A stretch of 64,000 nucleotides of DNA, taken from assembly GCF_000788395.1 (NCBI RefSeq), contig NZ_CP009888.1, forward strand, positions 2,934,001 through 2,998,000, written 5' to 3'. The position numbers and the translations under genes were made by a program. Origin of the DNA: Pseudoalteromonas piratica. Its GTDB lineage: Bacteria > Pseudomonadota > Gammaproteobacteria > Enterobacterales > Alteromonadaceae. Position 1 is the first letter of the stretch, and each line of letters starts with the position of its first letter. Positions 1-64,000 of this stretch are shown here, one piece after another. Under the pieces are notes generated by a model that was given only the letters and a program-made list of their open reading frames with translations, searched no databases and was not told the origin of the DNA.

Positions 1-176
1 ACATAGTAAATGAAATGGAACGCGGAGATTTGCCGCTAGAAACCGCACTAAAACATTTTGAACGCGGTATTGCATTAGCGTCAGCCTCTTCAAGTAAGCT
101 TGAACAAGCGCAGCAAAAAGTGCAAATTTTAATGGGACAGAACGACACTGCCCAACTTGTCGATTTTAACCAGTAG
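1..176 (+). CDS. xseB: Exodeoxyribonuclease VII small subunit, C-terminal part
   Basis: The window opens inside this reading frame (codons in phase from base 3), leaving 58 C-terminal residues ending at TAG 174-176. They contain the helical signature of XseB (EMERGDLPLETALKHFERG), followed by a second helix rich in Glu, Gln and Ala. XseB pairs with XseA to form the cytoplasmic nuclease that degrades single-stranded DNA from both ends. The identification is supported by position: xseB-ispA-dxs is a conserved operon in gammaproteobacteria, and ispA follows after only 8 bases. The start codon and N-terminus lie outside the window. Confidence 0.9.
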   Translation, partial: IVNEMERGDLPLETALKHFERGIALASASSSKLEQAQQKVQILMGQNDTAQLVDFNQ

Positions 177-184
177 GCTGTCAT

Positions 185-1075
185 TTGAACTCTGTTGAAT
201 CCATTATTTCTACGTATTTGCCTCGTATCGAAAAAAACCTTACTGAACTAACCCCTGCAGCGCATTTAAGTGATGAGAGGTTAGTTGCTGCGTGTCGCTA
301 TAGTTTACTTAATGGTGGTAAACGTCTGCGCCCAATTTTGGTGTATTTGACCGGCGAATTATTTAACGCCCATCAAGACGACTTAAATCGCATCTCATCA
401 GCCATTGAATGTATTCATAGCTATTCACTGGTACATGATGATTTGCCAGCAATGGACGATGATGAGTTACGCCGCGGCCGCCCTACCTGTCATATTGCGT
501 TTGATGAAGCGACCGCGATTTTAGTGGGTGATGCACTGCAATGTTTAGCATTTGAAACAATTACCGAATGCGAATTTATCGGCACTTCAACCAATAATCA
601 GCTTAAAATAGTTAACACTTTGGCCCATGCATCCGGTTTGGTTGGTATGTGTGGCGGTCAGGCGTTAGATATTGATGCAACGAACCGTGCTATTTCATTA
701 GAACAATTAGAGCGTGTGCATAAACTAAAAACAGGGGCGTTGTTAAAATCAGCCATTACCATGGGCGCGCTGGCAGGCAATGCAACAAATACTGAGATTA
801 GCGCATTAGCACGTTATGCTGAGTCAATTGGCTTAGCATTTCAGGTGCAAGACGACATTTTAGATATTGAAGGCGACACACAAACACTTGGTAAACCGCA
901 GGGTTCAGACCTTGAAGCAAACAAAGCAACTTACCCCGCATTGCTTGGATTGCAAGGCGCCAAAGACAAAGCGCATGATCTTGTGAACCAAGCAATCGCC
1001 GCATTGTCAGAAATAGACGCCGATACAGGTCGACTCAAAGCCATTGCAGAATATATAATTGCTAGAGATCATTGA
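185..1075 (+). CDS. ispA: (2E,6E)-farnesyl diphosphate synthase
   Basis: The product condenses isopentenyl diphosphate with DMAPP and geranyl diphosphate to make farnesyl diphosphate, the precursor of undecaprenyl phosphate and ubiquinone side chains. The 296-residue protein has the usual length. The first Asp-rich motif is DDLPAMDDD (85-93), with the two-residue insertion typical of bacterial short-chain synthases, and the second is DDILD (223-227); both bind the Mg-diphosphate. The GGKRLRP substrate motif is at 44-50. The start is a TTG 8 bases after the xseB stop, consistent with translational coupling. It is the middle gene of xseB-ispA-dxs and shares a pathway with dxs downstream. Confidence 0.95.
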   Translation: MNSVESIISTYLPRIEKNLTELTPAAHLSDERLVAACRYSLLNGGKRLRPILVYLTGELFNAHQDDLNRISSAIECIHSYSLVHDDLPAMDDDELRRGRPTCHIAFDEATAILVGDALQCLAFETITECEFIGTSTNNQLKIVNTLAHASGLVGMCGGQALDIDATNRAISLEQLERVHKLKTGALLKSAITMGALAGNATNTEISALARYAESIGLAFQVQDDILDIEGDTQTLGKPQGSDLEANKATYPALLGLQGAKDKAHDLVNQAIAALSEIDADTGRLKAIAEYIIARDH

Positions 1076-1144
1076 TCCCTAGTGCGCCAAATAACTTACA
1101 ATAATAAATTGGCGACGTATTTTTAGGATAGAATTTAAAACATC

Positions 1145-3010
1145 ATGACTTTTGATAGTAGCAAGTATCCGTTATTAAGCTTAGCCAATACGCCGGAAGA
1201 ACTGCGTGATATTCCGCAACAAAATTTGCCTGAGCTCAGTAACGAACTGAGAGATTACTTACTCAACTCTGTTTCTCAAAGCAGTGGCCATTTGGCTTCT
1301 GGCTTAGGAACGGTTGAATTAACGGTAGCTCTTCATTATGTGTATAACACGCCGTTTGACCGTTTAATTTGGGACGTAGGCCATCAGGCTTATCCTCATA
1401 AAATTCTAACAGGTCGTCGCGAACAAATGCACACCATCCGCCAAAAAGACGGTTTACACCCTTTCCCATTCCGTGAAGAGAGTGAATACGATACGTTTAG
1501 TGTTGGCCACTCAAGCACTTCTATTTCTGCTGCGCTCGGTATGGCATTAGCAGCTGAAAAAGAAGCTCAGAACCGTAAAGTTGTGGCTGTAATTGGCGAC
1601 GGTGCAATGACTGCGGGCATGGCATTTGAAGCAATGAACCATGCAGGCGATTTGAACCCCGATATGTTGGTTATCTTAAACGATAACGAAATGTCGATTT
1701 CAGAAAATGTAGGTGCTCTCAATAACCACTTTGCGCGTATTCTTTCTGGCAGTTTTTATACGAATATTCGCGAAGGCGGTAAAAAGTTACTTTCGGGCAT
1801 GCCCCCGGTAAAAGAACTTGCCAGCCGCATGGAAGAACACCTAAAAGGCATGGTGATACCAGGTACTTTCTTTGAAGAACTGGGCTTTAACTACATTGGT
1901 CCTATTGATGGTCACGACGTTGGTATGTTAACCGACACATTACGCAATATGCGTAATTTAAAAGGGCCACAGTTACTGCATGTTCGTACGCAAAAAGGTA
2001 AAGGGTACAAACCAGCCGAGGCCGATCCTATCGGTTATCATGGTGTACCAAAGTTTGACCCAAGTACAACCAGCTTACCGAAATCAAAACCAAGTGCACC
2101 GACATTTTCCAAAGTGTTTGGTGATTGGTTATGCGATATGGCAGCACAAGATCCTAAATTAATGGCTATTACCCCTGCCATGCGTGAAGGTTCTGGCATG
2201 GTTCGTTTTTCGAAAGAATTCCCAAGCCAATATTACGATGCAGCAATTGCCGAGCAACATGCAGTGACACTCGGTGCAGGTTTAGCCTGTGAAGGGTTAA
2301 CACCTGTGGTAGCGATTTACTCAAGCTTTTTACAGCGTGGCTACGATCAGCTTATTCACGATGTAGCACTGCAAAACTTACCGGTAATGTTCGCTATTGA
2401 CCGTGCAGGTCTCGTTGGTGCTGATGGTGAAACTCACCAAGGCGCTTACGACTTGAGCTTTATGCGCTGCGTTCCAAATATGGTGATAATGGCGCCAAGT
2501 GATTTAGATGAATGCCGTCAAATGCTTTATACCGGCCACCTTCATCAAGGACCAAGTGCCGTGCGTTACCCACGTGGTAGTGCAGGCGATATTTTACCAA
2601 ATGCTGAAATGACCGCACTTGAAATTGGTAAAGCGAAAGTAATTCGCGAAGGTAAAGAAACCGCTATTTTAAGTTTTGGTACCTTGCTTGACGAAGCAAA
2701 GAAAGCGGCTGAAGAACTTGATGCAACGCTATTAGATATGCGCTTTGTTAAGCCACTTGATGGCGATGCAATTAAACACCTTGCTGCCACACACAAAACA
2801 CTTGTCACCCTTGAAGATAACGCGTTAATGGGTGGTGCAGGTTCTGCAGTTAATGAGTTTATCATGGCTGAAAAGCTAACCATGCCGGTGCTTAATTTAG
2901 GTTTACCAGATGAGTTTATTAAACACGGTACGCAACAAGAAATGCATGCTGAACTTGGCTTAGATGCCAACGGTATTGCACAAAGTATCAAAGACTACAT
3001 TTCTAAGTAG
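1145..3010 (+). CDS. dxs: 1-deoxy-D-xylulose-5-phosphate synthase
   Basis: This is the first enzyme of the MEP isoprenoid pathway: it condenses pyruvate and glyceraldehyde 3-phosphate in a thiamine-diphosphate-dependent reaction. At 621 residues it is full length and aligns with E. coli Dxs from the first residue. Visible features are His49 (SSGHLASG), His80 ([10 protein letters not shown]), the ThDP/Mg motif beginning GDGAMTAG (151-158) and ending NDN near 179-181, and the IAEQHAV segment carrying the glutamate that activates ThDP. A GGA-containing purine stretch lies about 12-18 bases before the ATG, rather far for a Shine-Dalgarno site. It ends the xseB-ispA-dxs operon; a long palindrome follows the stop. 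Confidence 0.97.
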
Positions 3011-3021
3011 CCTCTCCTATT

Positions 3022-3060
3022 AGAGTTCAGGTTTCAGAAACTTTCTGAAATCTGAACTCT
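3022..3060. repeat. 39-bp near-perfect palindrome between convergent genes
   Basis: Two 19-base arms (3022-3040 and 3042-3060) are complementary except for one G-T pair, with a single central base. The element lies between the convergent ends of dxs and the GGDEF gene. No U-tract follows on either strand, so it is not a textbook intrinsic terminator. It could block or stabilise the 3' ends of both transcripts, or serve as a protein-binding palindrome. Confidence 0.6.
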
Positions 3061-3077
3061 TAATCCTGACACTCATT

Positions 3078-6000
3078 TTAAATTTCTGAAATATGCAACT
3101 TAGCTTGTTCTGTTTCCAATAGCATTTCAAGTTGCATGGCAATACGCTCACTGTCTTCAAATTCAAATGCGTCGATATTCTCTGAAAAGCTAAAGTAAGC
3201 AACACTGCCTGGTTTTTTCGCCTTCGCTTTTTGCAGCGCAATATCTGCAATTTTAATGGAGGTTTCCCAGCTAATTATCTGCCCACCTAATAATGGCAAT
3301 GGATAAAACGCCCAGCCTACTGAACCGGTCAATTTGGTTTTACGGCCATCAGGCATAACAAACTCTTGTTCTGCAAGTTGATGGCTAATGCTGCGTGCAA
3401 ACTGATGCACAGCGCCTTTTTGCATATCCCTTAATAGAATAAGAAACTCATCGCCACTCCAGCGCACCACATAGTCAGCGCCTAACACTTGCTCTGTTAG
3501 CATTGAAGCAATTTGTTGCAGGCAGTTATCCCCGGCAAACGAACCAAACACATCATTTACATGGCTAAATTTATCCAAGTTTAAGATCAGTAGCGCCATA
3601 CATTTACCCTGAATTTCAAGGCTTTCTCGGTTACTTTGGAAATGCTCAATATCTTTAGGCAATTGGTCAAACAAAAAGCGACGACTACGAAGGCCTGTCA
3701 ATTCATCTGAGTGACTAACTAGTTTTAATCGATCATTCGCTTTATTAAGTTGTTCGTTCGCAGAAATCAGTGCTTGTGTGCGTGTTTCTACTAAACGTTC
3801 TAATTCTTCTTGTTTACGACGTTCTTGATTGCGGTAAAACAGAAACACAATATACAAAGCAAGGATAAATGACATCACAACAATAAGACGAAAAATCACT
3901 GTTTCATCAAATGCTTTTGGAATGATTAAGGTTTGTGAAATGGTATCTGCATTGGTCCATTCTTGACCCGGACGTTTAGCTTGTAGCTCAAAAACGAACT
4001 TACCCGCAGGTAGATTGGCATAGTTAGCCTCGCGGCTATTATTAGCTTCACGCCAGATGCCATCAAGCCCAACAAGCCTATATCGAAAGTCAATATTTGA
4101 TGCTGTTTGGTAATTTATCGCGGTGTAGCCCAAGGTTAAGTTTCGCTCTTCAGTATTCAAAATAAGGGTATCAAGTTCAGGTACCGGGTAGACATTCTTA
4201 TCGCCGCCGTTGTCAGCAGTAACGGTTTCAATAATGGGTCTGATGTCACTTTCATTAAACAAACGAATATTTGTTGGGATTTCAACTAAGCCAGATTTGC
4301 TCGGGTACCACAAGCTTGAATCAACACTGGCAATTGCACCTAACGCATTACCAGAACAACATTGGCTGGTTTTACCATCTAACTGCTTATTATATGGAGA
4401 AATGACTTGCTCTACTTGCAACGAATCGGCGCCATCATCAAATTGTTTGATTGGTAATCGATACACACCTTTACTAGTACTCACCCATAGATGTTGCAAT
4501 GCATCATCAAAATATAAACTTAATATAGGGCCATAAGGTAAGCCACTTGACACATCTAACTGTCGCCATACGCGTTTATCATTGCGGTAAAAAAGCCCAT
4601 TATTTTGTGTGGCAACAAACAGCTTGCTGTCAACCGGAAGAATAAAGCTAATATTTGATTCAGCTAGCGCACTGCCCATCGCTAGGCGTTCAATACCTCG
4701 CTCATTAAAAAAGTACGCGCCACGCGAAGTACCTAAATAACCGTTACCATTTTGCTGATTGATAAACGTGATGTATTTACTGTCTAGAAATGAGTTATAA
4801 ACAAACGAACGTAACCCATTAAATGCTAATCGATACAGCCCTCTGTCGGTGGCAAGCCATAAGCCACCTTGCTCCGCAGTTTCAATTGCAAACACTGCAG
4901 TAGAACGCAGTGCCGCAGCATCAAGTTTGCGAAGTTCTTTATTGTCGTAAACAAAAGCACCGCGGTTTGTAGCAATAAATAAGCGCGAGCCTTGAAAGTG
5001 CAAATCATGTACTGTAAGCCCACCTAATTTTGCTGCTGCTATCTCAATATGAAACTTATCTTTATCATCGAGATAGCCGATGCCACTGTTTGTTGCTAGC
5101 CAAAGCTGGTCATCTTGACCAAATTTTAATGTGGTAACGGGCTGGTTTAACCCTTTACTATCGCGATGTCGTTTTACTTGGCTTGGACGCGCTTGCCACA
5201 AACCTTCGGTTAAACTTGCAAGCCAAATATTGTCATCTTGGTCTCGGAAAATATCAGAAAACCAGATTGTTTGTTCAAGATCTGACGGTTCAATCCACTG
5301 CCAAACACCGCTACTATCGCGATACAGCAAACGTCCCTTAGTGGATACCCAAAGCGAGCCATCCGAGTCATACATAAATTTATAAACAGTGGCATTATTT
5401 GCGTAAGGTAACGAGAAAGGTCTTAACTCTTGGTCAATATCTAAAAAGTAAGCACCCACTTCGGAAGCAATAAATAAGTCACCTTCAAGCCAAGCCATAT
5501 CATACAGTACAGACTGCGCGAGGCGTTGCGGTAATGAAATTCGCTCCGTGATTTCAAACCGAATTTTACCTGTTCGGGCGTTTGCTAAGCTTTGTAAACG
5601 CAATAAAAAGCGATCGTTAATCAGCCAAATACCGTCAGGTGAAAGTGCCATTTTTCGTACTTCACCAATGAGTTTTACAAGGGCATTGCGCTTATTACTA
5701 AAATTATTATTAGTGTCACTCACGCCCAGCAATTGCGAAATTGTATTAAGTTTTTGATTGGAATAAAGGTAGAGGCTGTTTGATGCTATCCAAATACGGC
5801 CGTTATTATCTTGCGCAATATCACGGACTGGACCGTTTAAACTAAAGCGCTCAAAGCTCAATTCACTGGGACTAAATTTTACTAATCCATTGTCCGTGCC
5901 AATCCACAAGAAACCCTCATTATCGAGCAGTAAACTGTTTATTGCATTGCTAGGCAGGAAGTCGCTGTTATTAACATTAAAATTGGTAAAGCGATTACCG

Positions 6001-6197
6001 TCGAAACGGCTCAAACCAAACTGTGAGCCAATCCATAAATAGCCCTGCTGGTCTTGCACAATATTTTTAAGCGATTGGGATGCGAGTCCGTGCTGAATGT
6101 GCCACTGCTTCACCACATAATCATCTAATGATGCGTAAGCAAATTTGAAGGTACTTAAAAGTACAAAGGTCAATAACAGTATTAAGCGAAACAGCAC
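3078..6197 (-). CDS. Periplasmic beta-propeller sensor diguanylate cyclase (Reg_prop, Y_Y_Y, GGDEF)
   Basis: A 1039-residue single-span sensor predicted to make cyclic di-GMP in response to a periplasmic signal. Order: signal peptide (about 1-22, ending FAYAS); two blades' worth of two-component-regulator propeller repeats with recurring WIGT/LWLAT-type units (about 30-650); a Y_Y_Y domain (about 690-755); one membrane helix (about 768-789); a coiled-coil linker; and a GGDEF domain (about 830-990). The active-site loop is SGDEF (914-918), a permitted variant, and the metal motif is NLDKFSHVND. The RxxD inhibitory site is absent (LGAD), so product inhibition at that site is unlikely. It starts 14 bases after pgpA and may be read from the rib operon. 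The ligand is unknown. Confidence 0.88.
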   Translation of the reverse strand: MLFRLILLLTFVLLSTFKFAYASLDDYVVKQWHIQHGLASQSLKNIVQDQQGYLWIGSQFGLSRFDGNRFTNFNVNNSDFLPSNAINSLLLDNEGFLWIGTDNGLVKFSPSELSFERFSLNGPVRDIAQDNNGRIWIASNSLYLYSNQKLNTISQLLGVSDTNNNFSNKRNALVKLIGEVRKMALSPDGIWLINDRFLLRLQSLANARTGKIRFEITERISLPQRLAQSVLYDMAWLEGDLFIASEVGAYFLDIDQELRPFSLPYANNATVYKFMYDSDGSLWVSTKGRLLYRDSSGVWQWIEPSDLEQTIWFSDIFRDQDDNIWLASLTEGLWQARPSQVKRHRDSKGLNQPVTTLKFGQDDQLWLATNSGIGYLDDKDKFHIEIAAAKLGGLTVHDLHFQGSRLFIATNRGAFVYDNKELRKLDAAALRSTAVFAIETAEQGGLWLATDRGLYRLAFNGLRSFVYNSFLDSKYITFINQQNGNGYLGTSRGAYFFNERGIERLAMGSALAESNISFILPVDSKLFVATQNNGLFYRNDKRVWRQLDVSSGLPYGPILSLYFDDALQHLWVSTSKGVYRLPIKQFDDGADSLQVEQVISPYNKQLDGKTSQCCSGNALGAIASVDSSLWYPSKSGLVEIPTNIRLFNESDIRPIIETVTADNGGDKNVYPVPELDTLILNTEERNLTLGYTAINYQTASNIDFRYRLVGLDGIWREANNSREANYANLPAGKFVFELQAKRPGQEWTNADTISQTLIIPKAFDETVIFRLIVVMSFILALYIVFLFYRNQERRKQEELERLVETRTQALISANEQLNKANDRLKLVSHSDELTGLRSRRFLFDQLPKDIEHFQSNRESLEIQGKCMALLILNLDKFSHVNDVFGSFAGDNCLQQIASMLTEQVLGADYVVRWSGDEFLILLRDMQKGAVHQFARSISHQLAEQEFVMPDGRKTKLTGSVGWAFYPLPLLGGQIISWETSIKIADIALQKAKAKKPGSVAYFSFSENIDAFEFEDSERIAMQLEMLLETEQAKLHISEI

Positions 6198-6211
6198 GGT
6201 TTATCTCATTA

Positions 6212-6682
6212 TTAAATTAGCCCGTAATAAAGCACTAATTGTAAGCATAGTAAGGAGAATATTCCTGCGAGAATATCGTCCACCATAATGCCAAAGCCAC
6301 CTTTTACGTGTTTATCGAGCAACTTGATTGGCCAAGGTTTAACAATATCGAAAAAGCGGAATAAGATAAAGCCAACCAACAAGGTTTGCCACGAAATCGC
6401 CGCACCTATCATAGTAATATAAAAACCGGCAACTTCATCCCAGACAATTGAAGGATGATCGTGTACACCAGCATCACGACTTGCTACTTCACAAAACCAA
6501 ATACCAATTGCAGATATCGCAATAGCAACAACAAGCTGTAACCATAAAGGCGCCGTCATTGTCATCATAATAAATGGAATTGCTGCTAATGTGCCAAACG
6601 TACCTGGCGCTTTAGGAGCCAGTCCGAGGCCAAAACCTAAAGCACAAAAATGTGAAAACTTTTTTAGATTAAATTGTGCCAC
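6212..6682 (-). CDS. pgpA: Phosphatidylglycerophosphatase A
   Basis: An inner-membrane phosphatase that removes phosphate from phosphatidylglycerol phosphate, the last step of phosphatidylglycerol synthesis. The 156-residue protein has several hydrophobic segments, the family motif GLAPKAPGTFGTLAA near the N-terminus, a central WDEVAGF and the C-terminal VDDILAGI. A GTG at 6682 is preferred as start because AGGAG lies 5 bases upstream; an in-frame GTG at 6688 overlaps that site. It follows thiL by 11 bases, the order found in many gammaproteobacteria (nusB-thiL-pgpA), so it is presumably co-transcribed. Confidence 0.93.
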   Translation of the reverse strand: MAQFNLKKFSHFCALGFGLGLAPKAPGTFGTLAAIPFIMMTMTAPLWLQLVVAIAISAIGIWFCEVASRDAGVHDHPSIVWDEVAGFYITMIGAAISWQTLLVGFILFRFFDIVKPWPIKLLDKHVKGGFGIMVDDILAGIFSLLCLQLVLYYGLI

Positions 6683-6693
6683 GCACACTCCTA

Positions 6694-7662
6694 CTACTTA
6701 TCATTAAAGTGTTCGAAACCAGCCTGTTCAAGGGTAAAAGGTTTACCATTTAGCGTTAATTCTACACTTCCAACGTGGTTTGTAATTTGACCAACACAGC
6801 TTAACTCAACACCATATTGTTTCAATGTCATCTCAACGGTTGTTCTGTGCTCTTCCGGCACAGTGAACAGTAATTGGTACTCATCACCATAGGTCAAAGC
6901 ATAATTTAGCGCATGTTCTTGTGGCAACACCGCTTTAACCGTTGCCGCTAGCGGAATGTTTTCGGCAAACAATTTAGCGCCGACACCGGACATTTGGCAA
7001 ATGTGACCAATATCAGCTATCAAACCATCGGAAATATCAATGCAACTAGTTGCTTTGCAACGTAGCATTTGCCCTGCCGCGACCTGCGGAGTTGGAAAAT
7101 CAAATGCTTTATTGGCAGCATTGAATTGCGGTTCAGTCAGTGTGACTTTGCCATATTTGCTATCGATGGCAAGGCCAGCATCACCTAGAGAGCCAGTAAC
7201 AAAAATCCAATCCCCATTTTTTGCACCACTTCGCGTTAACGCACAACCATTAGGCACAAAGCCTTTAGCACAAATGCTAATTGTTAGTGGCCCTTGCGTT
7301 GTATCACCACCAACAATTTGTACATTGTAATATTCCGCAATTTCGTGCATTCCTTGGGTAAACTGTTCCAGCCACTGCGCCTCAGCTTTTGGTAGTGTCA
7401 ATGCCACGGAAATCCAAGCTGGTTCTGCGCCCATCGCCGCAAGATCGCTTAAGTTTACGGCAAGTGAGCGGTAACCAAGTGCTTTTGGGTCGATATCGTT
7501 AAAAAAGTGAACCCCTTCAACAAGGGTATCTGTGGTCACAGCCAACTGGCAGTTTTCTGGCACGTTAATCAATGCCGCATCATCACCAATACTCAGTGAC
7601 ACATCCTTACGAGCGACACCGCGGCCTTTGAAAAAGTGAGAGATTAATTCAAATTCTTGCAT
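6694..7662 (-). CDS. thiL: Thiamine-monophosphate kinase
   Basis: ThiL phosphorylates thiamine monophosphate to thiamine diphosphate, the cofactor used by Dxs and by the lpdA-containing dehydrogenases. The 322-residue protein has the family motifs GDDAALI, DTLVEGVHF, GGDTTQGP, LTRSGAK and CIDISDGLIADIGH. The ATG at 7662 aligns with the E. coli start (QEFELI matching GEFSLI); a TTG two codons upstream lies in the U-tract of a terminator and is unlikely. No Shine-Dalgarno sequence is visible, because the terminator hairpin occupies the place where it would be. Translation and transcription of thiL may therefore be limited at this junction. Confidence 0.94.
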   Translation of the reverse strand: MQEFELISHFFKGRGVARKDVSLSIGDDAALINVPENCQLAVTTDTLVEGVHFFNDIDPKALGYRSLAVNLSDLAAMGAEPAWISVALTLPKAEAQWLEQFTQGMHEIAEYYNVQIVGGDTTQGPLTISICAKGFVPNGCALTRSGAKNGDWIFVTGSLGDAGLAIDSKYGKVTLTEPQFNAANKAFDFPTPQVAAGQMLRCKATSCIDISDGLIADIGHICQMSGVGAKLFAENIPLAATVKAVLPQEHALNYALTYGDEYQLLFTVPEEHRTTVEMTLKQYGVELSCVGQITNHVGSVELTLNGKPFTLEQAGFEHFNDK

Positions 7663-7666
7663 GCAC

Positions 7667-7690
7667 AAAAAAGCCGGCCTAAAGCCGGCT
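7667..7690 (-). terminator. Intrinsic terminator between nusB and thiL
   Basis: On the minus strand AGCCGGC (7690-7684) and GCCGGCT (7678-7672) form a 7-bp GC-rich stem with a 5-base loop, followed by a run of six Ts. It begins 6 bases after the nusB stop and ends 4 bases before the thiL ATG, inside what is normally one operon, so it probably reduces thiL-pgpA expression relative to nusB and the rib genes. Confidence 0.85.
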
Positions 7691-7696
7691 CTCCAA

Positions 7697-8110
7697 TTAT
7701 TTCTTTCTAAGCTGATTCTGGGTTTTGTCTAATACCCCATTCACAAACTTATGGCTATCATCAGCAGCAAATAGTTTTGCTAGCTCAATACCTTCGTTGA
7801 TAGCAACTTTATAAGGCACGTCTTCACGGAACTTAAGTTCATAGCAAGATAGACGCAAAATCGCTTTTTCGATTAAGTCGATGTCTTCAAAAGGACGATC
7901 AAGATGCGGCTTAACAGCTTCATCTAACGCCTTGTGATTTACGGCAACACCACGTGCTAAGTCTTTAAAGTAATCCACGTCAATTTTGCTTACATCGTTT
8001 TCAACAAGCATTTGTTGTTCGATATCTGCAACCGGATTACCGCTTACTTGCCATGAATAAATTGCTTGTAATGCCAGTTTACGGGCTTTACGTCTAGCTG
8101 CTGGTTTCAT
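7697..8110 (-). CDS. nusB: Transcription antitermination factor NusB
   Basis: NusB binds boxA RNA with NusE (S10) and promotes antitermination, chiefly in rRNA operons. At 137 residues it has the usual size and is largely helical. The N-terminal basic stretch [20 protein letters not shown] is the family hallmark, and the C-terminal half has the conserved [14 protein letters not shown] and FVNGVLD motifs. The gene begins 9 bases after ribH and is followed within 6 bases by an intrinsic terminator. The ribH-nusB pairing is widely conserved. Confidence 0.96.
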
Positions 8111-8119
8111 TAAGTACCC

Positions 8120-8584
8120 TTAAATTTGTTCTAACAGGTTAACCATTTCTAGTGCACCAAGAGCCGCTTCGCCGCCTTTGTTGCCCATTTTGGTGCCTGC
8201 ACGCTCAATGGCTTGTTCGATGTTTTCTGTTGTTAAAACACCAAACGCTACAGGAATATCATAGTCTAGCGATACACTTGCTAGGCCTTTATTTGACTCG
8301 TTCGCAACTAAGTCAAAGTGCGGTGTACCACCGCGGATAATCACACCAAGTGAAATGATTGCATCGAATTCTTTCTTTGCTGCGATGCGCTTAGCTGCTA
8401 AAGGAAGCTCTACTGCACCTGGTACGTAAACAACAGTAATATCGTCATCGTTTACATCACCAATACGCTTTAAGGTATCAACTGCACCATCAAGTAAGCT
8501 TTTACCAATGAAATCGTTAAAGCGAGAAATAACGATAGCAAACTTTTTCCCTTGAGCGTTTAATTTACCTTCAATCACTTTCAT
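8120..8584 (-). CDS. ribH: 6,7-dimethyl-8-ribityllumazine synthase
   Basis: RibH joins 5-amino-6-ribitylamino-uracil to 3,4-dihydroxy-2-butanone 4-phosphate, the penultimate step of riboflavin synthesis, usually in an icosahedral or pentameric assembly. The 154-residue protein shows the conserved ISRFND N-terminal substrate loop, [13 protein letters not shown], and the GGTPHFDLV loop with the catalytic histidine. A 97-base gap separates it from the upstream ribB-type gene; that gap is AT-rich with TATGAT and TAAAAT hexamers, so ribH-nusB may have an additional promoter as well as read-through from the rib operon. Confidence 0.96.
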
Positions 8585-8681
8585 TTTATGCCCTTCTCTT
8601 TGGCTAATTCATTTATCGCGCAATCGCAAAGGCGCGGATTTTATCATACTAAATTAATTTTTTTTAGGCTTATTTTTAAGC

Positions 8682-9794
8682 TTATTTCGGCTCAACGTAT
8701 TCAACCACTTCAAGCCCGAAACCTGAAATTGCATGATACTTTTTCGGCATGCTCATTAGGCGCATTTTGTGAATGCCTAAATCAGCCAAAATTTGTGAAC
8801 CAACACCTACTGTGCGCGAGGTGCCTTGGAACTTACGCACACTTGGGCTTTCACCTTTGTCTTGCGCTTCAAACGCTTTAAATAACGCTTCTAAATCTTC
8901 AGGATTTTCGTGTTTCGCTAAAATAACTAATACACCTTCATTTTCAGCGATGTATTTCATCGCACCCGAAAGGGTCCAGCTGCGATCAGATGCACGATCT
9001 GAAAGCAAAATATCGTTAAAGGTACTTTGTAGATGAACACGTACTAAGGTTGCATCGTCTTCTTTAACGTCGCCTTTTTTCATCGCATAGTGAAGCTCAC
9101 CGTCAATGGTGTCTTTATAGGTGATTAGGTCAAACTCACCGTGCTCTGTAGGTAGCTTACATTCTGCTACACGTTCAATCGTGGCTTCATTTAAGTTACG
9201 GTACTCGATTAAATCGGCAATGGTGCCCATTTTTAAACCGTGTTCTTTAGCAAATACTTCAAGGTCTGGACGGCGCGCCATGGTGCCATCTGGATTAAGA
9301 ATTTCTACGATTACTGACGATGGCTCACATCCAGCTAAACGTGCTAAGTCACAGCCAGCTTCAGTATGTCCTGCGCGGGTTAATACACCACCCGGTTGCG
9401 CCATAATTGGGAAAATATGACCTGGCTGAACGATATCTTCAGGCACTGCGCCTTTTGCAACAGCCGCTTGCACTGTACGTGCACGATCTGCAGCTGAAAT
9501 TCCCGTTGTTACGCCTTTTGCCGCTTCAATTGACATTGTAAAGTTGGTCGAAAACTGTGCGCCATTATTGCTTACCATTAGCGGTAAGTTAAGCTGCTGA
9601 CAACGCTCTTGTGTTAGTGTTAAACAAATCAAACCGCGACCATGCGTCGCCATAAAATTAATTGCATCTGCACTGATATGCTCAGATGCCATAATTAGGT
9701 CGCCTTCATTTTCACGGTCTTCGTCATCCATTAGAATGACCATTTTACCTTGACGGATATCTTCAATAATTTCTGCTGCAGTGTGTAAACCCAT
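8682..9794 (-). CDS. ribB: 3,4-dihydroxy-2-butanone-4-phosphate synthase with degenerate GTP cyclohydrolase II domain
   Basis: The N-terminal domain (about 1-205) is a complete Rib[12 protein letters not shown] binds Mg and ribulose 5-phosphate, and THGRGLICL and the [13 protein letters not shown] motif are present. It forms the four-carbon unit of riboflavin from ribulose 5-phosphate. The C-terminal domain (about 210-370) has the GTP cyclohydrolase II fold sequence but lacks the zinc cysteines: where an active enzyme has SECLTGDVFGSLRCDCG, this protein has [16 protein letters not shown], with no Cys. GTP cyclohydrolase activity is therefore unlikely, and a separate ribA is expected elsewhere in the genome. 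Such fusions are common in gammaproteobacteria. The gene lies between ribE (24-base gap) and ribH. Confidence 0.93.
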
Positions 9795-9818
9795 TTTGTT
9801 ACCTTTGCTTGCGACTGG

Positions 9819-10478
9819 TTATCGGTTCATAAAGCCAGCTTGCGCTAGAAGCTCATGAGTGAGAGTGCTTGTCGGTTTTGATTCGTGTTGTGGCATCATT
9901 AAACGCTCTAAATAGCGCGCAAGCTGATCCACTTCTAAATTCACCTTGCTACCTACTTTAAAGCCACTTATGGTGGTTTCGCCTGCGGTATGCGGCACAA
10001 TAGTTAGCTTAAATTCGTTATTGTTTATTTCGTTTACAGTAAGGCTAATACCATCAATACAGACCGAACCTTTGTACGGGATGTATTTAAGTAATTGAGA
10101 TGGCGCACTGAGCCAGTATTCTGTTGCGCGGGCATTTTTTTCAACGCGCGTTACGGTCGCAATGCCATCAATATGGCCCGAGACTAAATGGCCGCCTAAA
10201 CGCGATTGTGGCATTAAGGCTTTTTCAAGATTAACCGTTTGCCCAACTTGGTAGTTTTCAAAGTTTGTTAGAGACAGTGTTTCTTTAGATACATCAGCAA
10301 TATAACCGTGACCTGTCAAGGTGATAACCGTCAAACACACGCCATTGGTAGCAATACTGTCTCCCAATTTAACATCGCTTAAGTCCAGTTTGCCGGAGTT
10401 AATGGTAACGCGCATATCGCCGGAGATCATTTCAATTGCAGCCACCGTACCGGTTGCTTCTATAATGCCTGTAAACAT
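9819..10478 (-). CDS. ribE: Riboflavin synthase, alpha subunit
   Basis: The enzyme dismutates two 6,7-dimethyl-8-ribityllumazine molecules to riboflavin and the ribitylamino-uracil substrate of RibH. The 219-residue protein begins with the diagnostic MFTGIIEATG and contains two tandem lumazine-binding repeats, each carrying a G-V-C/S-L-T motif (GVCLTV near residue 46, GISLTVNE near 143) and a GGHLVSGHID-type segment. It begins one base after the ribD stop, indicating translational coupling, and is followed 24 bases later by ribB. The symbol ribC is used for this gene in E. coli. Confidence 0.96.
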   Translation of the reverse strand: MFTGIIEATGTVAAIEMISGDMRVTINSGKLDLSDVKLGDSIATNGVCLTVITLTGHGYIADVSKETLSLTNFENYQVGQTVNLEKALMPQSRLGGHLVSGHIDGIATVTRVEKNARATEYWLSAPSQLLKYIPYKGSVCIDGISLTVNEINNNEFKLTIVPHTAGETTISGFKVGSKVNLEVDQLARYLERLMMPQHESKPTSTLTHELLAQAGFMNR

Positions 10479-10479
10479 A

Positions 10480-11601
10480 TTAATTTCTTTTTACCAATGC
10501 ATGTAGACAAATATCCTGCCCTACATGCTTAAGGGTTTTAATTTCAAGTTCTGGAACTTGCGACATGGCGTCAAACGCTGGCAAATTGATTAAACTTTTA
10601 CTAGTGTGCCCCATCAGTTTGGGCGCCATAAACAACACAAGTTCGTCCACCAAGTTTGCTTCAAACATTTTGCCAGCCAAGGTTGCTCCAGCCTCGAGCA
10701 AGACTAAGTTGATGCTTCGCTCTGCTAGCATTGCCATTAATGCGGGTAAATCAACTTTGTCATTTGTAGCTTTCACTATTACTTGTTCAACGAAATGCGG
10801 CCAAGTATGCGAATTATCAAGCTTTGTGCGAGCAATAATAATTTTAGATTCTTGCTGAAATAACGCGAGTTCAGGTGTGAGACGGTTTTGTGAGTCAATA
10901 ATTACACGCACTGGCTGACGAGTACTGTGTTTTGCGTCTAGCTCATCGAGTTCATCAAAGCGCACATTTAATTTCGCGTTATCGATAATCACAGTATCGG
11001 CACCCGAGAGCACCGCACAGCTTTCAGCGCGAAGTGCTTGCACAACACGACGCGATTCACTGGAAGTGATCCATTTACTTTCGCCATTATGTAATGCAGT
11101 TTTGCCATCAAGGCTAGCAGCAAGCTTACAGCGTACATATGGCAAGTTGGTACGCATACGTTTTAAAAAGCCTAAATTGAGTGCTTCAGCTTCATTGGTT
11201 AGTAATCCAAAATCGGTTTCAATTCCGGCATCTTCGAGCATCTTTAAACCGCGACCTGCGACTTCTGGATTTGGATCAACCATGGCGGCAATTACACGGC
11301 TAACGCCTGCGTTAATTAGGCCTTCAGCACATGGCGGTGTACGACCATAGTGCGAACACGGCTCAAGCGTAACATAAGCAGTTGCGCCTTTGGCGTTATC
11401 GCCAGCCATTTTCAGCGCATGCACCTCAGCATGAGGACCACCTGCCTGAATATGGAAGCCTTCACCTATAATTTGGTTATCTTTAACTAGAACACAACCC
11501 ACATTAGGGTTTGGTGTTGTGGTAAAACGACCTTGCTTGGCCAGTTCGATAGCACGTGACATAAAAAAATGGTCACGTTCAGAAAAACGACTATCCAACA
11601 T
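10480..11601 (-). CDS. ribD: Bifunctional pyrimidine deaminase/reductase of riboflavin synthesis
   Basis: RibD deaminates 2,5-diamino-6-ribosylamino-pyrimidinone 5'-phosphate and then reduces its ribosyl side chain. The 373-residue protein has an N-terminal deaminase domain (about 1-145) with the zinc motifs GGPHAEVHAL and EPCSHYGRTPPC, and a C-terminal NADPH reductase domain (about 150-370) with KLAASLDGKTAL and the TVIIDN segment. It starts 4 bases after the nrdR stop and ends one base before ribE, so it is within a tightly packed operon. No FMN riboswitch fits the short gap upstream, so flavin control, if any, must act elsewhere. Confidence 0.96.
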   Translation of the reverse strand: MLDSRFSERDHFFMSRAIELAKQGRFTTTPNPNVGCVLVKDNQIIGEGFHIQAGGPHAEVHALKMAGDNAKGATAYVTLEPCSHYGRTPPCAEGLINAGVSRVIAAMVDPNPEVAGRGLKMLEDAGIETDFGLLTNEAEALNLGFLKRMRTNLPYVRCKLAASLDGKTALHNGESKWITSSESRRVVQALRAESCAVLSGADTVIIDNAKLNVRFDELDELDAKHSTRQPVRVIIDSQNRLTPELALFQQESKIIIARTKLDNSHTWPHFVEQVIVKATNDKVDLPALMAMLAERSINLVLLEAGATLAGKMFEANLVDELVLFMAPKLMGHTSKSLINLPAFDAMSQVPELEIKTLKHVGQDICLHALVKRN

Positions 11602-11605
11602 TTAT

Positions 11606-12055
11606 TTATTCACCCAAACGCGCAATTTCTTCGCCAAATTCTTTAATATCTTCAAATGAGCGATATACGGAAGCAAAGCGTACATAGGCCACTTTATCGA
11701 GTTTTTTCAGCGCTTCCATAATAAATTCACCCACTGTTTTACTGGCTACTTCACGCTCACCTGTCGCACGGAGTTGTGATTTTATTTGATGCACCACCTC
11801 TTCGACTTGCTCAGTGCTAACAGGGCGTTTTTCGAGTGCACGGCGTAACCCATTGCGCAGTTTGTCTTCATTAAACGGTTCGCGACTGCCATCTTGTTTA
11901 ATTACATGGGGCATTACCAGTTCTGCGCCCTCAAAAGTAGTAAAACGTTCATGGCATTCATTGCATTCGCGACGACGACGCACCTGATGACCACCACCGA
12001 CTAAACGTGAGTCTATTACCTTAGTGTCATTAGCTGTACAAAATGGACAATGCAT
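11606..12055 (-). CDS. nrdR: Transcriptional repressor of ribonucleotide reductase genes
   Basis: NrdR senses ATP/dATP through an ATP-cone and represses nrd operons by binding NrdR boxes. The 149-residue protein has an N-terminal zinc ribbon (Cys3, Cys6, Cys31, Cys34, in HCPFC and ECNECH) with the basic RRRREC stretch, followed by an ATP-cone domain (about 49-139) with [16 protein letters not shown]. It heads the nrdR-ribD-ribE-ribB-ribH-nusB run, an arrangement typical of gammaproteobacteria. The 69 bases between the glyA stop and this gene hold the glyA terminator, so the operon depends on a promoter in that short space or on read-through. Confidence 0.96.
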
Positions 12056-12070
12056 AAACTTCCTCGAAAT

Positions 12071-12096
12071 AAAAAAGGCCGCAAAAAAGCGGCCTT
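12071..12096 (-). terminator. Intrinsic terminator of glyA
   Basis: On the minus strand an 8-bp GC-rich stem (AAGGCCGC, 12096-12089, with GCGGCCTT, 12082-12075) and a T6 loop are followed by a run of Ts down to 12071. It lies 29 bases beyond the glyA stop and immediately before nrdR. Confidence 0.9.
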
Positions 12097-12124
12097 ATCA
12101 TAACATGTTAACTATGAGAAAACA

Positions 12125-13381
12125 TTATGCGTATACAGGGTGTTTCGCACAAATTGCTTTAACTTTCTCACGTACTTCGTCTTGTACTTTAGTATCTTCG
12201 ATGTTGTCTAGTACATCACAGATCCAGCCTGTTAACTCTTTTGCTTCTGCTTCTTTAAAGCCACGACGCGTGATAGCAGGTGAACCAATACGTAGACCTG
12301 ACGTTACGAATGGTGAACGTGGGTCGTTAGGTACTGAGTTTTTGTTAACTGTGATGTATGCATTACCTAGTGCCGCGTCAGCATCTTTACCTGTGATATC
12401 TTTGTTGATTAGATCAAGTAAGAATAGGTGGTTGTCTGTTTTACCAGAAACAACGTCGTAGCCACGTGCTTTGAATACTTCAACCATCGCTTGAGCATTT
12501 TTAACAACTTGTGTTTGGTATGCTTTGAACTCAGGCTCTAGCGCTTCTTTAAATGCAACTGCTTTAGCAGCAATAACGTGACATAAAGGACCACCTTGGC
12601 CACCTGGGAATACCGCAGAGTTTAACTTTTTGTAAATCTCTTCGTCACCACAGTTAGACACAATTAGACCACCACGAGGACCTGCTAATGTTTTGTGTGT
12701 CGTTGTTGTAACAACGTGTGCAAATGGTACTGGGCTTGGGTAAACGCCAGCAGCAACAAGACCTGCAACGTGTGCCATATCAACTAATAGGTAAGCGCCT
12801 ACTTTGTCTGCGATTTCACGGAATTTAGCCCAATCAACAATACCTGAGTATGCTGAGAAACCACCGATGATCATTTTAGGCTTGTGCTCAAGTGCTAGCG
12901 CTTCAACTTGTGCGTAGTCGATTTCGCCAGTTTCTTCATTTAGGCCGTACTGAACAGCGTTGTACGTTTTACCTGAGAAGTTCACGTGTGAACCGTGAGT
13001 TAGGTGACCGCCGTGTGCAAGGCTCATACCTAAAACTGTGTCGCCAGGCTGAAGTAACGCTTGGAATACCGCTGCGTTCGCTTGTGAACCCGCATGCGGT
13101 TGTACGTTTGCGTAGTCAGTACCAAATAATTCGTTTGCGCGATCAATTGCTAATTGCTCAACAACATCAACGTGCTCACAACCACCATAATAACGTTTGT
13201 AAGGGTAACCTTCCGCGTATTTGTTAGTTAACTGAGAACCTTGTGCTTCAAGTACACGCGGGCTACAGTAGTTTTCAGACGCGATAAGTTCGATGTGCTC
13301 TTCTTGACGCTGCTTTTCTTTTTCCATTGCGCCAAATAGTTCTGGATCAAAATCCGAGATATTCATGCTACGTTCTAACAT
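12125..13381 (-). CDS. glyA: Serine hydroxymethyltransferase
   Basis: GlyA interconverts serine and glycine with tetrahydrofolate and is the main source of one-carbon units. The 418-residue PLP enzyme has ELIASENY, the cofactor-binding [10 protein letters not shown] region and the [14 protein letters not shown] motif with the PLP lysine. The start [10 protein letters not shown] aligns exactly with E. coli MLKREMNIAD, which favours the first ATG over the internal one. It is preceded by AGGAG and followed by its own terminator. The 199 bases upstream (13382-13580) hold its leader; a TACAAT -10-like hexamer is visible there but no convincing -35. Confidence 0.98.
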
Positions 13382-13580
13382 GGTTACTCCTAAATAGAAG
13401 ATGGTTGTGGGATAAAGGGCGTATTGTACGCTTAAAAAGCGCGCTTGCCTACTTTGTCTATGTGAAGTTATTTAAACAGGGATTGAAAAATTTTCACAGT
13501 GTATTTTTAATGATATTTTTAAATCGATTGATTAAAAATTAAAATACACCGTAAAAACTAGATAAAATAATTTTATATAA

Positions 13581-15809
13581 CTACCAGTGTTTGCCCAAGG
13601 AGATAAAAAAAGTACTTTCATTGTTATCTGTTACACCAAAACCGACAGCTGCGGGCCCAAATCGGGTATCGGTGCCAACAAACAAACTACTGGCAAAGAT
13701 TAAATCTTGTAAATCGATATCCTGTTGCACCTGCCACACATTCCCCGCTTCTGCGCTGATACCTAAATAGAGAGGCATACTTGTCATATTTAATATATCG
13801 CGTCCAAGATCATACTGGTAAATGGCCGCCGCAAATGCCTTTTTCGGGCCAATTAATACATTTTTGCCGTATCCAGATAGATTTAAGAAGCCGCCCAGCT
13901 GCTCTGTATTCGCCGTAAATGCACCGTCAGAGTCGTATTCGGCATAAGATGCAGTGCCTACAAAAGCATGATGCCGAAGGGAAAAAGCACCTCGCCAATC
14001 TATTTTAAACTTTGTGCTCATGCGATTATCCGCAGGGTCAAGTACATCATCATAGGCTTCTTTTGCTCTTGCAAAATAAATACGTAAACGATTCCCTTTG
14101 GTTGGAAAGCTTATACTGTCTAAATTATCAAACATTAATGTGCTGAAAAAAGCGCTCTGATCATAATCAAACTTCTCATTTACTATGGATTTCTGTTCAA
14201 GCGTACCCTTATCTTTTAAAACACCCGCTTCCAAGCGCCAGTAGTTATTGAAGTTATAACCAAGGGCAGCAATGCCTGTAAGGTAATTTTTATCAAGATC
14301 AAAGTATGCTTGTGTAACCGTTTGTAAGGTGTAGCGATTTCGAATAAAGCCAAGGCGTGTGCGAGCATAAAAATCATCTTCTGCATTAAGCGGTTGATAT
14401 AATTCAGTTGCAAGATATTCCTCGAAGCCGAGTGATAATTCTGTGCGCCACTCCCCGCCATATTCATTAAGCGCCGAGCGTGTATAGGCCATGTCCAAAG
14501 ATAACACTGAGTTTACCGTAACATCACTTTGGTAATTAGCACCAAAATCAATGTAATTTGGTCCCCACGACTTCCCCACCGTTTTAAGCACTAAAACCCG
14601 CCCCTGTTCGGTGTCTTTAAATTCAGTTTCAACACGTTCAAACTCATCTAATGCGTAAACACGATTAACCGCTAATTGAATATCATGTTCGGAGGGTGAA
14701 TCGCCTGGTTTTAATGCAAAGTGCTGCAAAATAATTTTATTATTTATTGCTGATTGATTATCTAGAGAAATTGCTAAAATTGCGTTTCTTAAAGGTTTAA
14801 ACCAGTTTTCACTGCGCTGTTGTTTGGTATTTAAATATGCCTCAAACTCGACTTGCGGCACACCAAGAGCCGCAATTTTATCTTGTACATGCTCTGCGGC
14901 AAGACGGCCTCGAGTAAAGGATTCTGGTAAATCAGCCCAATCTGTCGTGCTTAAATCATCTATATCTGGTCGAATGTAAATATCGTGTTCAGTAAGTTGA
15001 CGTTTTTGCCATTGGGTCGATGCGTTGGTCAGTATGGTTGACAATTGACCGAGCACTTCCACCGTCGAGGTAAATTGATTGCTTGATGCTAAAGACGCAC
15101 CGATATCCACCACAATAACAATATCCGCTCCCATACTTTTTACTACATCAATCGGTAGGTTATTAGCAATCCCGCCATCGACCAATAAGCGGCCATCAAT
15201 TTCAGTTGGTTGAACGGCACCGGGTACAGATGCCGATGCTTGCATCGCTTTGACAATGCTGCCTGAACTGAGGATAACAGCTTCACTGGTGCTTAAATCA
15301 GTGGCTATTGCGCGATATGGAATCGCCAACTGGTCAAAGTCATCAAACAAATGCACTGTACGCGTGGAATTACGCAGTAACCGGCCCATACTCTGCCCAA
15401 CCAAAAACCCTTTGGATGATTTAATTGCGCCTTCACGTATGCCTAAATTAAGCTGTAAATTATAAGTATCTCTTAATTCTTTATCACGGTAACGAAGGTC
15501 TTGGCGAGGGATGTCATCGGAATAACCCTGATCCCAATCTTCGTTAAGCATAAAGGCTTCTATTTCATCTGCTGAGTAACCAAGGGCATACATGCCACCA
15601 ACATACGCGCCAATACTAGTGCCTGCAATATAGTCAATCTTTACATTATTTTGCTCTAATACTTTAAGCACGCCGATATGGGCACCACCTTTGGCACCAC
15701 CACCGCCAAGCACTAACCCTATTTTAGGTTGCGTTTTAGCAAGCACTGGTAGGCTAACAATCAAAAAGAAAATCAACAGAACAACGGGCATTTTGCGAAT
15801 GGCTAACAT
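13581..15809 (-). CDS. Patatin-like phospholipase with outer-membrane barrel (type Vd, PlpD-like)
   Basis: A 742-residue secreted lipase anchored by its own barrel. Order: signal peptide (about 1-24, ending VLAKT); patatin domain (about 29-320) with oxyanion loop GGGGAKGGAH (35-44), nucleophile elbow GTSIG (Ser65) and catalytic Asp211 in DGGIANNLP; a POTRA-like segment (about 340-410, ALKPGDSPSEHDIQLAVNRVYAL); and a C-terminal Omp85-type 16-strand barrel region ending FFISLGKHW, with an aromatic residue at the terminus as usual for outer-membrane proteins. This is the architecture of P. aeruginosa PlpD. The Ser/Asp dyad appears complete. It is transcribed alone and diverges from ettA. Substrate is unknown; phospholipase A1 activity is inferred. 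Confidence 0.9.
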   Translation of the reverse strand: MLAIRKMPVVLLIFFLIVSLPVLAKTQPKIGLVLGGGGAKGGAHIGVLKVLEQNNVKIDYIAGTSIGAYVGGMYALGYSADEIEAFMLNEDWDQGYSDDIPRQDLRYRDKELRDTYNLQLNLGIREGAIKSSKGFLVGQSMGRLLRNSTRTVHLFDDFDQLAIPYRAIATDLSTSEAVILSSGSIVKAMQASASVPGAVQPTEIDGRLLVDGGIANNLPIDVVKSMGADIVIVVDIGASLASSNQFTSTVEVLGQLSTILTNASTQWQKRQLTEHDIYIRPDIDDLSTTDWADLPESFTRGRLAAEHVQDKIAALGVPQVEFEAYLNTKQQRSENWFKPLRNAILAISLDNQSAINNKIILQHFALKPGDSPSEHDIQLAVNRVYALDEFERVETEFKDTEQGRVLVLKTVGKSWGPNYIDFGANYQSDVTVNSVLSLDMAYTRSALNEYGGEWRTELSLGFEEYLATELYQPLNAEDDFYARTRLGFIRNRYTLQTVTQAYFDLDKNYLTGIAALGYNFNNYWRLEAGVLKDKGTLEQKSIVNEKFDYDQSAFFSTLMFDNLDSISFPTKGNRLRIYFARAKEAYDDVLDPADNRMSTKFKIDWRGAFSLRHHAFVGTASYAEYDSDGAFTANTEQLGGFLNLSGYGKNVLIGPKKAFAAAIYQYDLGRDILNMTSMPLYLGISAEAGNVWQVQQDIDLQDLIFASSLFVGTDTRFGPAAVGFGVTDNNESTFFISLGKHW

Positions 15810-15953
15810 GGTTAAGCAATTTCTATAATTTTTTTAATACCTTACCTTAACTGAATAGAATGTCATTTTAAATACGTCACGACATTGAATGCCCCCATAT
15901 ATCGCACTACAATATGCAGCAATTATATTATTCAAAATACTATAGGATTATTC

Positions 15954-17627
15954 ATGCCTTTACCGGATAAGTTTATCTACACGATGCACCGTGTTAGTAA
16001 AGTAGTACCGCCAAAGCGTACTATTTTAAAAGATATTTCGCTTTCATTTTTCCCTGGCGCAAAAATTGGTGTGCTTGGTTTAAACGGTGCAGGTAAATCT
16101 ACCTTGCTGCGCATTATGGCCGGTGTTGATACCGAGTTTGAAGGTGAAGCACGCGCGTTCCCTGATACCAAAATTGGCTACTTACCTCAGGAGCCAATAT
16201 TAGACGAAAATAAAACTGTTCGCGAAACAGTTGAAGAAGCACTTTCTGAAGTGACAAATGCCCTTGCACGTTTAGATGAAGTTTACGCTGAATACGCAAT
16301 GGACGGTGCAGATTTTGACGCATTGGCAAAAGAGCAAGGTGAACTTGAAGCAATTATTCAAGCACACGATGGTCACAACCTAGATAATGCTCTAGAGCGT
16401 GCAGCCGATGCCCTTCGTTTACCAGAATGGGATACGCCGATTAAAGTACTTTCAGGTGGTGAGCGTCGCCGTGTGGCAATTTGTCGTTTATTACTTGAAA
16501 AGCCAGACATGCTTCTACTCGACGAACCAACTAACCACTTAGATGCCGAATCAGTTGCATGGTTAGAGCGTTTCTTACACGATTACGAAGGTACTGTTGT
16601 GGCGATTACCCACGACCGTTATTTCCTTGATAACGTTGCTGGTTGGATCTTAGAGCTTGACCGTGGTGAAGGTATTCCATGGGAAGGTAATTACTCGTCA
16701 TGGCTTGAACAAAAAGATGCGCGTTTGAAGCAAGAAGAAAAAGCGGAGAAAGCTCGTCAGAAATCAATTGCGCAAGAACTTGAGTGGGTGCGTTCTAACC
16801 CGAAAGGTCGCCAAGCTAAATCGAAAGCACGTATGGCGCAATTCTCAGAACTACAACATTCTGATTATCAAAAACGTAACGAGACAAACGAGCTCTTTAT
16901 TCCTCCAGGTCCTCGCCTAGGTGATAAAGTACTTGAAGTGAGTAACATCAAAAAGGGTTACGGCGACCGTGTACTGATTGATGATTTAAGCTTCTCTGTA
17001 CCAAAAGGAGCTATCGTCGGAATTATCGGTGCTAACGGTGCAGGTAAATCAACTTTATTCCGTATGTTGAGTGGTCAAGAAACACCAGATGCAGGTAACT
17101 TTGAACTTGGCGAAACGGTTCAGCTTGCAACGGTTGATCAGTTCCGTGATGACTTAGATGGTTCAAAAACAGTATTCCAAGAACTATCAGAAGGCCAAGA
17201 TATTCTAAAAATTGGTAACTTTGAAATTCCAAGCCGTGCTTATGTATCGCGCTTTAACTTTAAAGGCAATGACCAACAGAAATTCGTCAAAGACTTATCG
17301 GGTGGTGAGCGTAACCGTCTTCACTTAGCCAAGCTTCTAAAAGCTGGCGGTAACATGATCTTACTCGATGAGCCTACCAATGACCTAGACGTTGAAACAT
17401 TACGTGCTCTTGAGAATGCCATTTTAGAATTCCCAGGCTGTGTAATGTGTATCTCGCACGACCGTTGGTTCCTTGACCGTATTGCGACGCACATTCTTGA
17501 TTACCGTGATGAAGGCCAAGTTAATTTCTTTGAAGGTAACTACACAGAATACGAAGCATGGCTTAAGAAAACGCTTGGTGCAGAAGCTGCGCAACCAAAA
17601 CGTATTAAGTACAAGAAAATCGGTTAA
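15954..17627 (+). CDS. ettA: Energy-dependent translational throttle protein (ABC-F)
   Basis: EttA binds the ribosomal E site and gates the first elongation step according to ATP/ADP ratio. The 557-residue cytoplasmic protein has two ABC domains without membrane segments: Walker A GLNGAGKST and GANGAGKST, signatures LSGGERRR and LSGGERNR, and Walker B LLLDEPTNHLD and LLDEPTNDLD, separated by a charged linker (WLEQKDARLKQEEKAEKARQ). The arm motif and C-terminal PKRIKYKKIG match E. coli EttA. The ATG at 15954 is chosen over an upstream in-frame ATG because AGGA lies 7 bases ahead and alignment starts there. A strong bidirectional terminator follows. Confidence 0.97.
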   Translation: MPLPDKFIYTMHRVSKVVPPKRTILKDISLSFFPGAKIGVLGLNGAGKSTLLRIMAGVDTEFEGEARAFPDTKIGYLPQEPILDENKTVRETVEEALSEVTNALARLDEVYAEYAMDGADFDALAKEQGELEAIIQAHDGHNLDNALERAADALRLPEWDTPIKVLSGGERRRVAICRLLLEKPDMLLLDEPTNHLDAESVAWLERFLHDYEGTVVAITHDRYFLDNVAGWILELDRGEGIPWEGNYSSWLEQKDARLKQEEKAEKARQKSIAQELEWVRSNPKGRQAKSKARMAQFSELQHSDYQKRNETNELFIPPGPRLGDKVLEVSNIKKGYGDRVLIDDLSFSVPKGAIVGIIGANGAGKSTLFRMLSGQETPDAGNFELGETVQLATVDQFRDDLDGSKTVFQELSEGQDILKIGNFEIPSRAYVSRFNFKGNDQQKFVKDLSGGERNRLHLAKLLKAGGNMILLDEPTNDLDVETLRALENAILEFPGCVMCISHDRWFLDRIATHILDYRDEGQVNFFEGNYTEYEAWLKKTLGAEAAQPKRIKYKKIG

Positions 17628-17645
17628 TTGATTTTCACGCAATCC

Positions 17646-17676
17646 AAAAAAAGCCCGCACATTTGCGGGCTTTTTT
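17646..17676. terminator. Bidirectional intrinsic terminator between ettA and rhomboid gene
   Basis: The stem AAGCCCGCA/TGCGGGCTT with a short loop is flanked by A-run on the left and T6 on the right, so it can end transcription from both sides. It separates the convergent ettA and rhomboid genes. Confidence 0.92.
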
Positions 17677-17689
17677 AATCTGTTGAATA

Positions 17690-18772
17690 CTAACGTTTTA
17701 ATACTGCTTCAGGCTGGTTAAGTAGTTTTATTAATGGATTTTCAGCAAGCACCTTCTCTTTTAACAAGTAACCAATAATTAGGCCCACAACAAATCCGCC
17801 AATATGCGCGCCATAATCTACGCCATCTTGCAGTGCAACTAAGCCAAAAATATTTATCGCGATCCAAATAGCAAAGAACCAAACCGCGCTGAGCTTTTTC
17901 TGATAAATAATAAACATAAAGGTCAAGCTAGCGTGTCTAAACCACATTAAATACATACCGAATAAACCTGCGATGGCTCCACTTGCCCCAACTGATGGAA
18001 TACTTGGATTTTGTGACATTAACAAACTAAATAATGAAGCACCTAAGCCACATATTAAGTAATACGCTAAGTACTTTTTATGGCCTAAGGCATCTTCTAA
18101 ATTGTCACCAATAATATATAAAAAGTACATATTACCGACTAAGTGCATTACTGAGCCATGTAAAAAAACACAGGTAAGTAAAGTCCAAATTTCTTGGCCA
18201 TTATTAACATCGAGCGGCCTTAGAGCAAAGTTTTCTAACACATAGTTAAAACTGCTTACATCGAAAAAATAGGCGCAGAAAATGATTATATTAAGTGCAA
18301 TGAGAGACCAATTAACCCAAGGCTTTGACCTAGTTTTAATATTATATTCAACCGGCATTTGCGTTAGAAATTGGAATAAATACGTCTTCCATGACACTGT
18401 TTTGTTAAGTTCATCAAGCGCTCCTCGTAACTCAGGACTATTTTCGACTGATGTGAGTTCGTCCTTATCAATCCAGCTACCATCACATTTGCGACAAATA
18501 TCGAGCTCGGTTTCATAATCTTTTAATAAATGCACCGCTTCTAAATGACTGCCGCAGTCAGGACAGTTTAATTCAGTGCAGCCTTGAGGCTCGCCAAAAT
18601 GATGGCTGTAGCATTCGCCAATTGGGCCATCATTAATCTCTTCAATCATGCGATTAACTTGGTTCTTCTCAAACCATAGACCACCACACTGGCGACACAC
18701 ATCTATTTCTTCACCGCAATAATGGGTAACTTCAAGTGCAACATTTACGCACTTTGGGCAACGTTTAGTCAT
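17690..18772 (-). CDS. Rhomboid intramembrane protease with two N-terminal zinc ribbons
   Basis: A 360-residue serine protease of the inner membrane. Two TFIIB-type zinc ribbons come first: Cys5, Cys8, Cys26, Cys29 and Cys70, Cys73, Cys93, Cys96. The rhomboid core (about 150-340) has six hydrophobic segments, the HGSVMHLVGN motif on helix 2 (His205, His210, Asn214), catalytic Ser264 in GASGAIAG and His323 in GAHIGGF, so the dyad is intact. The zinc ribbons are predicted to lie in the cytoplasm and may recruit substrate or nucleic acid. It starts 6 bases after a gene for a one-helix membrane protein, so the two are probably co-expressed. The substrate is unknown. Confidence 0.9.
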   Translation of the reverse strand: MTKRCPKCVNVALEVTHYCGEEIDVCRQCGGLWFEKNQVNRMIEEINDGPIGECYSHHFGEPQGCTELNCPDCGSHLEAVHLLKDYETELDICRKCDGSWIDKDELTSVENSPELRGALDELNKTVSWKTYLFQFLTQMPVEYNIKTRSKPWVNWSLIALNIIIFCAYFFDVSSFNYVLENFALRPLDVNNGQEIWTLLTCVFLHGSVMHLVGNMYFLYIIGDNLEDALGHKKYLAYYLICGLGASLFSLLMSQNPSIPSVGASGAIAGLFGMYLMWFRHASLTFMFIIYQKKLSAVWFFAIWIAINIFGLVALQDGVDYGAHIGGFVVGLIIGYLLKEKVLAENPLIKLLNQPEAVLKR

Positions 18773-18778
18773 GGCTCA

Positions 18779-19366
18779 TTACTCTCCTTTTAATACGCCA
18801 ATTTGAATATCTTCTTTCGCAAGTAATCGCTTGAGTTCTTCCGCGCTGTTTTTGAGGTTTAATAACGGTCCGTTTTTAAAGTATTCCGTTTGTTCTAATA
18901 ATAATTTTGAAGCGTGACGAGAACTGATTGCCCAGCGACCAACTTGGTCAATGGTACGGTCTGCTTTGCTGTAAAAGCGGCGTACTTCCGACAAAATTTC
19001 ACTCGGTGTTTCAAGTGTCGTTGGATTGTATTTCATTGTTTGCCAGACGTATTTCTCTAGCATTGGACGTTGTTCTTGAATCACTGATTTAGGTGGACTT
19101 TTAGCTAGAATAACTGCGTATGCTTCTAACTCTTTAACCGCATCGTCTAACTCATCATACAGCGACATGCGAAGATAATAGTTATCTTCCATTTTACTTA
19201 ATGTATCGAATTTAAGTGCTTGCTCTAAACCGCTTTGTGCCGCGAGGAACACGCCCACTATGGTCGACACAATCATAAAGACCTGATTTAACCAAAAACC
19301 GGTTTTTTTTAATTCACCATGGTCAATCTTTTGTTTTTCAATGCATTCAGAAACTTGCTCAGACAT
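18779..19366 (-). CDS. One-helix membrane protein of unknown function, rhomboid neighbour
   Basis: I do not recognise this 195-residue protein. It has a soluble N-terminus (1-22), one hydrophobic segment (about 24-46, WLNQVFMIVSTIVGVFLAAQSG) and a long helical C-terminal domain with heptad-like Leu/Glu spacing, including RHASKLLLEQTEYF and NSAEELKRLLAKEDI. No signal peptide is seen, so it is likely a signal-anchor protein. It lies 6 bases upstream of the zinc-ribbon rhomboid protease, on the same strand. A single-span protein encoded beside a rhomboid is a reasonable candidate substrate or regulatory partner, but this is inference from position only. Confidence 0.75.
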   Translation of the reverse strand: MSEQVSECIEKQKIDHGELKKTGFWLNQVFMIVSTIVGVFLAAQSGLEQALKFDTLSKMEDNYYLRMSLYDELDDAVKELEAYAVILAKSPPKSVIQEQRPMLEKYVWQTMKYNPTTLETPSEILSEVRRFYSKADRTIDQVGRWAISSRHASKLLLEQTEYFKNGPLLNLKNSAEELKRLLAKEDIQIGVLKGE

Positions 19367-19489
19367 GAATTTTCCCTTTTAAAATTAATTCCCTATTTTG
19401 AGCCCGCTATTAAAACATATCAGCATGAAAATATTTAATATTTTTTGTTAATCGGCTATGCTTTAAGGATGACGATAAGGAGCATGCTA

Positions 19490-19861
19490 ATGCAAGAAAG
19501 ACGACAGTTCACCCGGATTATTTATCGCACCCCTGCCACCTTAAATTATCAAGGTGTAGATTACAGTGCTGAGCTTTTAGATCTTTCGCTTAAAGGCGCT
19601 TTGATAAAAAAACCCAGTAACTGGCCAGCGGCATGTGATCTTGATATAAGTGCAACCTTGTCATTTCAACTATCAAGCAGTGATATTGAAATTGAAATGC
19701 TCGTTGCGCTCGCGCACGTCGAAAATTCGCAATTAGGTTTGCGTTGCGAGCAAATTGAAATTGACAGTGTGACACATTTAAAACGTTTAATTGAACTTAA
19801 CATGGGAGATGAGGAAGAGCTTTATCGTGAGCTTGAACATTTATCAGGGTTAGCAGATTAA
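19490..19861 (+). CDS. PilZ-domain protein (probable cyclic di-GMP receptor)
   Basis: A 123-residue single-domain PilZ protein. The two ligand motifs are present: the N-terminal arginine motif in ERRQFTR (RxxxR, with Arg4 and Arg5 near the start) and the LDLSLKGALI segment (DxSxxG). It probably binds cyclic di-GMP and relays it to an unknown partner. The ATG at 19490 is chosen because AAGGAG lies 7 bases upstream; the ATG at 19484 is too close to that site. It diverges from the rhomboid pair and lies 63 bases before the DUF350 gene on the same strand. A GGDEF protein is encoded at 3-6 kb, but no direct link is shown. Confidence 0.85.
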   Translation: MQERRQFTRIIYRTPATLNYQGVDYSAELLDLSLKGALIKKPSNWPAACDLDISATLSFQLSSSDIEIEMLVALAHVENSQLGLRCEQIEIDSVTHLKRLIELNMGDEEELYRELEHLSGLAD

Positions 19862-19924
19862 CCTTTCTCAGTATGTGATAAATTACCATAAAAACACATA
19901 CAGCTATTTTGGAGTATAACAATA

Positions 19925-20329
19925 ATGATTATGGATTCACTGGCGGGCTTTGTTCCGTTTTTACTTTATTTTGCCCTTGGATATGCATTAATTTTCGCAT
20001 TTATCTTTATCTATACACTGGTAACTCCACACTGCGAATGGACACTAATGAAGCAAAACAATCGCACCGCGGCAATCGCTTTTGCTGGCGCGTTTTTAGG
20101 CTTTACACTGCCGGTTGCCAGTGCCGCAATTAACTCTGTTTCTCTGATTGATTTCGCTATTTGGGGTGTGATTGCAGGTGTTATGCAGCTAGTAACCTTC
20201 TTCGCAGTAAAAATTTATATGCCAAAAATCACTGAACGCATCAATAAAGATGAGTTAAGCGCTGGTATTTTCTTAGCCGTCGCCTCACTTGCGACGGGGA
20301 TTTTAAATGCTGCCTGTATGACATACTAG
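19925..20329 (+). CDS. DUF350-family membrane protein (YjfL-like)
   Basis: A 134-residue inner-membrane protein with about four hydrophobic segments (near 8-30, 47-67, 76-98 and 112-130) and the DUF350 pattern RTAAIAFAGAFLGFTLPVASA in the first half. It resembles E. coli YjfL. GGAG lies 10 bases before the ATG. It is followed after 8 bases by a DUF1190 lipoprotein and then by an ATP-grasp enzyme, the same trio found around E. coli yjfL-yjfM-yjfC. The family's function is not established; a role in envelope or polyamine/peptide-related modification is only suggested by the ATP-grasp neighbour. Confidence 0.8.
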   Translation: MIMDSLAGFVPFLLYFALGYALIFAFIFIYTLVTPHCEWTLMKQNNRTAAIAFAGAFLGFTLPVASAAINSVSLIDFAIWGVIAGVMQLVTFFAVKIYMPKITERINKDELSAGIFLAVASLATGILNAACMTY

Positions 20330-20337
20330 GGGGCATT

Positions 20338-20925
20338 ATGAAACGAACGAGTAAACTTAAACTCACGTTAATGCTTGGTGCCGGAGTTGGCTTAAGTGGT
20401 TGCGGTGAAAGTGATGAATCTGCATTGCTATTTAAAGATGTAGATGATTGCGAACAATGGGGCGTTGAACGCTTTGAATGTGAAGTTCAATACCAAGAAG
20501 CGCTCGCTAACCATTACGTTGAAGCACCTAAGTATACCTCCGAATCTAACTGCGAAAGTGACTTCGGCTTTGATCAATGTGAGCGCGACAACAATAGCAT
20601 TTGGCGCCCTATCATGGCGGGATTTATGATTGGCCTTGTCGCTGAAGCCGTGGATGAAGCACTCGATTATGCGAAAAAGAAAAAGCGTAAAAAATACGCT
20701 CACTTTGGTGGTAGTAGCTATGGTGGTAGCAAACCTCTTTATCGCGCAAAAGATGACTTTTTTAGTTTTCGCAACAGCAATAACCAAACCATTGGGTCGA
20801 TTAATAATCGCGGTTCAATCATGGTTAAAAAGTCAAAAGTGAAATTCACCTCTAAGCCCAAATCAATCTCACGCTCACGTGGCGGATTTGGCAGTCGCGC
20901 TTCATCACGGAGCTATGGCGGTTAA
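20338..20925 (+). CDS. DUF1190-family lipoprotein (YjfM/YgiB-like)
   Basis: A 195-residue protein exported through a lipobox (LSGC, Cys at about residue 22), so it is probably lipid-anchored in the envelope. The N-terminal half carries DUF1190 cysteines (DDCEQWGVERFEC, SNCESDFGFDQC), likely disulfide-bonded; the middle has a basic run KKKKRKK; and the C-terminus is low-complexity, rich in Ser, Gly and Arg (SRSRGGFGSRASSRSYGG). The Gly/Ser tail resembles that of other family members and could be an acceptor for modification by the downstream ATP-grasp enzyme; this is conjecture. Its stop overlaps the next start (TAATG). Confidence 0.82.
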   Translation: MKRTSKLKLTLMLGAGVGLSGCGESDESALLFKDVDDCEQWGVERFECEVQYQEALANHYVEAPKYTSESNCESDFGFDQCERDNNSIWRPIMAGFMIGLVAEAVDEALDYAKKKKRKKYAHFGGSSYGGSKPLYRAKDDFFSFRNSNNQTIGSINNRGSIMVKKSKVKFTSKPKSISRSRGGFGSRASSRSYGG

Positions 20926-22082
20926 TGTTCCGTCGAAGTATTCCCGTTCGGCCTGACCTTAAACAACAGGCCGAATATTTTGGCTTTGAATTTGCGACTA
21001 TCGATGGCGATGTATATTGGGATGAATCAGCTTATTATCAATTTACCCTCGCGCAAATCGAAAACGATATTGAAGATCCAACCAACGAACTTGAGCAAAT
21101 GTGTTTACAAGCCGTTGATAAAGTCGTTAATGATGACTATTGGTTAAAGCAATTCGCCATTCCTGAAAAATTCTGGTCATTGATAACACGCAGCTGGCAA
21201 CAAAAAGAGCCTAGTCTTTATGGCCGAATGGACTTTTCTTACCATGGTAAAGGCCCTGCAAAACTATTGGAATACAATGCTGATACACCTACATCTATTT
21301 ATGAAGCTGCGTTTTTCCAATGGATGTGGCTAGAGCAACAAGTTGACCGTGCAATACTGCCCCGCCAAGCAGATCAATTTAACAGTATTCAAGAACGCTT
21401 GATTAAACGCTTTAGCGAACTCAATTTAAAACATCAATTAAGCTTTTGTTATTCAGATGGGTCAACTGAAGATAAAGGAACGGTTACCTACCTTCAAGAT
21501 TGTGCGTACCAGGCAGGTATTGCGACTGCGCGCTTTCCTATCGAGGAAATAGGTGTTGATGATAAAGGGCAATTACTTGATCCCGAAGAGACACCAATCA
21601 ATCATATTTTTAAGCTTTATCCCTGGGAAGATCTCTTTAAAGATGCATTTTCAAAGCATCTTAATAAAACGCACACCCGCTTTATAGAGCCTGAGTGGAA
21701 AGCAATTCTGTCGAATAAAGCACTGCTGCCACTGCTTTGGCAAATGTTTCCCAATCACCCCAACCTTTTACCTGCCTACTTTGCCAATAATGTCGGTGAT
21801 GGGTTAGAAAATGGTTACGTTCAAAAACCTATTTTTGGCCGTGAAGGGGCAAATATTACTTGGCATCATCCAACTAAAGGTCGCCTTCATAGCGAGGGCT
21901 GTTACGGCGAAGAAGGCTATATTGTGCAAGCGCTCGCGCCTTTACCTGTATTTAACGGTAATCATACGCTTATTGGTAGCTGGTTAGTGAATCATCAAAG
22001 TTGTGGATTAACTATTCGGGAAGATGATTCGCCAATTACTCAAGATTCATCACGATTTATTCCTCATATCATCCTAGGTTAA
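20925..22082 (+). CDS. ATP-grasp enzyme of the glutathionylspermidine synthase family (YjfC/YgiC-like)
   Basis: A 385-residue soluble protein resembling the synthetase half of glutathionylspermidine synthase and E. coli YgiC/YjfC. Family features include YGRMDFSYHGKGPAKLLEYNADTPTSIYEAAFFQ (core substrate/ATP region; key elements GRMDF and LEYNADTPT), FKLYPWEDLF and the C-terminal KPIFGREGANI with a downstream GCYGEEGYIVQ loop. The family is expected to form amide bonds between a carboxylate and an amine using ATP, but no member of the YgiC type has a settled substrate. Its ATG overlaps the stop of the DUF1190 lipoprotein gene, implying coupled synthesis and a shared process. Confidence 0.87.
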   Translation: MFRRSIPVRPDLKQQAEYFGFEFATIDGDVYWDESAYYQFTLAQIENDIEDPTNELEQMCLQAVDKVVNDDYWLKQFAIPEKFWSLITRSWQQKEPSLYGRMDFSYHGKGPAKLLEYNADTPTSIYEAAFFQWMWLEQQVDRAILPRQADQFNSIQERLIKRFSELNLKHQLSFCYSDGSTEDKGTVTYLQDCAYQAGIATARFPIEEIGVDDKGQLLDPEETPINHIFKLYPWEDLFKDAFSKHLNKTHTRFIEPEWKAILSNKALLPLLWQMFPNHPNLLPAYFANNVGDGLENGYVQKPIFGREGANITWHHPTKGRLHSEGCYGEEGYIVQALAPLPVFNGNHTLIGSWLVNHQSCGLTIREDDSPITQDSSRFIPHIILG

Positions 22083-22089
22083 ATTTAAT

Positions 22090-22104
22090 TGATAATAATT
22101 ATCA
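22090..22104 (+). promoter_or_regulatory. Perfect 7-1-7 Fur box
   Basis: TGATAAT (22090-22096), one A, then ATTATCA (22098-22104) is an exact match to the inverted-repeat Fur core. It lies 6 bases upstream of a -35 element, so iron-loaded Fur bound there would block the promoter of the small membrane protein gene at 22172. Confidence 0.85.
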
Positions 22105-22110
22105 TTAATA

Positions 22111-22139
22111 TTGACTTGTGATTTTAGGCACGATAATCT
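22111..22139 (+). promoter_or_regulatory. Sigma-70 promoter for the gene at 22172
   Basis: TTGACT (22111-22116) and TAATCT (22134-22139) are separated by the optimal 17 bases. Start of transcription is expected near 22146, giving a leader of about 25 bases. The adjacent Fur box suggests repression when iron is plentiful. Confidence 0.7.
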
Positions 22140-22171
22140 TAGTGGTATGAATTTATTTCAGGGATTATCTG

Positions 22172-22456
22172 ATGGAAGTTTTATTGATTGCTTTTTCATT
22201 TGTGACAGTTGTAATTGCAATGTCGTGTTATTGCAAAAGTAACCAATGTGCCGAAAATATAAACCTTGATAAGAACAGTCCTATAGGCCTTTATTGGTTA
22301 TTAGCAGTGGTGTCTTCAGCACTTGCCTTATTTACTGCAATAACAGCACTTGGCGTTTATGACGGCACATTGGCATGGTTATCGATTCATACAGTAATTC
22401 TAGTGCCCATCTTACTGTTTTCACCATTCAATCTTTCTCAAGATGACACACAATAA
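22172..22456 (+). CDS. Small membrane protein of unknown function, probably Fur-regulated
   Basis: I do not recognise this 94-residue protein. It has three likely membrane segments: about 2-21 (LLIAFSFVTVVIAMSCYC), 37-60 (GLYWLLAVVSSALALFTAI) and 68-86 (LAWLSIHTVILVPILLF). Three cysteines lie close together (Cys19, Cys21, Cys26). A purine-rich AGGGA precedes the ATG. The perfect Fur box and good promoter immediately upstream indicate expression under iron limitation, so a role in iron or haem handling, or in coping with iron starvation, is inferred. A terminator directly follows, so it is a single-gene unit. Confidence 0.75.
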   Translation: MEVLLIAFSFVTVVIAMSCYCKSNQCAENINLDKNSPIGLYWLLAVVSSALALFTAITALGVYDGTLAWLSIHTVILVPILLFSPFNLSQDDTQ

Positions 22457-22484
22457 AAAATAGCGCCATCGGGCGCTATTTTCG
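22455..22484. terminator. Bidirectional intrinsic terminator
   Basis: The stem TAGCGCC (22461-22467) and GGCGCTA (22472-22478) with loop ATCG is flanked by A6 and T4. It ends the small membrane gene on the plus strand and serves rraB on the minus strand. Confidence 0.88.
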
Positions 22485-22514
22485 TATTCTATGTATGAAT
22501 AAAACAACTTAGGC

Positions 22515-22850
22515 TTACTCTTGGAAGTAAGTACCCCAGCCATCATATTCAACACCCGCTTTCTGAGCGAGATCGATAAGCTTATCAACATCTTCAAGAA
22601 TAAGTTCAGCATCAAGTTCGCACTCAACCACAACGTCAAAGCCCCAAATTTTGCTGCCATCTTCTAATTCAAGTTCAGCCGGATCTTCAACATCAAAGCC
22701 AAGTTTAAACGCTGCCAGCGCAGCTTCTTCTAATTTATCAAAGTCTTCACATACAAAGTGGTGTTCAACTTCATATAACTTATCTGGGTTTGAACCGTCT
22801 TCTAGTAACGATTCAACAATGTCTTCACTAATTTCGCGCCAGTTTTCCAC
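22515..22850 (-). CDS. rraB: Regulator of RNase E activity B
   Basis: RraB binds RNase E and changes degradosome composition and mRNA decay. The 111-residue acidic protein matches E. coli RraB in EDIVESLLEDGSNPDKLY, EHHF, EAALAAFKLGFDVEDP, and the C-terminal VEYDGWGTYF; the acidic tail of the E. coli protein is missing. The start is a GTG preceded by AGAG. The first 23 bases overlap the 3' end of plsC in another frame, so rraB is likely translated from the plsC message. Confidence 0.92.
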   Translation of the reverse strand: MENWREISEDIVESLLEDGSNPDKLYEVEHHFVCEDFDKLEEAALAAFKLGFDVEDPAELELEDGSKIWGFDVVVECELDAELILEDVDKLIDLAQKAGVEYDGWGTYFQE

Positions 22851-23562
22851 AATCGCTCTCTACTTTAGCATCTAGCTGTTCAATTTTACTCTGCATCATA
22901 GCATGGATTTGCTTTGCATGCTCTCTTGCCGACACATCCTTATCTAACCGAATTGGGTCTAGCAATTCAATATAGACTGTTGGGTTAGCCCAACGATTTA
23001 ATTTAATTCGGCCCGTGGTGGTACTCATACATACTGGCACAACCTCAACATCTGCTTGCAATGCGGTATGAAACGCGCCTGTTTTGAAAGGCAGCAAACC
23101 ACGGCCATAGCTGCGTGTTCCCTCAGGAAAAAGCCAGACTGAAATATTATCGTTTTTAATTTTTGATGCTGCTTTATCAATTGTGCCTTTCGCTTTCGAT
23201 TTATTATTGCGATCAATCAAAATATTACCTGATAGCCAGTAAAGCTGACCAAAAAACGGAATAAAGCGAATACTTTTTTTGCCAATGCTAACTGTATTTT
23301 CTGGCACTGCATTGGTTACTGTAAATAAGTCATAATTGTTTTGGTGATTTGAGACAAACACATACGATTTTTGTTTATCTAATTTATCAAGTCCTTTGAG
23401 ATCGATTTTAGCACCCAACACCTTATGCATACTGCCATACCAAGAAGCAAACCGGTGAACATGATTGCGGTTAAATGGCATTACTAAACACAGTAACAAG
23501 CCAAAAACGGCACTAAATAAGATAAAAATCGCAAGCAATACTAAGCGAACAGCAAATATCAA
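22828..23562 (-). CDS. plsC: 1-acyl-sn-glycerol-3-phosphate acyltransferase
   Basis: PlsC acylates lysophosphatidic acid to phosphatidic acid at the inner membrane. The 244-residue protein has an N-terminal hydrophobic helix, the catalytic NHQNNYD (HX4D), GKKSIRFIPFFGQLYWLSG, FPEGTRSYGRGLLPFKTGAF and a C-terminal VVPVCMSTT block, all as in E. coli PlsC. A TTG start at 23562 is preferred: GGAG lies 8 bases ahead and it aligns with the E. coli N-terminus. In-frame ATGs up to 23631 would add 14-23 residues without a ribosome-binding site. Confidence 0.93.
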   Translation of the reverse strand: MIFAVRLVLLAIFILFSAVFGLLLCLVMPFNRNHVHRFASWYGSMHKVLGAKIDLKGLDKLDKQKSYVFVSNHQNNYDLFTVTNAVPENTVSIGKKSIRFIPFFGQLYWLSGNILIDRNNKSKAKGTIDKAASKIKNDNISVWLFPEGTRSYGRGLLPFKTGAFHTALQADVEVVPVCMSTTTGRIKLNRWANPTVYIELLDPIRLDKDVSAREHAKQIHAMMQSKIEQLDAKVESDCGKLARN

Positions 23563-23638
23563 AATAACGTCTCCAATAACTAAGCGCGCCATTATACGAA
23601 TTTTAGCTAACATGTGTAAGCTAAAAAACATAGTTTAT

Positions 23639-23670
23639 AAAAAAACCAGTCCCAAATTGGAACTGGTTTT
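23639..23670 (-). terminator. Intrinsic terminator downstream of parC and the candidate RNA
   Basis: On the minus strand AAAACCAGT pairs with ACTGGTTTT, with inner CCAA/TTGG pairing, followed by a run of seven Ts (23645-23639). It lies about 285 bases after the parC stop and 77 bases before the plsC start. Confidence 0.85.
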
Positions 23671-23900
23671 GTCTATTTTAACGCTTTTCGCTACAAATAA
23701 GCACTAGTAACTGTTTATCTTTGTGATTTACTCTAAATTCGATCTAAACACATTTTGTGTTATAAGGCGTTTAGATGACCCGTCAAGACAGCGATTGAAG
23801 TGTATTTCTGCTGTTTATCCCCACAAAAATGTGGGGCACTGGAGCAAAAACCTTTATCGCATGTCCATATAAAATAACTCTAGTAGACATGCTGTGCCTT
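23640..23900 (-). ncRNA. Candidate structured small RNA or parC 3' UTR
   Basis: The 391 bases between the plsC start and the parC stop hold no plausible gene but a series of hairpins. Read on the minus strand: GCATGTC/GACATGC (23892-23859), CCCCACA/TGTGGGG with a four-base loop (23836-23819), an 8-bp stem ATCTAAAC/GTTTAGAT (23776-23742), and a terminator hairpin (23670-23641) followed by a T-run. A promoter-like TTGCAG (23927-23922), 16 bases, TATACA (23905-23900) would start a transcript at about 23893, right at the first hairpin, giving an RNA of about 255 nt. It could also be a processed 3' end of parC mRNA. No known RNA family is recognised. Confidence 0.5.
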
Positions 23901-23953
23901 GTATACACACACTTCAAACTGCTGCAAACTCAAACAGTAAAGGTCAACAGTAA

Positions 23954-26260
23954 CTAATCGTCGTTCTTTTCCGAATCAATAGCATCATCAATCATTTCTT
24001 GTGCCGCAGTAAACTCGACTTCCATTAAGTCCACGCGTTGTAATCCTCGCGGTAACTTGTTACCACGTCGTCCGCGTTCGCCATAGTAATGCTCAAGATC
24101 ACTTGGTTTAAGCGTAAGCTTGCGTTTGCCTGCATGAAGCGTAACAGACGCACCATCCGGCACAATTCCCAATACTTTGACAAACTCTTCACGTGCTTTC
24201 ACTCGTGCACTTGGGATAGAGATAATCTTATTACCCTTACCTTTACCCAGTTTTGGCAAATCTCGAATAGGGAAGATCAGCATACGTCCTTCATTCGAAA
24301 TCGCTAAACATCGATCCGTAGAAACATCATGAATTGGCTGAGGTGTCATCAGTAATGCCGCTTCAGGAATTGTCACTAGCGCTTTACCGTTTTTATTTTT
24401 ACTGACTAAATCATTAAACTCAGCGATAAAGCCATAACCTGCATCTGATGCCATCAAGAAATTAGCTTTTTCATCTCCCATCACGACATGTTCAAGATTA
24501 GCGCCAGCTGCCACATTAAAGCGCCCTGTCATAGGTTCACCTTGGCTACGCGCTGATGGCAGGCTGTGGGTATCGGTCGCAAATGCTCGACCAGAGCTAT
24601 CTAAGAATACGCTTGGTTGATTACTGCGACCTTTCGCAAGAGATTTGAAGCTATCGCCTGCTCTATAACTTAGTCCTTCAGCATCAATATCATGACCTTT
24701 TGCAAAACGTGCCCAGCCTTTTTCAGAAAGCACCACTGTAACGCTTTCAGATGGCATTAAATCTTTTTCGCTCAGGGCTTTTGCTTCACCGCGCTCAACT
24801 ACAGGTGAACGGCGGTCGTCACCATAAAGCTCAGCGGCTTCTTGAATTTCTTTTTTAAGTAACGTCGACATACGACGCTCAGAACCTAGAGTCAGCTCAA
24901 GCTTATCACGCTCTTTGGCAAGCTCATCTTGCTCGCCACGAATTTTCATTTCTTCCAATTTAGCAAGGTGACGAAGTTTAAGTTCTAAAATTGCTTCTGC
25001 TTGTGTTTCAGTGATACCAAAACGTGCCATTAATACCGGCTTTGGTTCATCCTCAGAGCGAATAATTTCAATCACCTCGTCAATATTTAAAAAGGCTATC
25101 AATAAACCTTCTAAAATATGCAAACGTGCCAATACTTTATCTAGACGGTATTGTAAACGGCGACGAACTGTTTCGCGTCTAAAAACCAACCATTCAGATA
25201 GAATAGTTTTCAGATCTTTTACTTGAGGACGGCCGTTTAGGCCCAGCATGTTTAAGTTAACACGGTAGTTTTTCTCAAGGTCTGTGGTAGCAAATAAGTG
25301 CGCCATAAGAGGCTCAGCTTTTACACGGTTTGAACGCGGCACAATCACAATTCGGGTTGGATTTTCATGATCAGACTCATCACGTAAATCGGCCACCATA
25401 GGTAATTTTTTAGCGCGCATCTGCGTTGCTATCTGTTCAAGTACTTTCGCACCTGAACATTGGTGAGGCAGTGCTGTAATAACAATATCGCCCTGCTCTT
25501 CGGTATAAACCGCGCGCATTTTGATAGAGCCTTTACCACTTGAATAGATTTTGCGAATTTCCGCCTTAGGCGTGATGATTTCCGCATCTGTTGGGTAATC
25601 TGGTGCTTGTACTAAATCAAGCAACTCTTCAAGCTCGGTTTTTGGTTTATCTAATAATGCACAACAGGCACTCGCTACTTCACGAACATTGTGAGGCGGG
25701 ATGTCTGTTGCCATACCGACTGCAATGCCAGTGATACCGTTAAGTAGAATGTGCGGTAAACGCGCAGGTAACACTTCAGGCTCTTTCATGGTGCCATCGA
25801 AGTTAGGGATCCAATCGACTGTGCCTTGGCCTAGTTCTTTTAATAAAACCTCAGAAAACTTAGACAAACGCGCTTCGGTGTAACGCATCGCCGCGAAAGA
25901 CTTAGGATCATCTGCCGCACCCCAGTTACCTTGACCATCCACCAGCGGATAACGGTAAGAAAACGGCTGCGCCATCAGTACCATGGCTTCGTAACAGGCA
26001 CTATCACCATGAGGGTGATATTTACCAAGTACGTCACCCACTGTACGGGCTGATTTTTTATATTTAGCCGCTGCCGATAAGCCTAGTTCACTCATCGCAT
26101 ACACAATTCGACGTTGTACTGGTTTTAAACCGTCACCAATATGCGGTAATGCACGGTCTTTTATGACATACATCGAGTAATTTAAGTAGGCGCTTTGCGT
26201 AAACTGCGCCATTGTTTGTTGTTCTATCCCTTGCATTGCGAGGGTATCGAGATCTGACAT
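23954..26260 (-). CDS. parC: DNA topoisomerase IV subunit A
   Basis: ParC cleaves and rejoins DNA in the ParC2ParE2 decatenase that separates daughter chromosomes. At 768 residues it is full length. The quinolone-determining region [12 protein letters not shown] keeps the serine and glutamate found in sensitive enzymes, and the active-site tyrosine is in [11 protein letters not shown]. The C-terminal domain has the propeller blades of ParC. It starts 28 bases after the parE stop, an order seen in Alteromonadales. The long untranslated 3' stretch with hairpins is unusual. Confidence 0.98.
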
Positions 26261-26288
26261 GCTCGTTTACCTAAATTTATTATGCTTG

Positions 26289-28187
26289 TTATGAGTTCCA
26301 CGAATCTGCTTGGTCGCCGCTGGTTTCTAACCATTCACGACGATCGCCTGAGCGCTTTTTGGCAAGTAACATATCCATTACTTCTAGTGTTTCTTCATCG
26401 CCATCAAGTCTTAATTGCACTAAGCGACGGGTATTTGGATCCATTGTCGTCTCGCGTAGCTGCATTGGGTTCATTTCACCCAAACCTTTAAAGCGTTGCA
26501 CATTCACTTTGCCACGTTTTTTCTCAGCTTCAATGCGGTCTAAGATGCCTGTTTTCTCATCTTCATCAAGGGCGTAAAACACTTCTTTACCCACATCAAT
26601 ACGATAAAGAGGCGGCATTGCGACATAAACATGACCTTGTTCAACAAGAATTGGGAAATGCTTGACAAACAGTGCACATAGTAGGGTTGCAATGTGTAAC
26701 CCATCAGAGTCCGCATCAGCTAGGATACAAATTTTGTGATAACGCAGATTTGATAAGTCACTTGAATCAGGGTCCATACCAATCGCCACCGAAATATCAT
26801 GAACTTCTTGTGACGCTAGTATTTGACCTGACTCGACTTCCCAAGTATTGAGGATTTTACCGCGCAGTGGCATCACAGCTTGGAATTCACGGTCGCGCGC
26901 TTGTTTTGCAGAACCACCCGCAGAGTCACCCTCTACTAAGAAAAGCTCGCTGCGTTCACTTTCTTGTGTACTACAGTCGGTTAATTTACCCGGTAATGCC
27001 GGCCCTGAAGTGATTTTTTTACGCACCACTTTTTTCGCGGCACGCATACGCTTTTGCGCGTTGCTAATACAAATTTCTGCTAGCAATTCAGCGATATCTG
27101 TATGTTCATTCAGCCATAAGCTGAACGAGTCTTTTACCACACCGGATACAAATGCAGAAGTTGAACGTGAAGATAGCTTTTCTTTCGTTTGCCCAGCAAA
27201 TTGCGGGTCTTGCATTTTCACTGACAACACATAACTACAGCGTTCCCAGATATCGTCTGGAGTTAATTTAACACCACGTGGTAATAAATTACGGAATTCA
27301 CAGAATTCACGCATCGCTTCTAACAAGCCTTGACGCAAACCATTTACATGGGTACCACCCTGTGCGGTTGGAATAAGGTTTACATAACTCTCATAAACCC
27401 CCTCGCCGCCTTCTGGCAACCATAACACTGCCCAATCCACCCCTTCGGTAGAACCTGCAAATTCGCCAGTAAATGGTTGTTTTGGTAATACTTCGTATTC
27501 TTTTAATGCATCGGCAAGGTAATCTTTTAAACCATCTTCAAAAAACCACTCTAAGGTCTCTTTCGATTGCTTATTAATAAATCGAATGCGTAAGCCTGGA
27601 CACAGAACCGCTTTTGCTTTTAATAAATGCTTGAGCTTGCTAAGTGAGAAGTTGGCAGAATCAAAATAACTGGCATCAGGCCAAAAATGTACTGAGGTAC
27701 CGGTGTTGCGCTTACCCACAGTACCTACTTCGGTAAGGTCTTGCACCTTGTCGCCATTTTCAAACGCAATTTCATATACTTTGGCATCACGACGAACAGT
27801 TACCAATACCCGTGTTGATAAGGCATTTACAACCGAGATACCTACCCCGTGTAAACCACCTGAAAACTGGTAGTTTTTATTCGAAAATTTACCACCGGCA
27901 TGCAGTTTAGTCAGAATAAGTTCTACCCCTGGAATACCTTCTTCAGGGTGAATATCTATCGGCATACCACGGCCATCATCAATAACTTCCAGTGAATTGT
28001 CTTCATGGAGTATGACATCAATTTTTGATGCATGCCCCGCTAAAGCTTCATCCACACTGTTATCGATAACTTCTTGACCAAGGTGGTTAGGACGGGTGGT
28101 GTCGGTATACATGCCTGGACGGCGTTTTACCGGTTCAAGTCCATTTAATACCTCAATGGCTTCTGCATTGTAATCTTGTGTCGTCAT
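26289..28187 (-). CDS. parE: DNA topoisomerase IV subunit B
   Basis: ParE supplies ATP-driven strand passage for topoisomerase IV. The 632-residue protein has the GHKL ATPase motifs (VIDNSVDEALAG, DDGRGMPIDIHPEEG, GLHGVGISVVNALS), the transducer region, and the TOPRIM motifs LVEGDSAGGSA and DADSDG. It lies between yqiA and parC. The 100-base leader upstream contains an inverted repeat (ACCTAG/CTAGGT, 28231-28258) that could fold in the mRNA, but no regulator is known to use it. Confidence 0.98.
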   Translation of the reverse strand: MTTQDYNAEAIEVLNGLEPVKRRPGMYTDTTRPNHLGQEVIDNSVDEALAGHASKIDVILHEDNSLEVIDDGRGMPIDIHPEEGIPGVELILTKLHAGGKFSNKNYQFSGGLHGVGISVVNALSTRVLVTVRRDAKVYEIAFENGDKVQDLTEVGTVGKRNTGTSVHFWPDASYFDSANFSLSKLKHLLKAKAVLCPGLRIRFINKQSKETLEWFFEDGLKDYLADALKEYEVLPKQPFTGEFAGSTEGVDWAVLWLPEGGEGVYESYVNLIPTAQGGTHVNGLRQGLLEAMREFCEFRNLLPRGVKLTPDDIWERCSYVLSVKMQDPQFAGQTKEKLSSRSTSAFVSGVVKDSFSLWLNEHTDIAELLAEICISNAQKRMRAAKKVVRKKITSGPALPGKLTDCSTQESERSELFLVEGDSAGGSAKQARDREFQAVMPLRGKILNTWEVESGQILASQEVHDISVAIGMDPDSSDLSNLRYHKICILADADSDGLHIATLLCALFVKHFPILVEQGHVYVAMPPLYRIDVGKEVFYALDEDEKTGILDRIEAEKKRGKVNVQRFKGLGEMNPMQLRETTMDPNTRRLVQLRLDGDEETLEVMDMLLAKKRSGDRREWLETSGDQADSWNS

Positions 28188-28287
28188 GAAATGCGGTTCT
28201 TTTTATATTAATTATCTTTGGTGACCTAGTTTCCCTTGTGGGTAAAAAGTTCTAGGTTTTAGCGCGTTTTTTATAGTTATAACTGTT

Positions 28288-28854
28288 TTACGATATTTTC
28301 AGGAAATCTACAATATCTGGGAAATAACGTTGGAACCCAATAAAACTGTGATCGCCAGCAAATTCAATACGCTGACGGCAGTTTTTATAATAATCGACCG
28401 CCTGTGAAAAATCTAATACTTCATCACCCATCTGCTGTAAAAGGAATATTAATTGTGGTGAAGGAAGTGAATTAACATACAGCTGCTTTAAATCAGCAAC
28501 ATGTTGTGTAGTAACATCGTAATAATAATCTTGGTAAGGATTATATTGCTGGCCAAGATAGTCCTTCATCAAAGTAAATGGAACAACCGCTGGATTAACA
28601 ACAACTGCTGGTAGCTGATGACGCTGAGATAAAAACGTCGCAAAAAAACCGCCAAGCGAGCTACCTATCAGTTTTGTATTAGGTGTTATTAACGCTTCGA
28701 GCGTCAACAAAATTTCTCGCGGTTCGTGGTTTAGTTTTGGCACTAAATACTCAACATCATGATATTTCGCTAAATATTGACCAAACTGTTGTGCTTTAAA
28801 TGAATCGGGTGAACTGTTGAAACCATGAATGTAAATTACGCGTTGTTTAGCCAT
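28288..28854 (-). CDS. yqiA: YqiA-type esterase
   Basis: An alpha/beta hydrolase of 188 residues with the N-terminal strand VIYIHGFNSSP and the nucleophile elbow GSSLGG, matching E. coli YqiA, which has esterase activity on acyl-CoA and short esters. The ATG at 28854 is chosen because AGGT lies ahead of it and alignment begins at AKQRVIYIHG; the longer frame would run back into cpdA. The gene overlaps the end of cpdA by 19 bases, indicating translational coupling in the nudF-yqiB-cpdA-yqiA-parE cluster. Confidence 0.9.
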   Translation of the reverse strand: MAKQRVIYIHGFNSSPDSFKAQQFGQYLAKYHDVEYLVPKLNHEPREILLTLEALITPNTKLIGSSLGGFFATFLSQRHQLPAVVVNPAVVPFTLMKDYLGQQYNPYQDYYYDVTTQHVADLKQLYVNSLPSPQLIFLLQQMGDEVLDFSQAVDYYKNCRQRIEFAGDHSFIGFQRYFPDIVDFLKIS

Positions 28855-29618
28855 ACTACCTGAGTGTGAAAACTGCCTTCGTCTTGTAATCGTATCATAC
28901 GAAATGCAGGACCTAAGTCTACTTGCTGCCAATCTGGGGTATTTTTCTCAAATTGAATTGATGTTGCAGGCGTTGCAAATACCGCAAAACCATCAAATAT
29001 CCAGCTATACTCGTTGTGCACATGACCGTGGATCAAGGCTTTTACATTGCTATGACGCGAAAGCAAACCTAGCAATTCATCGCCATTTTCTAACATGTGT
29101 TTATCGAGATAACCATCTATGGCTATAGGGTGATGGTGGGTTAAAACCAAGGACGCTTTGGCACTACTCTTTAACTCTGACATGATTTCGTTAAGGTGAG
29201 CTTTTGTCATTAGTCCCGCAGGCGTTGGGCCTTTTGAGTTGGTGAGTAACACCTGCCAATTGTTGCTGTGTATTGCTTTGCAGCTGGCAATACCATACTG
29301 AGTAAAAACACGATTATAAACATCTAGTTCATCATGGTTACCTGGTAACCAAAAAAGCTTGTCAGCAAGCCCTGCATCCACCACCTGTTGTGCGAATAAA
29401 TGATACGATTCTTCACTGTGATCTTGCGTTAAATCACCGCCAAAAATGATTGCATCACAATCAATTAGCTTGATATGTGCGAGTGTGGCACGAAGATAAT
29501 TCGCTGTGTTTACATTAAAGTATTCACCATTTAGGTCAGCAAAAACATGACTATCCGTGATATGGATTAGTGTAAGCTGGTCTTTATCAAAATGTGCTTT
29601 CTGCTTAAACCACGCCAT
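28836..29618 (-). CDS. cpdA: 3',5'-cyclic-AMP phosphodiesterase
   Basis: CpdA hydrolyses cAMP to AMP and so limits CRP activity. The 260-residue class III phosphodiesterase shows all metal-binding motifs: ITDSH, FGGDLTQD, WLPGNHDE, LTHHHP and LIHGHVHNE. It overlaps the end of yqiB by 14 bases and the start of yqiA by 19 bases. The position in nudF-yqiB-cpdA-yqiA-parE is the same as in E. coli, which supports cpdA over another metallophosphatase. Confidence 0.94.
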   Translation of the reverse strand: MAWFKQKAHFDKDQLTLIHITDSHVFADLNGEYFNVNTANYLRATLAHIKLIDCDAIIFGGDLTQDHSEESYHLFAQQVVDAGLADKLFWLPGNHDELDVYNRVFTQYGIASCKAIHSNNWQVLLTNSKGPTPAGLMTKAHLNEIMSELKSSAKASLVLTHHHPIAIDGYLDKHMLENGDELLGLLSRHSNVKALIHGHVHNEYSWIFDGFAVFATPATSIQFEKNTPDWQQVDLGPAFRMIRLQDEGSFHTQVVWLNNA

Positions 29619-30051
29619 GATCTGTATCCCAATGAAAAGTACTACGACCTTGGTTGATGCAGTATTCTAACCAATCTTTTAAAAATGCATTAAGTTGATA
29701 TTTTTCATCTTTTTGATGCATATCTGGGTTGGGGTAACCATATGAAGGTTTCACCCGTTTGGGGTAATATTTACATACTACTTCAGCAACTTTCGCATCA
29801 TGATAGACGCGCACATTTAAATCCGGACGGGTAAAGCCAATTACCTGACTGTCGGTTTGTTTTAGCGACACCAAATTTGTATAGGGAGATGCTTCTAACA
29901 CAGTTAGGGTAAACTCGAAACCACCTACCAATACTTTGTTAACCGCCCCTTTATCATTTTGTTTTGGCAACAGGCGATTTATGCGCGCGTAATTTTGCTC
30001 GCACAAACGAATGTACTTCGGTAAATTTTGTCGATAAGCCTGTGCTAACAC
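29605..30051 (-). CDS. yqiB: DUF1249 family protein YqiB
   Basis: A 148-residue soluble protein of unknown function, recognised by similarity to E. coli YqiB (RLCEQNYARINRLLP, VRVYHDAKVAEV, YGYPNPDMHQKDEKYQLNAFLKDWLEYC, of which HQKDEKYQLN is the most conserved part). The start is a GTG at 30051 that overlaps the nudF stop by a few bases, so the two are coupled. Its 3' end overlaps cpdA. The conserved cluster suggests a link to nucleotide turnover but gives no specific role. Confidence 0.9.
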   Translation of the reverse strand: MLAQAYRQNLPKYIRLCEQNYARINRLLPKQNDKGAVNKVLVGGFEFTLTVLEASPYTNLVSLKQTDSQVIGFTRPDLNVRVYHDAKVAEVVCKYYPKRVKPSYGYPNPDMHQKDEKYQLNAFLKDWLEYCINQGRSTFHWDTDHGVV

Positions 30052-30668
30052 GAACGATACTTCTCTCTTATTGATTCAATATTGAGTTTAAGCCATTGTA
30101 AACAAATAACCGTTGCGGCGTTATCCATCTCACCTTCATCTAATAATTTAAACGCTTCCGCAACAGGCAAAACATGTACTTTAATGTCTTCACCTTCCGC
30201 AGGTACGCCAAAAACCCCACCTGCATTTGATAAATCTGCCTCAGCATAATACAAATACAAACGTTCTGAGGTACCGCCAGGACTTGAAAGATACGATAAC
30301 ATAAACTCAATATTTTCAAGCGCAATGCCGGACTCTTCCAATGCTTCTTTTTTTACGACTGCTTCGTAATCTGTGCTGCCATCTGTCATTCCGGCAATCA
30401 CTTCAAACAACCATGGCGACTTATCATCGCTCATTGCACCAATGCGGATTTGCTCTATCAGTAACACCGCATCCAATTTTGGGTCATAGGGTAAGACCGC
30501 AACGGCATCGCCACGTTCAAATATTTCACGTATTACGATATCTGACTGACCACCAGCAAAAAGCGCGTGTCGAAAATGGTATTCATCAATTTTAAAAAAA
30601 CCATTAAAGGTGCGCTTTTTAGCGACTATTTCTACATCTGACTGCTTGAATTTTGTAATTTTGGCCAT
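30045..30668 (-). CDS. nudF: ADP-ribose pyrophosphatase
   Basis: NudF cleaves ADP-ribose to AMP and ribose 5-phosphate, removing a reactive by-product of NAD turnover. The 207-residue Nudix protein has the box starting GMTDGSTDYEAVV and ending KEALEESGI; the usual Arg before the first catalytic Glu is Lys here, a conservative change. SSPGGTSERLYLY and the N-terminal DAVLLIEQIRIGA match the E. coli enzyme. It heads the minus-strand cluster and diverges from tolC, the same arrangement as in E. coli. Confidence 0.94.
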   Translation of the reverse strand: MAKITKFKQSDVEIVAKKRTFNGFFKIDEYHFRHALFAGGQSDIVIREIFERGDAVAVLPYDPKLDAVLLIEQIRIGAMSDDKSPWLFEVIAGMTDGSTDYEAVVKKEALEESGIALENIEFMLSYLSSPGGTSERLYLYYAEADLSNAGGVFGVPAEGEDIKVHVLPVAEAFKLLDEGEMDNAATVICLQWLKLNIESIREKYRSC

Positions 30669-30861
30669 ATTAAACGTATCAATTAGTTTAAAATCTATTC
30701 GATAATCTATCGATTTTTCGGTATTTTAGCTTATTAAGCCAATAAAACGAATTTTTCATATTCTGTTACACTTGAATACTTTGTTTTACTGTATTGTTTT
30801 TCTAATCACTAAAAAAACACGCTAAGATGCTTTCAAAAATTGTCTGGGGATGACAACAACT

Positions 30862-32142
30862 ATGAAAAAGAAACTATTATCTGCGCTAGTTGCATTTACT
30901 TGTAGTTTTTCAGTAACACAAGCAAATGCAGAAGACCTAATGCAAGTATACGAAATCGCACTTGCAAACGATCCTGTAGTTTTAAAGGCAAAAGCAACGC
31001 GCGATGCACAAGACTACAACACGGATATCGCAATGGCGGCTTTATTACCGCAAATCGGTGCAACAATGGGTTATGAGAAAACGGATGGTGATCTAGGTGA
31101 CTCGGATGTTTTCAGCCGCGGTATTAGATTAGACCAAGACCTATTCAATTTGGGGTCTTGGAAATCACTTAACATTGCAGAAAAGCAAGCTCTTCAAGCA
31201 GATGCAAGTTATCAGCTAGCACAGCAAAATCTGATTGTTCGTGTTTCTAATGCTTACTTTAATGTGCTTGCACGCCAAGATGACTTAGAGTTTGTTCGCG
31301 CAGAAAAACGTGCTATTGAACGTCAGCTTGAGCAAACCAAACAGCGCCATGCGGTAGGTCTTACTGCTATTACTGATGTACACGAAGCGCAAGCACAATA
31401 CGATAATGCCGTTGCTCGCGAAATTGTTGCAATCAATGATGTTGAAACCGCGCGCGAAGAGCTTGGTGAGATCACTGGTAAATATCACGAAAAACTTAAT
31501 GCCCTTAACACTGATAAATTCTCAACAGTAAAGCCTGCACGTAAGAGCACTGAATTTGTTGAGTCAGCAAAAGAAAATAATATTTCGCTACAAGTATCAC
31601 GTGTGTCTGTAGATATTGCTAAAGAGCAAATCGAACAAGCAAAAGCAGGCCACTATCCGAAACTGACTTTATCGGCTTCTTATGGCGATAGCCTTGGCGA
31701 AACAGGTCCTCGTGTAGATCAAACTAAAGTAGGTTTAGGTTTCTCTGTGCCAATTTACCAAGGTGGTGGTACGCATGCAGCGGTAAACCAAGCTACTGAA
31801 TATTTTGTTGCAGCAAGCCAAGAATTTGAAAGTGCTTACCGTAACGTAAATAAACAAGTTCGTACGTCATATAATCAAGTAGTGTCAGATATCGCGACAT
31901 ATCGCGCACTTGAACAAGCAGTAGTATCTGCTGAAAGTGCTTTGCAAGCCACTGAAGCAGGTTTTGAAGTGGGCACACGTACTATTGTAGACGTATTACT
32001 AAGTACTCGTAACTTATACGACGCAAGCCGTAACTTATCGGCGGTTCGTTACCGTTATGTTGTATCTACTCTTGGTTTAAAACTTGCCGAAGGTACACTG
32101 TCTCGCAGTGATATCGAAGCAATTAACCGTGGCCTAAACTAA
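30862..32142 (+). CDS. tolC: Outer-membrane channel of efflux and type I secretion
   Basis: TolC trimers form the outer-membrane tunnel for RND efflux pumps and type I secretion systems. The mature protein follows a signal peptide (MKKKLLSALVAF...QANA, cleavage before EDLMQVYE) and has the two structural repeats of outer-membrane efflux proteins, with EAQAQYDNAVAREI-type coiled-coil helices in each half. The 426-residue form from the ATG at 30862 matches E. coli in its start; an ATG at 30850 sits immediately after GGGG and is less likely. The 193-base gap shared with nudF should hold both promoters, but none is clear. Confidence 0.95.
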   Translation: MKKKLLSALVAFTCSFSVTQANAEDLMQVYEIALANDPVVLKAKATRDAQDYNTDIAMAALLPQIGATMGYEKTDGDLGDSDVFSRGIRLDQDLFNLGSWKSLNIAEKQALQADASYQLAQQNLIVRVSNAYFNVLARQDDLEFVRAEKRAIERQLEQTKQRHAVGLTAITDVHEAQAQYDNAVAREIVAINDVETAREELGEITGKYHEKLNALNTDKFSTVKPARKSTEFVESAKENNISLQVSRVSVDIAKEQIEQAKAGHYPKLTLSASYGDSLGETGPRVDQTKVGLGFSVPIYQGGGTHAAVNQATEYFVAASQEFESAYRNVNKQVRTSYNQVVSDIATYRALEQAVVSAESALQATEAGFEVGTRTIVDVLLSTRNLYDASRNLSAVRYRYVVSTLGLKLAEGTLSRSDIEAINRGLN

Positions 32143-32158
32143 CCTCGGTAATCTAATT

Positions 32159-32195
32159 CAACGTGGGAATAAATCAATTCCCACGTTTTCCTTTC
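32159..32195 (+). terminator. Intrinsic terminator of tolC
   Basis: ACGTGGGAA (32161-32169) pairs with TTCCCACGT (32178-32186) and is followed by TTTTCCTTTC. It lies 18 bases after the tolC stop. Confidence 0.85.
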
Positions 32196-32241
32196 TTTTT
32201 GATATACTCGCGCTAATTTTTTACTTTTGCCAAACGATATT

Positions 32242-33165
32242 GTGATAACTAAAGCGCCTTTTTCATATTCTTTTCTAGCTCCTAAATATTGGCTTACTTG
32301 GTTAAGTGTATTTATTCTGTATTTGCTTTCTTGGTTGCCTTATAACCTACAGATTTTACTTGGAAAGTTACTTGGCCGTTTAGTTTATCGTTTTGTTAAA
32401 AAGCGCCGCAAAATTGCCGAAGTTAACATCGCACTAGCCTTCCCTGAGCTCGATAAGGCGGCGCAAGCAAAGTTAGTCAAAGAAAACTTAGAAAACACTG
32501 GGATTGCTATTTTTGAGTCTGGTATGGCGTGGTGGTGGCCCCAGTGGCGTGCCAAAAAGCACTTTGGTGGCATTACCGGTTACCACCATATTGAGAATGC
32601 AATTAACAGCGGTAAAGGTGTTCTGATGTTAGTGCCGCATATGATGCATCTCGAAGTTGCAGGTCGTATGATGGGCATTCAAAATACAGGTGTTGGTTTT
32701 TATCGCCCGCATAACAACCCTTTAATGGAATACATTATTGTTAATGGCCGCCTGCGCTTTAGTGAAGCGTTAGTGACCAAACGTGATGTAAAAAGCTTAT
32801 TAAAAGCGCTTAGTAAGCAAAAACTTTGTTACTACTTACCGGATCAAGACTATGGCCGTAAACGCTCTGAATTTGTACCGTTTTTTGCCGTAGAAGAAAC
32901 CTGTACGACAACCGGCACGTTAATTTTTGCTAGCAGTAAAAATAGTGAAACGGTCGCACTTTCAACCTACCGCAAAGGTGGTAAATACTTCCTCGATGTC
33001 AGCCCTGTTTTTGAAGGTTTCCCAACGGGTAATGATATAAATGACGTAACCCGTGTGAATAAGGCAATGGAAGACGCAATTCGAAAAGCGCCTGAGCAAT
33101 ATTTATGGCTGCATCGCCGCTTTAAAACACAAAAAGATCCAAACGCGACGTCATATTACAAATAG
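32242..33165 (+). CDS. lpxL: Lipid A lauroyl acyltransferase
   Basis: LpxL transfers a secondary acyl chain to Kdo2-lipid IVA on the inner face of the inner membrane. The 307-residue protein has one N-terminal membrane segment, MKRRxKIxxxN-like VKKRRKIAEVNIALAFPE, a HX4E catalytic motif (HMMHLE), YLPDQDYGRKRSEFVPFFAV and the C-terminal PEQYLWLHRRFKTQ. The GTG at 32242 gives the same N-terminal length as E. coli LpxL; a TTG at 32227 is the alternative. Neither has a good Shine-Dalgarno sequence, and a TATACT -10-like element at 32203-32208 would give a very short leader. Confidence 0.92.
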   Translation: MITKAPFSYSFLAPKYWLTWLSVFILYLLSWLPYNLQILLGKLLGRLVYRFVKKRRKIAEVNIALAFPELDKAAQAKLVKENLENTGIAIFESGMAWWWPQWRAKKHFGGITGYHHIENAINSGKGVLMLVPHMMHLEVAGRMMGIQNTGVGFYRPHNNPLMEYIIVNGRLRFSEALVTKRDVKSLLKALSKQKLCYYLPDQDYGRKRSEFVPFFAVEETCTTTGTLIFASSKNSETVALSTYRKGGKYFLDVSPVFEGFPTGNDINDVTRVNKAMEDAIRKAPEQYLWLHRRFKTQKDPNATSYYK

Positions 33166-33210
33166 ATAATTAAGACTCGAATACCATGTCTTTGTTGAGG
33201 GTTAGCGTTT

Positions 33211-33234
33211 TTAGGGAGTCAACCAACTCCCTAA
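33211..33234. repeat. Hairpin between lpxL and the TcpQ-like gene
   Basis: TTAGGGAGT (33211-33219) and ACTCCCTAA (33226-33234) form a perfect 9-bp stem with a 6-base loop, 45 bases after the lpxL stop. No U-tract follows on either strand, so its role as terminator is uncertain. Confidence 0.5.
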
Positions 33235-33368
33235 CAATGAGTGTTTATCAGGTGAAACATGCTTAATAGTTAAGCAAACCGCCTAAAATACGAATTTAGT
33301 ATTATGCAAAAAAGGCTTATGTTGGGGCTATTATTGATTTGTTTCTAATTTAAGCATTGAGAGTTGTT

Positions 33369-33938
33369 GTGTGGTTTTGGCTTAAGCATTTATCTTTGGG
33401 TATTATTTTAATCGCTGCTGCACTTTATTTGCTTCTCGGCAAAGGCCCTGTGTTTAACTCAGACTCAAAATCAAATGCCGCAGCAGAAGGCCTATCAAAC
33501 TTTTACAGTAGCTTTCGTAATACCCTAAGCTCTATGACCGAGCGTGAAAAATATGTTATTCAACTCGATACGCCTGATACTTCGCTCGCTCAACATCTGC
33601 AACAAAAACGTTCTTCAACTAAAATCCCTGCTAATTGGCGCGGTGAAATTAAAGCCCGTCGCTTTGATAAAGGTGACACCTTAAAAGCAGTACTTTCTGA
33701 CTTTGCCGAGCAAGAAGGTATTGAATTTCTATGGTATCTCGATAAAGACTACATCATTAAAGACAACTTTCGTGTCGATGAAACCTTTATCACAACGCTT
33801 TATCAGGTATCTAAAGCCATTGACAGCGATTTTGAAAGCACTGTCTATGGCTTTTTCTGTTACAAACACGGTACAGCAGTCATTACTGAAAACCCAACCC
33901 GTTATGTACGCGACAATTGCGTTAAAGCCACACTTTAA
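33369..33938 (+). CDS. TcpQ-domain membrane-anchored protein
   Basis: A 189-residue protein with an N-terminal hydrophobic anchor (about 1-22) and a C-terminal domain (about 95-189) resembling the TcpQ/PilL-N type domain of pilus and secretion-associated proteins, with GDTLKAVLSDFAEQEGIEF and two cysteines (FFCYK, RDNC) that could form a disulfide. The domain is normally found in type IV pilus or secretin-associated proteins, yet no pilus assembly genes lie beside it. The start is unclear: GTG at 33369 (chosen; GAGAG ahead) or TTG at 33357. Its last four bases overlap the convergent glnE gene. Confidence 0.65.
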   Translation: MWFWLKHLSLGIILIAAALYLLLGKGPVFNSDSKSNAAAEGLSNFYSSFRNTLSSMTEREKYVIQLDTPDTSLAQHLQQKRSSTKIPANWRGEIKARRFDKGDTLKAVLSDFAEQEGIEFLWYLDKDYIIKDNFRVDETFITTLYQVSKAIDSDFESTVYGFFCYKHGTAVITENPTRYVRDNCVKATL

Positions 33939-36736
33939 TTGTTAGCTTCAATTAAGTACTTTTGCCAAATTGCCCTGATTGCTTGTGTTTTATCAGCAAC
34001 ACTTGCCACGCTCACCAGTTTTGCCTCTTGACGTAAACTTACTTGATGATATAGCTCACGAAGTTCACAATAAGCTGATTTTAGTGCCAACATTTCGTTT
34101 TGCTCTATTAAACCAAGATTCGCCGCTTGCTCAAAAATGCGAATATTATCCGAATATTGTGAGATAAGTGGCTGTTGATGCGTATTTTCCAATACTATGT
34201 ACTGAGCTAGAAACTCAATATCTGCCATACCGCCTAATCCCTGTTTAATATCAAAAAGAGCGTCATCCCCTTTCATTAAGTGATCGCGCATTTTTTGGCG
34301 CATATTCACCACCTCTTCTTTCAATTTTGCTCGCTCACGTTTAAGTGACAGTACTTCAGTTCGAATTGCGTCAAAGCGTTCAAACAAAGTAGCCTGCCCA
34401 TAAATCATTCTGGCACGCACTAATGCTTGGTGCTCCCACGTCCATGCTTGATTGAGCTGATACTCTCTGAAGGTTTCAATGTTGATTGCCAACAATCCTG
34501 AAGCGCCTTCAGGACGTAAACGTGTATCAAGTTCATACAAAATGCCCGATGCTGTACGTGTGTTAAACAGGTGCAACAAGCGTTGTGCTAGTTTTAAGTA
34601 AAATTGGCGCGCATCAATTTGTTTATTGCCATCGGTTTGCCCTTGACCGTCACTATTGTGCACAAACACTAAATCAAGGTCTGAGTCATACCCCAGCTCA
34701 ATACCACCCGCTTTACCATATGCGATTACCGCAAATCCTTTTTCATCATCGTTTGCACCTGGCGGATAGCCAAAACGTGTTACCATTTGCTGCCACGCTA
34801 AGTTAACACATTGACTGACAATCGCTTCTGAAAGCGCCGTTAAGTGATCACTTACCTTCATTACGTCAAGCACACCTGTTGCATCAGCTGCAGCAATTTT
34901 TAATTGATGTGTTTGCTTAAACTGACGCAATGCTTCCATCTGCATTTCAAGGTCATTGTCATCAATTCGCAAAAAATATTGGCGAATTTCTTGCTCGTAG
35001 CCACTCAAAGGTAACGTTTTATAAAGCTGCGCAGGGTCGATTAATTCATCCAGTAATATTGGATAACACGCTAGATGCTCTCCAATCCATTTGCTATGTG
35101 CACAAAGCTTAAATAATTGATTTAGTGCCCCCGGGTTTTCCAGCAGGAGTTCTAAATAGGCTGTGCGAGAGATCACTTTCTCAACGACAGCAAGTACGCG
35201 TTTTAAAATACTTGCCTCACATGCACATTTATCTGCCTGTTGCAGCAGGCTAGGCAACAGCTTATCCAGAACATCTCGTCCCCGCCCACCGAGTTTGCGT
35301 TTGGTTGTTAATTGTTTGAAGTCATGGACTAAATGATAGAAATCAACTTCTTGATTAAAGAGTTGATGGCTTGAAATAACGTCTTTACTGGGCTTTTCCC
35401 ACAGTAACTGATAACGCGAATCTACCTCTTGTTCGTCTTCTCCATCAGGCCCTATCATGGCGTTAAATTCGGTGTGGATCATCGCCATTTGATGGTTTAT
35501 TTCAGCTACTGCATCACCATAGTGTGTTTGACCAAGTAGCACGCTTAGTCGCTGTTGGCCTAGTTCATCTTGCGGCAGGGTTTGTGTTTGCTTATCATCA
35601 AATTGCTGCAAATACTGCTCGATACGTCTTAAAAATAAATACCCATTTGTGAGTGTATTTGCCACTTCTTGTGGCACTTCATTTAATCGTGCTAATGCTT
35701 CCAGTGCTTTACAAAACGATTGCACTTGTAGAGCCGGCTCGCGTCCACCACGGATCATTTGTAGCGCTTGTACCACAAACTCGGCTTCACGAATTCCCCC
35801 TGCACCCAGCTTTATATTTTCTGTTAACCCTTTGCGTCTAACATCTTGGGCTATCAATGATTTCATTTTTCTAAGCGATTCAATCACTGAAAAATCAATA
35901 TACTTACGATAGACAAACGGCCTTAGCATCGCATAAAACTCTTGCCAATAAGGGCTTTCAGCACCAAGTAAGCGCGCCTTTAACATTGCGTAACGTTCCC
36001 AGTCTCGACCCTGCTCTTGATAGTATTCTTCCATCGCATTAAAGCTCATCACTAATGGCCCACTATCACCAAATGGGCGTAGGCGCATGTCTACTCGAAA
36101 GACTTGCCCTTCAGGGGTTACTTGGTTAAGTGCCGCAATGGTTTTTTGTGCAACTTTAGTAAAGAAAACCTGTGCTTCACACGATTTACGTCCTCCTTGT
36201 GTTTCCACTTGATAAGGGTAGGTAAAGATTAAATCGATATCAGATGAATAATTTAACTCATAGCCCCCAAGCTTACCCATACCTAAGATCAACATTGGCA
36301 TTGCATTGCCTTCACTATCAAGTGGCTTGCCCCATACACTGGCAACTTGTGCGTATGCCCAACGATAGGCAGAATCAATTAAGACTTCGCTTAGTTGAGA
36401 GGTGTAACTAATGCTGTTGCGAATGTCGTTGCTTGCAACTAAGTCTAGATAAGCTAATTTCAGCCAATATAAATTACGATAGTCTCTGAGTGTTTTAAAT
36501 GCCGTTGGTTCGTCAGCTTCATTCAGCGACTTTTCAAAAACGGCGGGGGTATCGCGATTGGTAAGCCAAGTTTTATCTTGCAAGTAAGCAATCAATTCTG
36601 GGCGCTGCTCTAAAATACGAAACGCAAAATCACTTAAAGCTAGTAATGACACTATTTCTGGTAGAACAGTCTCTGCAGAGAAAAGTTTTGCAAAACGCTG
36701 TTCGCCTAATTGTTGTAACCCTTGTGCTAACTCCAT
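33935..36736 (-). CDS. glnE: Bifunctional glutamine synthetase adenylyltransferase/deadenylyltransferase
   Basis: GlnE adenylylates and deadenylylates glutamine synthetase in response to PII and glutamine. The 933-residue protein has two nucleotidyltransferase domains: the deadenylylase motif GKLGGYELNYSSDIDL in the N-terminal half and the adenylylase motif GKAGGIELGYDSDLDL in the C-terminal half, with the linking helical regions and the MRDHLMKG segment. Length and motif order match E. coli GlnE. It is transcribed alone; its stop overlaps the TcpQ-like gene by 4 bases in convergent orientation. Confidence 0.96.
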   Translation of the reverse strand: MELAQGLQQLGEQRFAKLFSAETVLPEIVSLLALSDFAFRILEQRPELIAYLQDKTWLTNRDTPAVFEKSLNEADEPTAFKTLRDYRNLYWLKLAYLDLVASNDIRNSISYTSQLSEVLIDSAYRWAYAQVASVWGKPLDSEGNAMPMLILGMGKLGGYELNYSSDIDLIFTYPYQVETQGGRKSCEAQVFFTKVAQKTIAALNQVTPEGQVFRVDMRLRPFGDSGPLVMSFNAMEEYYQEQGRDWERYAMLKARLLGAESPYWQEFYAMLRPFVYRKYIDFSVIESLRKMKSLIAQDVRRKGLTENIKLGAGGIREAEFVVQALQMIRGGREPALQVQSFCKALEALARLNEVPQEVANTLTNGYLFLRRIEQYLQQFDDKQTQTLPQDELGQQRLSVLLGQTHYGDAVAEINHQMAMIHTEFNAMIGPDGEDEQEVDSRYQLLWEKPSKDVISSHQLFNQEVDFYHLVHDFKQLTTKRKLGGRGRDVLDKLLPSLLQQADKCACEASILKRVLAVVEKVISRTAYLELLLENPGALNQLFKLCAHSKWIGEHLACYPILLDELIDPAQLYKTLPLSGYEQEIRQYFLRIDDNDLEMQMEALRQFKQTHQLKIAAADATGVLDVMKVSDHLTALSEAIVSQCVNLAWQQMVTRFGYPPGANDDEKGFAVIAYGKAGGIELGYDSDLDLVFVHNSDGQGQTDGNKQIDARQFYLKLAQRLLHLFNTRTASGILYELDTRLRPEGASGLLAINIETFREYQLNQAWTWEHQALVRARMIYGQATLFERFDAIRTEVLSLKRERAKLKEEVVNMRQKMRDHLMKGDDALFDIKQGLGGMADIEFLAQYIVLENTHQQPLISQYSDNIRIFEQAANLGLIEQNEMLALKSAYCELRELYHQVSLRQEAKLVSVASVADKTQAIRAIWQKYLIEANN

Positions 36737-36866
36737 AACTTACTTACACTCTTAACAATTAAATTTATATGCTAGGTCAGAACGTGTTGAACTCAGCAGT
36801 ATCAATTCTGCTCAATTTGAAAGGTCATCACGCTTTTGTATCTTAGCAAAAAAGAATACAATTTTT

Positions 36867-37763
36867 ATGTCTTATATCACGCTCTCAAACGATCTTTTAG
36901 TCGCATTTGCTATTACAGGTTTATTGGTATTGCTCGTTCTAATGGTGTTGAAAAAGCAGTTACGCGCATCAAGTACTGATCATGATTTAATGAATGAATT
37001 GGCTAAGAAAGATAACTTTGCGATGGGCATAAGCTATGCTTCGTCAATTTTCAGTATAATCTTAGTGGTGGGTTTTATTGCAAGAGAGTTTAACCTTACT
37101 TTGTGGCAAGAGAGCTTGCCCCATCTTGCATTGGCATTAGCATTATCACTCAGTTTTATTTGGTTCGGTAAATGGATCCACAACAGACTAATTCTCGCAG
37201 ACTTCAATGAAGCCAGAGCCATTGAAAAACGCAATATGTGTGCAGCCTTAATAGATACAGGCGTATTACTTGCAAATTCAATTGTGGTACTGGGGCTTTA
37301 TAAATGGTCAAAAGCGACTAATTTTAATACACTTCTCACCGACATTATTGCATTTATTGCAATTCAATTGGTTATTTTGCTTCACACTCGTTGGCAAGAA
37401 CGTGGGTTTGCAGCAACCAACCAAGGCGCTTCACTGCAAACTTATTTCGCTTATGATAATACTTCTCTGGGCCTGCGTTTTGCTGCACGAATGATCGCTC
37501 TTTCACTGGCGATATTTGCAGCGCTATCAAGCATTCAGTTTATTCCAGGTAACTTTATCGACAACATCATAACGATTTTAGTTAATGTTGTTGTATTTGT
37601 AACACTGCATCAAATTACTGCATTCTTAGTGCTCAAATTAGCGCTACCTAAAGTGCAAACAAACATCGAAGTTGAACAACAGGACAATATTGGTATCGCC
37701 AATATTGAGTTAGCAGTACATTTGGCCATCGGTATTTTGCTTATTCGCCTCTTCTCAATTTAA
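36867..37763 (+). CDS. Multi-span membrane protein, probably duplicated DUF350
   Basis: A 298-residue inner-membrane protein with about eight hydrophobic segments. It looks like two copies of a four-helix unit: the first contains DNFAMGISYASSIFSIILVVG and ARAIEKRNMCAALID, the second NTSLGLRFAARMIALSLAIFA and DNIGIANIELAVHLAIG. This internal repeat and the Asn/Ala-rich helices resemble DUF350 proteins, whose function is unknown. No signal peptide and no catalytic motif are visible. It diverges from glnE and overlaps the convergent globin gene by 4 bases. Confidence 0.65.
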   Translation: MSYITLSNDLLVAFAITGLLVLLVLMVLKKQLRASSTDHDLMNELAKKDNFAMGISYASSIFSIILVVGFIAREFNLTLWQESLPHLALALALSLSFIWFGKWIHNRLILADFNEARAIEKRNMCAALIDTGVLLANSIVVLGLYKWSKATNFNTLLTDIIAFIAIQLVILLHTRWQERGFAATNQGASLQTYFAYDNTSLGLRFAARMIALSLAIFAALSSIQFIPGNFIDNIITILVNVVVFVTLHQITAFLVLKLALPKVQTNIEVEQQDNIGIANIELAVHLAIGILLIRLFSI

Positions 37764-38206
37764 CGCTGCTCGGATTTCCACAAAGAAAAGTTGGCATAGG
37801 GATAATCAGCGCCGGCCTGCATAACACTGCTAAGTAAAGTGTAGGCCGCAACCCAGGCATCCTTTGTTTGCACTGTGAAATCAGCACCTAAACCTTGCTC
37901 TAAGGTCCAAAGTAATGCGTCAGCAACGGGTTGATAGTCAGTCATTGTAACGCCATATGCTGTATGGCGCCGACCCAATTGCCACACTTTCATTTCTAAC
38001 TTATCGAGTTGCTTCAGCCCGCGAACTACGGTAGTTAAAATAGTCGCAAGTTTCTTACCCTGCTCTTCAATATCCCCTTGAAACAGCGGTTTTAAATGTG
38101 GTGCAATCGTAAACAAGCGCTGATAAAACATCGCGGTTGCATCGCTTGCAATCGGCACTATCTTTTCCCAGGACGATTGCACTAACTCGATTTGGTGTGG
38201 TGTCAT
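37760..38206 (-). CDS. Single-domain globin
   Basis: A 148-residue haem protein of the Vitreoscilla/flavohaemoglobin type without the reductase domain. It has the N-terminal QIELVQSSWEKI, FYQRLF, PLFQGDIEEQGKKL (distal-side B-C-E region) and the proximal histidine in LGRRHTAYGV (His81), followed by the F-G turn. It probably binds oxygen or nitric oxide. A 14-bp perfect palindrome lies 15 bases upstream and could bind a regulator. The 3' end overlaps the preceding convergent membrane-protein gene by four bases. Confidence 0.88.
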   Translation of the reverse strand: MTPHQIELVQSSWEKIVPIASDATAMFYQRLFTIAPHLKPLFQGDIEEQGKKLATILTTVVRGLKQLDKLEMKVWQLGRRHTAYGVTMTDYQPVADALLWTLEQGLGADFTVQTKDAWVAAYTLLSSVMQAGADYPYANFSLWKSEQR

Positions 38207-38221
38207 AGCATCATCAGTTTA

Positions 38222-38235
38222 TGTGTAATTACACA
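38222..38235. promoter_or_regulatory. 14-bp palindrome upstream of the globin gene
   Basis: TGTGTAATTACACA is a perfect inverted repeat 15 bases upstream of the globin start. It does not match the Fur, FNR or CRP cores. The nearest -10-like hexamer on the minus strand (TATTAT) lies further upstream, so a bound protein would act as a block just after the transcription start. Confidence 0.45.
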
Positions 38236-38288
38236 AGCCTAGTCCAGAAATAATAGAATGCTAGGACGCACAAGGGCAAAAAATACAA

Positions 38289-39305
38289 CTAGCGCGTTTG
38301 CCCTTTCCATCGAAAAAATAATGAGCCAAGCAATAGAAACAAAACGCTTTGCCCAACTAGAATAAAAATTTGTGGCGCAATTTCAATAAAACCAGCCCCT
38401 TCTAACATCACAGCTCGTGCACCAATGAGCATTTGTGTTAGTGGAAATATTTGCGAAATTGCTTGCACAAATGCAGGGCTACCTTCAAGAGAAAACCAAA
38501 CACCGGATAACATCATCATTGGCCATGAAACTAAGTTTAAAATGCCACCCGTAAACTCTTCAGATTCAGAACGACATGCAATTAATAAGGAAAGTGAAAT
38601 CAAGGCAAATGCACCTAGAATACACAACAACAATAGCCACCACATATTTCCTACAAGGTAAAAGTCGAATATAAAATTACAAGCAAAAAAAATCCCCGAG
38701 GTTAGTACGACTACAATGAGTAAACGCGACACTATTTGCGCCGCTAAAAACTCAATAGGTTTGAGCGGCGTTGCACTTAAACGTTTAAGCACTGCATTTT
38801 TACGATAACGAACAATGACATAACCCACACCATATAAGCACGAAAACATCATGTTCATTGCTAATATCCCAGGCACCACCCAATCTAAATAACGAATTTC
38901 CTGTCCTTCGATTGTTTCTTTGATAAATTGGCCGCTGTGATTTTGAGTCGTTTCAGCTAAGAGCAATTTTTCTGCAATATAACCATTTGCAGAACTGGTA
39001 TTTACCCAATATTGGTTGTCTTTAAAACTCACTAATAAATCCAATTTATGCTGTCTGAGTTTATCAATGGCACTTGATTTATTGCTGTACTCAATAAATT
39101 CTAAGTGCTTATATTGGCTAATACTGTGTTGGTTTAAATCGCCTAAGTAGCCAATTTTAAATAAAGTTGGGTTATCATTTTTAAAGATAAAGGCGAACCC
39201 AACAACCAACAGAATTGGAAACACAAGGTTCCAGCCTAGCGCCGAACGGTCGCGAAAAAACTCATAATTGCGCGCCACTAACACAGCGAAAAAACGCTTA
39301 AACAT
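38289..39305 (-). CDS. ABC-2 type transporter permease
   Basis: A 338-residue membrane subunit with one N-terminal helix (WNLVFPILLVVGFAFIF), a large loop of about 120 residues on the periplasmic side, and five further helices ending FLLLGSLFFRWKG. This is the ABC-2/YhfH/NodJ-like topology of exporters. The ATG at 39305 is chosen because it overlaps the last 8 bases of the ATPase gene, giving coupling; the longer frame lies within that gene. Substrate is unknown; the pair could export a lipid, peptide or drug. Confidence 0.85.
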   Translation of the reverse strand: MFKRFFAVLVARNYEFFRDRSALGWNLVFPILLVVGFAFIFKNDNPTLFKIGYLGDLNQHSISQYKHLEFIEYSNKSSAIDKLRQHKLDLLVSFKDNQYWVNTSSANGYIAEKLLLAETTQNHSGQFIKETIEGQEIRYLDWVVPGILAMNMMFSCLYGVGYVIVRYRKNAVLKRLSATPLKPIEFLAAQIVSRLLIVVVLTSGIFFACNFIFDFYLVGNMWWLLLLCILGAFALISLSLLIACRSESEEFTGGILNLVSWPMMMLSGVWFSLEGSPAFVQAISQIFPLTQMLIGARAVMLEGAGFIEIAPQIFILVGQSVLFLLLGSLFFRWKGQTR

Positions 39306-40197
39306 CTTGCTGCTCTCCTTGGCTTTGCAGCCCATGTCCCGTTAACTTCAAAAATAAGTCATCCAAGTTTGCCGACTTTATTTGCAAGCCTTGCAATGAA
39401 ATTTGCTGCGCCAATAAGGCAGCGATAGTGGCCTCAGTATCGTCAGTATGAATAAGTGCACTATCTTGGCTAAATTGCACATTTACTAAATTATGTGATG
39501 CAGAGAGGTTTTCTTTCGGCAAAGAAATAAGGGCACCTTTGAAATGCTCTCGCAGTAAGTTTTCAGGGCTATTCATTGCTATAATTTTGCCTTTATCCAT
39601 AATCGCAATTTGATCACATAAATATTCTGCTTCGTCCATATAATGGGTTGTTAACAAAATCGTTTTACCTTGGGCTTTTATGTTATTTACAAGATCCCAA
39701 AAAAGTCGTCGACTGTGTGGGTCAAGTCCAGTTGTTGGCTCATCTAAAAAGATAAGTTCTGGATCATTAATTAATGCCAAGGCCAGCAGTAAACGCTGCT
39801 TTTGCCCACCTGACAGCTTGCGATGATCCACATTTATGAATTCCGCTAACTGACATTGTTCAATTAAATCGTCTGTAGGTAAGGTTTTACTATAAAAAGA
39901 AGAAAATAACATTAACGTCTCACGCACCGTTAAATAATCTTGCAATGCGGTGTGCTGAAACTGAATACCTAACTTTTGAAAGTCTTCGCGCGTAATCGGT
40001 TTGTCATTAAATAAAATATCGCCTGAACTTGGTGCTAAAATCCCCTCAAGCATTTCAATAGTGGTGGTTTTACCTGCACCATTTGGACCGAGCAAACCAA
40101 AACATGACCCTTTGCTAACCTTAAAGTCAATTTTATCGACCGCATAGAAATCAGAGAACTGTTTGCTGAGCTGCTTTACTTCAAGAATTGTTGTCAT
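39298..40197 (-). CDS. ABC transporter ATP-binding protein
   Basis: A 299-residue cytoplasmic ATPase with Walker A GPNGAGKTT, signature LSGGQKQRL, Walker B LIFLDEPTTGLDP and the switch histidine in LLTTHYMDEAE. The C-terminal 90 residues form the accessory domain common in drug or lipid exporters of the ABC-2 class. It is co-transcribed with its permease, with which it overlaps by 8 bases, and diverges from rsmE with only about 70 bases between the starts. No nearby gene reveals the substrate. Confidence 0.9.
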   Translation of the reverse strand: MTTILEVKQLSKQFSDFYAVDKIDFKVSKGSCFGLLGPNGAGKTTTIEMLEGILAPSSGDILFNDKPITREDFQKLGIQFQHTALQDYLTVRETLMLFSSFYSKTLPTDDLIEQCQLAEFINVDHRKLSGGQKQRLLLALALINDPELIFLDEPTTGLDPHSRRLFWDLVNNIKAQGKTILLTTHYMDEAEYLCDQIAIMDKGKIIAMNSPENLLREHFKGALISLPKENLSASHNLVNVQFSQDSALIHTDDTEATIAALLAQQISLQGLQIKSANLDDLFLKLTGHGLQSQGEQQDV

Positions 40198-40270
40198 AAG
40201 CGCCTTTAATACTTGCCTTTATTGATTGGCTTTTCATACCATATAAGCATATTAATCTTTGAGAGTCATT

Positions 40271-41014
40271 ATGCGCGTTCCCCATATTTTCCAACCAGGT
40301 CAAATTGAAGTAGGCACAGAATTGCAACTTGACGACGATGCCGCTGGGCACATTGGCCGAGTTTTGCGAATGCAAGCAGGACAACAGGTGAGCCTATTTA
40401 ATGGCGCAGGTGGCGAATACCTTTGTACAATCTCACAAGCCAATAAAAAGAATGTCTATGTCAGTGTAGATGAGTTTCATGACGTAACTTATGAATCGCC
40501 ATTGAAAATTCATTTAGGACAAGGCATTTCTCGAGGCGAGAAAATGGAGTTCACCATTCAAAAATCGGTTGAGCTCGGTATTACTGAGATCACTCCCCTA
40601 TTCAGTGAGCGCTGCGGTGTAAAGCTTCAAGGTGAACGTCTTGAAAAGAAACACCTACAATGGCAAAAAATTGCAATTGCTGCCGCAGAGCAGTCTGGTC
40701 GTAATTTTGTTCCTATTATTCATCCTCCTATTAAATTAGAACAATGGCTGGCTCAAGAAAGCGACGAAACTAAACTAACCTTACACCCACGTGCTGAGCA
40801 CAGCATTAAAACGATTGATAGCATTAGCAACTTTAATCGTGAAAAGATGCGTTTTGTTGTAGGTCCTGAAGGTGGTTTTACCGATGGCGAAATTGCTGCA
40901 ACAAAGGCTGCTAATTTTATCGATATTAAGCTTGGACCACGTGTGTTGCGAACTGAAACCGCAGCACTCACCGTTTTATCTGCTTTGCAGCTCGCATATG
41001 GTGATTTAGCTTGA
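40271..41014 (+). CDS. rsmE: 16S rRNA m3U1498 methyltransferase
   Basis: RsmE methylates U1498 of 16S rRNA with S-adenosylmethionine. The 247-residue SPOUT protein has the N-terminal PUA-like part (HIGRVLRMQAGQQVSLFNG), the GQGISRGEKMEFTIQKSVELG segment with the invariant RGEKME, and the SAM-binding knot VVGPEGGFTDGEI plus LGPRVLRTETAAL. ATG 40271 has GAGAG five bases upstream and aligns with E. coli; a TTG at 40259 is in frame but unsupported. It begins the rsmE-gshB-yqgE-yqgF cluster. Confidence 0.95.
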   Translation: MRVPHIFQPGQIEVGTELQLDDDAAGHIGRVLRMQAGQQVSLFNGAGGEYLCTISQANKKNVYVSVDEFHDVTYESPLKIHLGQGISRGEKMEFTIQKSVELGITEITPLFSERCGVKLQGERLEKKHLQWQKIAIAAAEQSGRNFVPIIHPPIKLEQWLAQESDETKLTLHPRAEHSIKTIDSISNFNREKMRFVVGPEGGFTDGEIAATKAANFIDIKLGPRVLRTETAALTVLSALQLAYGDLA

Positions 41015-41068
41015 TATAAACCTCGAGCGTCCCCATAACATAGAGAGTTGAAAATTAAGGAAACTAAC

Positions 41069-42028
41069 ATGACGATTAAGCTTGGCATTATTTCAGATCC
41101 CATTTCAGGATTTAATATTAAAAAAGACACCGGCTTCGCCATGATGCTCGAAGCACAAAAACGTGGTTTTGAAATTCACTATATGGAAATGAATGACCTG
41201 TTTTTACGTGGTGGGCAAAGTTTCGCAACGTCATCCGTTGCCACTGTGTTTGACAACCCTGAAAAATGGTACGAATTACAAGAAAAGCAAACAATCGCGC
41301 TCGCTGACCTAGATGTTATTTTAATGCGTAAGGATCCGCCATTCGATACTGAATATATTTACGCAACCTACCTACTAGAGCGTGCTGAACAAGCCGGAAC
41401 GTTAGTTATTAACAAGCCGCAAAGCTTGCGTGATGCAAATGAAAAGCTATTTACCGCGTGGTTTAGCGAGCACACACCAGATACCCTAGTAACCCGAGAA
41501 CAATCACATATTCGTGAATTTTTAGAAGAGCACAAAGATATTATTCTTAAACCGCTTGATGGTATGGGTGGCGCTTCAATCTTTCGTGTTAAACAAGATG
41601 ACCCTAATATTGGTGTAATTTGTGAAACCCTAACCAACCATGGTAGCCAATACGCAATGGCACAAAACTTTATTCCAGCAATAAAGAACGGTGACAAGCG
41701 CGTTCTTGTTGTAAATGGTGAAGTAATTCCTTATTGCTTAGCACGCATTCCACAAGGCGGGGAAACACGCGGCAACCTTGCTGCAGGCGGCCGAGGCGAA
41801 GCCCGCCCAATTACTGACGTTGAACGAAAAATTGCAGAGGCTGTAGCCCCAACATTAATTGAAAAAGGGTTAATTTTTGTTGGTCTCGACATTATTGGCG
41901 ATAGGCTCACAGAGATAAATGTGACAGCACCAACCTGTGTTAAAGAAATTGAAGCTGCTTATGATATTTCTATTACAGGCAAGTTATTCGACGCAATTGA
42001 GCACAAACTAGCGCATACTAAGAGATAA
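41069..42028 (+). CDS. gshB: Glutathione synthetase
   Basis: GshB ligates glycine to gamma-glutamylcysteine, the last step in glutathione synthesis. The 319-residue ATP-grasp enzyme has DPISGFNIKKDTGFAMM at the N-terminus, the LMRKDPPFDTEYIY substrate region, KPLDGMGGASIFR for ATP binding and LRTENVTAPTC-like EINVTAPTCVKEI at the C-terminus. ATG 41069 follows AAGGAAA by about 8 bases; an in-frame TTG at 41048 is less likely. Glutathione may also feed the YgiC-like ATP-grasp family seen at 21-22 kb, but no link is shown. Confidence 0.96.
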   Translation: MTIKLGIISDPISGFNIKKDTGFAMMLEAQKRGFEIHYMEMNDLFLRGGQSFATSSVATVFDNPEKWYELQEKQTIALADLDVILMRKDPPFDTEYIYATYLLERAEQAGTLVINKPQSLRDANEKLFTAWFSEHTPDTLVTREQSHIREFLEEHKDIILKPLDGMGGASIFRVKQDDPNIGVICETLTNHGSQYAMAQNFIPAIKNGDKRVLVVNGEVIPYCLARIPQGGETRGNLAAGGRGEARPITDVERKIAEAVAPTLIEKGLIFVGLDIIGDRLTEINVTAPTCVKEIEAAYDISITGKLFDAIEHKLAHTKR

Positions 42029-42052
42029 CAATACAGTAACAGGGGTTATTAG

Positions 42053-42622
42053 ATGAGTAAGCAAACCGAGTCATTACAAAACACCTTTTTAGTTGCTATG
42101 CCAAACATGCCCGATCCGCGCTTTAAACATAGTGTGACCTATATTTGTGAGCACAACCAGGATGGTGCGATGGGGCTTGTTATTAATCAGCCAACGAATC
42201 TTACTGTTGGTGAATTGCTTGATCAGATCGACATTGAAAATAACAAAATGGCCAGTAATAGCAGTGTCGCTGTTATGTCAGGTGGTCCAGTGCATACCGA
42301 CCGCGGGTTTGTATTGCATAGCAGTAAACCTGGTTACAGCTCAAGCTCGGCAATTAGCTCAGAAATCATGATAACCACCTCTAAAGATGTATTGCATGAG
42401 CTCACCAGTTATGACGCTCCCGACAACTTCCTAATTACCTTGGGTTATGCCGGTTGGGATCCAGGTCAATTAGAACAGGAACTAATTGAAAACACTTGGC
42501 TTACTGTGCCTGCAGACCCAGATATAATCTTTAATACGCCAGCACACTTGCGCTGGCAAAAAGCGATCGAAAGTTTAGGTATTGATATAAATAAACTGTC
42601 GCTTTATTCAGGACACGCGTAA
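42053..42622 (+). CDS. yqgE: YqgE/AlgH family protein (UPF0301)
   Basis: A 189-residue soluble protein recognised by LVAMPNMPDPRFKHSVTYI, GAMGLVINQPT, GGPVHTDRGFVLH and LGYAGWDPGQLE. The family is widespread beside yqgF; the name AlgH derives from a proposed role in alginate regulation in Pseudomonas, but its molecular function is not settled. It follows gshB by 24 bases, and yqgF starts on the base after its stop codon, so expression is coupled. Confidence 0.93.
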   Translation: MSKQTESLQNTFLVAMPNMPDPRFKHSVTYICEHNQDGAMGLVINQPTNLTVGELLDQIDIENNKMASNSSVAVMSGGPVHTDRGFVLHSSKPGYSSSSAISSEIMITTSKDVLHELTSYDAPDNFLITLGYAGWDPGQLEQELIENTWLTVPADPDIIFNTPAHLRWQKAIESLGIDINKLSLYSGHA

Positions 42623-43063
42623 ATGAGTAAAAAACCAATTGGTCAACGCACATTAGTTGGCTTTGACTTTGGTACGAAAAGTATTGGCATTGCCGTCGGA
42701 CAAGAGATTTCTGGCACAGCAACTGCACTTAGTGCAATTTCAGCCAAAGATGGCATTCCTAATTGGGATAATCTAAAGAAGGTCCTTGATGAATGGCAAC
42801 CTGACTTATTAATCGTTGGCTTGCCGCTCAATATGGATGGTACCAATCAAGAAGTCACCTTCAAAGCAAAGAAGTTTGCCAAACGTTTACATGGCATGTT
42901 TGGTTATCAAGTTGAAGTACAAGATGAAAGGTTGACCACTACAGACGCTAAAGCGCGCTTATTTGACCACGGTGGTTATCGTAATTTAGCAAAAGATAAA
43001 GTAGACAGTATGTCTGCCCAAATTATCCTCGAGAGCTATTTTGAAAGCCTTTACGCAGACTAA
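42623..43063 (+). CDS. yqgF: Pre-16S rRNA nuclease YqgF (RuvX)
   Basis: YqgF is an RNase H-like nuclease that processes the 5' end of pre-16S rRNA; it was first described as a putative Holliday-junction resolvase. The 146-residue protein has [14 protein letters not shown], the [12 protein letters not shown] motif, and [11 protein letters not shown] with the active-site glutamate, and a C-terminal [12 protein letters not shown]. Its ATG directly abuts the yqgE stop. A stem-loop lies after its stop codon. Confidence 0.94.
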
Positions 43064-43066
43064 GTG

Positions 43067-43105
43067 CAAAGTTATAAGGGGTAGATAAATTACCCCTCAA
43101 CTTAT
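43067..43105. terminator. Stem-loop between yqgF and the solute-binding protein gene
   Basis: AGGGGTA (43077-43083) pairs with TACCCCT (43091-43097); outer AAGTT/AACTT bases can extend it. It lies between convergent genes. The U-tract is weak, so it is only a tentative bidirectional terminator. Confidence 0.45.
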
Positions 43106-43138
43106 TACAAATCGAGCTTTTCTTGTTTTGAGTTAAGT

Positions 43139-44035
43139 TTATTGTTTATCAATCAAGGCACTGTTAAGTACCTTCACTGTGCCTTTTTCCGGTATAAAGC
43201 CAGCTTCAATATAGGCCTTTTTAATCCGATTTTGCTTAGCAAGCTCACGTAATCCTTTTTGAAGCGCATTAAAAGCAGCTTCACCATCAGGATGCTTCTT
43301 ACTTACCACAAAATGACGACTATCATTAAATGTCAGGGCTATTCCTGGCACAGCGAGTAACTCAAGAGAATGAAGTTTATAGTGATTGTTTAAAGCGGGC
43401 ATAAAAGGCAATAAAACAAAATCAGCCCACTTTTTATCCACAGCCCGAATTTGTTGAAGCCACTCATCATCTTGATATAACTTTTTCAATTTTAAACTTG
43501 AAAGTGTTTGCCAATCAGCATGCCAGCGTGGAGTAGAAATAGACGTAAACGATGAAAAGTCTTCAAGACTATCAATAGTAAACACTTTTCGGTTTTCAGG
43601 GTGGGCAAAAACACCTGCTAAATATTCGCCTTTGCGAAAAACAGGTTCTGAAATATAAGCATATTCAGCGATTTTTTCGGCATCTGCGTACCAATAAGTG
43701 TCAAAGCTAAGTAGCTGTTTGCCACGCTCTAAAATATTGGTATTTCTGAGCGTGACTTTACCCACCTGATAATTAAAACGCTTGTCAAAGCCTCCGATTT
43801 TCAGAGCCTGCAAAGCAAGTACCATATCCACTACATCGCGACGCATGCGATAGCCTGTGAAAGACTTAATTTCATGCAGATCACGACCTGCAACAAACGC
43901 TTGAAAGTCGACATACACATCATCACGGATATACATATCAATTTCATTTGAGGATTTTGCTGCATACGCAGCAAATCCTGTTAACAGGTTAAAGAGAATG
44001 AATACTAAAACTTTAAAACGACATAACTTCAACAT
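43139..44035 (-). CDS. Periplasmic solute-binding-like protein next to pilTU
   Basis: A 298-residue exported protein with a signal peptide (about 1-25, ending YAAKS) and the overall layout of a family-3 solute-binding domain: two lobes with TLRNTNILERGKQLLSFDTYWY and SEPVFRKGEYLAGVF, and a C-terminal GLRELAKQNRIKKAYIEAGF. No transporter genes adjoin it. It starts 14 bases after pilU on the same strand, so it is likely co-transcribed with pilT-pilU. A role in sensing or in surface motility is possible only by association. Confidence 0.72.
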   Translation of the reverse strand: MLKLCRFKVLVFILFNLLTGFAAYAAKSSNEIDMYIRDDVYVDFQAFVAGRDLHEIKSFTGYRMRRDVVDMVLALQALKIGGFDKRFNYQVGKVTLRNTNILERGKQLLSFDTYWYADAEKIAEYAYISEPVFRKGEYLAGVFAHPENRKVFTIDSLEDFSSFTSISTPRWHADWQTLSSLKLKKLYQDDEWLQQIRAVDKKWADFVLLPFMPALNNHYKLHSLELLAVPGIALTFNDSRHFVVSKKHPDGEAAFNALQKGLRELAKQNRIKKAYIEAGFIPEKGTVKVLNSALIDKQ

Positions 44036-44049
44036 AGACGCTTCACTTA

Positions 44050-45180
44050 CTACTGGTTTTTATCTCCATCAAGACCATCAACAGTCACCCCTTGCAAGAA
44101 ACCGGCACCCTGTTGCTCATTATTACGAAGTTTAATCATCAATCGTAAGTCATTTGGCGAATCAGCATGATGCAGTGCATCAGCATAATTAATACGGTGT
44201 TGCTGATAGAGATCAAAAAGCGCTTGGTCGAATGTTTGCATACCCATCTCGCGAGATTTCGACATGGTTTCTTTAATTGCCCCCACTTCGCCACGTTTAA
44301 TTAGTTCAGCAACCATGGGCGAGTTGAGTAATATTTCAATCGCAGCTGCACGGCCATGGCCATCACTGGTTGGTACTAATTGTTGCGCTACAATGGCACG
44401 TAAGTTAAGGGCTAAATCGTATTTTAACTTGTCATGCTTTTCTTTTGGCACTAAGTGCATAATACGGTCGATTGCTTGGTTTGCGTTATTGGCGTGCAAT
44501 GTTGCCACACATAAGTGACCAGTTTCAGCAAAAGAGAGCGCGTATTCCATGGTTTCTTGCGAACGGATCTCACCAATCAGAATAACATCTGGAGCCTGAC
44601 GAAGTGAGCTTTTCAGCGCTGATTCAAAGCTATCTGTATCAAGACCTACTTCTCGCTGGGTCACAATGCTTTTCTGGTGTTCGTGCACAAATTCAATGGG
44701 ATCTTCAATGGTTAAAATATGACCACGCTGATTACGGTTACGGTAACCTAAAAGGGCTGCTAATGAAGTTGACTTACCAGTACCCGTACCACCTACAAAT
44801 AGCACCAAGCCACGTTTTGACATAATCACATCAGTTAATACTGTTGGTAAGCCAAGTGCTTGTACTTCAGGGATAGTCGTGACAATTCGACGAATAACCA
44901 TGCCAGCTTTATCTCGCTGCCAAAAGGCTGAGACACGGAAACGACCTGAATCGCGTGCAATTGCAAAGTTACACTCTTTCGTGTCGTGGAACTCTTTAAT
45001 TTGCTTTTCTGTCATTGCCGACTCAACCATCGCAAGGGCTTCTTCTTCGGTTAAGTCGTTTTCGCCTACAGGGCGTAATTCACCATTAATTTTGGCACTG
45101 ACTGGTAGATGTGTAGAAACGAATAAATCCGATGCTTCATTCTCTACCATTTGTCTTAAAAAATGATCAAGATTGTACAT
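44050..45180 (-). CDS. pilU: Twitching motility ATPase PilU
   Basis: PilU is the PilT-dependent accessory retraction ATPase of type IV pili. The 376-residue protein has Walker A GGTGTGKST, Asp box TIEDPIEFVHEHQKS, Walker B DVILIGEIRSQETM and the His box GHLCVATLHANNA; the PilT-specific AIRNLIRE motif is replaced by PMVAELIKRGEV, which separates PilU from PilT. It follows pilT by 15 bases, the usual pilT-pilU order, inserted here between yqgF and yggS. Confidence 0.94.
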   Translation of the reverse strand: MYNLDHFLRQMVENEASDLFVSTHLPVSAKINGELRPVGENDLTEEEALAMVESAMTEKQIKEFHDTKECNFAIARDSGRFRVSAFWQRDKAGMVIRRIVTTIPEVQALGLPTVLTDVIMSKRGLVLFVGGTGTGKSTSLAALLGYRNRNQRGHILTIEDPIEFVHEHQKSIVTQREVGLDTDSFESALKSSLRQAPDVILIGEIRSQETMEYALSFAETGHLCVATLHANNANQAIDRIMHLVPKEKHDKLKYDLALNLRAIVAQQLVPTSDGHGRAAAIEILLNSPMVAELIKRGEVGAIKETMSKSREMGMQTFDQALFDLYQQHRINYADALHHADSPNDLRLMIKLRNNEQQGAGFLQGVTVDGLDGDKNQ

Positions 45181-45195
45181 AAATACCTCTAAACA

Positions 45196-46248
45196 CTATC
45201 GTGCGCCTGGGGCGCCAAAGTTGTTTTTATCGTGCGCTTTAGCATAGGCATCTTGCTGCGTAATTAAGCCGCGATTCAGTAGATTAGCTAAACACTGATC
45301 CATGGTTTGCATGCCATGCGATGCGCCCGTTTGTAATGACGAGTACATCTGTGCAATTTTGTCTTCACGAATAAGGTTACGAATAGCAGGGGTACCTATC
45401 ATGATTTCGTGTGCTGCGATTCGTCCGCCACCTACTTTTTTCACAAGTGTCTGTGAAATTACAGCTCGTAATGATTCAGAGAGCATTGAACGTACCATGT
45501 CTTTTTCTTCACCTGGGAATACATCGATAATACGGTCAATGGTTTTAGGTGCTGAGGTGGTGTGAAGTGTACCAAACACTAAGTGACCAGTTTCTGCAGC
45601 TGTCATTGCAAGGCGAATAGTTTCAAGGTCACGTAATTCACCGACTAGAATTACGTCTGGATCTTCACGTAATGCTGAACGCAGGGCATTGTTAAAGCTA
45701 TGCGTATCACGATGAACTTCACGTTGGTTAATTAGACTTTGTTTGTTGTCATGAACAAATTCAATAGGGTCTTCAATCGTTAGTACGTGATGATGTTTGT
45801 GGGTATTAATGTAATCAATCATTGCAGCAAGCGTCGTTGACTTACCTGAACCGGTTGGCCCTGTAACCAACACTAAACCACGTGGGTTGTTTGAAATATC
45901 TTTAAAAATTTCAGGGCAGCCTAAATCTTCCAGGGTTAATACAGTACTTGGGATAGTACGAAATACGGCTGCAGGTCCACGGTTTGAATTAAAGGCATTT
46001 ACACGAAAACGGGCTAAATTGGGTACTTCAAACGAAAAGTCACACTCTAAGTTTTCTTCATACTCTTTTCGCTGCTTATCATTCATAATATCATAGACTA
46101 AGCCGTTTACGTCTTTTGGCCCAAGTGCGGGGATATTAATTCTTCGAACGTCGCCATCAACGCGGATCATCGGTGAAACACCTGATGATAAATGTAAATC
46201 TGATGCATTATGTTGCACACTGAATGCCAATAATTCAGTAATGTCCAT
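45196..46248 (-). CDS. pilT: Twitching motility ATPase PilT
   Basis: PilT powers retraction of type IV pili. The 350-residue hexameric ATPase has SDLHLSSG at the N-terminus, Walker A GPTGSGKST, Asp box TIEDPIEFVH, Walker B DVILVGELRDLETI, His box GHLVFGTLHT and the diagnostic AIRNLIREDK. It is transcribed divergently from yggS with overlapping leaders: the start codons of the two genes are only 37 bases apart, so the promoters must overlap or lie in the neighbouring gene. Confidence 0.96.
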   Translation of the reverse strand: MDITELLAFSVQHNASDLHLSSGVSPMIRVDGDVRRINIPALGPKDVNGLVYDIMNDKQRKEYEENLECDFSFEVPNLARFRVNAFNSNRGPAAVFRTIPSTVLTLEDLGCPEIFKDISNNPRGLVLVTGPTGSGKSTTLAAMIDYINTHKHHHVLTIEDPIEFVHDNKQSLINQREVHRDTHSFNNALRSALREDPDVILVGELRDLETIRLAMTAAETGHLVFGTLHTTSAPKTIDRIIDVFPGEEKDMVRSMLSESLRAVISQTLVKKVGGGRIAAHEIMIGTPAIRNLIREDKIAQMYSSLQTGASHGMQTMDQCLANLLNRGLITQQDAYAKAHDKNNFGAPGAR

Positions 46249-46285
46249 TGGATTGCTCCACTATGTTACTTTTTTGAATAATTAT

Positions 46286-46972
46286 ATGATTACAATAGCA
46301 GAACGACTTAAATTCGCCTATGACAGAATCACAAAAGCGATAAAAAATTCTCACATTTCAGGGCAAAAAGTGGCTCTATTAGCGGTCAGCAAAACCAAGC
46401 CTAGTACTTTAATACGAGAAGCCTATAATGCGAACCAACGTCAGTTTGGCGAATCCTATGTACAAGAAGCCGTTGAAAAAATTGCTGAGCTCTCAGATTT
46501 AAATGATATTGAATGGCATTTCATTGGGCCAATTCAATCAAACAAAAGTGCCCTTGTGGCAGCTCACTTTGATTGGGTGCAAAGTGTAGACCGCATGAAA
46601 ATAGCAAGGCGTCTGAATGAACAACGTCCAAGCAACTCAGCAAAATTAAATGTGCTTATTCAAGTAAATATTGATGATGAAGAGACGAAGTCAGGCTGTG
46701 CTATTAACGAGTTACCCGAACTCGCCGCATTTGTAGCCAACGCAGAAAATTTAGAATTGCGGGGATTAATGGCGATTCCCAAAAAAAGTGAAACAAATGA
46801 ACAGCAACAAGCCAGCTTTGCCAAGCTCAACGCTTGTTTTACCCAGTTAAAGGCCCAATATCAATCTATTGATACACTTTCTATGGGCATGAGTAATGAT
46901 GTTGAAGCTGCGATAAGCCAAGGCAGCACTATGGTGCGAATTGGCACTGATATCTTCGGCCCAAGAACTTAA
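46286..46972 (+). CDS. yggS: PLP homeostasis protein (YggS/PROSC)
   Basis: A PLP-binding TIM-barrel protein that buffers pyridoxal phosphate and affects amino-acid metabolism. The 228-residue protein has the PLP lysine in LLAVSKTKPS, FGESYVQEA, EWHFIGPIQSNKS, and SMGMSNDVEAAISQGSTMVRIGT. The ATG at 46286 aligns with the E. coli N-terminus; upstream in-frame ATG 46241 would overlap the pilT start on the other strand. No clear Shine-Dalgarno sequence is seen. It heads yggS-proC-yggT. Confidence 0.94.
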   Translation: MITIAERLKFAYDRITKAIKNSHISGQKVALLAVSKTKPSTLIREAYNANQRQFGESYVQEAVEKIAELSDLNDIEWHFIGPIQSNKSALVAAHFDWVQSVDRMKIARRLNEQRPSNSAKLNVLIQVNIDDEETKSGCAINELPELAAFVANAENLELRGLMAIPKKSETNEQQQASFAKLNACFTQLKAQYQSIDTLSMGMSNDVEAAISQGSTMVRIGTDIFGPRT

Positions 46973-46995
46973 TTAAATCGTAAAAGAGAGTCCCT

Positions 46996-47817
46996 ATGTC
47001 ACAAAAAACCATCGCATTCATTGGTACTGGAAATATGAGCTATGCCATTATCGGCGGGCTAGTAAATAGTGGCTTTAGCCCAAACCATATTATCGCAACC
47101 AATCGCAATGCTGAAAAATTGGCTAAAGTTGGTGATGACTTTGGTATTCAAGTTACTAGCGATAACATTCAAGCCATTAACCAAGCTGATTATGTTGTGC
47201 TCTCAGTTAAACCACAAATGATGGAAGCCCTTTGCCAAACTATTAAAGAGTCAGGCATCGCGTACAAAGATAAGGTATTTATTTCTGTTGCAGCTGGCAT
47301 TAAAGTGGCACGCTTACAAGAAATGCTAGACCACCCAGTGAAGATGATCCGCTGTATGCCAAATACACCCAGCTTACAAGGTAAAGGTGTGAGCGGACTA
47401 TTTAGTAACAATACGAATGAGCAAGAAAAACAATTCGCAACCGAAGTATTTAGCGCAACGGGTATTGTTAGTTGGCTAGAAACAGAAGATCAAATTAACG
47501 ACATTATTGCTGTTACCGGCTCGTCGCCCGCTTATGTGTTTTTATTTTTAGAAGCCATCGAGCAAAAGGCAATAGAACTAGGTTTTGATGCTGAGCAAGC
47601 ACGTCAATTAGTGCAACAAGTTGCCGTTGGTGCAAGTGATATGGTGGCAAAATCTCCAGACTTATCAATCAGTCAGTTACGTGCTAATGTTACCTCAAAA
47701 GGTGGCACGACAGCGGCTGCAATTGCGCACCTTGAACAGCAAAACTTAACGCAAACCGTTGCCGATGCGATGGATGCCTGTATTGCCCGAGCACAACAAA
47801 TGGAGCTAGAATTTTAA
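46996..47817 (+). CDS. proC: Pyrroline-5-carboxylate reductase
   Basis: ProC reduces pyrroline-5-carboxylate to proline with NAD(P)H. The 273-residue enzyme has the Rossmann motif IAFIGTGNMSYAIIGG, VLSVKPQ, RCMPNTPSLQGKGV, the GSSPAYVF motif and the C-terminal RANVTSKGGTTAAAI substrate loop. AGAGAG precedes the ATG. The last base of its stop is shared with the start of yggT (TAATG), so both are translated together. Confidence 0.96.
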   Translation: MSQKTIAFIGTGNMSYAIIGGLVNSGFSPNHIIATNRNAEKLAKVGDDFGIQVTSDNIQAINQADYVVLSVKPQMMEALCQTIKESGIAYKDKVFISVAAGIKVARLQEMLDHPVKMIRCMPNTPSLQGKGVSGLFSNNTNEQEKQFATEVFSATGIVSWLETEDQINDIIAVTGSSPAYVFLFLEAIEQKAIELGFDAEQARQLVQQVAVGASDMVAKSPDLSISQLRANVTSKGGTTAAAIAHLEQQNLTQTVADAMDACIARAQQMELEF

Positions 47818-48353
47818 TGAATGATGCATTTCGATTTTTAGTCGAAGTCATTTTCGACTTGTATTTAATGGTTGTCTTGCTGCGTTTTTGGCTGCAAACA
47901 GCACGCGCTGACTTTTATAACCCATTAAGCCAATTTGTGGTAAAGGCAACAAGCCCATTACTCAACCCTATTCGAAAAGTAATTCCAGGACTCGGCGGCT
48001 TTGATTTAGCGTCCTTAATGCTTGCCTTAATTGTCGCAGCATTAAAAATTGTCACAGTTTCACTGTTATTTTTTGGTGGATTAGAACCATTAACAGTTCT
48101 TATTGGCAGCGCAATCACAGTGATTAAAGAAGGCTTGAATTTAGTATTTTGGGTCTTGATTATCCGTGCAATTTTAAGCTGGGTGAGCCAAGGTTATAAC
48201 CCTGTTGAAGCCATTTTTCACCAGCTTACCGAACCGATGCTACGTCCCATTCGTAAAATTATCCCACCGATTGGTGGATTAGATTTGTCGATTCTTATCT
48301 TGATTATCGGATTACAATTCTTACAAATTCTATTCCTTGATTTATTTAGATAA
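47817..48353 (+). CDS. yggT: YggT-family inner-membrane protein
   Basis: A 178-residue membrane protein made of two YggT repeats, each with two helices and a P-I-R-K-I/V-I-P-loop: NPIRKVIPGLGGFDLASL (about 53-70) and RPIRKIIPPIGGLDLS (about 141-156). Family members are linked to osmotic/potassium tolerance and, in plants and bacteria, to membrane-organisation, but the exact function is unsettled. It overlaps proC by one base, and a strong bidirectional terminator follows. Confidence 0.92.
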   Translation: MNDAFRFLVEVIFDLYLMVVLLRFWLQTARADFYNPLSQFVVKATSPLLNPIRKVIPGLGGFDLASLMLALIVAALKIVTVSLLFFGGLEPLTVLIGSAITVIKEGLNLVFWVLIIRAILSWVSQGYNPVEAIFHQLTEPMLRPIRKIIPPIGGLDLSILILIIGLQFLQILFLDLFR

Positions 48354-48376
48354 AAATCAAAAAATTGAGGTAGAAT

Positions 48377-48404
48377 AAAAAAGCCGCAAAATGCGGCTTT
48401 TTTG
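48377..48404. terminator. Intrinsic terminator after yggT
   Basis: AAAAAAGCCGCA and TGCGGCTTTTTT enclose a short A-rich loop, with T6 on the right and A-run on the left. It ends yggS-proC-yggT before the DUF4426 gene. Confidence 0.92.
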
Positions 48405-48444
48405 TCATCTATACTAATATTAATTTCATTTTAAGGGGCGGAAT

Positions 48445-48885
48445 ATGAAAACCCTACTGACACTTTGTTTAGCCTGTTGTGCACTTTCAACCACAACTGT
48501 TTTCGCCAATACCGAACAAGGTGGGCAATATAAAGAGCTTGGTACCTGGCAAGTCCACTATATCGCATTTCCTTCAACTGTATTACAACCTAAAATAGCC
48601 CAGCATTATGGTATTGAGCGAAGTAATTACAATGCTGTAATCAATATTTCTGTGCTCGATAAAAAAAGCAAAGCAGCTCAGAAAGTCAGCCTGTCTGGCA
48701 CAGCGAAAAACTTACTGGGTCACACCGAACAGCTTTCTTTTAAAGAAATAGTAGATGGAGAAGCTATATATTATATTGCAGAGCTTGGTTACAGCAATGA
48801 GGAACTTTATCGCTTTAATCTTGATATTAAAGGGCAAAACAAAACGGAAGTGTTGAAGTTTCAACAAAAATTTTATGTTGATTAA
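48445..48885 (+). CDS. DUF4426 periplasmic protein
   Basis: A 146-residue exported protein with a signal peptide (about 1-21, ending VFANT) and a beta-rich domain (YKELGTWQVHYIAFPST, LQPKIAQHYGIERSNYNAVINISVL, the latter with the most conserved residues around RSNYNAVINIS). It belongs to the DUF4426 family, often found beside yggT/rdgB in marine gammaproteobacteria; its function is unknown. AGGGGCGG lies ahead of the ATG. It sits between two strong terminators, so it forms a single-gene unit. Confidence 0.85.
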   Translation: MKTLLTLCLACCALSTTTVFANTEQGGQYKELGTWQVHYIAFPSTVLQPKIAQHYGIERSNYNAVINISVLDKKSKAAQKVSLSGTAKNLLGHTEQLSFKEIVDGEAIYYIAELGYSNEELYRFNLDIKGQNKTEVLKFQQKFYVD

Positions 48886-48902
48886 GTCTTAGTTTAAGCA
48901 TT

Positions 48903-48928
48903 AAAAAAGCGCCTTTCGGCGCTTTTTT
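48903..48928. terminator. Bidirectional terminator between DUF4426 gene and alkaline phosphatase
   Basis: AAAAAAGCGCC and GGCGCTTTTTT form an 11-bp stem around TTTC, with T-tracts on both strands. It serves both convergent genes. Confidence 0.92.
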
Positions 48929-48941
48929 AATGTACGATTGA

Positions 48942-50621
48942 TTATAAACCAAGTGCCGCCATCATTTTTTGGCCAATATCAACGTGATGTTGCATGGTTG
49001 AAAATTGCTTTGTTACACCTTCAGGACCAAATGCGTATACTGGCACTGGTGCTGCGGTATGCGTACCTGTACCCCAAACAACGTTTTGATGATGCGCTAA
49101 AGCACGACCAATTTTTGCAGTGTGATCTTCATCTGCATAAACGTAAAATTCGTTAAAGTCATCAAATTTTGGCGTAACATCTGCGCTCTGATATTTATGG
49201 TCTGGATCGTAGTAAGGGTTATTTTCGCGCTCACCCACTTTCTCAGCTTCTTCTAATGTCACTTTATATTCGCTGTAATTATTGATAGCTGTCATCCAAT
49301 CATTTGCTGTTGCCGCATCAAAATTCCAATCTGCATTAGCCATATCAAGCATGTTGTAGAAAGTACCTGACTGCTTATACAACATTTCTAAGTGACTTAA
49401 ATCACCAAAGTTGAAGTTTGGTTTATAGTCACGGCCTTGCATGCCATCGCCAGGAAGTGTTGTCGCTTCAGGCATATTGTAGCGAGAATAACTAAAACCA
49501 AAGCTGCCCGTTTCATGGTCAGCGGTTACAACGACTAATGTATCATTACGGTCTTTTACCCACTCATGCACTGCTTCAACAGCTTCATCGAATTTGAGTA
49601 ATTCGTGTAACATCCAACCAGCATCATTCGCGTGTCCCGCCCAGTCAATTTGACCGCCTTCAATCATAAGGAAGAAACCGTCTTCGTCTTTTGACAGCAC
49701 ATCAAGGGCTTTCATTGTCATCTCTTTCAACGACGGTTGCGAACAGCTGTTTGCTTCTTTACACGCAGAGTATGCAATGCCATCTGCCATACCTGAGTTA
49801 GCAAATAAGCCTAACAACTTAGTTGTTTCAGTTGCTTCTAATTGAGCTTTATCAAACGCAAGTTCATAGCCAAATTGCTCTTTTGCCTCAACTACTAGGT
49901 TACGATCATCACTGCGCTTTGATTTTTTATAAACTGATTCAGGTGCACCTAAGGCTTTCATTACATCACGATCGGCAGTATCCGTTTTAATATCTGACGG
50001 TAAAAATACACGTGCTCCACCTGACAGTAATACATCAACACTGCCACTAGCAATTAGCTCTTCTGCAATTTCAGGCTCAAGTGAACGGTGAGGTTGGTGC
50101 GCAGCAAATGCTGCTGGTGTTGCGTGGGTAATACGTGTATCAGACACTAAACCAGTCGCTTTGCCCGCCTTTTTCGCTTTTTCTAAGATGGTTTCAACAA
50201 TGTTGCCTTGGTCGTCAAGACCAACCATTTCAGAGCCAGCAGCCATACCCGTGGCTAGCTGTGTTGCTGAACACGCTGAATCAACAACCAACTTACCATT
50301 AGTTCCGTGAGGCGCATTAAGTGATAATCCCATAACACCTTGGTTAGCAAATTTTGACAGTGCTGTTACACCATTTTTGCTCTGATATGTTGAGTTTGGT
50401 GCACGACGAGCATACTCTTCAAGCAGACCGACTTGCTGAGGACCCATGCCGTCACCAATCATTAGAATTACATTCTTTACTTCAGTAACAACGGCCGGTG
50501 GTACTTCAACCTCTTTGATTACTTCTACTTCTTTTATTACTTCAACAATTTCCTTGTCGTCAGAACCACAACCCGTCATGAATAAGCTAGCAACTGCTAG
50601 GGCGACACATGTTTTTTTCAT
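48942..50621 (-). CDS. Alkaline phosphatase lipoprotein (PhoA superfamily)
   Basis: A 559-residue periplasmic or outer-membrane-anchored phosphomonoesterase. It has a lipoprotein signal peptide (lipobox MTGC, Cys18), a charged linker with the repeated unit EVIKEVEV (about 25-40), and a catalytic domain with MIGDGMG (metal), the phosphorylated Ser in DSACSATQLATG, EGGQIDWAGHAND, VVTADHETGSFG and a C-terminal GTGTHTAAPVPVYA with metal-binding His. All metal ligands appear present. It is monocistronic, behind a terminator; the upstream region shows no clear Pho box. Confidence 0.92.
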   Translation of the reverse strand: MKKTCVALAVASLFMTGCGSDDKEIVEVIKEVEVIKEVEVPPAVVTEVKNVILMIGDGMGPQQVGLLEEYARRAPNSTYQSKNGVTALSKFANQGVMGLSLNAPHGTNGKLVVDSACSATQLATGMAAGSEMVGLDDQGNIVETILEKAKKAGKATGLVSDTRITHATPAAFAAHQPHRSLEPEIAEELIASGSVDVLLSGGARVFLPSDIKTDTADRDVMKALGAPESVYKKSKRSDDRNLVVEAKEQFGYELAFDKAQLEATETTKLLGLFANSGMADGIAYSACKEANSCSQPSLKEMTMKALDVLSKDEDGFFLMIEGGQIDWAGHANDAGWMLHELLKFDEAVEAVHEWVKDRNDTLVVVTADHETGSFGFSYSRYNMPEATTLPGDGMQGRDYKPNFNFGDLSHLEMLYKQSGTFYNMLDMANADWNFDAATANDWMTAINNYSEYKVTLEEAEKVGERENNPYYDPDHKYQSADVTPKFDDFNEFYVYADEDHTAKIGRALAHHQNVVWGTGTHTAAPVPVYAFGPEGVTKQFSTMQHHVDIGQKMMAALGL

Positions 50622-50823
50622 TATTTTGTACCCATTTGAAATAAATTTTGCGATAGCCTACTTATCAATTGTTAAACTAAGATTTCATATTTGTGGCATT
50701 TAGAATATTAACTCGACCCCTAACCCATTGAAAAGTAACAGTATAACATTTCAAAAATCTACTAAGCATTCGCTCCCTGCAATTGATATAATAATGTCAT
50801 CGTCACCTAAAACAGATACCAAA

Positions 50824-51417
50824 ATGACCCTAAACAAAATTGTGTTGGCAACTGGCAACAAAGGCAAAGTAGCTGAACTTGCCGATAAACTCTCAAGCCT
50901 AAATATTGACGTTGTTGCGCAATCTGAATTTGATGTACCAGAAGTCGCTGAAACAGGCACCACATTTATTGAAAACGCGATTATTAAAGCAAGACATGCA
51001 TCAAAAATAACAGGTCTGCCAGCCATTGCGGACGATTCAGGCCTTGAAGTTGAAGCGCTTGGCGGTGCGCCAGGTATTTATTCCGCTCGTTTTGCAGGTG
51101 TTAATGCCAACGACTCAGACAATATCGACAAACTATTAACCGAACTCGGTGACAATCCAAACCGTACGGCGCGCTTTTGGTGTGTATTGGTGCTTATGCG
51201 CCATGCAGATGACCCTACTCCACTGATTTGCCAAGGAGTTTGGCAAGGAGAGATTTTAACTGAGCGTCAAGGCGAGCAAGGCTTTGGCTATGATCCTGTA
51301 TTTTTCAGCCATGAAATGAATTGCAGCGCAGCTATGCTGGATAAAGCGACTAAGAATAGTCTAAGTCACCGCGGAAAAGCGCTTACTCTATTACTTGAAC
51401 AATTAAAGGCGCTGTAA
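50824..51417 (+). CDS. rdgB: dITP/XTP pyrophosphatase
   Basis: RdgB hydrolyses deaminated purine nucleotides (dITP, XTP) and keeps them out of DNA. The 197-residue protein has LATGNKGKVAEL, ETGTTFIENAIIKARHA, ADDSGLEVEALGGAPG and GFGYDPVF. ATG 50824 aligns with the E. coli N-terminus. A TATAAT at 50786-50791 (no clear -35) would start transcription a few bases upstream, leaving a short leader without a Shine-Dalgarno site. Its stop overlaps the hemW start (TAATG). Confidence 0.94.
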   Translation: MTLNKIVLATGNKGKVAELADKLSSLNIDVVAQSEFDVPEVAETGTTFIENAIIKARHASKITGLPAIADDSGLEVEALGGAPGIYSARFAGVNANDSDNIDKLLTELGDNPNRTARFWCVLVLMRHADDPTPLICQGVWQGEILTERQGEQGFGYDPVFFSHEMNCSAAMLDKATKNSLSHRGKALTLLLEQLKAL

Positions 51418-52553
51418 TGAAACTGCCACCGCTGAGTCTTTACGTTCACATTCCGTGGTGCGTGCAAAAATGCCCTTACTGCGACTTTAATAGCCATGGT
51501 TTAAAGTCTGAGATCCCCGAATCTGCTTATGTGCAGCACCTTTTGGATGATTTGAAAACTGACGTAAGTTATGCCCAAGGTCGTGAACTGACAAGTATTT
51601 TCATCGGAGGAGGCACACCCAGTTTATTCTCCGAGAAAGCGATTTCAGATTTGTTGCAAGGAATTGAACGCCTTATTCCATTTTCTAACACGATTGAAAT
51701 TACGCTTGAAGCTAACCCTGGCACTGTCGAGGCTGAGCGCTTTATTGGCTACCGTGCGGCAGGCGTCAATCGGATTTCGATTGGCGTGCAATCATTGCAA
51801 CAAGATAAACTAAAAAGCCTAGGCAGAATCCATGACGCCAATGAAGCAATCAACGCCGCAAAACTTGCTAAAACGATTGGCTTGAACAGCTTCAATATGG
51901 ACTTAATGCACGGTTTGCCCGATCAATCCATTGATGATGCATTAAGTGACCTGAAACAAGTAATTGCACTCAATCCGCCACATATTTCTTGGTATCAACT
52001 AACGATTGAACCGAATACACAATTTGCTTCTAAGCCGCCCATTTTGCCAGCCGACGAAACCTTGTGGCAAATTCAAGAACAAGGCCACAAATTACTGAGC
52101 GATGCCGGTTATCAGCAATATGAAATATCAGGTTATGCCAAACCAGGGTTTCAATGTCAGCATAACCTTAACTATTGGCGCTTTGGCGACTATCTAGGTA
52201 TTGGCTGTGGCGCACATGGTAAAATCACCGATTTAACCAGTAACAAAATAGTGCGTACTGTTAAAGTTAAGCACCCTAAAGGTTATATGGACTTAACACG
52301 CCCTTATCTGTTTGATAGTTGGCATGTTGAAAAGGATGAATTGCCATTCGAATATTTTATGAATCGTCTTCGCTTACAAGAAACATTCAATATTAATGAA
52401 TTTGTTGACTTAACAGGCTTGCCGATTAGCGAGGTACACTCTAATTTAAATCAAGCGGTCAATGCAGGATTAATGCAACAAAACGAAGAGATCTGGCATG
52501 TTACCGCAAAAGGTCACCGTTTTTTAAATGACTTGTTACAATTATTTGTGTAA
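51417..52553 (+). CDS. hemW: Haem chaperone/radical SAM protein HemW
   Basis: HemW is a radical-SAM-related haem-binding protein, related to coproporphyrinogen dehydrogenase but without that activity; it delivers haem to respiratory proteins. The 378-residue protein has the cluster motif CVQKCPYCDF (Cys15, Cys19, Cys22), GGGTPSLF, the SAM motif EANPG and GVQS. The fourth Cys typical of HemN (CX3CX2CXC) is Phe here, as in HemW. It overlaps rdgB by one base; rdgB-hemW is a conserved pair. Confidence 0.93.
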   Translation: MKLPPLSLYVHIPWCVQKCPYCDFNSHGLKSEIPESAYVQHLLDDLKTDVSYAQGRELTSIFIGGGTPSLFSEKAISDLLQGIERLIPFSNTIEITLEANPGTVEAERFIGYRAAGVNRISIGVQSLQQDKLKSLGRIHDANEAINAAKLAKTIGLNSFNMDLMHGLPDQSIDDALSDLKQVIALNPPHISWYQLTIEPNTQFASKPPILPADETLWQIQEQGHKLLSDAGYQQYEISGYAKPGFQCQHNLNYWRFGDYLGIGCGAHGKITDLTSNKIVRTVKVKHPKGYMDLTRPYLFDSWHVEKDELPFEYFMNRLRLQETFNINEFVDLTGLPISEVHSNLNQAVNAGLMQQNEEIWHVTAKGHRFLNDLLQLFV

Positions 52554-52637
52554 CGTCGTTTGATGCAACAATTAGAACATATTAACGTTTGTTTAATCAC
52601 TTCGTTATTAATTTCATAACTATAAAGGTAAAACACA

Positions 52638-54464
52638 ATGCTTAAGCGCTCATTAATTGCAGCAGCAATCAGCTCCGTTTTTTTAGTTGGTTGTCAATCT
52701 CCAACAACAACCCAAGACACAACTACAGAAGTCGTTAAACAACAGTCAGAAAGCGAACGTGCAAATGCGTTTTTTGAAGAAGTATTTATGCGCGGTGTTA
52801 TGCGCAGCCCTGTTTATCAAACCTACATGGGTATCAAAAAAGACTACGATAAATGGGATGATGGCTCAGAAGCTCGTGCCCTAGAAGATTTAGCGCTTGC
52901 TAAACAAGATCTTATCACGCTTCGCGCATTTGATCGCAGCAAACTAGATGCGACCACTCAGGTAAGCTACGACTTAATGGAGCAAGGCTTAGAACAAAAC
53001 ATTAGCGACTTCAAATGGCGTCATCATACGTACCCAGTTAATCAAATGTATGGTACTCACTCAATGGTACCTGCATTTTTAATTAACCAACATCAAATTA
53101 CTGATGTATCTGATGCTAAAGCGTATATTTCACGTTTAAATGGCGTACCTGTGGTATTTGAACAACTTGAAAAAGACTTAGAAGCACGTGCAGAAAAAGG
53201 CATTATTGCGCCTAAGTTTGTGTTTCCACATGTTATCGATTCAAGTAAAAACATCTTAAAAGGTGCACCGTTTACAACAGGTGAAGACTCAACACTACTG
53301 GCTGACTTTAAACGTAAAGTGGCTAAGCTTGAAATTGCACAAGATGAAAAAGATGCACTTGTTACAGATGCAACAAAAGCACTTAAAGCATCAGTAGGTC
53401 CAGCCTATGAATCACTTATTAGCTATTTAATTGGTTTAGAGTCTCGCGCGGATAATCGCGATGGTGCTTGGAAGTTCCCTGAAGGTGAAGCGTACTACAA
53501 TAATGCACTGGCTCGCACTACAACAACCGATCTTACAGCAAAAGAAATCCATGCAATTGGTTTAGCTGAAGTTGCACGTATTCACGATGAAATGCGCGCA
53601 ATTAAAGATAAAGTAGGCTTTAAAGGCGATTTAAAAGCATTCATGGAGTTCATGAAAACCGATAAACAGTTCTACTTACCGAACACTGAAGAAGGCAAGG
53701 CAAAATACCTTGCTGATGCAACAGCAATGATCGATAACATGAAAGAGCGTTTAGACGAGTTATTCATTGTTAAGCCAAAAGCAGACATGATTGTAAAGCG
53801 TGTTGAAGCTTTCCGTGAAAAAGCAGCGGGTAAGGCGTTTTATCAGCAACCTGCACCAGATGGCTCACGCCCAGGTATTTACTATGCCAACCTATACGAT
53901 ATGGAAGCTATGCCAACTTACCAAATGGAAGCACTTGCTTACCACGAAGGTATTCCAGGTCACCATATGCAAATTGCTATCGCTCAAGAATTAGAAGGTA
54001 TTCCTAAGTTCCGTAAGTTTGGTGGTTACACTGCTTATATCGAAGGTTGGGGTTTATACTCAGAGCTTGTACCAAAAGAAATGGGCTTATATGAAGACCC
54101 TTATTCAGATTTTGGTCGTCTTGCAATGGAATTATGGCGTGCATGTCGCTTAGTAGTGGATACCGGTATTCACGCGATGAAGTGGACCCGTCAACAAGGT
54201 ATTGACTACTACGTAAATAACACGCCAAATGCAACATCAGACGGTGTGAAAATGGTAGAGCGTCACATTGTAATGCCTTCACAAGCTACGGCTTACAAAA
54301 TTGGTATGATTAAGATTGTTGAACTGCGTGAAAACGCAAAGAAACAACTTGGCGAAAAGTTCGATATTCGTGAATTCCACGATGTGGTTCTTAAGAGCGG
54401 CCCGGTGCCACTCAATACCCTAGAAGGCTTTGTAAACGATTGGGTTGCAAGCAAACAAGGTTAA
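52638..54464 (+). CDS. DUF885 lipoprotein, probable metallopeptidase
   Basis: A 608-residue exported protein with a lipobox (LVGC, Cys about 19) followed by a Thr/Gln-rich linker and the DUF885 domain. The putative metal motif is HEGIPGHH (436-443), an HExxxHH variant, followed by YIEGWGLYSELV, which could supply the third ligand glutamate. The family is classed near M32 carboxypeptidase-like proteins; its substrate is unknown. It is transcribed alone: 84 bases after hemW and before a terminator. AAAGGT lies 8 bases ahead of the ATG. Confidence 0.87.
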   Translation: MLKRSLIAAAISSVFLVGCQSPTTTQDTTTEVVKQQSESERANAFFEEVFMRGVMRSPVYQTYMGIKKDYDKWDDGSEARALEDLALAKQDLITLRAFDRSKLDATTQVSYDLMEQGLEQNISDFKWRHHTYPVNQMYGTHSMVPAFLINQHQITDVSDAKAYISRLNGVPVVFEQLEKDLEARAEKGIIAPKFVFPHVIDSSKNILKGAPFTTGEDSTLLADFKRKVAKLEIAQDEKDALVTDATKALKASVGPAYESLISYLIGLESRADNRDGAWKFPEGEAYYNNALARTTTTDLTAKEIHAIGLAEVARIHDEMRAIKDKVGFKGDLKAFMEFMKTDKQFYLPNTEEGKAKYLADATAMIDNMKERLDELFIVKPKADMIVKRVEAFREKAAGKAFYQQPAPDGSRPGIYYANLYDMEAMPTYQMEALAYHEGIPGHHMQIAIAQELEGIPKFRKFGGYTAYIEGWGLYSELVPKEMGLYEDPYSDFGRLAMELWRACRLVVDTGIHAMKWTRQQGIDYYVNNTPNATSDGVKMVERHIVMPSQATAYKIGMIKIVELRENAKKQLGEKFDIREFHDVVLKSGPVPLNTLEGFVNDWVASKQG

Positions 54465-54479
54465 TCTTTCTTACCATGA

Positions 54480-54510
54480 AAAGGCGCGATTAGCGCCTTT
54501 TTTTATTTTT
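54480..54510 (+). terminator. Intrinsic terminator of the DUF885 gene
   Basis: AAAGGCGC and GCGCCTTT form the stem around GATTA, followed by seven Ts and an AT-rich stretch. It lies 17 bases after the stop codon. Confidence 0.9.
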
Positions 54511-54528
54511 AGCTATCAACAAAAAAGG

Positions 54529-54549
54529 CCGCAATTGCGGCCTTTTCAA
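54529..54549 (-). terminator. Intrinsic terminator of mdh
   Basis: AAGGCCGCAATTGCGGCCTT is a perfect palindrome; on the minus strand it is followed by six Ts. It lies about 20 bases beyond the mdh stop and directly beside the terminator for the opposite gene. Confidence 0.88.
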
Positions 54550-54565
54550 AAAGCTTATCGTGGTA

Positions 54566-55504
54566 TTAACCGTTGATGAAGTCGATACCTTCATTGATAT
54601 CTTTGTTTAGCGTTTCAAGCATATCGTTTTTCGCTTTCTCTTCGAATGCGCTAAGCTCACCGTAAGAAAGGATTTCTTCCACACCGTTTTTACCTAAACG
54701 TACTGGGTGTGCGAAGTAAGCTGCATCACCGCCTTCAACAGCAACGTATGCGTAATCGATAACACCTTCTTCACCTTGTAAGCCTTTAACTAAAGACTGA
54801 GTGAAACGTGCAGCTGCTGCACCCATTGAAAGTGTTGCTGAACCACCACCCGCTTTCGCGTTAACAACTTCAGTACCCGCGTTTTGGATACGTGGAGTAA
54901 GTGCTTCAACTTCTTCTGCAGTGAACTCAACACCTTCAACTTGTGAAAGAAGTGGCAGAATAGTTGTGCCTGAGTGACCACCAATTACAGGAACCTTAAC
55001 AGAAGCAACGTCTACGCCTTTAAGTTCAGCGATGAACGCTTCTGAACGAATAACGTCTAGTGTCGTTACACCGAATACACGGTTAGCTTCGTAAGTACCT
55101 GCTTTTTTGAATACTTCAGCAACGATTGGAACAGTGCCGTTTACAGGGTTAGTGATAACACCTACAAGCGCCTTAGGACAGTTTTTAACAATGCCTTCAG
55201 CAAGTGTTTTAACAATGCTTGCATTAACATTGAATAAGTCAGCACGATCCATACCTGGTTTACGTGGCATACCAGCTGGAATAATTACGATATCTGCACC
55301 AGCTAGTGCTGCATCTAAATCGTCTTTACCAAAACCTTCAACTTTAACTGCAGTTGGGATATGTGATAGGTCAACAGCAACACCTGGAACAACTGGTGCA
55401 ACATCGTATAACGATAGCTCAGAACCAGCTGGTAATTGTGTTTTAAGTAATAAAGAAAGGGCCTGGCCGATACCACCAGCTGCGCCTAAAACTGCAACTT
55501 TCAT
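54566..55504 (-). CDS. mdh: Malate dehydrogenase
   Basis: Mdh interconverts malate and oxaloacetate with NAD in the citric acid cycle. The 312-residue enzyme has the Rossmann motif [17 protein letters not shown], the substrate-binding arginines in [24 protein letters not shown], and the catalytic His in VIGGHSGTT. It is divergent from argR, as in most gammaproteobacteria, with 286 bases between them. A good promoter lies 90-120 bases upstream and a terminator follows the stop. Confidence 0.98.
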
Positions 55505-55593
55505 GTGAATTCTCCGTGATTAGAGGTAGGTATTTAAAAAAGTGCCATAAAGATAATGAAAAGTACGCATAAAAACAAATAAAACAGGTATTT

Positions 55594-55622
55594 TTTATAT
55601 AAATAGCGACCATAGTTGTAAA
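55594..55622 (-). promoter_or_regulatory. Sigma-70 promoter of mdh
   Basis: On the minus strand TTTACA (55622-55617) and TATAAA (55599-55594) are separated by 17 bases. Transcription should start near 55587, giving a leader of about 83 bases before the mdh ATG. Confidence 0.65.
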
Positions 55623-55790
55623 CTTTTAGCGGCTCAATTAGTTGACAACGCTATCAAGCAAAAAAATCAAACTTTCCTTGAGATTTATTCATTCAATTTA
55701 AATTAAGATTACTATTTTATTAATGCAATTCACCTTAACTTGTGTAGAATTTAATATAACGTTCATCTATCAACTAAACAGCCCGTTCAC

Positions 55791-56258
55791 ATGCAAATAC
55801 AAGACAAACAAGAAGCGCTAGTGAAAGCGTTCAAAGCCCTTTTAAAAGAAGAAAACTTTGGCTCACAAGGTGAAATTGTAGACGCCTTAAAAGAGATGGG
55901 TTTTGATAATATCAGCCAGAGTAAAGTGTCTCGCATGTTAAGTAAATTTGGTGCTGTTCGTACCCGTAATGCGAAACAAGAGATGGTCTACTGCCTGCCT
56001 GCTGAAATGGGTGTACCGACAGCCAAAAGCCCACTGCGCCAGCTTGTCATCGACATTATGCATAATGAGATGATGATCATCATTCGCACAAGCCCAGGTG
56101 CGGCACAGCTAATCGCGCGTTTACTTGATTCGCTAGGTAAAGCAGACGGTGTACTTGGAACAATTGCTGGAGATGACACTATTTTTATCGCCCCAGCGAA
56201 AATATCTGAAATTGATGTCACGCTAGAGCGCGTTAAAAACTTATTTGAAAACGTATAA
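55791..56258 (+). CDS. argR: Arginine repressor
   Basis: ArgR represses arginine synthesis genes when arginine is bound and also acts in cer-type recombination. The 155-residue protein has an N-terminal winged helix with [26 protein letters not shown] and a C-terminal oligomerisation/arginine-binding domain with [22 protein letters not shown] and [11 protein letters not shown]. It diverges from mdh; the AT-rich intergenic space may hold ARG boxes, but I could not define one with confidence. Confidence 0.96.
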
Positions 56259-56265
56259 TTACCAA

Positions 56266-56295
56266 CAAGAGAGTTTAACGCGTTAAACTCTCTTG
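56266..56295. repeat. 30-bp perfect palindrome between argR and DyP-like gene
   Basis: Bases 56266-56295 read identically on both strands, 15 bases per arm with GCGC-like centre AACGCGTT. It lies 7 bases after the argR stop and 18 bases before the end of the convergent DyP-like gene. No U-tract follows. A bidirectional transcript-end hairpin is most likely. Confidence 0.6.
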
Positions 56296-56313
56296 ATCTC
56301 AGCTAAACTCTCG

Positions 56314-57225
56314 CTACCTAGCTAACTCTCTCAACATATTTACTGATGGCGCAAAAAACGCTGCGCCAAAATCACTTTTCGCAAACTCCAACCACATATC
56401 CGGGCCATTATCATCAATATAACCCAATCGATGTTTAAGTAATGTTTGAAAAGCATAGCCATTATTGGCACAGCTAATAAATAAGAAACCTTGCTGATCT
56501 ATATCAGCAAAAGGCATACCTTGATTTAAAAATAGCGCATTGCCGTTTTCGTCATACAGCTCAGTTCGCTCACTGTGACTATTCTCAGGCGCACAGGAAA
56601 TTTTTTGATTAGCACTTAATGTGCGCCCCATTACCACTTCTTGCTCTGCTTTGGAGACTTCTTGCCACGCCTTTAAGTCGTAACGATAACGCTGAATATG
56701 TATATAGCTGCCAGCGCTAAAGTCACTGTCTTCGTCGCCCACTAAAGCGACGGTTTGTTTCTTTCGACCGTGGGGGTTAGCAATACCATAGACAAAGCCA
56801 TTTAAATCGCGGCCATCTAAATAATGAAAACATTTAACCTGATCGATTAACTCAATATCACCGCGTAATAATGTGATTATTTCCATCACAAATAGGTGTA
56901 CCACATCTAGCCGATCAGCCCGTATTTGGATCATTAAGTCAATCGGTCTTGATGGGGTCGCATGTTCAAGATGTTCAAATTGTGGGAAACCAGCAAGGGT
57001 TTTAGGCATTTTGCTAGGGTACAAATGCGGCCAAAACTGTGACCCAATGGCAACGATGCTAGACACAAGCGCTTCTGAAAACTCATTTTCAAATCGCTCT
57101 TGAATTTCTAAGATTCGAGCGAGTTTGCTTGAGATACTGAGTTCCTGCCCATCGAGTACATTTAAGAAAAGGTGTACACCATGCAAGTTAGCTTCAGCAC
57201 ACACGCCGGATTGCGCTTGGGGCAT
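56314..57225 (-). CDS. DyP-type peroxidase homologue lacking distal catalytic residues
   Basis: A 303-residue cytoplasmic protein (no signal peptide) clearly of the YfeX/TyrA DyP family. The proximal haem ligand is kept (His217 in PENSHSERTEL). However, the family motif GFVDGTENP reads GFVYGIANP (143-151), so the catalytic Asp is Tyr146, and the distal arginine of the RQSLPYG block is Asn234 (NQGMPFA). Without both, peroxidase activity by the usual mechanism is not expected, although haem may still bind. The frame is intact and full length, so it is not an obvious pseudogene. It starts 15 bases after the ferric-iron ATPase gene and is probably the last gene of that operon. Confidence 0.88.
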   Translation of the reverse strand: MPQAQSGVCAEANLHGVHLFLNVLDGQELSISSKLARILEIQERFENEFSEALVSSIVAIGSQFWPHLYPSKMPKTLAGFPQFEHLEHATPSRPIDLMIQIRADRLDVVHLFVMEIITLLRGDIELIDQVKCFHYLDGRDLNGFVYGIANPHGRKKQTVALVGDEDSDFSAGSYIHIQRYRYDLKAWQEVSKAEQEVVMGRTLSANQKISCAPENSHSERTELYDENGNALFLNQGMPFADIDQQGFLFISCANNGYAFQTLLKHRLGYIDDNGPDMWLEFAKSDFGAAFFAPSVNMLRELAR

Positions 57226-57240
57226 ACTGAGTTTCCTATG

Positions 57241-58299
57241 TTAATTTTTATTAGTATAGGCGAAATAATTAACTAAATGTGGCTTAACATCAATAGCTAA
57301 TCGCTGACCGGCCTGATAACTTTCAAGTTCAGCACAAGGTATTTCTAACTCTTGCTGTCCTAATTTAACGCGACATAGATAACGATTACCAACAAAACGA
57401 CTAGCGATAAACTCGCCCTGCCCTTGTTCATTAGCACTGAGTGATAAATACTGTGGCTTAAGATAAATACAGCCTTGACCAGATACTTCACCAGAGCCAT
57501 TCATTACAGGCTCAAGAGAAGAAATCGTACCATAATCCGTTTTAAATTCTGTCCCAGAGTGTGCTTCAGCATCAATAAAAATGCCATCACTCAAAAATGC
57601 AGCAACGCCTTTTGTAGCGGGTTTACGATAAAGCGTTTCTGGCGTGCCTAACTGTGCAATTTTACCCTCTTCCATAATTGCCAATTTATCAGCAAAAGCA
57701 AATGCTTCTTCCTTTGAGTGGGTTACGAATATCGCTGATACTTGCTGATCTTTAATAATACGACGAATGTCATCAATTAATTGAAAACGTACTTGGTGAT
57801 CAATATTGGAAAAAGGTTCGTCAAGCAATAATAAATTTGGCTTATAAGCTAAAGCACGGGCAATAGCGACACGTTGCTGTTGCCCACCTGATAGTTGATG
57901 TGGGTATCTGTGTGCAAAATCGTCAAGTTTGATCAGTGAAAGCATTTCTTTCACACGGGCTTTGCGCACATTCGTGCTTTCTTGGTGAAGCCCAAAGGCA
58001 ATATTTTGCTCTACAGTTAAGTGCGGAAATAAAGCGTAGTCTTGAAACATCATACCAATATTGCGCTTTTGTGGAGGCACATAGAGCCCATCGCCATTAA
58101 CCGCAACTTGTGCAATCGAAATATTTCCCTTACTGGGTTTTAATAGTCCAGCAATGGCCTTAAGAGTCGTTGTCTTGCCACAACCACTGGCACCTAATAA
58201 ACATACAATTTCGTTGTCGTTCACGTGCAATGACAAATCGTGCAATATCGGTTTGCCATTGTAGCTATATTCTAAATTGTTAATCGACAAATTACTCAT
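57241..58299 (-). CDS. fbpC: Ferric iron ABC transporter ATP-binding protein
   Basis: A 352-residue ATPase for the adjacent permease. It has Walker A GASGCGKTT, signature LSGGQQQRV, Walker B LLLLDEPFSNID and the switch histidine in VTHSKEEAFA, plus a C-terminal OB-like TOBE domain (about 240-350). The family (Fbp/Fut/Afu-type) uses this form of ATPase for periplasmic ferric iron. It overlaps the permease gene by 8 bases. Iron as substrate is inferred from the permease and binding-protein types. Confidence 0.88.
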   Translation of the reverse strand: MSNLSINNLEYSYNGKPILHDLSLHVNDNEIVCLLGASGCGKTTTLKAIAGLLKPSKGNISIAQVAVNGDGLYVPPQKRNIGMMFQDYALFPHLTVEQNIAFGLHQESTNVRKARVKEMLSLIKLDDFAHRYPHQLSGGQQQRVAIARALAYKPNLLLLDEPFSNIDHQVRFQLIDDIRRIIKDQQVSAIFVTHSKEEAFAFADKLAIMEEGKIAQLGTPETLYRKPATKGVAAFLSDGIFIDAEAHSGTEFKTDYGTISSLEPVMNGSGEVSGQGCIYLKPQYLSLSANEQGQGEFIASRFVGNRYLCRVKLGQQELEIPCAELESYQAGQRLAIDVKPHLVNYFAYTNKN

Positions 58300-59938
58300 G
58301 AGATGCTTTAGCTTCCATTGTGTTATTAACGAGGTATAAAGGGATTAATCCAACTAGCACAATAAATAATGCAGATACTGATGCTAACTCCAACTGCTCA
58401 TCACTGACGTACTGATAAACATATGTCGCAAGGGTTTCGAAATCAAATGGACGAAGCAGTAATGCTGCTGGGAGTTCTTTCATACATTCAATAAATACAA
58501 TTAAACCCGCGGTGAACATCCCCCTTTTTAAAAGCGGTAAATGCACGCGTTTTAATGTGTTAGCTTTTCCAACTCCCATAGAATGACTCGCCATATCAAG
58601 CGATGGCGAAATACGCGCATAGCTCGATTCAATTGCACCCTGTGCAATTGCATAAAAGCGAACGACATAGGCAAACATTAACGCGAAAATAGTACCGCTA
58701 AAAATCAATCCCGGTTCTTCAAACCACCCAGTTGATTCGGCAAAAATGTTTATGTGTTCATCAAAGGTGGTCAGCGGCAGAAGTACCGCAATTGCCAATA
58801 CCGTTCCAGGTAAGGCATAGCCGGTACTTGAAATTTTACCTGGAATACCCGACCAACGTGTATTTGCATGACGTTGATAAAAGTTAACAAGCACACTTAA
58901 CACAACACAAATAACACTCACAATTAGTGCAATCTTAAGGCTTTGCCAAGCATAGAAGAATGCATCACTATTGAACGCATCACTAAAGTAGTCAATGGCA
59001 TAGCTAGTAAGGATTAAAATAGGTAACAAAAAGCCGGCAAATAAAATCAGGCAACAATAAAAAGTAGCAGCCCAAGACGATACGCCTGAGAGATAATATA
59101 AGGGGCCATTATTTTCGCTGGCACCACGTTCAAATACAGCTTGATTGCGACGACTAAACTTCTCAACACCAATCACGATAAATAAAAAGAGCAGCATAAT
59201 GCCTGAAATTTTAGCGGCAGCAGTCAAGGAGTAATACCCAAGCCAAGTATCATAGACCGCAGTTGTGAGCGTGCTCACTGCAAAATAATTAACTGTGGCA
59301 AAGTCAGCCATGGTTTCCATACTGATTAACGCAAGCGCTGCTGCAATCGCTCCTCGCCCCAGTGGAATAGACACTTTAAAAAAGCTTTTAGTCGGTGAAT
59401 AGCCCATTACTTGGCTGGCCTGAACCAATTTATAAGATTGTTCTTTTAAGGCCGTTTTAAAAATTAAAAAAAGATATGGATACAGTACCAAGGCAATCAT
59501 GACCATGGCGCCACCCAAGGTACGAATATCAAAAAACCAATAATCACTCGGTGACTGCCAACCAAAAACACTGCGTAACCAAGATTGCACAGGACCTGCA
59601 TAATCGAATAAGTCAGTATAGACATAAGCGATGATATAAGTTGGCATCGCAAGCGGTAACATCAATGCCCATTCAAAATGCTTTTTACCGGGAAATTCAC
59701 TATAAGCGCAGAGCCATGCAAGCGGTAAAGCGATAATACTACTGAGCAGGCAAACACCAAAAATAAGCACCACAGTATTGTAGGTATAATCCCACAAAAC
59801 AGTCTGCTTTAAATGCTCAAAAACCTCAGTATCAGGTTGAAACGATTCAAAAATCAGGAACAATAACGGAAGCGACAGGCATAAGCCTGTCGCATAAGCA
59901 ATAAACTGCCATTTAGACAGTGAGAAGTTAAAGCGCAT
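58292..59938 (-). CDS. fbpB: Ferric iron ABC transporter permease
   Basis: A 548-residue membrane protein of the FbpB/FutB/ThiP type, with two fused permease halves of about six helices each. Each half contains an EAA-like loop: VMGYSPTKSFFKVSIPLGRGAI near residues 180-200 and HSMGVGKANTLKRVHLPLLKRG near 455-475. Two-half fusion is characteristic of ferric-iron and thiamine importers. Its ATG overlaps the fbpA stop (TAATG), and its end overlaps fbpC by 8 bases, so the three genes are translationally coupled. Confidence 0.9.
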   Translation of the reverse strand: MRFNFSLSKWQFIAYATGLCLSLPLLFLIFESFQPDTEVFEHLKQTVLWDYTYNTVVLIFGVCLLSSIIALPLAWLCAYSEFPGKKHFEWALMLPLAMPTYIIAYVYTDLFDYAGPVQSWLRSVFGWQSPSDYWFFDIRTLGGAMVMIALVLYPYLFLIFKTALKEQSYKLVQASQVMGYSPTKSFFKVSIPLGRGAIAAALALISMETMADFATVNYFAVSTLTTAVYDTWLGYYSLTAAAKISGIMLLFLFIVIGVEKFSRRNQAVFERGASENNGPLYYLSGVSSWAATFYCCLILFAGFLLPILILTSYAIDYFSDAFNSDAFFYAWQSLKIALIVSVICVVLSVLVNFYQRHANTRWSGIPGKISSTGYALPGTVLAIAVLLPLTTFDEHINIFAESTGWFEEPGLIFSGTIFALMFAYVVRFYAIAQGAIESSYARISPSLDMASHSMGVGKANTLKRVHLPLLKRGMFTAGLIVFIECMKELPAALLLRPFDFETLATYVYQYVSDEQLELASVSALFIVLVGLIPLYLVNNTMEAKASHE

Positions 59939-60939
59939 TAAAGATCAAATTTCACCTCGTCGATTAGCTTCAATGCCAATGGACGGTATTCACTAACCTT
60001 CGTTAATGGCAGTGCATCTTCCTTAAATTTGCCCCAAGATGCCACTAACTCAGAAACTTCAACATCCGGTTTAACCGGATATTCCATATTCACAGAAGCA
60101 TACATATTCTGAGCTTTGTTGTCAGTCATAAATTCGATTAATTTTAACGCGTTAGCAGTGTTTTTACCGTGTTTGGTTAAAACCGCACCAGAAACGTTAA
60201 TATGTGAACCGCGGTTTGTTTGGTTAGGGAAATTAATGTATACAGATTCAGCCCAAGGAACTTGCTTTGGATCATTCAGCATTTTACCAAAGTAGTAGCT
60301 GTTACCGAGTGCAATGTCGCATAACCCTTCTTTAACGGCTTTCACTTGCGCGCGGTCATTTCCCTGTGGCTTACGTGCTAAGTTAGCTTTTAACCCTTTC
60401 AACCATTCACGTGCTTCTGTTTCGCCATGGTGGGCGATCATTGAAGCTACCAATCCCAAATTATAAGGGTGTTTACCTGAGCGCATGCAAATTTTGCCTT
60501 TGTATTCTGGCTTAGCAAGATCTTCATAAGTTAATGCATCTAATCTGCCAACACGCTCTTTTGATGAGTAAACATTGCGCACACGCTTGGTTAACGCAAC
60601 CCAACTGCCTTCGTCATCTCTAAATTGTGCTGGAACATTTTTTTCAATAACGTCGCTGTTAATGGGTTGTACTAAACCTTCATCTTCCAATTGTAACAGT
60701 GCGCTAAAATTTGAAGTAAGTACCATATCAGCTTTGGTGTACTTACCTTCTTTTTTTAACTTTTCAATAAGGCCTTTCTTGGCAAATACTACTTTAGTTT
60801 CAATACCCGTCTCTTTTGTGAACTCTTGTAAGATAGGTTCAATTAAAAAGCCCTGACGGTAAGAGTAAATATTAACAACATCTTTTGCTGCAACTTCACC
60901 AGCTGCAAGCAGTGCGAGTAATGCAATTGCTTTTTTCAT
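59938..60939 (-). CDS. fbpA: Ferric iron-binding periplasmic protein
   Basis: A 333-residue solute-binding protein with a signal peptide (KKAIALLALLAAGEVAA, cleavage before KDVVNIYSYRQ) and the transferrin-like two-lobe fold of FbpA/FutA; the YSYRQ and the SYYFGKML segment near the C-terminal half supply tyrosines of the type that bind Fe(III). The ATG at 60939 is chosen because the signal peptide begins there; a longer frame adds 38 residues without signal features. It heads fbpA-fbpB-fbpC-dyp. No clear Fur box was found upstream, although an iron-regulated promoter would be expected. Confidence 0.9.
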   Translation of the reverse strand: MKKAIALLALLAAGEVAAKDVVNIYSYRQGFLIEPILQEFTKETGIETKVVFAKKGLIEKLKKEGKYTKADMVLTSNFSALLQLEDEGLVQPINSDVIEKNVPAQFRDDEGSWVALTKRVRNVYSSKERVGRLDALTYEDLAKPEYKGKICMRSGKHPYNLGLVASMIAHHGETEAREWLKGLKANLARKPQGNDRAQVKAVKEGLCDIALGNSYYFGKMLNDPKQVPWAESVYINFPNQTNRGSHINVSGAVLTKHGKNTANALKLIEFMTDNKAQNMYASVNMEYPVKPDVEVSELVASWGKFKEDALPLTKVSEYRPLALKLIDEVKFDL

Positions 60940-61019
60940 TTCGGGGTACCATAAATAAGAAGTATTATCACTTGAATTGTATCTATCTGATATCGAATGT
61001 ACAGAACAAAATAGCTTTG

Positions 61020-61127
61020 ATGCCAAATAAACGTGATTATACGAAAGAATCAAAAAACGATATTGCCGAATTTATATGTGAGAAATATCTCACAGAACTT
61101 CCCTATTTATCTCAAAAAACACACTGA
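61020..61127 (+). CDS. Doubtful small ORF upstream of the CsrB-like RNA
   Basis: An ATG frame of 35 residues (MPNKRDYTKESKND at the start) lies between fbpA and the non-coding RNA. There is no Shine-Dalgarno site, and a perfect 18-bp palindrome (61077-61094) falls inside it, so the DNA may be regulatory rather than coding. No similarity to a known family is recognised. Listed because it is the only open frame in this space. Confidence 0.2.
   Translation: MPNKRDYTKESKNDIAEFICEKYLTELPYLSQKTH
61077..61094. promoter_or_regulatory. 18-bp perfect-arm palindrome upstream of fbpA and csrB-like RNA
   Basis: TGTGAGA (61077-61083), AATA, TCTCACA (61088-61094). Both seven-base arms match exactly. It resembles a CRP half-site (TGTGA) but the arms are 8 bases apart rather than 6, so another regulator is more likely. 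It lies 138 bases upstream of fbpA and about 170 bases upstream of the RNA. Confidence 0.5.
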
Positions 61128-61212
61128 TACAACCAACACAATAAAACTAAGCAATTGTTTTTAGTACACTTAGTATTAACCTTTCTTCTATTTCAGTAAT
61201 AAAACAAACCGT

Positions 61213-61257
61213 ACAAGTGATTTATCTTGTTTTATTCAACAAGCAATTCCCTAGAAT
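61213..61257 (+). promoter_or_regulatory. Probable promoter and upstream palindrome of the CsrB-like RNA
   Basis: TAGAAT (61252-61257) is a likely -10 element placing the transcription start near 61264; no good -35 exists, which suggests activator dependence. Upstream, ACAAG (61213-61217) and CTTGT (61226-61230) form an inverted repeat. GacA/UvrY boxes are also inverted repeats upstream of csrB genes (TGTAAG-N6-CTTACA), but this one matches only loosely, so the assignment is tentative. Confidence 0.4.
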
Positions 61258-61263
61258 AGACAC

Positions 61264-61569
61264 TGTCAAAAGGAAATGGACTGAATTGACCTTACTTAGG
61301 ATTAGTAAGCGGCAGGAGCTGGTAGGATTTACTAGATGGAATTTGGGCTAGGATGCCAAGGGAATTGCTGGTTTACAGGATGTAGACCTGAAAAGGACTT
61401 TTTTACAGGATTGTATTTAGGAGTGATGGACTGAGCAGGGAAATAGCTCATTGACGAGTCATGTCAAAATAAGGATATCAAGGATTGCAATTATACAAAC
61501 AACGCATATTTGCATAGCAGGATGCTAAAAAGATTCCGTTAAGGCGCAGCTTAAAGCTGCGCTTTTTAT
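61264..61569 (+). ncRNA. csrB: CsrB-type CsrA-sequestering small RNA
   Basis: A non-coding region of about 300 bases with some 17 GGA motifs, 13 of them as AGGA. Many lie in hairpin loops: CTTACT/AGTAAG closes a loop holding TAGGATT (61291-61309), and TAGC/GCTA closes AGGAT (61515-61527). Other clear examples are at 61314, 61324, 61350, 61377, 61407, 61472 and 61481. This is the defining feature of CsrB/CsrC/RsmZ RNAs, which bind many CsrA dimers and relieve CsrA repression of translation; the GacS/UvrY system normally controls their synthesis. A strong intrinsic terminator ends it. There is no reading frame. The precise 5' end is inferred. Confidence 0.85.
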
Positions 61570-61572
61570 TTG
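61541..61572 (+). terminator. Intrinsic terminator of the CsrB-like RNA
   Basis: GCGCAGCT (61544-61551) pairs with AGCTGCGC (61555-61562) around a 3-base loop and is followed by TTTTTATTT. Confidence 0.92.
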
Positions 61573-61709
61573 CCTAAAATTTATCTTTAATGTTTAAGGC
61601 ACAACTCAGCAAAGTTTACCCATAAAGAAATTACTCATTTCGACAATTAAAATTATCGCACTTGTATTTTGACAAGCCCCAGATTCATCTCATAAGTGCA
61701 ATCGAGCTT
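61570..61709. other. Intergenic space between the csrB-like RNA and the DTW-domain gene
   Basis: This is the rest of the roughly 580-base stretch 61128-61709 that contains the CsrB-like RNA. I see no gene, terminator or repeat in it: it is AT-rich with several short stop-rich frames. The part before the RNA (61128-61212) likewise shows only AT-rich sequence apart from the upstream palindrome and promoter elements already listed. Confidence 0.6.
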
Positions 61710-62381
61710 TTAGGGAACTAATTTACTGCGCTTACCCTTCAAGTAGGCATTTCTAAAATCGACAAAATGGCGCTCTAGCTTTTGCGAAGCATCAAGCTCT
61801 CCTGCTAACTCTAGTACCATTATTGCGACCTCAGCGGTTCCGAGTTGATGTTCAAATGCAGCCACTCGTAAATGATACTCTGAAAGTTTTTCCGGGCTAA
61901 TTGATAAAATAGGGAACCCGTCTAAATAAGGGCTTTTACGAATCATTTTCTTCGCTTCACGCCAGGTGCCATCTAAAAAAACAAATAACGGCTTTTTTCC
62001 TTCAACGCGGCCAACGTGTTTAACAATTCGTTCGGCTGGCATATTATCTTCAGGAAACACGATAAAGGGCTGATAGTTATCACTTTGTAATAAACTTAAC
62101 AGTGCTTCATCTGGATCCGTCCTATCCCAGCGAAATGCATAATTGTCTGGCACAATATCAGCAATTAAACGCCCGGTATTTGATGGCTTAAAACTTTCAT
62201 TGTGATACATCAGCAAACAAACAGCCGCATTACAGCTTGCCTCTTCGATGCCATCACAAATACATAAGGTTTCAGATAACAAACAATGCTCACAGCGAGA
62301 TAATTTTGAACCTCGCGCCTTGTATTCGCGCTTTGCTGCAGCGATTTGTTGTTGTCTAAGTGCTAATACTGAATTTTTCAA
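61710..62381 (-). CDS. tapT: DTW-domain tRNA uridine aminocarboxypropyltransferase
   Basis: A 223-residue protein of the YfiP/TapT type, which transfers the 3-amino-3-carboxypropyl group of SAM to uridine (acp3U47) in tRNA. It has the Cys cluster CEHCLLSETLCIC (zinc), the motif FLDGTWREAKKM with the namesake DTW-type residues (here DGTW), and LGTAEVAI. TTG at 62381 is preferred because GGGAGG lies 7 bases ahead; TTG 62399 is an alternative six codons upstream. It is transcribed alone, opposite in direction to the RNA. Confidence 0.85.
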   Translation of the reverse strand: MKNSVLALRQQQIAAAKREYKARGSKLSRCEHCLLSETLCICDGIEEASCNAAVCLLMYHNESFKPSNTGRLIADIVPDNYAFRWDRTDPDEALLSLLQSDNYQPFIVFPEDNMPAERIVKHVGRVEGKKPLFVFLDGTWREAKKMIRKSPYLDGFPILSISPEKLSEYHLRVAAFEHQLGTAEVAIMVLELAGELDASQKLERHFVDFRNAYLKGKRSKLVP

Positions 62382-62454
62382 TCGACCCCTCCCAAGCAAG
62401 CGGCGTATTTTAGCGTTTTTTATCTCTTTGAGCTAATCTCAAAAAATACAGGTA

Positions 62455-62487
62455 ATAAAAAACCCAGCGCAGTGGCTGGGTTTTTCT
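62455..62487 (-). terminator. Intrinsic terminator of lpdA
   Basis: AACCCAGC (62461-62468) and GCTGGGTT (62475-62482) form an 8-bp stem with T-rich sequence on the minus-strand side and T5 on the plus side, so it could act in both directions. It lies 15 bases beyond the lpdA stop. Confidence 0.9.
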
Positions 62488-62501
62488 AAAGAAGAATTAG
62501 A

Positions 62502-63926
62502 TTACTTCTTTTTAACTGCTTTTTTGTTTGGTAGGTCAGTAATTGAACCTTCAAAAATTTCTGCAGCAAGACCGATTGACTCGTTCAATGTTGGGTGAGC
62601 GTGAATTGTTAACGCTAGGTCTTCACCGTCTGCGCCCATTTCAACAGCTAGGCCGATTTCACCAAGCATTTCACCTGCGTTGATACCAACCATTGCACCA
62701 CCGATAACGCGACCTGAGTCTTTATCGAAGATAAGCTTAGTTGAACCTTCAGTACGTGCTGAAGCAATTGCACGGCCAGATGCTGCCCACGGGAATACCG
62801 CAGTTTCAATTTTAAGACCTTGCTCTTTTGCTTCTTTCTCAGTTACACCAACCCATGCAATTTCTGGATCTGTGTATGCAATTGAAGGGATACACTTAGG
62901 ATCGAAGTAATGCTTCTTACCAGAGATAACTTCAGCAGCTACGTGCGCTTCATGAACCGCTTTGTGTGCAAGCATTGGTTGACCAACGATATCACCAATC
63001 GCGAAGATGTGGTTAACGTTTGTCTTCATTTGCTTATCAGTGTTGATAAAGCCACGCTCATCAACTGCTACGCCCGCTTTTTCAGCATCAAGTAGTTTAC
63101 CATTTGGAGTACGGCCAACAGCAACAAGTACTTTGTCGTAACGAACAGCTTCAGCTGGTGCATTTTTACCTTCAAATGAAACGTATAGACCGTCTTCTTT
63201 CGCTTCAACTGCAACCACTTTAGTAGAAAGCATTACGTTGAACTTGTTCTTTACGTACTTTTGGTAAATCTTGATAACGTCTTTATCAGCAGCTGGTACT
63301 AGTTGATCAGCAAATTCAACAACGTCGATTTGTGAACCTAATGCACGGTAAACAGTACCCATCTCAAGACCGATGATACCACCACCAAGTACTAATAACT
63401 TTTCAGGAACATCTTTAAGTTCAAGTGCACCTGTTGAGTCAATTACGCGATCATCTTCAGGGATGAAAGGTAGATTTACTGGCTGAGAGCCCGCAGCGAT
63501 AATTGCATTATCGAAAGTAACCGTAGTCGTACCGTTTTCGCCTTCAACAGCAATGGTGTTAGAGCCTGTGAATTTGCCGTAACCGTTAACTACGTTAACT
63601 TTACGCATTTTCGCCATGCCGTCTAGGCCGCCAGTAAGTTGACCAATTACAGACTCTTTCCATGAACGGATTTTGTCTAGGTCGATTTGAGGAGCACCGA
63701 AAGTAACACCGTGAGACGCCATTTCAGCTGCGTCATCAATTACTTTAGCTACGTGTAAAAGTGCTTTTGAAGGAATACAACCTACGTTTAAGCACACACC
63801 ACCTAAAGTATTGCGTGATTCGATTAATGTTACATCTAAACCTAAATCAGCAGCACGGAATGCTGCAGAGTAACCACCAGGACCACCGCCTAGTACAACA
63901 ACTTGAGTTTTGATTTCGTTGCTCAT
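62502..63926 (-). CDS. lpdA: Dihydrolipoyl dehydrogenase
   Basis: LpdA reoxidises dihydrolipoamide with NAD in the pyruvate, 2-oxoglutarate and glycine-cleavage complexes. The 474-residue flavoprotein has the FAD motif VVVLGGGPGGYSAAFRAADLG, redox-active cysteines in CLNVGCIPSK, the NAD motif VLGGGIIGLEMG and the C-terminal catalytic HAHPTLNES. AAGGTAA lies ahead of the ATG. aceE-aceF-type genes would be expected upstream, beyond the window; TATTAT-like sequence in 63927-64000 could provide an internal promoter. Confidence 0.97.
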   Translation of the reverse strand: MSNEIKTQVVVLGGGPGGYSAAFRAADLGLDVTLIESRNTLGGVCLNVGCIPSKALLHVAKVIDDAAEMASHGVTFGAPQIDLDKIRSWKESVIGQLTGGLDGMAKMRKVNVVNGYGKFTGSNTIAVEGENGTTTVTFDNAIIAAGSQPVNLPFIPEDDRVIDSTGALELKDVPEKLLVLGGGIIGLEMGTVYRALGSQIDVVEFADQLVPAADKDVIKIYQKYVKNKFNVMLSTKVVAVEAKEDGLYVSFEGKNAPAEAVRYDKVLVAVGRTPNGKLLDAEKAGVAVDERGFINTDKQMKTNVNHIFAIGDIVGQPMLAHKAVHEAHVAAEVISGKKHYFDPKCIPSIAYTDPEIAWVGVTEKEAKEQGLKIETAVFPWAASGRAIASARTEGSTKLIFDKDSGRVIGGAMVGINAGEMLGEIGLAVEMGADGEDLALTIHAHPTLNESIGLAAEIFEGSITDLPNKKAVKKK

Positions 63927-64000
63927 GTTATTACCTTAACTGTTATTCGAACGGGATAATACGAGAATTGTATCACCCAAACTCCTGCCTATTTATCTCA

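Follow-up and report, generated by a model that had tools for sequence, protein, structure and literature searches.

The window, by which we mean the whole 64-kb stretch of DNA analyzed here, very probably encodes a CsrA-sequestering small RNA at positions 61264–61569. We hold with high confidence that this stretch corresponds to an RNA of about 306 nt that is not translated, belongs to the CsrB family, is of the Pf2 type of Pseudoalteromonas fuliginea and titrates CsrA, with both its transcription and its CsrA binding being predicted. An earlier note had pointed to this region as a gene-free, GGA-rich stretch with the pattern of a CsrB-type RNA; the observation itself was confirmed as real, and the interpretation as a CsrB-type RNA is supported by the data presented below. 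RNAs of this kind have been described before, and within the genus so has this particular RNA, and the interest of the case lies more in the comparison across the genus than in the window itself. New aspects are a genus-specific 3' signature, the predicted size range of these RNAs including giants with tandem repeats, and the location of the Pf3 RNA at the position of csrC in E. coli.

The region contains 17 GGA motifs (12 AGGA, 3 TGGA, 2 GGGA), just as estimated in the earlier note. Shuffling the sequence with conservation of dinucleotides yielded a mean of 8.4 motifs (sd 2.0, maximum 14), and shuffling by composition a mean of 6.9 (maximum 15), so that all 2000 shuffles in both series stayed below 17. 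The same 306 bases show the highest GGA density of the 64-kb window on both strands, and the runner-up stretch of equal length contains 8 motifs. The longest open reading frame overlapping the region has 44 codons, in agreement with the claim that it is free of genes.

Ten of the 17 GGA motifs can be drawn in the loops of local hairpins with stems of at least four pairs, including the two hairpins previously noticed at 61291–61309 and 61515–61527; by our own count, overlaps between these ten hairpins allow at most seven of them to coexist. When the spacers were shuffled with the GGA motifs held in place, a mean of 4.9 motifs fell into loops, and ten were reached in 4 of 500 trials. In the calculated ensemble of the window RNA, the GGA motifs have an unpaired probability of 0.73 compared to 0.22 for the other G residues, and the higher value for GGA was obtained for the window RNA as well as for all 60 relatives inspected (60/60). 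The RNA as a whole folds better than its shuffled versions (z = −2.56), with 1 of 100 shuffles being as good. An excess of loop placement over shuffles by two standard deviations was seen in just 19 of the 60 relatives, and the two closest ones stayed at or below this margin (8 vs. 5.5 ± 1.9 in locus L018 and 7 vs. 5.7 ± 1.6 in L088). The coordinates of the individual features are collected in the table.

Table. Features of the predicted RNA gene and its surroundings (positions in the window).
Feature	Positions	Strand	Remarks
Solute-binding protein of an ABC transporter, divergent neighbour	59938–60939	−	Pfam SBP_bac_6
GacA/UvrY-type box TGTGAGAAATATCTCACA	61077–61094	.	centre 178.5 bases upstream of 61264
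Weak −35-like element TTGTTT	61227–61232	+	putative; 19-base spacer to TAGAAT
Likely −10 element TAGAAT	61252–61257	+	putative, read from the sequence by eye; start near 61264
CsrB-type small RNA gene (Pf2 ortholog), about 306 nt, 17 GGA	61264–61569	+	predicted 5' end
Hairpin with UAGGAUU loop, 6-pair stem	61291–61309	+	
Hairpin with AGGAU loop, 7-pair stem	61370–61388	+	7/7 pairs kept in the L018 and L088 variants
Hairpin UGAGC/GCUCA with GGA in the loop	61432–61450	+	L018 and L088: stem unchanged, loop variable (by eye)
Genus-specific 3' signature: last GGA hairpin (UAGCAGGAUGCUA) and AAAAGAUUCCGUUA, ahead of the terminator	61515–61540	+	
Intrinsic terminator AAGGCGCAGCTTAAAGCTGCGCTTT with T-rich tail	61541–61570	+	11-pair stem (61541–61565), 6 G-C
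DTW-domain protein, convergent neighbour; start codon uncertain	61710–62399	−	Pfam DTW, 179 bits

Upstream of the array lies a palindromic box, which the earlier note did not mention and which adds to the CsrB features that can be tested in a sequence, all of which were found. A palindrome of this type is an established GacA/UvrY site. The corresponding box of E. coli csrB (NC_000913) reads TGTGAGAGATCTCTTACA and is centred at −182.5, and a similar palindrome at the Pf1 gene is named as a GacA site in PMC9927453. The pattern TGTNAGNNNNNNCTNACA has four exact matches in the 4.8-Mb genome, one of them being the box of the window. If one mismatch is allowed, the pattern is found at 110 places per strand, compared to 117 for the reversed control, and the box alone is therefore uninformative. 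Its position ahead of the array is conserved: 55 of 60 relatives have a box with at most one mismatch there, where about 0.4 would be expected from the genome-wide rate; two mismatches are needed in the other five relatives, three of which show a match that looks unlike the rest. We fetched 16 of the 110 boxed loci (L002–L017) for inspection. The other exact matches (L002, L003 and L005) were rejected as Csr RNA loci with at most 7 GGA per 300 bases nearby, and the box of L008 (AGTAAGAAATATCTCACA, near a 5S rRNA gene), followed by at most 8 GGA per 300 bases without a CsrB-like array, was kept as a weak candidate. At this locus (contig C1, 150344), a moderately GGA-rich spacer leads by eye from the box to a terminator-like repeat beside the apparent 5S rRNA gene, and it is possible that L008 represents a degenerate or a fourth Csr RNA.

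A generic promoter scan detected no consensus promoter on the strand of the RNA, which would fit an activator-dependent promoter. The genome contains one copy of csrA (89.6 bits) and one uvrY gene above the curated cut-off (396.8 vs. 280 bits).

The 3' end of the array is followed by a strong intrinsic terminator, as had been noted before. Because about 0.7 sites of this kind are expected per shuffled kilobase, the weight of the terminator lies in its strong stem and its conservation in close relatives; a strict terminator finder recorded terminators in 31 of the 60 relatives. The order of elements at this end is the last GGA hairpin, AGATTCC and the terminator, and GATTCC follows the GGA hairpin in 67 of 71 related sequences, the exceptions being L047, L102, L103 and L105. 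L105, L103 and L102 represent RNAs located beside a gene for a solute-binding protein in the genomes of L024, L026 and L028. The pattern GGAYGC-N(3-14)-AGATTCC has a single match in the genome of the window (61520–61546) and is present in 102 of 108 genomes of the genus, compared to 8 for the reversed control. An order-wide sample contained it in 4/4 members of the genus and in 8/390 other genomes, which does not exceed the control (17/394 by our own count); the signature is thus restricted to Pseudoalteromonas within this sample. The sequence AG/AUUCC may provide an entry site for RNase E, as it fits the RN/WUU preference of this enzyme, and would then be equivalent to the entry site of E. 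coli CsrB. There, cleavage by RNase E has to take place in the unstructured RNA that separates the last CsrA site from the terminator (PMC5027483).

The earlier note had described the neighbouring genes as coding for iron transport and a tRNA modifier. Pfam matches verified an ABC transporter and a DTW-domain protein, the latter presumably being similar to tRNA aminocarboxypropyltransferases, whereas iron is a label of the earlier note, and Pfam only identifies a solute-binding protein. The transporter genes adjoining the RNA code for a binding protein, a permease and an ATPase. The RNA gene lies between the DTW and solute-binding-protein genes and is convergent with the former, and this layout is shared by the L064 locus of P. 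fuliginea KMM 216 and 59 more loci. Scanning the named genomes for the DTW protein yielded 78 loci, 72 from Pseudoalteromonas and 6 from Paraglaciecola. Whenever both neighbours were present in Pseudoalteromonas (60/60 loci), a GGA-rich RNA with at least 13 GGA in 350 bases was located in between. The 12 Pseudoalteromonas loci lacking the binding-protein gene contained at most 7 GGA and the six Paraglaciecola loci at most 8 GGA downstream of DTW, with two of these 18 low-GGA loci offering little sequence to judge (91 bases in L077, none in L095). We followed up ten of the 12 Pseudoalteromonas loci, leaving out L077 and L079, one of which is from a metagenome-assembled genome. In six of six genomes with the binding-protein gene apart from DTW, the RNA was found beside the binding-protein gene, with 18–21 GGA in 350 bases, and in four of four genomes without a binding-protein match at E 1e-60, it was detected by DNA searches with 72–91% identity.

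The RNA of the window is 95.5% identical to that of Pseudoalteromonas sp. G4 (L018) and 91.6% to that of strain P1-9 (L088), and all 17 GGA motifs are retained in both. Compared to G4, 0 of 51 letters in GGA motifs and 14 of 255 others have changed (Fisher p 0.07), and compared to P1-9, the respective values are 0 of 51 and 26 of 255 (Fisher p 0.007). BLAST searches with the window RNA gave matches in 21 of the 60 relatives, 19 of which were near the 3' end only; the bodies of Pf2-type RNAs diverge fast. RNAs of this type can be located by combining position, GacA-type box and 3' signature. The published prevalence of Pf2, given as 45% in PMC11882849 (303 of 672 genomes, identified by similarity of sequence), refers to another set of genomes than ours, and our results suggest that it is an underestimate caused by the fast sequence change.

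Three Csr RNAs of P. fuliginea BSW20308 are described in PMC11882849, namely Pf1, Pf2 and Pf3 with 25, 21 and 9 GGA motifs, respectively, and the earlier PMC9927453 gives 21 motifs for Pf1. The evidence reported there for these RNAs consists of promoter fusions, gel shifts, RIP-seq enrichment and glycogen tests (PMC11882849); that for Pf2 comprises promoter activity, CsrA binding in vitro, enrichment in CsrA RIP-seq and increased glycogen in E. coli (PMC11882849). To assign the window RNA, we used the genome of P. fuliginea KMM 216. The GacA box of Pf1, as printed in PMC9927453, occurs once in this genome when up to one mismatch is allowed, namely at L096, and four proteins encoded around L096 (a GNAT-type protein, a DUF3549 protein and two small proteins) match those around L001 in the genome of the window with 41–52% identity, which identifies L001 as the counterpart of Pf1. 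L001 (contig C1, 2588121–2588405, minus strand) is a Pf1-type RNA for which we counted 28 GGA in 400 bases, and its GacA-type box TGTAGGAAATATCTTACA begins 182 bases upstream of the first GGA. The loci L010 of the window's genome and L116 of KMM 216 both have a cytochrome c gene on one side and yihI on the other, contain 9 GGA each as well as AAT repeats, and fit the Pf3 type. Because Pf1 and Pf3 fit L096 and L116, the locus between DTW and transporter genes in KMM 216, L064, is left as Pf2 by elimination; it contains 23 GGA, compared to the published count of 21 for Pf2 of BSW20308. By position and elimination, the RNA of the window would then be the Pf2 counterpart. Its body gave no BLAST match to the L064 copy at E 1e-3, so that position, box and 3' end form the basis of the orthology. 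In common with Pf2 of BSW20308, which by position and elimination occupies the same locus, it is a GGA-rich intergenic RNA with a conserved upstream box and an intrinsic terminator, and it presumably shares the CsrA-titrating role. It is shorter than the KMM 216 copy (about 306 nt, or 317 by the rule using box and 3' motif, vs. 474 nt) and has fewer GGA motifs (17 vs. 23, or the 21 published for Pf2 of BSW20308).

We considered whether the window might contain a CsrA-binding RNA of a fourth type instead of Pf2, as BLAST gives no alignment between its body and the P. fuliginea RNA and the published motif number of Pf2 deviates from that counted in L064 (21 vs. 23). This appears very improbable, because neighbours, orientation, kind of box and 3' signature are the same as in L064, the P. 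fuliginea genome that contains L064 has other loci that fit Pf1 and Pf3, and three is also the number of Csr RNAs reported in PMC11882849. Even less credence is due to a GGA-rich untranslated region or remnant without function in trans, such as a 3' extension or an attenuator of a neighbouring gene. Although the promoter scan did not retrieve a consensus promoter on the RNA strand, both neighbouring genes are on the opposite strand, all 17 GGA motifs have been kept while other letters drifted, and the RNA is still present in genomes in which the neighbours are separated or one of them is absent. Finally, the strand is purine-rich (99 A and 81 G of 306 bases), which might by itself generate an array of GGA motifs; with the shuffling results reported above and an array conserved across the genus, including close relatives, an origin by chance or composition is practically negligible.

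The check with Rfam covariance models proposed in the earlier note turned out negative: neither CsrB (RF00018) nor CsrC (RF00084) matched the window at the gathering score, and the best match of the window RNA at relaxed scores was CsrC with 26.6 bits, compared to the gathering score of 61. No Rsm family was among the Rfam matches listed for the window. Of 12 loci run against Rfam, just E. coli CsrB (380.4 bits), CsrC (278.7 bits) and Spot 42 passed, whereas the KMM 216 loci assigned to Pf1–Pf3 (L096, L064 and L116) and the other Pseudoalteromonas loci failed. The CsrB model gave scores of 48.4 bits for L001 and 27.3 bits for L096, both below the cut-off of 71, and a search of the whole genome with the CsrC model had the Pf3-type locus L010 as top match (21.1 bits, cut-off 61), which is a weak indication, with the window RNA not among the matches listed. 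Because the P. fuliginea loci matching Pf1–Pf3 fail as well, the failure of the window RNA, which the earlier note had named as a refutation, is uninformative, and it seems that the models are limited here rather than that a defining feature of this kind of RNA is lacking. Elsewhere in the window, positions 9594–9697 match the Rfam family V_AS9 (Vibrio RNA AS9) with 98.4 bits (threshold 50). This match is antisense to the start of an open reading frame at 8682–9794 that resembles ribBA by eye, and protein-coding conservation may explain it.

Compared to the known systems, the window RNA resembles E. coli CsrB in its GGA hairpins, in a GacA/UvrY-type box near −180 and in the arrangement of a last GGA, a short stretch and the terminator. 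E. coli CsrB, which contains 22 GGA in 369 nt, differs in being adjoined by syd and yqcC, unlike the window, as the earlier note had rightly stated for its neighbours, and the two RNAs are alignable only over a short 3' stretch. RsmY and RsmZ of pseudomonads, which are Gac-controlled sponges of CsrA/RsmA, are shorter and contain fewer GGA motifs. E. coli CsrC provides the best match below threshold, yet its positional counterpart in this genome is L010. The E. coli gene has yihA and yihI as its neighbours, and L010 (contig C1, about 386300, minus strand) is flanked by a yihA ortholog and a cytochrome gene on one side and by a methyltransferase gene and yihI on the other, with the yihA product being 69% identical to E. 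coli YihA. The terminators of csrC (GGCGACAGAGTAATCTGTCGCC) and of the Pf3-type RNA in the window's genome (GGCGACAGAGATTTTCTGTCGCC) have near-identical stems, whereas that of the P. fuliginea Pf3-type RNA differs (GGCGGTAGAG). The shared position suggests that Pf3 may be csrC by descent. The origin of Pf3 is left open by the authors of PMC11882849, the word yihI is absent from the main text of that paper, and among the papers listed in a literature search, none dealt with a descent of Pf3 from csrC by its title.

Using the box and the 3' motif as ends, we were able to predict the lengths of 58 of 71 Pf2-type RNAs, which range from 316 to 964 nt and contain 13–52 GGA motifs. The window RNA is among the three shortest ones measured, and its clade is characterized by RNAs of about 316 nt with 17–18 GGA; the fewest motifs, 13, occur in a predicted RNA of 345 nt. 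The largest predicted RNAs, of about 890–960 nt and with 51–52 GGA, are those of P. aurantia (L085) and strain MSK9-3 (L087), the count for L085 being 51 under a slightly different start. They contain tandem copies, namely 7.7 of a 67-base unit in L085 and 6.8 of a 66-base unit in L087, and a sample unit from each folds into two hairpins with one GGA per loop. Both expansions are located between the DTW and solute-binding-protein genes. An uncultured Pseudoalteromonas (L019, 5394–5681) has a separate expansion in its Pf2-type RNA, with 3.5 copies of an 83-base unit. We looked for a tandem array in the window RNA as well and found none there, and a literature search, to which most subscription papers were out of scope, retrieved no report of a tandem-expanded Csr RNA. 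We regard it as an evenly balanced proposition that the Pf2-type RNA serves the whole genus as a core sponge and has its capacity tuned through the gain and loss of entire GGA-hairpin modules.

In the proposed mechanism, phosphorylated UvrY/GacA would bind to the palindrome at 61077–61094 and switch on the weak promoter, from which the RNA would be transcribed starting at 61264 in the strain of the window. The RNA would offer as many as 17 GGA sites, of which ten can be drawn in loops with at most seven hairpins forming at once, and would bind several CsrA dimers. This titration should free target mRNAs from CsrA, and the window RNA would set the level of free CsrA together with its Pf1- and Pf3-type sister RNAs. 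With this analysis, a marine genus for which Rfam at its curated score found no such RNA in the loci examined gains an annotated Csr sponge that can be tested. If the proposed tuning by modules is true, the strength of CsrA titration would vary up to about fourfold among sister species from one locus, and the genus would represent a natural series, with 13 to 52 GGA motifs at a single locus, for relating the number of sites to CsrA control.
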